Part shown: in pieces, positions 1 to 32,089 of the stretch
Layout: the number at the start of each line of letters is the position of its first letter
Numbering within the stretch: the stretch's first letter is position 1
Assembly (NCBI GenBank): GCA_020726325.1
Contig: DYST01000009.1
Location: 1-32,089 of the forward strand
Direction: 5' to 3'
From: Thiomicrospira cyclica
Lineage (GTDB): Bacteria > Pseudomonadota > Gammaproteobacteria > Thiomicrospirales > Thiomicrospiraceae
Length of the DNA: 32,089 bases
The notes under the pieces: generated by a model
What the model was told of the DNA's origin: nothing
Database searches by the model: none
The model's input: only the letters and a program-made list of their open reading frames with translations
Translations under genes and position numbers: made by a program

Positions 1-985
1 CTTGTAATAACTCTGGCACAAGAAGACGATTCGCAATAATATTTGGCAAGGCGACCCAGCGCGTTTGACTCAGCGCATTCATAATTAGAAAAGAAAGCCA
101 ATGCAAACGATAAGCAACCACCATCGGCGTATGGCATAAAGCTGTTTCCAAGGTAGCGGTTCCCGATGCAACCAAAGCAGCATCAGCAGCGGTTAATACC
201 TCGCTTGCACCAGAGGATGTCAAAATCCAACGAATGGGTAAATCACCCACTTGCGCTTGCAACGTCTGCTGCATCTGCTCATGTAAACAGGGCACAATAA
301 TTGTTAAATTCGGCTGTTGTGCTAACAATAAACCTACGGTCTGCCAAAATAACGGCGCGTTATACTGCCACTCGCCTTTACGAGAACCTGGTAAAACAGC
401 TAATACTAATGCGGTTTCAGACAAACCCAAAGCTAAACGAGCAGCCGCTTTATTCGGTACTAACGGCAAACGATCCGCTAACGGATGACCCACCGCTGCT
501 GCGGGTAAATCATGTACTAAAAAATAGGGTGGCTCGAAAGGAAAAAGACAGAGCAAGCCATCCGTTTGCAACGCAATACGTTCAGCGCGTTTCGGTCGCC
601 ATGCCCATACCGTTGGCGCAACAAAATGATAACAGGCAATAGCGTGCGTCTTCATTGCGGCTTCAATGGGCAGATTAAAATCTGGACCATCGATACCCAA
701 AACCAAGTCTGGTTTCATCTCGAAAAGCTGTTGAATGATTGACGTTTGCAGTCGCTTTAAGCGTGGATAGTGCTTGAGCACTTCCCACAAACCCATAACC
801 GATACATCTTCCATCTGCCATATGGCTTTCACGCCTGCAGCACGCATCAAAGGACCTGCCATGCCAACAAGACGAACATCTGGATTTTGCACGAACCAAT
901 GTTGCGCAATCGCTGCCCCCAAGGCATCCGCCGAAGGCTCGGCAGCCAAAAGCACAACGAGCGAAGGATTAGCGAATGATGCCAC
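1..985 (-). CDS. lpxB: Lipid-A-disaccharide synthase LpxB (partial, runs off the left edge)
   Basis: Not in the supplied ORF track. I translated the minus strand from a GTG at 985-983: [31 protein letters not shown]...PDLVLGIDGPDFN...VLPGSRKGEW...SGTATLETAL...MVVAYRLHWLSF. It is uninterrupted to position 1 and overlaps the lpxA 3' end by 17 bp. Confidence 0.93.
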   Translation of the reverse strand, partial: MASFANPSLVVLLAAEPSADALGAAIAQHWFVQNPDVRLVGMAGPLMRAAGVKAIWQMEDVSVMGLWEVLKHYPRLKRLQTSIIQQLFEMKPDLVLGIDGPDFNLPIEAAMKTHAIACYHFVAPTVWAWRPKRAERIALQTDGLLCLFPFEPPYFLVHDLPAAAVGHPLADRLPLVPNKAAARLALGLSETALVLAVLPGSRKGEWQYNAPLFWQTVGLLLAQQPNLTIIVPCLHEQMQQTLQAQVGDLPIRWILTSSGASEVLTAADAALVASGTATLETALCHTPMVVAYRLHWLSFLIMNALSQTRWVALPNIIANRLLVPELLQ

Positions 986-1760
986 GGGTTGCTGATTGTA
1001 AGAACGCAATAAGCGGTTGCAACACATCCGTTGGGTCGTCTTGCGCCAGCATTGCTAAAATGGCACTTTCTAAAGGCGTACTCGAACGGTACAAGGTACG
1101 ATAAGCGCGTTTAATCAGCGTAATTTCATCAGCCGAAAAACCACGACGTTTTAAGCCTTCGCTATTAATACCATGCGGACGCGCCAAATTACCCGATACG
1201 GTCACAAAAGTTGGCACATCCTGATTAATAACACTACCCATACCGCAAAAACTATGCGCACCGATGCGACAGAATTGATGCACCAAGGTGTAACCGCCCA
1301 AAATCGCATGATCTTCCACCGTTACATGCCCTGCCAAGGCAACGGCATTGGCAAAAATAGTATCATTGCCAATCACACAGTCATGGGCAATATGAACCCC
1401 TGCCATAATCCAGTTTCGATGACCAATTGTCGTCTCTGCCCGATCCTGAGCTGTACCACGATTCAGCGTAACATTTTCACGAATGGTATTATCATCACCA
1501 ATGACTAAGCGTGTTGGCTCATCGCGATATTTTTTATCTTGCGGTGCTGCACCGAGTGAAGCAAACTGAAAAACTTTGTTCCGCTTCCCAAGATATGTTG
1601 GACCATCAATCACCACATGCGAGGCAATTTCGCAACCTTCATCAATACGCACACCCGCACCAATCACCGTAAACGGTCCGATGCAAACATCTGGTGCTAA
1701 CTCAGTACGCGGATTAATAATGGCTGTTGGATGAATCAAGCGACTTCCCTCTCCGCACAC
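969..1760 (-). CDS. lpxA: Acyl-ACP--UDP-N-acetylglucosamine O-acyltransferase LpxA
   Basis: Left-handed beta-helix hexapeptide repeats, [23 protein letters not shown], and fabZ-lpxA-lpxB order. The true start may be the TTG at 1739 (LIHPTAII), overlapping the fabZ stop as TTGA, with a GGAGAGG upstream. Confidence 0.96.
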
Positions 1761-2179
1761 ATCAATTCTGCACTGGCAATGAGCTTACCATCAACATGTG
1801 TTTCTGCTGCAAATTTCCACACACCACGCTTAGTCGAAATAACCTTAACTGTAAAATCTAAACGATCCCCAGGAAAAGTCGGTTGACGAAAACGGCAATT
1901 ATCAACACCAACAAGGTAGTAAATAGAATTACTGTCTGGCTTTTTTTCGCTCGACTTAAACGCCAAAATACCCGTGGCTTGTGCCATGGCTTCGATAATC
2001 ATCACGCCAGGCATAATGGGATGATTTGGAAAGTGCCCTGTGAACTGAGGCTCGTTAAAAGTAACATTTTTATAACCTTTCAGGTACTCCATTTCTTTTA
2101 ATTCTGTCACCCGATCAATCAATAAAAATGGATATCTATGGGGTAAATACTGAAAAATATCTTCGATACGCATCATCAT
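1736..2179 (-). CDS. fabZ: 3-hydroxyacyl-[ACP] dehydratase FabZ
   Basis: Hotdog-fold signature [13 protein letters not shown]...[20 protein letters not shown]. Confidence 0.97.
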
Positions 2180-2233
2180 GTTGCTTAAAACCTTTCTTAC
2201 TAGTGTCTATTTCATTATTTTTATTGGAGTATT

Positions 2234-3286
2234 CTAATCGCTAATGCACCCAGATGCACCCTCAAAATCTTTATCCGTGCGTTTTTCTAATGCACGCAAG
2301 CGTTTTGCCATCGCATCAAGCTGACGAAAACGTGCTGCATTGCGTCGCCAATTTGCATATTTATCCTGTGGAATCGCTCCTGAATAAACGCCAGCTTGAT
2401 TTAAGTCATGACTAATCATGGTCATCGCTGTAATATGGACATCATCACACACGGTTAAATGACCCGCAATCCCAACTTTTCCTGCAATGGTACAACGCGA
2501 ACCAACTTTAGTGCTACCAGCAATGGCAGAGTTAGCAGCCATAGCAGTGTGTTCACCGATACGAACATTGTGCGCAATTTGGATGAGATTATCGATCTTT
2601 ACACCATTTTCAATAATCGTATCGTCAATAGCACCACGATCAATACAAGTATTTGCACCGATTGAAACATCATTACCGATCACAACACGACCTACTTGCG
2701 GAATTTTAACCCAAGAAACACCATCTTTCGCCCAACCAAAGCCTTCCGAACCAATAACCGAACCAGATTCGACAACCACACGATCACCCAAAACACAGCC
2801 ATGTAAAATGGTTACGTTAGCACCCAATAGACAATCAGAACCTAAAACTACCCCATGATCAATAACACAACCAGCACAAACGACACTATTAGCACCAACA
2901 ATCACATTGGCACCAATTACGACATGAGCGCCGATCGCTACATCAACGGCAAGTTGTGCACTTGCATCAATAATCGCACTGGGGTGAACACCTTTCTGAC
3001 AAGAAACTTGGGGGTGTAATAATGCGGCAGCTTTAGCGTAAACTAAATAAGGATTATCAACAATCAAAGCATTGCCTTGCCAATGTATCGCATCTTCCTG
3101 TGTCAAGATAACAACACCTGCATGACTATCAGCAAGATGATGCGCATATTTGCGATTAGATAAAAATGACAAGGCCATGTCATCGGCTGCTAATAAGGTG
3201 GCAACATGAGTCACCTCCTTATCAGTATCGCCACGCAAACGCACACCCAATGCTTCTGCTAACTGACCTAAACGATAGCCTGACAC
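2234..3286 (-). CDS. lpxD: UDP-3-O-(3-hydroxymyristoyl)glucosamine N-acyltransferase LpxD
   Basis: LpxD N-terminal domain (MSGYRLGQLAEALGVRLRGD) followed by hexapeptide repeats; syntenic position. Confidence 0.96.
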   Translation of the reverse strand: MSGYRLGQLAEALGVRLRGDTDKEVTHVATLLAADDMALSFLSNRKYAHHLADSHAGVVILTQEDAIHWQGNALIVDNPYLVYAKAAALLHPQVSCQKGVHPSAIIDASAQLAVDVAIGAHVVIGANVIVGANSVVCAGCVIDHGVVLGSDCLLGANVTILHGCVLGDRVVVESGSVIGSEGFGWAKDGVSWVKIPQVGRVVIGNDVSIGANTCIDRGAIDDTIIENGVKIDNLIQIAHNVRIGEHTAMAANSAIAGSTKVGSRCTIAGKVGIAGHLTVCDDVHITAMTMISHDLNQAGVYSGAIPQDKYANWRRNAARFRQLDAMAKRLRALEKRTDKDFEGASGCISD

Positions 3287-3290
3287 GATG

Positions 3291-3830
3291 CTATGGCTTG
3301 TTTAGATTTTTACGCTTATCACCTTCGCCTGCTAAGTAATTCAAAACAGTCGCTGTGATGTCAATGGTCTCACGTGTATAAGCAATACCATCATAAAGCA
3401 CTAAATCATAACCTTCTTTTTCACCAACCGTTTTAATGGCAACGTTTACTAAATCTTGCAACTTAGATAACTCTTCATTACGACGAATATTTAACAACTC
3501 TTGCACATCATTACGACGACGTTGCAAGTCACGTTTTTTCATGACAATATCGCGTTCTTTGGTTTCACGCTGCGCTTCACTCATCACCGACTTGTTTTTT
3601 TCATAGTCTTTAGCGAGCTTTTCAATTTCATCATTTAACTTATTAAGCTCACGTTGCTGCGGCGCAAATTCACGCTCTAACGCGGCAGAAGCATCTTTGG
3701 CTTGTGGTGCCTGATCTAAGAGCTTTGCCACGTTCACAACGCGCACTTTCACCTCATCCGCCATAACGGGAGCCGACAACATAGCAGCAAAAGCTGCTAC
3801 CCCTAACCAACGTAAGCTTTGCAAACGCAT
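3291..3830 (-). CDS. skp: OmpH/Skp family periplasmic chaperone
   Basis: Signal peptide MRLQSLRWLGVAAFAAMLSAPVMADEVKVRVVNVAKLLDQAPQ and a coiled-coil body. The listed ORF starts at 3872, but the ATG at 3830 has an AAAGGA ribosome-binding site and begins the signal peptide. Confidence 0.88.
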   Translation of the reverse strand: MRLQSLRWLGVAAFAAMLSAPVMADEVKVRVVNVAKLLDQAPQAKDASAALEREFAPQQRELNKLNDEIEKLAKDYEKNKSVMSEAQRETKERDIVMKKRDLQRRRNDVQELLNIRRNEELSKLQDLVNVAIKTVGEKEGYDLVLYDGIAYTRETIDITATVLNYLAGEGDKRKNLNKP

Positions 3831-3875
3831 CTTGTTATTTCCTTTACTCAAACAAAAATCAATAGTAGCCATTTT

Positions 3876-6281
3876 TTAGAAGGGCACGCCAATTGTAAAC
3901 TGAAACTCTTGTGTTCGATCGCTATCTTTGGCATTTAACGGTTTTGCATAGCTAAATGTTAAAGGTCCGATCGGTGTAATCCAAGAGAAACCTAAACCCG
4001 ATGACAATCTTAACTCATCCATCTTAAATTTGTCATAGTCTGAGAACACATTTCCGCCATCAAAGAACCAACTTAAACGCATATTGCTGTTTTCTTCGAT
4101 AAACCAAGGACGAAAATTCAACGCGACCGAAGCAACCGCTAAAAAGTCACCCCCTGTTGCACGCTGACTACCATCGATACTTAATGAATATTTACTGCCA
4201 AGACTATAGCTTTCAAAGCCACGTACAGTCTGAATACCACCTGCATAATAACGACGGAAGAAAGGCAAACCATAGCCTTCTAAATTACCATAACCTTTAC
4301 CATAACCCAAGGTTCCCGTTAAGCTTACTGTTGTTCTGTCGGTAACAGGAATATAAAACTTCTGTTGCATATCAAGCTGATAGTAAGTTAAATCGCCTGC
4401 TGGTGTTGATACAGACAAGCCGCTTGAATGATAAACCCCTTTATTCGGGAAGTAAAACTCATCGCGCGTATCATGAACAAAACTTGTTTTTAATGAAACA
4501 TCATTGTAAGCACTGCCGTTACGATAAAACTTCTCGTATTGCTGAACCAGTGCTGGATCACTCGGTATTAATCCAGCAACCAGTGGATCATTTGTTGCGA
4601 ACTCATTCAGTCGATAACCAAATCCTGGTGTTTGTGGATTGCCATTAATATCAGTTTCAGTCACATTCATGCCTTGAAAGACTAAAGACAAATGCTCAGC
4701 TTGTACACCAAAATTCAAACGATCTTCTTCTGATAAAGGAATACCATACATTGCCTTAGCACCCAGTGTATTCGTACTGTATGGCGCTAAATAGAGATAG
4801 TCTGCGTTAATTTCACGCCAAAAAATACCCGCCGTCAGACTGTCCCCATCTGGTGTATAGTAAGGATTAGTGACACTAATATCATAGTTTTTACGTGCTG
4901 CCGACTGACTAATACTAAAAGTAGCATTATTACCTGTACCAAAAATATTGCGCTCAGATAAGCTAAAGCCTAATAACATATTTTCGACTTGAGAATAACC
5001 AATCGATGCCGTAATTGCTCCAGTTGGCATTTCTTCTACCTTAACAATCAAATCAACTTGATCGCTACCAACACGCTTCGTTTCAATATCCACACTCTTA
5101 AAAAAGCCCAAACGCTTAAGACGTGCTTGCGACTGACGCACAGCTGCTAAGTTATAAGGTGCTGCTTCAAACTGACGCATATCACGACGCACGACATGAT
5201 CACGAGTACGGTTATTACCTTTGATTTCAATCCGTCGCACATATGCACGATTTTTAGGCGCGATGTCTAACGCAATCTGCACCGTTCCTTTTGCTTTATC
5301 GACGAGAGTTTTAGGCTCAACTTCAGCAAAGGCATAGCCTTGTTCAGACAAACTGTCTTTGATAGCATTGACCGAGTCCATAATTTTGTTACGCGCAAAA
5401 GCTTCGTTTGTTTTGAACTTTAGCAAAGCATTGAGTTTTTCTTCCGTTAAAACGGTATTGCCAGCAAACTTAATTGAGTCAATACTATACTTTTGACCTT
5501 CTTCCAGATTAATACTGACATAAACACGTGTTTTATCGGAGGAAATACTTACTTGGGAAGAGAGAATACGAAAATCTGCATAACCGCGATCCATATAGTA
5601 AGAGCGAAGCGTCTCTAAGTCTGCTTGTAACTTAGTACGCGCATACTGATCAGCATCCGTTAACCATGACCACATCGTCGGTTCAGAAAGAGATAGCTGT
5701 TTTGTCAGTCTTTCATCATCAAACGCTTTGTTACCGACAAAGTTAATTTTCGTAATGCGTGCTAACTCGCCTTCTTGAACTTTAATCGTTAAATTGACGC
5801 GATTACGTTCAAGGTTTTCAATTTTTGGCTCAACGACGGTCGCATAATAACCTTGGTTTTGATAACGCTGACGCACATCTTGAGCGATACGATCCATATC
5901 ACTTTCATTAAGAATACGCCCTTTTTTTACGCCCATGACCTCAATTGCTTGCAGTAATTCGTCTTCTTTAATGAGCTTTGAGCCTTCGAGTTTAATTTCT
6001 GCAATCGAAGGACGTTCAATCACGCTAATTTTTAGAATATCGCCTTCTTGTGCCACACGCACATCACGAAAAAACCCAGTCGCAAATAAGGATTTAATAA
6101 CCTGACGAATCTGTTCTGCTGATAAGGCTTTCCCTTCTTTTACCGCAATATAACTTAATGCAGTTTCCTTGGTGACACGCTCTAGCCCATCAAACTCAAT
6201 TTTCTGCACCACATCTGCAGCCAATGACTGACCTGCAGCTAATAACAACGCCAACGCGCTCAAACGAACCCTAGTTAACAC
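3876..6281 (-). CDS. bamA: Outer membrane protein assembly factor BamA
   Basis: 801 aa with signal peptide, POTRA repeats and C-terminal Omp85 barrel (YAGGIQTVRGFESYSLG; ends FQFTIGVPF). GTG start. Confidence 0.97.
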   Translation of the reverse strand: MLTRVRLSALALLLAAGQSLAADVVQKIEFDGLERVTKETALSYIAVKEGKALSAEQIRQVIKSLFATGFFRDVRVAQEGDILKISVIERPSIAEIKLEGSKLIKEDELLQAIEVMGVKKGRILNESDMDRIAQDVRQRYQNQGYYATVVEPKIENLERNRVNLTIKVQEGELARITKINFVGNKAFDDERLTKQLSLSEPTMWSWLTDADQYARTKLQADLETLRSYYMDRGYADFRILSSQVSISSDKTRVYVSINLEEGQKYSIDSIKFAGNTVLTEEKLNALLKFKTNEAFARNKIMDSVNAIKDSLSEQGYAFAEVEPKTLVDKAKGTVQIALDIAPKNRAYVRRIEIKGNNRTRDHVVRRDMRQFEAAPYNLAAVRQSQARLKRLGFFKSVDIETKRVGSDQVDLIVKVEEMPTGAITASIGYSQVENMLLGFSLSERNIFGTGNNATFSISQSAARKNYDISVTNPYYTPDGDSLTAGIFWREINADYLYLAPYSTNTLGAKAMYGIPLSEEDRLNFGVQAEHLSLVFQGMNVTETDINGNPQTPGFGYRLNEFATNDPLVAGLIPSDPALVQQYEKFYRNGSAYNDVSLKTSFVHDTRDEFYFPNKGVYHSSGLSVSTPAGDLTYYQLDMQQKFYIPVTDRTTVSLTGTLGYGKGYGNLEGYGLPFFRRYYAGGIQTVRGFESYSLGSKYSLSIDGSQRATGGDFLAVASVALNFRPWFIEENSNMRLSWFFDGGNVFSDYDKFKMDELRLSSGLGFSWITPIGPLTFSYAKPLNAKDSDRTQEFQFTIGVPF

Positions 6282-6286
6282 AACAC

Positions 6287-7645
6287 TTAGCCCCCAAACA
6301 GGCGATTTAAATCACTACTAATTGCCAATAGCGTCAAAGCTGCTATCAATACAATACCCACTTTTTGCCATAACAGCATAATCGACTCAGACAGAGCGCG
6401 TCCACGCACCCACTCCAAACCGTACAATAACAAGTGCCCACCATCTAATAGCGGCAAAGGCAATAAGTTTAACACGCCAAGGCTCAGACTCAATAGTGCT
6501 AAAAACTGAATAAAGCGAATTACACCCATTTCAAGGCTAGAACCAGCCGCTTGCGCAATACCAATCGGTCCAGATAATTGCTCCATGCCAGATTGCCCTG
6601 TCAGTAAACGAGCAATTGCCTGCCATGTTAAAACGGTTATATCCCAAAGTTTAACAGGAGCACTCATCATTGCATCCGCTAAGGGCATACCAGAGACAGA
6701 AAACAGCTTTTCTTGCCACTCTACTGGGAGTTGTGGACGAATACCAAGAAATCCCTGTTGTTTTCCATTTGCCAGCTTATGTGTACTAATTGTTGCTGCT
6801 AAATCTAACATCACGCCAGCACGCTCAACACTCAATATGACGGTTGCATTAGGATGTTCACGAACCCATTGCGAGAACTCGCTAAAACTATCTACGCGCA
6901 TCGCATTGAGCTGCTTAATCATATCTCCCCGCAACAAGCCAGCATTCGCAGCAGCACTATTTGGCTCTACTTCGTCAATAATCGCTGGCAAAGGTGGCAT
7001 GGCAGGCGCGATACCCCATAAGCTCAACTGATCTTTGGGATTCGACCAAGCAAGCTCACGCCAGCGATCAACAGAAACAGTTACTTCACGCGTGAGACCT
7101 TCCCAGCTTTGCAGTGAAAAGTTCAAAGTATCTGACTGCGAAACTTGGCGCAATAACTGCACGGGCAACTGCTCAAATTGCTCGATAGCAACATCATTAA
7201 TTGCCGTAACTTGGTAAATATCATCACCAGATATTTCTGCCCAAGGCGTACCTGCACTCCCCGCTGCCAACCAAGCCTTCGGTGCTTGCACACCGACCAT
7301 CAAAACAATGGTCATGAGTAGCCAAGCAAGCAAAATATTCACAAAAGGACCTGCAAAAACAACCAAAGCCCTTGCCCATAATGGCTGGGCATTGAATGTC
7401 TTAGGCACTAACTCTGGCGGCATATCATGTTCTTTTGGGTCAGCGAACATCACATAACCACCCAAAGGCAGCCATCCTAAGCGATAATCAACATCGCCAA
7501 TTTTGCGTGACCAAATAGCACCACCCATACCAATCGAAAAACGAATAACGGGAATACCCAAACGACTTGCCGTATAAAAGTGACCCCACTCATGTACTGA
7601 AACAATCAGCAGTAAGGCAATTAAAAAACCAATGACTGAAAACAC
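6287..7645 (-). CDS. rseP: Site-2 zinc metalloprotease RseP
   Basis: HEWGH zinc motif near the N-terminus, PDZ regions, C-terminal LLPLPLLDGGHLL. The GTG start abuts the cdsA stop. Confidence 0.95.
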   Translation of the reverse strand: MFSVIGFLIALLLIVSVHEWGHFYTASRLGIPVIRFSIGMGGAIWSRKIGDVDYRLGWLPLGGYVMFADPKEHDMPPELVPKTFNAQPLWARALVVFAGPFVNILLAWLLMTIVLMVGVQAPKAWLAAGSAGTPWAEISGDDIYQVTAINDVAIEQFEQLPVQLLRQVSQSDTLNFSLQSWEGLTREVTVSVDRWRELAWSNPKDQLSLWGIAPAMPPLPAIIDEVEPNSAAANAGLLRGDMIKQLNAMRVDSFSEFSQWVREHPNATVILSVERAGVMLDLAATISTHKLANGKQQGFLGIRPQLPVEWQEKLFSVSGMPLADAMMSAPVKLWDITVLTWQAIARLLTGQSGMEQLSGPIGIAQAAGSSLEMGVIRFIQFLALLSLSLGVLNLLPLPLLDGGHLLLYGLEWVRGRALSESIMLLWQKVGIVLIAALTLLAISSDLNRLFGG

Positions 7646-8449
7646 TTAAATAACCCACTGCCATAGCAACCAAAACAGCGGCAAAGCTAATAAGAGCGCG
7701 TCAAAACGATCTAACCAACCACCATGTCCTGGTAACATTTGACTACTATCCTTAACACCCACTTGACGTTTCAATGCCGATTCAAACAAATCACCAAAAA
7801 CCGATAAAAAAGCGACCACAGCAGCCAAAATAACAAAAACCAACACAGATTGCTGTGTATTGAACGCGACAATTACGGCAAAAGCGACCGCTAAACCCAC
7901 ACCACCAAAAACACCTTCCCATGTTTTTCCAGGACTAACCTTAACCGCAAGCTTATGTCGCCCAAAAGCTTTACCTGAAAAATAAGCACCCGTGTCAGTA
8001 ATCCAAACCAGAGACAATGCAAACAGTAACCACCAAACACCAAGCGATAAGAAGACAACACTGAATGTTAATGAAAAATTAACCAACCAAACCAAACCAA
8101 ACACGCTTGCCCAACGCTGCCAGTTACCAGTCCATTCACCCTGTCGAGCAAAACGAAAGACTAAAAACATACTCGTCAGCATGGATAAAATAGTGGCAAT
8201 TTGCCATAAGGTAGATTGCGTTAACTCAGGGTAGAACACCAAACCATAACCAAACAGCAAAACAGCTAACCAAGCATAAAGTGCGCGTTCTATCGGACGT
8301 TGCCATCCCATTAAGCCAGCCCATTCCCAAGCCATGAGTGCTAAAACAACAACAATCAGTAAATCGATAAAAGCTTTAGGTAAGACAAACAGGAATCCGA
8401 CACCAACAAGCAATAAAATGAGTGCCGTCACAATACGCTGTTTAAGCAT
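7646..8449 (-). CDS. cdsA: Phosphatidate cytidylyltransferase CdsA
   Basis: Polytopic membrane protein with the CdsA signature (DTGAYFSGKAFGRHKL...SPGKTWEG...GVKDSSQMLPGHGGWLDRFD). Confidence 0.96.
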   Translation of the reverse strand: MLKQRIVTALILLLVGVGFLFVLPKAFIDLLIVVVLALMAWEWAGLMGWQRPIERALYAWLAVLLFGYGLVFYPELTQSTLWQIATILSMLTSMFLVFRFARQGEWTGNWQRWASVFGLVWLVNFSLTFSVVFLSLGVWWLLFALSLVWITDTGAYFSGKAFGRHKLAVKVSPGKTWEGVFGGVGLAVAFAVIVAFNTQQSVLVFVILAAVVAFLSVFGDLFESALKRQVGVKDSSQMLPGHGGWLDRFDALLLALPLFWLLWQWVI

Positions 8450-9182
8450 TGCCTTTATCTCCTAAAATTTGATCGCCCGTCATACCAAAACGACGTTGAC
8501 GTTTGGCAAAATCGGCAATCGCTTCATCTAAATGCGTGCCATCGAAGCTCGGCCACAAGGCATCAGTAAAATAAAATTCAGCGTAAGCTAATTGCCACAA
8601 CAAGAAATTACTAATTCGCTTTTCGCCACCAGTACGAATCAACAAATCTGGTTCGGGCAAGTCGGCTAAAGCTAAAAATGGGGCTAACTCAGTTTCTGTT
8701 AAAGCTGAAATCGGCTTATCAGGATAGCGTAACGACCAATTTTGTACAGCCCTCACCATATCCCAGCGTCCGCCATAGTTAGCAGCAATTGTTAGCGTCA
8801 AACCATTGTTGCTCGCTGTTTTTGCCTGTGCATCACTAATTTTTTGTTGAATTTCGATGGAAAAACGACTGCATTCACCAATAACACGCAAGCAAACATT
8901 GTTTTCATGAAGTTTTTCAACTTCACGCACCAATGCCCAGCCAAAAATATCCATTAATTTAGACACTTCTTCGGGTGGTCGGCGCCAATTTTCTGTCGAA
9001 AAAGCAAACAAGGTCAAGGCTTCAACGCCACGCTCACGACAACGCGCAACAACTTTACGAACCGCAGCCAGCCCCCGTTCATGACCAATAAAGCGAGGCA
9101 AGCCACGAGATTTAGCCCAACGCCCATTACCATCCATAATAATAGCAATGTGGCGTGGGATAGCCGACACAGAGCTATTCAT
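8442..9182 (-). CDS. uppS: Di-trans,poly-cis-decaprenylcistransferase (undecaprenyl diphosphate synthase)
   Basis: IPRHIAIIMDGNGRWAKSRGLPR...GHERG...LTLFAFSTENWRRP...DLLIRTGGEKRISNFLLWQLAYAE. Confidence 0.97.
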   Translation of the reverse strand: MNSSVSAIPRHIAIIMDGNGRWAKSRGLPRFIGHERGLAAVRKVVARCRERGVEALTLFAFSTENWRRPPEEVSKLMDIFGWALVREVEKLHENNVCLRVIGECSRFSIEIQQKISDAQAKTASNNGLTLTIAANYGGRWDMVRAVQNWSLRYPDKPISALTETELAPFLALADLPEPDLLIRTGGEKRISNFLLWQLAYAEFYFTDALWPSFDGTHLDEAIADFAKRQRRFGMTGDQILGDKGNA

Positions 9183-9739
9183 TAAACTTGTAACAGCTCT
9201 TTTTCTTTTGCAACCAATGCTACCTCGACATCTGCAATCGCTTTATCTGTCATTTTTTGCATGGCATCGTTGGCTTTGCGTTCATCATCTTCAGAAATTT
9301 CTTTATCTTTAAGCAACTTGGCAATATGCTGATTTGCGTCCCGTCGAATATTACGCACGGCAACACGCGCATTTTCAGCTTCTGCTTTTGCTTGCTTAAT
9401 CATATCTTTGCGCGTTTCTTCAGTCAAAGCAGGCAAAGGAATACGAATATCGCCATTAGAAGACGATGGATTTAAGCCCAAATTGGCTTTAATAATTGCT
9501 TTTTCAATCGCAGGCAACATATTTTTTTCCCAAGGCACAACCTTGAGTGTACGTGCATCTTCCACGCCAATATTCGCCACTTGACTTAATGGCGTTTCAT
9601 TACCATAATAATCGACACGCACCGCATCCAGTACGCTTGGATGAGCGCGACCCGTACGAATACGCATCAATTGACTATCCAAGGATGCTAGTGCCTTCTC
9701 CATGCGAGATTGCGCATCTTTTTTCACATCATTAATCAT
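9182..9739 (-). CDS. frr: Ribosome recycling factor
   Basis: 185 aa, [20 protein letters not shown]...[13 protein letters not shown]...NIRRDAN. Confidence 0.97.
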
Positions 9740-9740
9740 T

Positions 9741-10460
9741 TTATTTCTCCTGACTCACTAAAGTGCCAACATCCTCACCACGCACAATCGCGGCAAGCGC
9801 ACCTTCGCTAAACATATCAAACACACGAATCGGAATGGCGTTTTCCTGACATAAAACAAACGCTGCGGTATCCATAATGGCAAGATTTTTATCCAATGCC
9901 TCACGGTAAGTCAGCTGTGAATAACGCGTTGCCGTTGGGTCTTTTTTAGGATCTGCCGTATAAATACCATCAACCTTAGTTGCTTTAAGCACCAGATCAC
10001 ATGACAGCTCAGCTGCTCGTAAAGCTGCTGCGGTATCGGTCGTGAAATAAGGTGACCCTGTCCCACCTGGCAAAATAACGACTTCACCACGCGCCAATGA
10101 CTGGCGTGCTGCAAAGGCATTAAAAGCAGGCACAACCCCTGAAGCTTCAACACCTGAATAAATGGAAACAGGAGTGCCCAAACTCGACAAGGTATCACGC
10201 AATGCCAGACCATTCATCATGGTTGCCAGCATACCCATTTGGTCAGCGGTGGCACGATGAATACCAACACCTACCGATGACGCACCACGAAATAAATTAC
10301 CACCACCCACCACAATGGCGATTTGTACGCCTTGTGATGCCAGCTGTGCCACTTGACGACAAACCCCGAGGAGAACCTCGGGGTTGTAACCAAAACCAGC
10401 ACTGCCTGCAAGCGCCTCACCACTAAACTTGAGTAGGATGCGTTGAGCCGTGTCTTTCAT
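9741..10460 (-). CDS. pyrH: UMP kinase PyrH
   Basis: [11 protein letters not shown]...[13 protein letters not shown]...[15 protein letters not shown]...[11 protein letters not shown]. Confidence 0.97.
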
Positions 10461-10463
10461 AGA

Positions 10464-11354
10464 TTATTTGCCTTGCATCGCAGCAGCAGTAGCAGCAACT
10501 TCAGCAGCAAAGTCCGTTACTTCTTTAACAATACCTTCACCCACTTCTAAACGGATAAAGTTATTAACAACTGCATTTTGCGTTTTTAATAACTGAGCAA
10601 CCGTTTGATCTGGATTCTTAACGAAAGGCTGGCTTAATAACGTCACATCTTCCATGAACTTACGGATTGCACCTTCAACCATTTTCTCAACGATGTTAGC
10701 TGGCTTGCCGCTTTCATCCGCTTTAGCCTGAGCAATAGCGCGTTCACGTTCGATTGTTTCCACATCAACACCAGACGCATCAACAGCCAATGGCTTGCTT
10801 GCAGCAACGTGCATCGCTAAATCTTTACCAAGCTCTTCTGTACCAGCATCTAAGTTAACAACCACACCGATTTTATCACCATGACGGTAAGTACCAATTG
10901 CACCTGTTGATTCGACCAATTCAAAACGGCGAATACTCATGTTTTCACCGATTTTTGAAATCAAGGCACGACGACGTTCGTCAACAACAGTACCATCAGC
11001 CAACTGAGCAGCCATTAGGTCTTCCATTGAAGCTGGATTGCTATCTAATACAGCCTGAGCAACACCCATTGCAAACTCATTAAATTCTGGGCTTTTGCCA
11101 ACAAAGTCTGTTTCACAGTTCGCTTCTACGATTGCCGCGCGTTTTTTGTCATCAGAAATAACAATCGCAATTGTGCCTTCTGCTGCTGTACGACCCGCTT
11201 TTTTATCAGCCTTAGCCATACCTTTAACACGCAATAAATCAATCGCTTTTTCTAGGTCACCAGCTGTTTCAACTAATGCACCTTTACACTCCATCATGCC
11301 CGCACCAGTGCGTTCACGTAATTCTTTCACCATACCTGCTGTAATTGCTGACAT
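10464..11354 (-). CDS. tsf: Elongation factor Ts
   Basis: MSAITAGMVKELRERTGAGMMECKGAL. The listed ORF begins at 11378, but the ATG at 11354 has an AAGGAAG ribosome-binding site and matches the usual N-terminus. Confidence 0.96.
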   Translation of the reverse strand: MSAITAGMVKELRERTGAGMMECKGALVETAGDLEKAIDLLRVKGMAKADKKAGRTAAEGTIAIVISDDKKRAAIVEANCETDFVGKSPEFNEFAMGVAQAVLDSNPASMEDLMAAQLADGTVVDERRRALISKIGENMSIRRFELVESTGAIGTYRHGDKIGVVVNLDAGTEELGKDLAMHVAASKPLAVDASGVDVETIERERAIAQAKADESGKPANIVEKMVEGAIRKFMEDVTLLSQPFVKNPDQTVAQLLKTQNAVVNNFIRLEVGEGIVKEVTDFAAEVAATAAAMQGK

Positions 11355-11435
11355 TTTAACTTCCTTGTTACATAACAAAAATTCAATTTTGGAAAACCCA
11401 AAATCATATTACGCTTTAATTTTGAATTTTATATG

Positions 11436-11460
11436 AAAAAAGGGGGCAACTCGCCCCCTT
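11436..11460 (-). terminator. Rho-independent terminator/attenuator in the rpsB-tsf intergenic region
   Basis: Minus strand reads AAGGGGGC-GAGTT-GCCCCCTT followed by a T-run; it lies between the rpsB stop (11477) and the tsf start (11354). Confidence 0.85.
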
Positions 11461-11476
11461 AATCAGAAAAGGCTAC

Positions 11477-12220
11477 TTATACAGCAACCGCTTCTGTTGT
11501 TGTTTCAATAAATTCATCTTCAACAGCACCTGTTGTGATGCTTGCTTTCGCTTCTAATACCGTATCTGCTGCTGACTCTAGGTATAACTTCAATGCACGA
11601 ACCGCATCGTCATTACCAGGAATCACATAATCAACTAATGATGGATCACTATTGGTATCAACAACACCAATAACAGGGATGCCAAGCTTTTTAGCTTCTA
11701 GAATCGCATTGTGCTCAACACCAGTATCGATCACAAAAATGGCATCAGGCATTTGACGCATATCTTTGATACCGCCTAAAGAACGCTCTAAACGCTCCAA
11801 TTCACGCGCTTGCATTAAGGCTTCTTTCTTTGTCAAACGCTCGATTGTGCCATCTTGAACCATTGTTTCAAGTTCACGTAGACGACGAATAGACTGCTTA
11901 ACCGTTTTGAAGTTCGTCAACATACCGCCTAACCAACGGTGATTGACGAATGGCATGCCACAACGACGCGCTTGTTCAGCAACAACTTCTGCCGCTGCGC
12001 GTTTCGTACCAACAAACAACACCGTGCCACGACCAGCAACGATTTTGCTGATTGCATTTAGGGCATCATGGAACATTGGTAATGTCTGTTCTAAGTTAAC
12101 GATATGAATTTTGTTACGTGCGCCATAGATATACTGACCCATTTTAGGGTTCCAGTAACGTGTTTGGTGACCGAAATGAACGCCTGCTTCGAGCAGTTGG
12201 CGCATAGATACTTTAGCCAT
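11477..12220 (-). CDS. rpsB: 30S ribosomal protein S2
   Basis: [27 protein letters not shown]...[14 protein letters not shown]...[12 protein letters not shown]. Confidence 0.98.
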
Positions 12221-12528
12221 GAAATTTTCCTTTTCATATTAGAAAACAGGACAAAAGTGACGATAAGTTGATGATAACAAGGCGAAAGTGCTCGCAAAAA
12301 AGAAAGGTTACACAGAGTAACTGCTTTTTTAAGAACGCTTTTAACACAGTTAGCGCAACTAAGCGGTGCTTTTAGCTGTTTTCTTGGGTTTTGCCTCTAT
12401 ATTTCCCGTAGTGTCAAGCCTTACGGCCACCCGACAGACGGTGACGAAATATATGTGGAGTGGTAAAATAATCCCTTTCGGGAATTCAAGCCCGCATTTA
12501 TACCCGATTTTGAGGAATTTCACAAGCC

Positions 12529-13317
12529 ATGTCTGATAATAACGCTGATAAAGTCATCATTAAAACCCCTGAACAGCTCGCTGGTATGCGTATTGCAGGA
12601 AAATGTGCCGCCGACGTTCTGATGATGCTCAGCGAGCACGTTCGTGTTGGCGTAACGACCGATACGCTCGATAAACTGGCTTACGATTATATCGTTAACG
12701 AACAAAAAGCAATTCCCGCCTGTTTGAATTATAAAGGTTTTCCGCGCTCAATCTGCACCAGTATTAATCATCAAGTTTGTCATGGCATTCCTGGTAGTAA
12801 AAAACTTAGCGACGGCGACATTGTCAACATCGACGTGACGGTCATCAAAAATGGTTACTTTGGCGATACCAGCATGATGTTTGAAATCGGTAAACCAACC
12901 ATTCGCGGCAGCCGTATTTGCCGTATCGCGCATGAATGTTTGTGGATTGGTATAGACCAAGTTAAGCCTGGTGCAACGTTAGGCGACATTGGTTATGCCA
13001 TCGAACAGCATGCCAAGAACAATCATTGCTCTGTGGTACAAGAATACTGCGGACATGGCGTAGGGCTTGAGTTTCATGAAGAGCCGCATGTCATGCACTA
13101 TGGTAAAAAAGGCGAGGGTTTAGTGCTCGCACCAGGCATGACTTTTACCATCGAGCCAATGATTAACTTAGGCAAAAAAGAGATTAAAATACTACCAGAT
13201 GGCTGGACAGTGGTCACTAAAGACCGTGCGCTTTCGGCGCAATGGGAGCATACGCTTGCAATAACAGAAACAGGGGTTGAGATTTTGACATTACGCCCGA
13301 ACGAAGCTCGACCATGA
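12529..13317 (+). CDS. map: Type I methionine aminopeptidase
   Basis: IKTPEQLAGMRIAGK...GFPRSICTSINHQVCHGIP...YCGHGVGLEFHEEPHVMHYG...FTIEPMI. Confidence 0.97.
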   Translation: MSDNNADKVIIKTPEQLAGMRIAGKCAADVLMMLSEHVRVGVTTDTLDKLAYDYIVNEQKAIPACLNYKGFPRSICTSINHQVCHGIPGSKKLSDGDIVNIDVTVIKNGYFGDTSMMFEIGKPTIRGSRICRIAHECLWIGIDQVKPGATLGDIGYAIEQHAKNNHCSVVQEYCGHGVGLEFHEEPHVMHYGKKGEGLVLAPGMTFTIEPMINLGKKEIKILPDGWTVVTKDRALSAQWEHTLAITETGVEILTLRPNEARP

Positions 13318-15905
13318 GTCTCGTTGATACCCGACCACTGCTTGTCAAAGCGTTACAAAACCCCAAAGAAGCCGTAACTGTTGGCAGAGGATTGTTGGCG
13401 AATCTAACGACTCAACAATGGGAGCGTTTTTTAACACACGCCCCCATTCAACACCTGATTAGCGAACGCACGAACTTTGTTGATCAGTTACTGCGCCGTG
13501 TATGGAAACATCATATCGCTAAGGAATCTGCCCTTAGTCTGGTGGCAGTCGGTGGTTATGGTCGTGGTGAATTGCATCCTTATTCAGACATTGACATTCT
13601 CATTCTTGCACCAACGCATGACCTGCCCGAAGATGAAGCCAAAGCGGTCGAAGGTTTTATTACCTATTTATGGGATATTGGGCTGCAAGTTGGTCATGCC
13701 ATTCGCACCTTAGAAGATTGTTTTCATATTGGCAAAGACGATGTTTCCACCGCCACTAACTATATTGAATCACGTTGGTTAGTTGGTAATTACGAGGCAT
13801 TTGATGACTTACGTCGTCTCCTGAAACAGGCTGATTTTTGGCCAAGTGTCGATTTCTTTTTAGCCAAAGTACAAGAACAAACGCAACGCCACAGTAAAGC
13901 ACAGGATGCCTTAGCTCAACTCGAGCCGAACATTAAGGAAAGTCCTGGTGGTATGCGCGATATTCATACCATTGCTTGGGTTGCTAAACGTCATTTTGGT
14001 GCGAGCAGTCTGCAACAGCTTGTGAGTGTGGGGTTTTTGACAGTTGATGAGTATAACGCCCTTGAACGTGCGACGCGCTTTCATTGGCGCGTCCGTTTTG
14101 TCTTGCATAGCCTTAAAAAACGCAAGGAAGAGCGATTACTATTCGAACATCAAAAACAGGTAGCAGAAGCACTGGGCTATAAAGACACAACAGGCAAGCT
14201 AGCGGTTGAAGTTTTTATGCAAGACTACTATCGTAATGCACGGATTATTCGCAACCTAAATACCTTATTACTACAGCATTTTCGTGAACACCTCCTTGCG
14301 CCGACAGAAACTAAAACACTGGTGCTTGATGATGATTTTAGTGTTGTTGATGGTTATTTGAGCATCACGAGTGAACAAGTATTCATTCACACGCCACTAA
14401 ATTTACTGAAATTGTTTTATCTTTTTGGTGTTGGACAATATGATGGCATCCGTGCGACAACGCAGCGTTTGCTACAAAATTATGCTCATTTAATTAATGA
14501 GCCTTTTTGCCAACAAGCGCAAACATGGCAACTACTCAGAACCATGCTCAGCGCACCTAAAGGGGTGACAAAATTACTCTATGCCATGCATAACCAAGGG
14601 ATTTTGGGTCGCCTTTTTCCTTTATTTCATCGCATTACAGGATTAATGCAATTTGATCTTTTTCATGCTTATACCGTCGATGAACATACGCTAATGGTAG
14701 TGCGCAATCTACGCCAATTTATCGTTCATGACCCTGCAACACAACAACAGTTTCCACTTGCTTGTGAATTGGCACAGGAGATTACACAGCCTGATATTTT
14801 ACTATTGGCTGGTTTCTTTCATGATATTGCTAAAGGGCGTGGCGGTAAACACGAGCTATTAGGGGCAGAAGATGCCCTTGCTTTCGCTCAACAAGCAGCA
14901 TTAAACGAACAAGAGGGCGAACTGCTCAGCTGGTTAGTGCGTGCGCACTTAATCATGTCTCATACAGCACAAAAGCAAGACATATCGGATCCTGATGTGA
15001 TTGCACAATTTAGTCAAACGGTTGATACATTAGAAAAATTACGTTACCTCTATCTGCTCACTGTTGCTGATATTTGTGCCACCTCACCTGTCGGTTGGAA
15101 TGGCTGGAAAGATAACTTGCTTGCCCATTTATACAAACAAACGCGCAACCATCTACAGCATCAAACACAAGAAAATAATCGTAGTCAGGTATTGGCTTCG
15201 GTCGCACTAGAAAGTCAGGCAAAAATTGAAGCGATATGGCAGAGTTTAGAGCAATCTCATTACTATCAAAAGCAGCAAATTGAAGACCTGATGCGTCATG
15301 CTCAACTCTTTACGCAAAATAAACTACCTTATAGCTTACTCGCATCAACCTCTGCTAAAGATGTCTGTAGCCTAACACTCTATACCGATAACCGCGCTGA
15401 TATTTGGCTCAAAACAACGGCTGCTTGTGAAGCAATGCGTCTTAATATTTTAGAGGCGCGCGTTTATACTGCTGATAACGCACGTTTGCTCATTGATTTA
15501 AAGTTTTTACACCCAGCACATTGGTCGGACAAAGAACGTCTCGGCTGGCTCGAAAACTTACGACAAACACTGGCATCAACTGAGGCTTACACAGCCAATG
15601 TCACGCACTTACCCTTACCAAATCGACAAAAGCATTTCAGCGTACCGACACAAATCGCACTCAATCAAAGCAAAAATGCACAACACACCGAGCTACACTT
15701 GAGTACACGCGACAAATCGGGGCTACTGTTTCAATGTGCGCAAATTTTTTACCAGCATAAATTGTCACTGCTTGCTGCCAAAATCAGCACCGAAGGGATT
15801 CGTGCCGATGATACCTTTTTATTGCTCAATGACCAAGCACACCCGATTGAGACAACACATTATGAGCGTATTAAAGCTGACTTACTGCAGGCATTAAATG
15901 GCTAA
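13314..15905 (+). CDS. glnD: [Protein-PII] uridylyltransferase / UMP-removing enzyme GlnD
   Basis: 863 aa; nucleotidyltransferase motif GGYGRGELHPYSDIDILIL, HD motif FFHDIAKGRGGKH, C-terminal ACT region. ATGA overlap with map. Confidence 0.97.
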   Translation: MSLVDTRPLLVKALQNPKEAVTVGRGLLANLTTQQWERFLTHAPIQHLISERTNFVDQLLRRVWKHHIAKESALSLVAVGGYGRGELHPYSDIDILILAPTHDLPEDEAKAVEGFITYLWDIGLQVGHAIRTLEDCFHIGKDDVSTATNYIESRWLVGNYEAFDDLRRLLKQADFWPSVDFFLAKVQEQTQRHSKAQDALAQLEPNIKESPGGMRDIHTIAWVAKRHFGASSLQQLVSVGFLTVDEYNALERATRFHWRVRFVLHSLKKRKEERLLFEHQKQVAEALGYKDTTGKLAVEVFMQDYYRNARIIRNLNTLLLQHFREHLLAPTETKTLVLDDDFSVVDGYLSITSEQVFIHTPLNLLKLFYLFGVGQYDGIRATTQRLLQNYAHLINEPFCQQAQTWQLLRTMLSAPKGVTKLLYAMHNQGILGRLFPLFHRITGLMQFDLFHAYTVDEHTLMVVRNLRQFIVHDPATQQQFPLACELAQEITQPDILLLAGFFHDIAKGRGGKHELLGAEDALAFAQQAALNEQEGELLSWLVRAHLIMSHTAQKQDISDPDVIAQFSQTVDTLEKLRYLYLLTVADICATSPVGWNGWKDNLLAHLYKQTRNHLQHQTQENNRSQVLASVALESQAKIEAIWQSLEQSHYYQKQQIEDLMRHAQLFTQNKLPYSLLASTSAKDVCSLTLYTDNRADIWLKTTAACEAMRLNILEARVYTADNARLLIDLKFLHPAHWSDKERLGWLENLRQTLASTEAYTANVTHLPLPNRQKHFSVPTQIALNQSKNAQHTELHLSTRDKSGLLFQCAQIFYQHKLSLLAAKISTEGIRADDTFLLLNDQAHPIETTHYERIKADLLQALNG

Positions 15906-17283
15906 AAAACCCGAAAAAACCACTTTTTACTGCACGGATTGCGGTACAGAACACAGTCGTTGGGCAGGACAATGCAGTGCTTGCGGTGCATGGAATACGC
16001 TTAAAGAGTGGACTCAGCCTAAAATAAGTACGAGCAACACGAATGGCAAGGTCAGTGGTTATACAGGCACAAAATCGACTGTCATTAAGTTAGCGGAAGT
16101 GTCCTTATCAGAGTCACCACGTTGGCAGACAGGGTTAGCAGAGTTTGATCGTGTGCTCGGTGGTGGTTTGGTTCCTGGTTCGGTAGTGCTGATTGGCGGT
16201 GATCCTGGCATTGGCAAATCATCCATTTTGCTGCAAGTACAGACCTATTTAGCACAACAAAACTTAGCGACACTCTATGTTTCGGGCGAAGAATCGTTAC
16301 AACAAATCGCTTTACGCGCAAAACGGATGCAACTCCCCGCTGACAATCTCAGTCTATTAGCTGAAACCGATATGGATACGATCCTAGCCGTTGCGGCACA
16401 AACACAACCGCAAGTGATGGTTATTGACTCTATTCAAACCATGCAGCTTGACAGCATTGCTTCGGCAGCAGGCAGTGTGGTGCAAGTCCGTGAGACAGCA
16501 GCCGTATTAACGCGTTTTGCTAAGCAGACAGGAACTGCGGTCTTTTTGGTCGGTCATGTTACCAAAAGTGGTGAAGTAGCTGGGCCGCGCGTGTTAGAGC
16601 ATATTGTCGATGCCGTTATTTTTATTGAAGGACAGGATAGTCGTTACCGCTTGATGCGTGCCTTAAAAAATCGCTTTGGTGCAGTCAACGAAATTGGTTT
16701 TTTTGCCATGACCGATAAGGGCATGAAAGAAATCAAAAATCCCTCGGCAATTTTCCTCAATCGTGATCGGCAACAGCCAACACCAGGTACAGTCGTATTA
16801 GGACTATGGGAGGGAACGCGCCCCTTATTGGTTGAGTTACAGGCTTTGGTTGACCACAATGGTTATGGTGCGCCTCGTCGCGTTGCCGTGGGCTTAGATG
16901 GCAATCGGCTGACGTTATTATTAGCTGTTTTGCACCGTCACGGTGGTATTCAGGCGGGCGACCAAGATGTCTATGTCAATGTCGTTGGCGGGGTAAAAGT
17001 CGTTGAAACCAGTGCTGATTTGCCATTAATGTTGGCAATTGTCTCGAGTTTACGCAACAGAGCCTTACCGAATGATTTATTGGCATTTGGTGAGGTAGGA
17101 CTATCGGGCGAGGTTCGCCCCGTACAAAATGGACAAGAGCGCTTGCAAGAAGCCGTTAAGCACGGCTTTACACGCGCGATTGTATCGGTCAGTAATGTCC
17201 CTAAAACCCCAATCGCTGGCTTGGAAGTCATTGCCGTTGCCACCGTCGAAGCAGCGTTAACTGCTTTGTCGGAGCTATCGTGA
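15898..17283 (+). CDS. radA: DNA repair protein RadA
   Basis: C4 zinc finger CTDCGTEHSRWAGQCSACGAW, Walker A GGDPGIGKS, KNRFG motif, Lon-like C-terminal domain. Overlaps the glnD stop by 8 bp. Confidence 0.97.
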   Translation: MAKKPEKTTFYCTDCGTEHSRWAGQCSACGAWNTLKEWTQPKISTSNTNGKVSGYTGTKSTVIKLAEVSLSESPRWQTGLAEFDRVLGGGLVPGSVVLIGGDPGIGKSSILLQVQTYLAQQNLATLYVSGEESLQQIALRAKRMQLPADNLSLLAETDMDTILAVAAQTQPQVMVIDSIQTMQLDSIASAAGSVVQVRETAAVLTRFAKQTGTAVFLVGHVTKSGEVAGPRVLEHIVDAVIFIEGQDSRYRLMRALKNRFGAVNEIGFFAMTDKGMKEIKNPSAIFLNRDRQQPTPGTVVLGLWEGTRPLLVELQALVDHNGYGAPRRVAVGLDGNRLTLLLAVLHRHGGIQAGDQDVYVNVVGGVKVVETSADLPLMLAIVSSLRNRALPNDLLAFGEVGLSGEVRPVQNGQERLQEAVKHGFTRAIVSVSNVPKTPIAGLEVIAVATVEAALTALSELS

Positions 17284-17307
17284 AAGCCGAACAAAATCAC
17301 ATAAAAA

Positions 17308-17336
17308 TTGAATCCAATCTAGGCAACACCTATAAT
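17308..17336 (+). promoter_or_regulatory. Sigma-70-like promoter for yciB-yciI
   Basis: TTGAAT-N17-TATAAT just upstream of the GTG start at 17368, which is preceded by AAGGA. Confidence 0.7.
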
Positions 17337-17367
17337 CATCTTTCTTCAAATTACAAGGATAACGACT

Positions 17368-17952
17368 GTGAAAGCGTTTCTCGATTTTATTCCCATTCTT
17401 CTCTTTTTTATTGCCTATAAGCAATATGATATTTACGTTGCAACAGCAGTAGTCATTGTCGCCTCTATTTTACAAGCGGCTTTTGTTTATATGACTGAAA
17501 AACGTATTCCAGCGATGTTACTTGCCAGTACCGCGCTCATTGTATTAATGGGTGGTGCTACCCTACTGCTACAAGATGAGCTGTTTATTAAATGGAAACC
17601 AACGTTAATTAACTGGCTGTTCGCGCTTGTCTTTATTGGTAGTTTGTATATTGGTCAAAAACCGCTATTAACGCGCATGATGGGCGATCACTTCCCCAAC
17701 TTACCACTGCCAATGTGGCAACGCATGAGTTGGATATGGGCAACCTTTTTTACCGCTGTCGGCATCATCAATCTTTGGGTTGCTTACAACTTTGATACCG
17801 ATACGTGGGTGAACTTTAAGCTCGTTGGTTTGTTAGGACTAACGCTGGTATTTATTATTGCGCAATCTTTTTATATGATGCATCTGAACAATCAATATCC
17901 TGACCCCATCACAGAAAACAACGAACAAGACAAGCCCAAGGAAACGATTTAA
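17368..17952 (+). CDS. yciB: YciB/septation protein A family inner membrane protein
   Basis: Polytopic [33 protein letters not shown]..., [25 protein letters not shown] start. Confidence 0.93.
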
Positions 17953-18248
17953 TGCTATACACAATTATTGGCACAGACACAGCTCACTCATTAGAAAAGC
18001 GCAAAGCAGCACGCCCTGAGCATGTTGCTCGCCTACAAGTTTTACGTGATGCGGGACGATTAATCATCGCTGGACCTTTTCCAGCTGTTGATAACGAAGA
18101 CCCGAGTGAAGCTGGTTTTACAGGCAGTTTAATTGTTGCTGAATTTGACTCTTTGACAGCAGCACAAGCATGGGCTGATAGCGATCCCTATTTAGCGGCT
18201 GGTGTTTATGCTCAAGTTCAGGTGATGCCATTTAAGCAGGTTTTTTAA
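17952..18248 (+). CDS. YciI family protein
   Basis: [25 protein letters not shown]...[22 protein letters not shown] overlap with yciB. Confidence 0.92.
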
Positions 18249-18250
18249 GC

Positions 18251-18736
18251 ATGCTTATTTTAGCAACTGGTGGCACTTTTGATAAAGACTATGCACTCGA
18301 TGGTAATCTGGGCTTTCATGGCTCAGTATTACCTAAGCTGATTGGGCAGGCACGCTTAACCTGCGCACATGAACTGAATATTCTAATGCAAAAAGATAGC
18401 CTCGATATGACCATTACGGATCGCAGGGCAATACTCGAAGCCTGTCGGACAACAGCATCGACACAAATCATCATCATCCATGGCACAGATACAATGAGTG
18501 AAACAGCCACTTTTTTACAGCAGGCTAATTTAGAAAAAACCATCATTCTTACGGGTGCAATGCGTCCTTTTTCATTTGGTCATAGCGATGCTGCTTTTAA
18601 CTTTGGTTTCGCGCTCGCATTAGCACAAACGGCAGCGATCGGTGTTTATATTGCCATGCAAGGTGAGTGTTTTGCAGCTGGTAAGGTTGCTAAAAATAAA
18701 GATCGGGCGCAATTTATCCATCTTGGCAAAGATTAA
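18251..18736 (+). CDS. Short asparaginase-like protein (N-terminal asparaginase domain only, 161 aa)
   Basis: LILATGGTFDKDY and IIIIHGTDTMSETATFLQ match the two asparaginase catalytic threonine motifs. Confidence 0.82.
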   Translation: MLILATGGTFDKDYALDGNLGFHGSVLPKLIGQARLTCAHELNILMQKDSLDMTITDRRAILEACRTTASTQIIIIHGTDTMSETATFLQQANLEKTIILTGAMRPFSFGHSDAAFNFGFALALAQTAAIGVYIAMQGECFAAGKVAKNKDRAQFIHLGKD

Positions 18737-19003
18737 CGCAAAATAGAAATAAATACGCAACTAGCCATACTTTATCTTGGTTTGTTTGGGTCTTTGGCAG
18801 GCTTTTTGCTTTATTAGCAAGTATTAAAGGCCTTTTCGGCAACGATGAGTAGCTTTATGACCCTGCTAGCACCGAGTTTGGCGTTAATATGGGGAACGCT
18901 ACTGAATCATGAACCGATTACAGAGCATTTAATGATTGGTGCTTTGTTTATTTTAATGGGTTTAGCCGTATTTATTCTCATACCAGCCGAAAAAGCTAGG
19001 TAG
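18737..19003 (+). pseudogene. C-terminal remnant of an EamA/DMT-superfamily transporter
   Basis: Translation LYLGLFGSLAGFLLY*QVLKAFSATMSSFMTLLAPSLALIWGTLLNHEPITEHLMIGALFILMGLAVFILIPAEKAR*. It resembles the last third of EamA proteins, has an in-frame TAG at 18815-18817 and no N-terminal portion. Confidence 0.75.
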
Positions 19004-19024
19004 TACAACATTGGAGTTTTTTTC

Positions 19025-19921
19025 ATGTCAACCGATAAATTTGATACTGATGCCCTTGCTACTGAGGAAATGCTTAAAATGTTTGAAAACATGGAAAGTG
19101 ATGATCTAGAAACAGCAACTGCAGAAACAGAAAGTCTTGCTGCAGACTCAATTTCTTCTGCCATTATGGAACACGATGAAATTGATGGTATTGATTTAAT
19201 TCCAATCGAAATGGATCCAACCTATCCAGCAGAAGTAGAGCTTGGCTCTAATGAGTTACCAGAGGTAACGCAAGGGCTGAGTATGGATGCTGAAATTGTC
19301 GAAATGCCAGAACTTCATATTGCACCAAGTGTTCAAGAAGCGGGTGATGCTGCTGCGCATCCATTAACGGAAGAAATTGAGGTTATTTCTCATGATGATG
19401 AAGAAAACGTTAGTTTAAATAATGATATTGTACTACCTACTTTAGAAGATGTTATGCCTGAAGAAGTTATATCTGAAGAAGAACCTCAAATAGAAGCACC
19501 CGCACTAACAATTGCACCTGCAACAGCGGTAGCGACAACAACACCGCCCATAACAAGCAGTCAAAATCCGATTGCGAATCACCTGAATACCGTGGTTGAA
19601 AATGCCGTACAAGCCTTACAAGACTGGTTAATTCTGCGTCAACAAAGCGAAGAAAATGGTCCACAACAAGGATTAGCACAACTTGATGTTTTATTAGATA
19701 CGGTTACGCATCAACAACAGTATCTCGCAGAACAGTTAACACAAACACCAAAGCTCGATTTTTCTGGCATTGCCAATGAGTTAGGTGTTACGCTAAGTAC
19801 GCCACAAGCATTGGGTTGGACGCACGATCAATGGCGTGTTAAGGCACAAGAAGTGGCACACAAAACTGACGATATTGCCGCAATGAATGCGAAATTGCGT
19901 AAACAATTAGAACAGCTTTAA
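19025..19921 (+). CDS. Hypothetical acidic protein (298 aa)
   Basis: Long ORF with GGAG ribosome-binding site; strongly acidic N-terminal ~160 aa, Pro/Ala/Thr linker, then a Gln-rich helical C-terminus. Confidence 0.75.
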   Translation: MSTDKFDTDALATEEMLKMFENMESDDLETATAETESLAADSISSAIMEHDEIDGIDLIPIEMDPTYPAEVELGSNELPEVTQGLSMDAEIVEMPELHIAPSVQEAGDAAAHPLTEEIEVISHDDEENVSLNNDIVLPTLEDVMPEEVISEEEPQIEAPALTIAPATAVATTTPPITSSQNPIANHLNTVVENAVQALQDWLILRQQSEENGPQQGLAQLDVLLDTVTHQQQYLAEQLTQTPKLDFSGIANELGVTLSTPQALGWTHDQWRVKAQEVAHKTDDIAAMNAKLRKQLEQL

Positions 19922-19947
19922 GGTTAGCAAGAGGGGAGCATCGTGCT

Positions 19948-21060
19948 ATGATTAATAAAAGTTATCTCGATGAGCTAGATAGTCTACTGGATAAGCCAAG
20001 CGACAATAGCAATGTCATCGACATTCCCGCTGCTTCTCTACCTGAACCCAGTCATCAAACAACTGCTAGTGCCGCTGCTACAAACGCAATAAACATTGCT
20101 ACCGAAGCACGCGATACATGGGCAAGCATTATTGAAAGCACTGCCTTTTCTATGCAAGAAAGCGCGCGCGCAGCACAAGATGTCACTCAAAAAAATATTG
20201 AATTAGCTAAAAGCCAACACGATAATATTAAAGAACTTGTCGACGCAACGAGTGGGTGGAGACATGCTACGCGACAGGCGGTACAAGAAGTTGTTTCTGC
20301 TAAAAAGAATATCATTATTTTAACGGTTATTAGTGGGGTTATTGCCTTGGCAGGCTTTGGTACAACCATTGGTGTGATGTTACAAAGTCGTGCTGGTTTG
20401 GCAGCTATGTCTAATGCAGTATTAGAAAATGTCGATGAACATCAAACGGTTGTTAGTCGTACGCTAACACTCAAAATGGATGAAATGGCAGCAACCATTG
20501 AGCGTATGGAGGCCTCGATTAATCAAGTAGCGACAAAAGATGATGATAAAGTGGTCACTAAAGCAGCAAAACCCGCGCCAGAAAAAAAACCTGATGTGAC
20601 TGAAGTAGCACTAGAGCCACGTCCAGTCGTAGCTACTCATGTAACAAACGAAAAAGAAAATGTCCTCAATAAACAAATGAATGACACCCTCTCACAAGTG
20701 ACAGGTCAATTGGCACAATTAGAACAAAATTGGAAACAGTCAGACAGCACACTACAAAAACAATTGGCACAACTACCAAGTGCTGTTGATGAAAAAATAG
20801 CACCTCGCCTGCAAAAAATAGCAGTCAATGGTGCGAGCAATACGACCAACCATAACACAACAACTGCGCCGAATAGTAGCACAGTAGCAACATCACAAGA
20901 CAATAGAATTGTACTTGAACAACTCACACGCTTACGCCAAGACTTAGCGGAAATCAGACAACTACAAACCAGTTTGAAAGATCAGATTAACCAATTCAAT
21001 CAATCAAAAACACAAACCTATCAGTATCGCACTCCCGAACCTGAGCGTTATCCTCATTAA
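19948..21060 (+). CDS. Hypothetical single-TM coiled-coil protein (370 aa)
   Basis: Long ORF with GGGGAG ribosome-binding site; TM segment NIIILTVISGVIALAGFGTTIGVML flanked by long helical regions; basic, Gln-rich C-terminus. Confidence 0.78.
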   Translation: MINKSYLDELDSLLDKPSDNSNVIDIPAASLPEPSHQTTASAAATNAINIATEARDTWASIIESTAFSMQESARAAQDVTQKNIELAKSQHDNIKELVDATSGWRHATRQAVQEVVSAKKNIIILTVISGVIALAGFGTTIGVMLQSRAGLAAMSNAVLENVDEHQTVVSRTLTLKMDEMAATIERMEASINQVATKDDDKVVTKAAKPAPEKKPDVTEVALEPRPVVATHVTNEKENVLNKQMNDTLSQVTGQLAQLEQNWKQSDSTLQKQLAQLPSAVDEKIAPRLQKIAVNGASNTTNHNTTTAPNSSTVATSQDNRIVLEQLTRLRQDLAEIRQLQTSLKDQINQFNQSKTQTYQYRTPEPERYPH

Positions 21061-21078
21061 TGCACAACGAACAAGGAA

Positions 21079-21879
21079 TTAAGTCAATGCAAACAAAAGC
21101 TTTGCATTGATTTCTAGTTGAGAACGAACAACCTCAGGAGCAATCCCTTTCAAGGCACTGACGCGCTCACCTACCTTGGCAACATAAGCAGGCTCATTCA
21201 ATTTACCACGATGTGGCACTGGTGCTAAATAGGGGGAGTCTGTTTCAATTAACATCCGATCTAAAGGCACATAACCAATAGTATCATGAACGACAGTGGC
21301 ATTCTTAAAGGTTGAGATGCCTGAAAATGAAATATAAAAACCAATATCTAAGGCTTGTTGAGCAACTGTTTTATCTTCAACAAAACAGTGCATAATCCCT
21401 GTAATTTTTCCTTGTCCCACATCACGCAAAACCGCCAATGTTTGCGGGCTAGAATTGCGCGTATGAATAATCAGCGGCTTATTTAACTGTTTTGCTAACT
21501 CAATCTGACGCTCAAAACGCTCGTACTGATGCCCACAGGCACTTTCTGGCTCATGATAAAAATCAAGCCCACACTCACCAATGGCAAGAACTCGCTCATG
21601 TCGTGCTAAGGTCGCCATTGTTTGCCAATCAGCATCGGCATAAAGTGTTTCACTGGTTGGATGTATACCAATTGCCGCATAAACATCATCAAAAGCAAGT
21701 GCATGATTGAGTACACACTGCCAATTGTCTTTTCCTGTCGCCACATCAAGCACCCGATGAACATCCGCTGCACGCGCACGCAACATCACATCATGATTAC
21801 TACCCTGTTCATCTTTTAATAAACACAAATGACAATGCGTATCCATCCATCCTGTCATGCTAAAACTCCTCGGTGGCAT
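21079..21879 (-). CDS. tatD: TatD family metal-dependent hydrolase
   Basis: WMDTHCHL, AIGECGLDFYHE, PLIIHTRNS, ITGIMHCF, LIETDSPYLAP. Confidence 0.93.
   Translation of the reverse strand: MPPRSFSMTGWMDTHCHLCLLKDEQGSNHDVMLRARAADVHRVLDVATGKDNWQCVLNHALAFDDVYAAIGIHPTSETLYADADWQTMATLARHERVLAIGECGLDFYHEPESACGHQYERFERQIELAKQLNKPLIIHTRNSSPQTLAVLRDVGQGKITGIMHCFVEDKTVAQQALDIGFYISFSGISTFKNATVVHDTIGYVPLDRMLIETDSPYLAPVPHRGKLNEPAYVAKVGERVSALKGIAPEVVRSQLEINAKLLFALT
21084..21110. terminator. Hairpin between convergent genes (possible bidirectional terminator)
   Basis: Perfect 10-bp inverted repeat TCAATGCAAA-(CAAAAGC)-TTTGCATTGA, overlapping the tatD 3' end, downstream of the 19948-21060 ORF. Confidence 0.5.
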
Positions 21880-21890
21880 TCCTTCCTGTC

Positions 21891-21914
21891 AAGCCGTCCC
21901 ATGACGGCTTTTTT
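21891..21914 (+). terminator. Intrinsic terminator with plus-strand polarity
   Basis: AAGCCGTC-CCAT-GACGGCTT followed by a T-run on the plus strand; flanked by two minus-strand genes. Confidence 0.6.
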
Positions 21915-21926
21915 ATTGTCTGCAAA

Positions 21927-23543
21927 CTAACTCCCAACTACCAACAACATCAATCCTGTCGTTAACAATCCGATTCTTACCCAACTTTCAAGCAACATCA
22001 ATTCAGGTAAAAAAAGTCCGATTAACACCAAGGAAAGTCCGAGCGCGATGCGTTGTTGCCCTCGACGATTGTTCTGCTGTTCGTTAAGCAAACGGGCAAG
22101 AAGTTCTGACTGAGCAGGCAGGTGCTGATTCATTGCCTGTATCATCTGTTGGTGTTGCACAGGGAAATGTGGCAAGTTTTCGAGCAGATAAGGCAGTTGT
22201 GCTTTTACATTTTTAATGAAGCTCTTTGGTCCTAGGCGTTCGTCCATCCAATCTTGTAAAAAGGGTTTGGCTGTTTTCCATAAGTCTAATTCGTCATTTA
22301 ATTGACGACCCAGGCCTTCGATATTTAACAAGGTTTTTTGCAGCAATACCAGTTGTGGTTGAATTTCCATTTTGAAGCGACGTGCGACTTGGAATAAGCG
22401 CAATAACACCAAACCAAATGAAATATCTTTGAGTGGTCGGTCAAAAATAGGATCGCAGACCGAGCGAATGGCAGCTTCTAACTCATTAACGCGCGTGTCA
22501 GCACTGACCCAGCGTGAGTCTATGTGTAATTGTGCCACACGCCAATAGTCACGGTTAAAAAAAGCTAAAAAGTTTTCTGCCAAATAGCGTTGGTCTTCTG
22601 GTGTTAAGGTGCCCATAATGCCAAAGTCGATGGCAGCATAACGACTATCAGGTAAGACAAAAATATTACCGGGGTGCATATCAGCATGGAAAAAGTTATG
22701 CTTAAATACTTGGGTAAAAAAGATAATTACCCCTTCTTCCGAAAGCTTTTCGATGCTTAAACCTTGTGCTCGTAATGTGTCTAAGTCCGATACAGGTGTG
22801 CCATAAATACGTTCCATGGTCATGACTTGTGGCGCGGTATGTGACCAATAAATATCAGGCACATACAATAAGCTGGAATCGGCAAAGTTGCGCCGTAATA
22901 GGGCAGCATTTGCCGCTTCACGCATTAAATCGAGTTCATCTAAAATGGTTTTTTCAAACTCGGTTACCACCTCTACGGGATGCAAGCGACGGGCAAAGGG
23001 AACAAGTGCTTCGCTAATTTTGGCGAGGGTACTCAAAATACCAATATCCAGCTTGATGATCGGCAAAATATCGGGACGAACCACTTTAACAACGACGTCT
23101 TTACCATCTTTTAACTGCGCTGTATGCACCTGCGCAATGGAGGCAGAGGCAAGCGGAATGGGGTCAAAGTGATTGTAAAGTTCGCTAATGGGTTTGCCCA
23201 GTTGTGACTCGATTAAGTCGATTGCCAGCTGTGATTCAAATGGTGGCACATTATCTTGTAGCTTAATGAGTTCTGCTGAAATATCAGGTGGTAATAAGTC
23301 TAAACGTGTCGATAAGGCTTGTCCGAATTTAATAAAAATCGGCCCTAGACTTTCCAAGGCAAGACGCATGGATTCACCACGGCTACCAAGATGACGTCTT
23401 TGCCACGTCCAAGGCGCGAGTGGCTGTAGCCACAACAGAAATTCAGCCTTTGTGCCGATAAAGAGTTGTTGATCGAGTCCAAACTTGTGCAGGGTACGAT
23501 GAATGGTAATCATCCGCCCGATATGCTTAAAAAAACTGAGCAC
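21927..23543 (-). CDS. ubiB: Ubiquinone biosynthesis atypical kinase UbiB
   Basis: ABC1/UbiB family: LGPIFIKFGQALSTR, ASIAQVHTAQLKDG, FFHADMHPGNIFV, AIDFGIMG; two C-terminal TM segments. Confidence 0.96.
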   Translation of the reverse strand: MLSFFKHIGRMITIHRTLHKFGLDQQLFIGTKAEFLLWLQPLAPWTWQRRHLGSRGESMRLALESLGPIFIKFGQALSTRLDLLPPDISAELIKLQDNVPPFESQLAIDLIESQLGKPISELYNHFDPIPLASASIAQVHTAQLKDGKDVVVKVVRPDILPIIKLDIGILSTLAKISEALVPFARRLHPVEVVTEFEKTILDELDLMREAANAALLRRNFADSSLLYVPDIYWSHTAPQVMTMERIYGTPVSDLDTLRAQGLSIEKLSEEGVIIFFTQVFKHNFFHADMHPGNIFVLPDSRYAAIDFGIMGTLTPEDQRYLAENFLAFFNRDYWRVAQLHIDSRWVSADTRVNELEAAIRSVCDPIFDRPLKDISFGLVLLRLFQVARRFKMEIQPQLVLLQKTLLNIEGLGRQLNDELDLWKTAKPFLQDWMDERLGPKSFIKNVKAQLPYLLENLPHFPVQHQQMIQAMNQHLPAQSELLARLLNEQQNNRRGQQRIALGLSLVLIGLFLPELMLLESWVRIGLLTTGLMLLVVGS

Positions 23544-23560
23544 TGATAATTTTCCGCCTG

Positions 23561-24106
23561 TTAGCTGCCAGATGCAGGGTGTGATGTCTGATGAAATTCG
23601 TTATTACGCCAAAATTGGTAGCTTTCTTTCAGTCCTTGTACACCTTGCATCACGCCTTTGCTGGCTAGCTTTGTGACGGCATGAATTTGAAAAGCAGCAA
23701 AGTCGGGTAAGACTTCAGCGAGTTTTGCTTCCCAGTCAAAATCGAGTTGACGTAAGCAGGTTGTGATTTGAGCAAAAGCAGCTTCATCACCCTGTACATG
23801 AAAATAACCGTCACGAATTGCTTCTGTTGTTGCAACAACATCGCGTAGTTTGGGTAAATGTACGGTTTGTGTACTCAGTGTCGCATCTGCCGCGCCAAAA
23901 GGGGCGCAAAGATGAATGTCGCTAGGACCAAATTGAATGACACGCTTAAAGCCAATATCCGTTAAGATGAGCTTTAGGCGTAATCCATTAAGTTGCGTCA
24001 GATTTTCACGCCAAAAAGGATCTAGCCGAAAAATAGTACGAACTTTTTGTTCTAACAAGGCATTGGCTACAGAAAAAAGTAAGGGGGACATCATGCTGCT
24101 TTCCAA
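23561..24106 (-). CDS. ubiJ: Ubiquinone biosynthesis accessory factor UbiJ (SCP2-like)
   Basis: SCP2-like protein between ubiE and ubiB (ubiE-ubiJ-ubiB order). Confidence 0.85.
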   Translation of the reverse strand: MESSMMSPLLFSVANALLEQKVRTIFRLDPFWRENLTQLNGLRLKLILTDIGFKRVIQFGPSDIHLCAPFGAADATLSTQTVHLPKLRDVVATTEAIRDGYFHVQGDEAAFAQITTCLRQLDFDWEAKLAEVLPDFAAFQIHAVTKLASKGVMQGVQGLKESYQFWRNNEFHQTSHPASGS

Positions 24107-24888
24107 CCTTTATGAATGGCAACAACGCCAAATGTTAAGTTTTCATAACTCACGCGCGTCATACCTGCAGTACGGAACATAGCTGCTAAGGTTTCTTGGT
24201 CGGGATGCATACGAATACTTTCAGCAAGATATTGATAGCTCTCTTTATCCTGTGCTACCAATTGTCCGAGTTGCGGTAGGATATTAAATGAATACCAGTC
24301 GTAACCCTTTGCTAAAATTGGGTCAGTGACTTTAGAAAACTCCACTACCATCAGCATACCATTGGGCTTGAGTACACGATGCAATTCGTTTAAGGCTTGT
24401 TGCTTATCGGTAACATTGCGCAGTCCAAACGACATGGTAATACGGTCAAAACTGTTATCAGCAAACGGCAAGGCTTGTGCATCACTGACGACAAACTCAG
24501 CACGAATGTGTCCCGCATCAATCATGCGATTACGTCCGATACTGAGCATCGACTCATTAATGTCCGATAGGGTGATATTGCCTTGTTCATTGAGCATGGG
24601 TGCTATGCGCTGCCCTAAATCACCCGTACCACTCGCTAAGTCGAGTACCTGATGATGCGCCAATAAACCTAGAGTATCAATAGCGCGACGTTTCCATAAG
24701 CGATGGATGCCACCAGACATTAAATCGTTCATCAAGTCGTACTTAGGAGCGACAGAATCGAAAACGCCTTTAACGCGTTGTGCTTTTTCAGCCCAATCTA
24801 CTTGTTGGAAACCAAAATCAATTTTTTGTGCCATAAAACCTACTGCAGAGCTATCTTGCGTTGTTACTTCTGTACTCACAACAGTCAT
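24091..24888 (-). CDS. ubiE: Ubiquinone/menaquinone biosynthesis C-methyltransferase UbiE
   Basis: KAQRVKGVFDSVAPKYDLMNDLMSGGIHRLWKR, VLDLASGTGDLG, FGLRNVTDKQQAL. Confidence 0.96.
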   Translation of the reverse strand: MTVVSTEVTTQDSSAVGFMAQKIDFGFQQVDWAEKAQRVKGVFDSVAPKYDLMNDLMSGGIHRLWKRRAIDTLGLLAHHQVLDLASGTGDLGQRIAPMLNEQGNITLSDINESMLSIGRNRMIDAGHIRAEFVVSDAQALPFADNSFDRITMSFGLRNVTDKQQALNELHRVLKPNGMLMVVEFSKVTDPILAKGYDWYSFNILPQLGQLVAQDKESYQYLAESIRMHPDQETLAAMFRTAGMTRVSYENLTFGVVAIHKGWKAA

Positions 24889-24987
24889 GTATTAATATAC
24901 ACTCCTGTCGTTGTGCGCCTTGTTGCCTAGCAATTTTAGTGCTTCATAACGGTTTTTAATCAGAAGCGTTAAATTGCTGTGCCTGTT

Positions 24988-26322
24988 TTATAGAATATAC
25001 TGAGTCAAATCCGCTTTGGCGACAATGCTTTCTAACCGTTCTTCGACATAAGCACGGTCAATATTGACCACATCAGCAAGTGCTTCAGCTTGAAAAGATA
25101 GGTCTTCGAGCACCTTTTCCATCACTGTGTGCAAGCGACGAGCACCAATGTTTTCGTTTTGTTCGTTGACTTGATGCGCAAACTCAGCAATTGAGCGTAC
25201 ACCACAATCGGTAAACTTAATATGAATGCCTTCTGTTGCTAACAAGGCTTCTGCTTGACGTGTTAATGCAGCTTTAGGTTCGGTTAAAATACGAACAAAA
25301 TCATCAACCGATAATGCGGTTAGTTCGACACGAATGGGCAGACGACCTTGTAATTCCGCAATTAAGTCGGATGGTTTTGATAAATGAAACGCACCTGAGC
25401 AGATAAAAAGGATGTAGTCTGTTTTAATCATGCCGTATTTTGTTGATACGGTTGTCCCTTCAATCAGCGGCAATAAATCGCGTTGTACACCTTCACGCGA
25501 GACATCTGCACCACCGCGTCCGCCTTCTCGTGCACATACCTTATCGATTTCATCAATGAAAACGATACCTTGTTGTTCCACTTTTTCAACAGCTTGACGG
25601 CGAATTTCTTCTTCATTAACAAGGCGATCCGCTTCTTCTTCGACCAGTTGTTTATAAGCTTGTGCAACGGGTACACGTTGATTCGCTTTTTTATCTTTAT
25701 TAACGCCTTCAAACATTTCTTGCAAATGACTGGTTAATTCTTCCATACCAGAAGGACCAAGAATTTCCATGCGTGCTTTTGGTGCTGCTAAGTCGATATC
25801 AATTTCGGTGGCATCTAACTTGCCATCACGCAAACGCTGACGGAATTTTTCGCGCGTGCTTTGGAAGTGTTCATCTGGGTCGCTATCGCGTGCTGCTGGC
25901 AATAACGCATCGAGAATGCGTTCTTCGGCAGCATGTTCGGCTTTGCCTTTGGCAGATTCAATGGCGCGAGCACGTAACATTTTGACGGAGTTATCGAGCA
26001 AATCCTTGATAATGCTTTCGACATCACGTCCGACATAACCGACTTCGGTAAATTTGGTGGCTTCGATTTTAATAAAGGGCGCGTCAGCAAGATTTGCTAA
26101 GCGACGGGCAATTTCGGTTTTACCGACACCTGTCGGTCCGATCATGAGAATATTTTTGGGCGTGATTTCAGTTACTAAATCAGTAGCAACTTGCATTCTG
26201 CGCCAGCGGTTACGTAAAGCAATAGCCACAGCACGCTTAGCAGCGGCCTGACCGACAATGTGCGCATCGAGTTCGTTAACGATCTGTTGCGGCGTAAGGG
26301 AGGTATTAAGTTTTGTATTCAT
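24988..26322 (-). CDS. hslU: ATP-dependent protease ATPase subunit HslU (ClpY)
   Basis: [32 protein letters not shown], pore motif [16 protein letters not shown]; ends DLTQYIL. Confidence 0.96.
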
Positions 26323-26442
26323 GGTGATATTGTATCTGAAATGAATGAAAAGTTTATAATGATGTTTGTTTATCGTAGTCGATAATGATTCACTTGTTCT
26401 GAAATAGTTGTTTACTTTAGTAAAGTTGGTGGTAATTCTAAG

Positions 26443-26862
26443 ATGAAATGGTCTTTTTTAGTTGTGGGCATTGTCTTAACGCTCGTTTTTGCAGTCATAC
26501 AATTACCAACACGTTATGCCTTAACGCTATTACCATCGTTACCAGCACTGAGCTTATCAGAGCCGACGGGTACGCTTTGGCAGGGTGGTGTGTGCGCAAC
26601 AACGGATATGTTGCCTGAAAAAGCCTGTGCGCATTGGCACTGGCAGTTTGATGGACTCTTTTCTGCAAACTTGGTTTGGGATGTTTTCGCAAATGTTGGC
26701 GATGTCAAAACTCAATCATTGGTGCGGACGAGCACTGCTGCATGGCAAGTATCAGGTACGCTGCAAGCACCTGCTGGACAAGCTATTCCTCAATGGGCTG
26801 CTTTGTTACCAGCAGGAAAAACAGCGACAGAAAAAAAGATCGATTTTTCAGGGCGTTGGTGA
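26443..26862 (+). CDS. Truncated GspN-like type II secretion protein (N-terminal half only)
   Basis: [31 protein letters not shown]...[14 protein letters not shown]...W is GspN/XcpN-like. At 139 aa it is about half the family length and ends over the 3' end of the opposite gene. Confidence 0.55.
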
Positions 26863-27171
26863 TGCTTGTCGCTTCGGACGCTGTTGCTGCATCTGAGTGC
26901 GAAAAGCTTCTCTTTGTGCTTTGACTGTTTCTCTGTTTGCTTGACGTTCTTGTTTTTCCATGTTTTCGCAGTTCTTATAGTCTTGTGCTGTTTTAGCGGC
27001 TTTGATGCAACGATCGGCGCGATTGAGAATAGCGATACGCGCTTGATGGCTTTGACTTTCGATTTCTACCCTTTGCGCTAACTGTTGCTGACGCTGTGGA
27101 TTTGTCGCTATTTCTTGTGCCAGTGCGCCTGTGGTTAACAGTAAAAAAACGAGCGTTACGAGCATTTTCAT
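26848..27171 (-). CDS. Small exported hypothetical protein (107 aa)
   Basis: Signal peptide MKMLVTLVFLLLTTGALAQE; basic helical body with two Cys (RCIKAAKTAQDYKNCE). Confidence 0.7.
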   Translation of the reverse strand: MKMLVTLVFLLLTTGALAQEIATNPQRQQQLAQRVEIESQSHQARIAILNRADRCIKAAKTAQDYKNCENMEKQERQANRETVKAQREAFRTQMQQQRPKRQASPTP

Positions 27172-27269
27172 GGTTTTTCTCCTAAAATCGTACTGAATTG
27201 GTAACAGGATGAAGCATCAACGCAATTTTTTCAAGATAGCAGTCGTTAGTATTTTGCTACGTTGTGGCG

Positions 27270-27278
27270 TGTTATAAT
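27270..27278 (+). promoter_or_regulatory. Extended -10 promoter element upstream of the RM operon
   Basis: TGTTATAAT (TGnTATAAT) 39 bp upstream of the ATG at 27317; no good -35, as is usual for extended -10 promoters. Confidence 0.5.
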
Positions 27279-27316
27279 CCAGAGCATGAATTTTTGTAAG
27301 ACACTAAGGAAAAATT

Positions 27317-29311
27317 ATGTCTTTTATCCTTGCTACCCTGCTTAAAGACAGTGATTACAAGCTCACGCAGTTTAAGCCAGAACAAATTGAACAGCTCGAA
27401 AAGCGCATCATAACTAAAGAACGCAAGGGTAAAACGACACCTTATATTACCTGTTTGGTGCGAGACAATGGCACAAAAGAGATTAAGCTCACGCCCGAAG
27501 AAGTGGTACGTCAGCTGTATTTAATGGTGCTGATAGAGGACTTAGGCTATCCCATTTCGCAAATGGCGTTGGAGTATGCTGTTGCTTTTGGCACAGAAAC
27601 CAAGCGAGCTGATATCTGTATCTTCGACAAAGACCGTCCGACCACGCCTTATATTATTGTCGAGCTTAAAAAACCAAAACTGAAAGAAGGTAAAGAACAG
27701 CTTAAAAGTTACTGTAACGCCACGGGCGCACCGATGGGCGTATGGAGTAATGGCGAAGCAATTTCTTACTATCACCGCAAAGACCCTAACTATTTCGAAG
27801 ACATCCCAGCGATTCCCAGTGCCAAAGAAAAGCTATCGGACATTTTAACCGCGCGTTGGACGATTGATGACCTTATCAAAGCCGATAAGCTAGTCAATCA
27901 GAAGAAATCATTAAAAGACTTAATTTTAGAAATGGAAGACGAAGTATTAGCAGCGGCGGGTGTTGATGCCTTTGAAGAAATGTTTAAGCTTATCTTTACC
28001 AAGTTATACGATGAAATGCAAAGCGGACGCGATAAAAAACGTACCTTGCTATTCAAAAACTATGGCGATACCGAAAGTGAACTGAAGACTAAAATTCAAA
28101 CCCTGTTTGAAAAAGCCTGCGAAAAATGGGGAGGTGTTTTCCCTGAAGGGGCAAAAATTGACCTCACACCGAGTCATTTAGCGGTTTGTGTGTCGTCGTT
28201 AGAAGGGGTAAAGCTGTTCAATTCTAATTTAGATGTGGTCGATGAAGCCTTTGAATATTTAATTAACAAAAGCAGCAAAGGCGAAAAAGGGCAATATTTC
28301 ACGCCGCGCTATGTTATCGATATGTGCGTTAAAATGCTTAATCCGCAAGAACACGAAACCCTGATTGATACTGCAGCAGGCAGTTGTGGTTTTCCCGTAC
28401 ATGGTATTTTTCATGTGTGGGAACAGATTATGCAAGACGAAGGATTAAGCAAAAGTCATTTGTTTACCAGCGAGCAAAAACCAGCGCGTTGCGAAACCTA
28501 CGTACAAGAAAAAGTCTTTGCTATCGACTTTGATGAAAAAGCGGTACGCGTCAGTCGTACCCTTAATTTAATTGCAGGCGACGGACAAACGAACGTGTTG
28601 CACTTAAACACGCTCGATTATGACCGTTGGGACGAAAAAACCAAAGACGAAAGCTGGACGGATATTTACGGTGAAGGGTGGAAAAAGTTACGCAAATTGC
28701 GCAGCGACAAAGAACAAAACCGCAATTTTAACTTCGATGTGCTGATGGCAAACCCACCCTTTGCAGGCGATATTAAAGAAAGTCGTATTTTAGCGAAATA
28801 TGAGCTAGGCAAAAAAGAGAATGGCAAATATCAAACAGCGGTAGGGCGCGATATTTTGTTTATCGAGCGTAACCTAGACTTTCTCAAACCGGGTGGACGC
28901 ATGGCGGTTGTCTTGCCGCAAGGACGGTTTAACAACAGTAGCGACAAGCGCATTCGTGCGTATATTGCAGGGCGTTGTCGTATTTTGGGCGTTATCGGGC
29001 TGCACGGTAATGTCTTTAAGCCACACACAGGCACAAAAACAAGCGTACTACTGGTGCAAAAATGGGATGACACCCTTTGTCCTAAGGTTGATGATTACCC
29101 TATCTTTTTTGCCACCATGCAAGAGCCTAGCAAAGATAATAGCGGCGATAAAATCTTTGTCAAACAATCCGATGGTTCACCGCTGCTTGATACGCATGGT
29201 CATTTAATCGTTAAGCACGATTTATTTAATCACGATGGGTTAACACAAGACGGCATTAGCGAGGCGTTTATCGAGTTTGCCAAAAAGGAAAAGCTTAGTT
29301 TTTTTCGCTAA
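27317..29311 (+). CDS. Fused restriction endonuclease/N6-adenine DNA methyltransferase (HSDR_N-like nuclease + HsdM-like MTase; Type IIG/IIB-like)
   Basis: N-terminal PD-(D/E)XK pattern RADICIFD...YIIVELKKPK...QLKSYCNATGAPMGVWSNG; HsdM helical domain; MTase motif I DTAAGSCGFP and motif IV NPPF. Confidence 0.9.
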   Translation: MSFILATLLKDSDYKLTQFKPEQIEQLEKRIITKERKGKTTPYITCLVRDNGTKEIKLTPEEVVRQLYLMVLIEDLGYPISQMALEYAVAFGTETKRADICIFDKDRPTTPYIIVELKKPKLKEGKEQLKSYCNATGAPMGVWSNGEAISYYHRKDPNYFEDIPAIPSAKEKLSDILTARWTIDDLIKADKLVNQKKSLKDLILEMEDEVLAAAGVDAFEEMFKLIFTKLYDEMQSGRDKKRTLLFKNYGDTESELKTKIQTLFEKACEKWGGVFPEGAKIDLTPSHLAVCVSSLEGVKLFNSNLDVVDEAFEYLINKSSKGEKGQYFTPRYVIDMCVKMLNPQEHETLIDTAAGSCGFPVHGIFHVWEQIMQDEGLSKSHLFTSEQKPARCETYVQEKVFAIDFDEKAVRVSRTLNLIAGDGQTNVLHLNTLDYDRWDEKTKDESWTDIYGEGWKKLRKLRSDKEQNRNFNFDVLMANPPFAGDIKESRILAKYELGKKENGKYQTAVGRDILFIERNLDFLKPGGRMAVVLPQGRFNNSSDKRIRAYIAGRCRILGVIGLHGNVFKPHTGTKTSVLLVQKWDDTLCPKVDDYPIFFATMQEPSKDNSGDKIFVKQSDGSPLLDTHGHLIVKHDLFNHDGLTQDGISEAFIEFAKKEKLSFFR

Positions 29312-29354
29312 GCCCATTTAATAAAGCCAAATATCAGGCTTTATTGGATGGGCT
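29299..29354 (+). promoter_or_regulatory. Candidate programmed -1 frameshift site (slippery heptamer + stem-loop)
   Basis: T_TTT_TTT at 29299-29305, in register with zero-frame codons AGT TTT TTT CGC TAA. Spacer CGCTA, then AGCCCATTTAATAAAGCC (29311-29328) pairs with GGCTTTATTGGATGGGCT (29337-29354): 18 bp including two G-U pairs, 8-nt loop. The -1 frame is open into the S ORF. Confidence 0.65.
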
Positions 29355-30759
29355 GGAGATTAGCGAAATTATGTTGAGTGGTTTAGAAAGAACGCTTAGG
29401 GTTGATAGCGAGTTTTATTCTAAAGAAAACTTGAAAATTGAGTCTTTTATAAAAAATAAAACTTATTCTAAATTGACAGACTTGGTTAAGGTGTCTGATG
29501 GCAACCATGCTGCGATAAGTGAAAATTTTACAACGCATGGTGTTCCCTATTATCGTGGGCAAGATGTAAATCATTTTTTTATTGAAAATTCTGCGCCAAT
29601 TTGTATTGCTAGTAGCGTATTTAACTTGCCAATTATGAAGCGTTCTCATCTTCAAAAAGGCGATGTTCTGCTTTCAATTGTTGGAACCATAGGAAGCTTA
29701 TCATTAGTCACAACAAGCGATAAGGCTACATGTAGCTGTAAATTAGCTATCTTACGACCGCATTCGATCAATAACTATTTTTTAGCTGTTTTTCTTGAAT
29801 CAATATATGGTAAAAACCAAGTTAAAAAACTCACTCGTGGTGCTGTTCAAATGGGTTTAATTCTAGAAGATTTAGACCAGTTATTAATTCCAGTTTTGAG
29901 TAATAACTTCCAAGTTTCTATTAAAAAAGTCATTAAATTAGGATATCAAAAACTACAAGACAGTAAATCACTCTACACCCAAGCCGAAACGCTATTGCTC
30001 AAAACACTAGGCTTAGATAATTTTACACCTAGCACGCAATCGGTCAATATTAAATCATTTAAAGATTCATTTGCAGCCACAGGGCGATTAGATGCGGAGT
30101 ATTATCAGTCGAAGTATGATGATTATATAAGACAAATACAGAGCTATAAGAATGGGTTTAAGTATATAGCTGACGTTTTAACCACTCCAATAAAGAACGG
30201 AACAACGCCTGATAGCGCAACTTTAGGTTATAAAACACTTGAACATTATTTTGTAAGGGTTGAGGCATTTCAACAAAACTTAACTATTGATGAAACATTG
30301 TTTTATTCTGTAAATAGTGAAGACTACTTAAAGCATAATGCTAATATTGTCTTAAAAAATGATATATTAGTTTCAATGACAGGAACAATAGGCGCAGTAG
30401 TTATTTATTTATCCAATAAGCCAGCATTGATTAATCAAAATGTTATGAGGTTGAGATGCAGTACAAATATAATAAATACGGAATGTTTTGCAGTCTATTT
30501 AAAAACAGTTGGTAAGATATTGCTTGAGAGAGTGCAAACGGGGAATGTTCAACCCTATGTAAATACTTCAAATTTTGAAACTTTGATAGTACCCTTAATT
30601 GACCTTAGCATCCAAACCCAAATAGCCGACTTAGTGCAACAAAGCTTTGCCCTTAAAAAAGAAAGTGAGCAATTGCTCGAAAAGGCAAAGCAAGCTGTTG
30701 AGTTAGCGATTGAGCAGGGTGAAGATGTGGCTATGGCGTATTTAGGAGAGACTAAATGA
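29344..30759 (+). CDS. Type I-like restriction specificity protein (HsdS), two target-recognition domains
   Basis: Two half-repeats, each opening R-[VL]-D-[SA]-E-[FY]-Y and containing K[GN]D[VI]L[LV]S..GTIG; coiled-coil linkers. The track start is a TTG inside a predicted stem; the frame is open upstream to at least 29299. Confidence 0.85.
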   Translation: MDGLEISEIMLSGLERTLRVDSEFYSKENLKIESFIKNKTYSKLTDLVKVSDGNHAAISENFTTHGVPYYRGQDVNHFFIENSAPICIASSVFNLPIMKRSHLQKGDVLLSIVGTIGSLSLVTTSDKATCSCKLAILRPHSINNYFLAVFLESIYGKNQVKKLTRGAVQMGLILEDLDQLLIPVLSNNFQVSIKKVIKLGYQKLQDSKSLYTQAETLLLKTLGLDNFTPSTQSVNIKSFKDSFAATGRLDAEYYQSKYDDYIRQIQSYKNGFKYIADVLTTPIKNGTTPDSATLGYKTLEHYFVRVEAFQQNLTIDETLFYSVNSEDYLKHNANIVLKNDILVSMTGTIGAVVIYLSNKPALINQNVMRLRCSTNIINTECFAVYLKTVGKILLERVQTGNVQPYVNTSNFETLIVPLIDLSIQTQIADLVQQSFALKKESEQLLEKAKQAVELAIEQGEDVAMAYLGETK

Positions 30760-31883
30760 GCAACACAATACAACTAACCGATGTTAAAGGTGTTGGTCGT
30801 GTTACGCTAACACTCGATGAAACTAAGCGAGTATTTACCTTTATCGGTACAAATGGTGTTGGCAAAACAAAGTGTTTAGAGTCGTTGTTTCAGTGGTTTT
30901 TGCTTACCAACAATAGCTTTTGGCAATACGCAGATAATGGTTTAATTAATTTAGAACTCTTTAATTTTACAAGCATTAGTGTCGATAATAGGTTGTTTTC
31001 TATGCCGCTTGTTGTTGGTGGGCTTCATAATCCAGCAACATTTAATACAAAAAATATTAAAGAAGTACAACATAAAAAACCTGTTGTTTTTTTGGGTTCA
31101 CAAAACAGAGGACATATCCAGCACGATAACATTTTATTGGGTAAACCAGTTGGTAGCTTTTCTGAAAGACGAAAACAATATTTTTCTTATTTGCTAACGA
31201 GCATGAAAGAAAATTTTTCTAGCTTGAATATGAATATGGGCATCGAGCAATGGTTTGTGATGCAGGCGCAATCATCGAATAAGTACCAAAAACAAGATGA
31301 TAACCGTGAAGTAGAAATAGAAACTGTATTGCGAATCCTTCACCAAATCGACAACACTATTGACGAATCATTTATAGAAATTGATGGTGATTTTAGGGTT
31401 TTTATTAAAATAAATGGGCATAAGCGGGATTTAACACAATTAAGCACAGGATTTGCATCGATTCTAAAAATTGTGCAAAGTATTGTTTCTGGCTATGGTT
31501 ATTTTACGAATGCCATCGATTTACAAAATACGCACGGCATTGTTTTAATCGATGAAATAGAAAGTCATTTACATATTAAGTGGCAGGCAAGTATTGTTGG
31601 TTTGCTTAAAACAGTTTTTCCAAATACTGTTTTTTACATAGCAACCCATTCTTCCGTTGTATTGTCTCAGTTAGAACAGGGAGAGGCTTATCGTCTTGTT
31701 CGCAATGACGATAATGCAGTTATAGCAGAAAGCATTATTGAGCCTAGCAATGTTTCGTTTATTGATCTGCTCAATGATGCCTTTGGTATCGATACAAATC
31801 AACTCAAACGGCAACAGCTCTTAAATACGAATCAACAGTTAGCAAAACAGCAATTGTTGAATTTGATTAATGGGGTTGGTTGA
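30756..31883 (+). CDS. ABC/AAA-type ATPase (COG3950-like, SMC/RecF-style P-loop protein)
   Basis: Walker A GTNGVGKT, signature-like LSTGFASILKIV, Walker B GIVLIDEIESHLH, H-loop IATHSS. ATGA overlap with the S stop. Confidence 0.85.
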   Translation: MSNTIQLTDVKGVGRVTLTLDETKRVFTFIGTNGVGKTKCLESLFQWFLLTNNSFWQYADNGLINLELFNFTSISVDNRLFSMPLVVGGLHNPATFNTKNIKEVQHKKPVVFLGSQNRGHIQHDNILLGKPVGSFSERRKQYFSYLLTSMKENFSSLNMNMGIEQWFVMQAQSSNKYQKQDDNREVEIETVLRILHQIDNTIDESFIEIDGDFRVFIKINGHKRDLTQLSTGFASILKIVQSIVSGYGYFTNAIDLQNTHGIVLIDEIESHLHIKWQASIVGLLKTVFPNTVFYIATHSSVVLSQLEQGEAYRLVRNDDNAVIAESIIEPSNVSFIDLLNDAFGIDTNQLKRQQLLNTNQQLAKQQLLNLINGVG

Positions 31884-32015
31884 AATGCAAAGATTGGTAT
31901 TGTTAGATAGTCAATTGCTGATTTTAGCATTGGACGCAACGGGACAAGATGGAGTGTCAACCCTTTTTCTTTATTTTTACTGTTCAAAATGAACAAATAA
32001 AGGACGCACATTATT

Positions 32016-32089
32016 ATGCCTTGGTTATCGGTTATGGGTGCTGCCTCGCTGTTAGGCACGGTGCTAGTAGCGATGAAAAAGCCTACCAC
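32016..32089 (+). CDS. Start of a possible small membrane protein (partial, runs off the right edge)
   Basis: ATG preceded by AAAGGA; MPWLSVMGAASLLGTVLVAMKKPT with a hydrophobic segment. Only 24 codons visible. Confidence 0.3.
   Translation, partial: MPWLSVMGAASLLGTVLVAMKKPT

What the first reader, a model, noticed from the sequence alone, without database searches (positions are those of the whole stretch)
29299..29354. Programmed -1 frameshift signal joining RM and S into one R-M-S polypeptide
The methyltransferase ORF ends AAG CTT AGT TTT TTT CGC TAA. Its last six Ts plus the T of AGT make T_TTT_TTT in the register required for tandem -1 slippage. Five nucleotides downstream, 29311-29328 can pair with 29337-29354 over 18 bp (two G-U, 8-nt loop AAATATCA). 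A -1 slip reads ...KLSFF-SLSPFNKAKYQALLDGLEISEIMLSGLERTLRVDSEFY..., which is fully open into the S protein, giving about 1147 aa. The TTG used by the ORF track lies inside the 3' arm, and separate S translation has no strong Shine-Dalgarno. Known relatives occur both as RM + S (BcgI) and as R-M-S fusions (AloI, TstI, PpiI), so a recoding switch would let one locus make both RM and RMS. I know of no R-M system described with this arrangement. The main alternatives are a 1-nt homopolymer error or a real T7/T8 phase-variable or inactivating indel.
Basis: partly seen in the sequence, partly recalled or inferred. Interest (0 to 1): 0.88.

Follow-up and report, generated by a model that had tools for sequence, protein, structure and literature searches.

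The report
Ribosomal frameshift in a restriction enzyme
A widespread family of bacterial DNA-cutting defence enzymes appears to use a deliberate one-base slip of the ribosome to make, from one gene, both a short form and a long form that carries the DNA-recognition part; I found no description of this for a restriction-modification system.

Summary
In detail: a T7 heptamer in phase for tandem -1 slippage, a 5-nt spacer and an 18-bp stem join an R-M ORF to an S ORF in the -1 frame. It is not a sequencing error. Of 80 readable junctions (79 relatives from about ten phyla plus the window), 73 carry an in-phase heptamer (T_TTT_TTT 49, T_TTT_TTC 3, G_GGA_AAG 21) with S in the -1 frame. Nine stem pairs are formed in 648 of 648 cells, with compensatory changes at doubly synonymous sites. 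The stem is far stronger than synonymous recodings allow. Heptamer types interchange on the tree while the stem stays. Nine intact relatives with S fused in the zero frame keep a slippery heptamer and a hairpin, but there a -1 slip reaches a stop codon (at once in eight), as in dnaX. So both layouts should make RM plus RMS. Distant relatives instead start S with its own Shine-Dalgarno. I conclude programmed -1 ribosomal frameshifting (about 0.93). Its likely purpose (about 0.6) is the 2 RM: 1 S stoichiometry of Type IIB/Type I-like enzymes. No frameshift product has been measured. I found no earlier report for R-M systems in the literature searched.

The parts
27317..29311 (+). RM ORF (664 aa): HSDR_N_2-type nuclease + N6 adenine methyltransferase; zero-frame product RM
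   Evidence: PADLOC PDLC03034, 7-664 on 7-670 of 672
29286..29289 (+). SD-like AGGA upstream of the slippery site (putative 5' stimulator)
   Evidence: such motifs in 24/29 non-Bacteroidota T-class loci against 15% of background windows, Fisher p 4e-15
29299..29305 (+). slippery heptamer T_TTT_TTT in the RM frame
   Evidence: in-phase heptamer in 73 of 80 junctions
29309..29311 (+). zero-frame stop TAA of RM
   Evidence: stop position is variable in relatives, e.g. downstream inside the hairpin in L095
29311..29328 (+). 5' arm of the stimulatory stem
29337..29354 (+). 3' arm of the stem; contains the TTG 29344 used by the ORF caller
   Evidence: TTG is not an SD-preceded start in most relatives
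29305..30759 (+). S part read in the -1 frame (484 aa after the slip; linker SLSPFNKAKYQALLDGLE + two Methylase_S domains); with RM gives RMS of about 1147 aa
30756..31883 (+). overlapping PtuA-like AAA ATPase gene, not conserved beside S; probably not part of the frameshift unit

Best explanation
The junction is a programmed -1 ribosomal frameshift signal. Ribosomes finishing RM meet a slippery heptamer with an SD-like sequence upstream and a strong hairpin 5 nt downstream. Some stop at once and give RM (nuclease + methyltransferase). The rest slip back one base and continue through a linker into S, giving RM-linker-S (RMS). One mRNA thus yields two products in a fixed ratio. Inferred: since S carries two target-recognition domains and needs two RM modules, RM and RMS assemble as (RM)(RMS), the covalently joined equivalent of the (RM)2S / A2B complex of BsaXI/BcgI and the M2S core of Type I enzymes. 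In fused relatives the same slip, placed before a -1-frame stop, supplies the free RM instead, as the dnaX frameshift supplies gamma.
For: Shown: (1) in-phase heptamer in 73/80 junctions: T_TTT_TTT 49, G_GGA_AAG 21, T_TTT_TTC 3; S in the -1 frame in 74/76 unfused loci; S frame open across the slip site in all 73. (2) Constant 5-nt spacer; median fold z -5.5. (3) Stem pairs at columns 14-22 formed in 648/648 cells, 62 cells changed on both sides against 22.5 in shuffles. Pro and Glu third positions covary: CCT/GAA 45, CCT/GAG 2, CCC/GAG 9, CCC/GAA 0, p 7e-9 without phylogenetic correction; the window itself has the compensatory CCA/GAT pair. (4) Synonymous-recoding null: 0/200 as stable in 86% of loci, 1/5000 for the window. 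(5) The S-frame linker upstream of any usual start is conserved as protein: the loop codon is Tyr (TAT/TAC) in 70/72; it recurs in fused relatives and is absent where S has its own SD start. (6) Fused relatives L002, L004, L011, L022, L094, L113, L115, L124 have TTT TTT GA(T/C/A), so a -1 slip reads TGA; L110 has C_CCA_AAG with a -1 stop eight codons on; all have a hairpin 5-6 nt downstream, and the different hairpin of six of them covaries (5 of 15 pairs). (7) Heptamer class changes at least 4 times and fusion at least 3 times on strongly supported branches. (8) G_GGA_AAG and C_CCA_AAG are among the most efficient E. coli -1 motifs and U_UUU_UUU/C are shift-prone (PMC4066793). (9) Stoichiometry: BsaXI is (RM)2S (PMC11997821); an engineered EcoKI M-S fusion cleaves in vitro only after extra M is added (PMC3510504).
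Against: No protein or reporter measurement. Efficiency is unknown; the near-even ratio is inferred. Two Bacteroidales loci (L026, L030) have T5CG with S in the +1 frame, and L063 has lost the signal. A TTG in the 3' arm could still give some separate S. The D/E codon after FF in the eight T7 fused relatives by itself creates the -1 TGA, so part of that pattern could be protein conservation. L109, a further fused locus, has lost part of S and was not counted. The SD-like element is frequent only in the T class (4/21 in the G_GGA_AAG class).
Confidence: 0.93

Rival explanations
1. RM and S are separate proteins; S starts by reinitiation (translational coupling) at the TTG inside the 3' arm or at a downstream ATG, and the hairpin controls that start.
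For: The annotated S of the Klebsiella and E. coli copies begins at the TTG; TTG lies at that place in most loci; Type I hsdM/hsdS are classically coupled (PMC3510504).
Against: Only 9 of 73 loci have any SD-preceded start there; L020 and L053 have no S-frame start in the first 22 codons. The linker upstream of TTG is conserved as protein. Coupling does not need an in-phase heptamer, yet it is near-universal. In the Klebsiella/E. coli copies the RM stop lies farther downstream inside the hairpin. Relatives that do use their own start have a clear SD + start and no linker, heptamer or stem.
Confidence: 0.04
2. Transcriptional slippage on the T run makes a mixed mRNA pool, giving RM and RMS.
For: T runs can slip; T_n sites of n above 8 are used in known transcriptional realignment (PMC3711429).
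Against: 21 loci carry G_GGA_AAG and one fused locus C_CCA_AAG, which have no homopolymer longer than 3-4; three carry T6C. The constant 5-nt spacer to a covarying RNA stem suits a ribosome.
Confidence: 0.02
3. Homopolymer sequencing error, inactivating indel or phase-variable tract.
For: The window is from a draft assembly (110 contigs, 81% complete).
Against: Same tract and frame in isolates and finished genomes, identical in one Klebsiella plasmid and three E. coli chromosomes; conserved stem; replaced by a non-homopolymer heptamer in other lineages.
Confidence: 0.01

Closest known systems
dnaX (tau/gamma) -1 programmed frameshift of E. coli
   Same: Upstream SD-like element, X_XXY_YYZ heptamer, hairpin a few nt downstream, two products of one gene that go into one complex; the fused relatives match its logic (slip leads to early stop, short product).
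   Different: Different gene family; in the window the slip makes the long product; T7, G_GGA_AAG or C_CCA_AAG instead of A_AAA_AAG.
IS3/IS911-type transposase -1 frameshifts
   Same: Slip fuses an upstream ORF to a downstream -1 ORF, with hairpin stimulators.
   Different: Not a mobile-element transposase; the aim here is probably stoichiometry of a defence enzyme.
Type IIB R-M enzymes BcgI / BsaXI (RM + S) and AloI / TstI (R-M-S)
   Same: RM fusion subunit plus S with two TRDs; sequence similarity of the RM to RM.BsaXI (E 4e-22).
   Different: One locus is predicted to make both forms by recoding. Low sequence similarity, recognition and cleavage unknown. The papers read describe no frameshift.
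EcoKI Type IMS engineered M-S fusion (PMC3510504)
   Same: Frame removal joins M to S; the fusion cleaves in vitro only when free M is added.
   Different: Artificial; here the mix would be produced by a natural frameshift.
MADS defence MAD2/MAD5
   Same: Distant relatives by NCBIfam profile (E 1e-90 and 3e-39).
   Different: Scores far below the curated cut-offs (305 of 720; 135 of 400); other MADS genes not sought.

Membership tests
programmed -1 ribosomal frameshifting | in-phase X_XXY_YYZ heptamer at the frame junction | tested here: met
   73/80 junctions; 9/9 intact fused relatives
programmed -1 ribosomal frameshifting | downstream RNA structure at 5-8 nt | tested here: met
programmed -1 ribosomal frameshifting | upstream SD-like stimulator (optional) | tested here: inconclusive
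   present in 24/29 non-Bacteroidota T class and 12/23 Bacteroidota T class, but only 4/21 of the G_GGA_AAG class
programmed -1 ribosomal frameshifting | -1 frame open and conserved across many lineages | tested here: met
programmed -1 ribosomal frameshifting | frameshift protein detected and dependent on the heptamer | not testable with these tools
   needs reporter or mass spectrometry
Type IIB (BcgI/BsaXI-like) R-M | one polypeptide with nuclease and N6-methyltransferase | tested here: met
   HSDR_N_2 + N6_Mtase
Type IIB (BcgI/BsaXI-like) R-M | S with two TRDs | tested here: met
   two Methylase_S stretches
Type IIB (BcgI/BsaXI-like) R-M | cleaves both sides of a bipartite site; 2 RM : 1 S complex | not testable with these tools
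   no biochemistry; relation to BsaXI is remote
phase-variable R-M by tract slippage | tract length varies between close relatives | tested here: not met
   T7 identical in four finished genomes; no length variation seen among close relatives other than the L026/L030 pair, which agree with each other
programmed transcriptional realignment | long homopolymer at the site throughout the family | tested here: not met
   G_GGA_AAG in 21 loci, C_CCA_AAG in one
translational coupling | start codon with SD overlapping or near the stop | tested here: not met
   9/73 loci have an SD-preceded start; met only in sister lineages

The most novel reading that the evidence does not exclude
A broad family of R-M enzymes uses -1 frameshifting to fix the RM:RMS ratio of one enzyme. 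Evolution has swapped which product needs the slip (window type: slip makes RMS; fused type: slip makes free RM) while keeping both, which implies that a mixed (RM)(RMS) complex is the working form and that slippage is close to even. This would also offer an answer to how single-chain two-TRD enzymes get a second RM module.
Probability: 0.6. Interest if true: 0.9.

Novelty: new variant of a known kind. Interest (0 to 1): 0.87.

Why it matters
It would be, as far as I could find, the first R-M system whose subunit composition is set by recoding, and a large natural set of bacterial cellular -1 signals (several heptamer types, two hairpin families, two opposite topologies) in one gene family. 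It makes testable an open question raised for AloI/CjeI-type single-chain enzymes (PMC3874165): how two TRDs manage with one RM module. It also means that databases mis-start S and miss the RMS product in this family.

Tried and rejected
Phase variation and sequencing error: rejected by conservation. Transcriptional slippage as the common mechanism: disfavoured by the G_GGA_AAG and C_CCA_AAG classes. Separate S from TTG: disfavoured. The stem as a by-product of conserved peptide: rejected by the synonymous null and by loss of the AGCCC stem in several fused relatives that keep the peptide. The downstream AAA ATPase as a system partner: not conserved. Rfam: only a sub-threshold miRNA match, taken as chance. 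Literature searches on frameshifting with R-M terms gave no description; the GeneTack survey, the 2016 recoding review (first 300,000 characters held) and the 2025 R-M review do not mention it in the text searched. GeneTack figure and supplementary cluster tables could not be read, so the locus may sit there unnamed. No structure prediction was run.

Full report
Observation. The sequence is as described. RM (27317-29311, 664 aa) ends AGT TTT TTT CGC TAA. The S frame is -1 and open from 29296 to 30759. An 18-bp stem begins 5 nt after the heptamer (-28.8 kcal/mol, z -6.6). RM carries HSDR_N_2 and N6_Mtase; the S part has two Methylase_S stretches.

Relatives. A genome scan returned the 80 best of 297 relatives, most with RM proteins about 70-84% identical in the best segment, from Pseudomonadota, Bacteroidota, Chloroflexota, Bacillota, Thermodesulfobacteriota, Campylobacterota, Verrucomicrobiota, Spirochaetota, Ignavibacteriota and UBP6. 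That similarity across phyla indicates horizontal spread. Of 80 readable junctions including the window, 73 have an in-phase heptamer ending 0-1 codon before the stop: T_TTT_TTT 49, T_TTT_TTC 3, G_GGA_AAG 21. Four are fused, two have T5CG with S in +1, one has lost the signal. S is in the -1 frame in 74 of 76 unfused loci, where unconstrained neighbours would show mixed frames.

Codon control. Phe codons elsewhere in the T-class RM genes are 65% TTT; all 52 T-class sites use TTT first (p 2e-10 if independent). Gly GGA (33%) and Lys AAG (18%) are used 21/21 at the G-class sites. These p values ignore relatedness.

Structure. In 72 aligned loci nine consecutive pairs are formed in 648 of 648 cells, with 62 cells changed on both sides (shuffled mean 22.5, 0/500 as high) and a sharp drop when the partner is slid. 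The outer part covaries at doubly synonymous positions; the window has its own compensatory pair CCA/GAT. With the peptide held fixed and codons drawn from each S gene, 86% of loci are more stable than all 200 recodings.

The linker is translated. Between the slip site and the first usual start codon the S-frame peptide SPF(N/D)E.(K/R)Y..LLEGLE is conserved, including the unpaired loop codon (Tyr in 70 of 72). Two loci have no S-frame start in the first 22 codons, and only 9 of 73 have an SD-preceded start. Relatives in which S has its own SD and start (L084, L085, L116, L117, L131 and others) lack heptamer, stem and linker.

Inverted relatives. Where S is fused in the zero frame, the slippery site remains. 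L002, L004, L011, L022, L094 (Picosynechococcus PCC 7002 plasmid pAQ6), L113, L115 and L124 read TTT TTT GA(T/C/A): a -1 slip reads TGA at once and gives RM. L110 has C_CCA_AAG with a -1 stop eight codons on. All have a strong hairpin 5-6 nt downstream. Two keep the AGCCC/AGCTC stem; six have an unrelated stem that covaries; L002 has a long inserted repeat. L113, L115, L124 and L110 came from a later search made after the pattern was recognised, so they are an out-of-sample confirmation. L109 from the same search has lost part of S and was left out of the count. A further search gave L127, L128 and L129, all T7 with the stem and -1 S, and L125, which keeps T7 and stem although its RM frame is broken upstream.

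Tree. On 100 RM proteins the G_GGA_AAG class changes at least 4 times and fusion at least 3 times on strongly supported branches, so heptamer and topology turn over while the two-product outcome is kept (quick method, long branches present).

Finished genomes. A Klebsiella pneumoniae plasmid (NZ_LR890357.1) and three E. coli chromosomes carry an identical T7 junction. There the RM stop lies farther downstream inside the hairpin, so the stop position itself is not what is conserved.

Mechanism. Shown: sequence signals, conservation, covariation, frame logic. From published work: G_GGA_AAG, C_CCA_AAG and U_UUU_UUU/C are effective or shift-prone in E. coli, and SD-like elements 6-17 nt upstream and hairpins stimulate (PMC4066793). 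Inferred: RM and RMS form (RM)(RMS). Support: BsaXI is (RM)2S (PMC11997821), BcgI is A2B (PMC4027205), and an engineered EcoKI M-S fusion cleaves in vitro only when free M is supplied (PMC3510504). The inversion suggests that slippage is near even, since a rare event could not be exchanged for the common one without a large change in ratio; this is inference. Against the need for free RM: TstI works as a homotetramer of single chains (PMC4027205), though with uneven cleavage.

Novelty. -1 frameshifting is a known kind. I found no report in R-M systems within the papers held; the limits of that search are given under tried and rejected.

Noticed in passing
L002, L004, L011, L022, L094, L110, L113, L115, L124 at the RM-S junction: Relatives with S fused in the zero frame keep a slippery heptamer and hairpin, but the -1 slip leads to a stop codon: inverted, dnaX-like logic.
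   Followed up: yes
L026 and L030 at the RM end (AGT TTT TCG TAA): Two Bacteroidales loci have T5CG and S in the +1 frame with the same stem; possibly +1 frameshifting on UUU_U, unexplained.
   Followed up: partly
L063 junction: Sediminibacillus copy has lost heptamer, stem and linker and gained a G-rich SD with a GTG start for S.
   Followed up: partly
L002:5469-5560: Linker holds a long inverted repeat (-50 kcal/mol) that looks like an inserted repeat element serving as the hairpin.
   Followed up: no
L008, L033, L034, L035, L037, L038, L047, L050, L052, L053, L057, L070 just downstream of S: Recurrent homologous ORF (mostly about 260-300 aa); two members tested have no Pfam match; possible associated gene.
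   Followed up: partly
window 30756-31883: PtuA-like AAA ATPase gene overlapping the end of S, absent from the other loci searched.
   Followed up: partly
L013 and L024 S frames: S part is short (about 150-170 aa), perhaps a truncated or half-size S.
   Followed up: no
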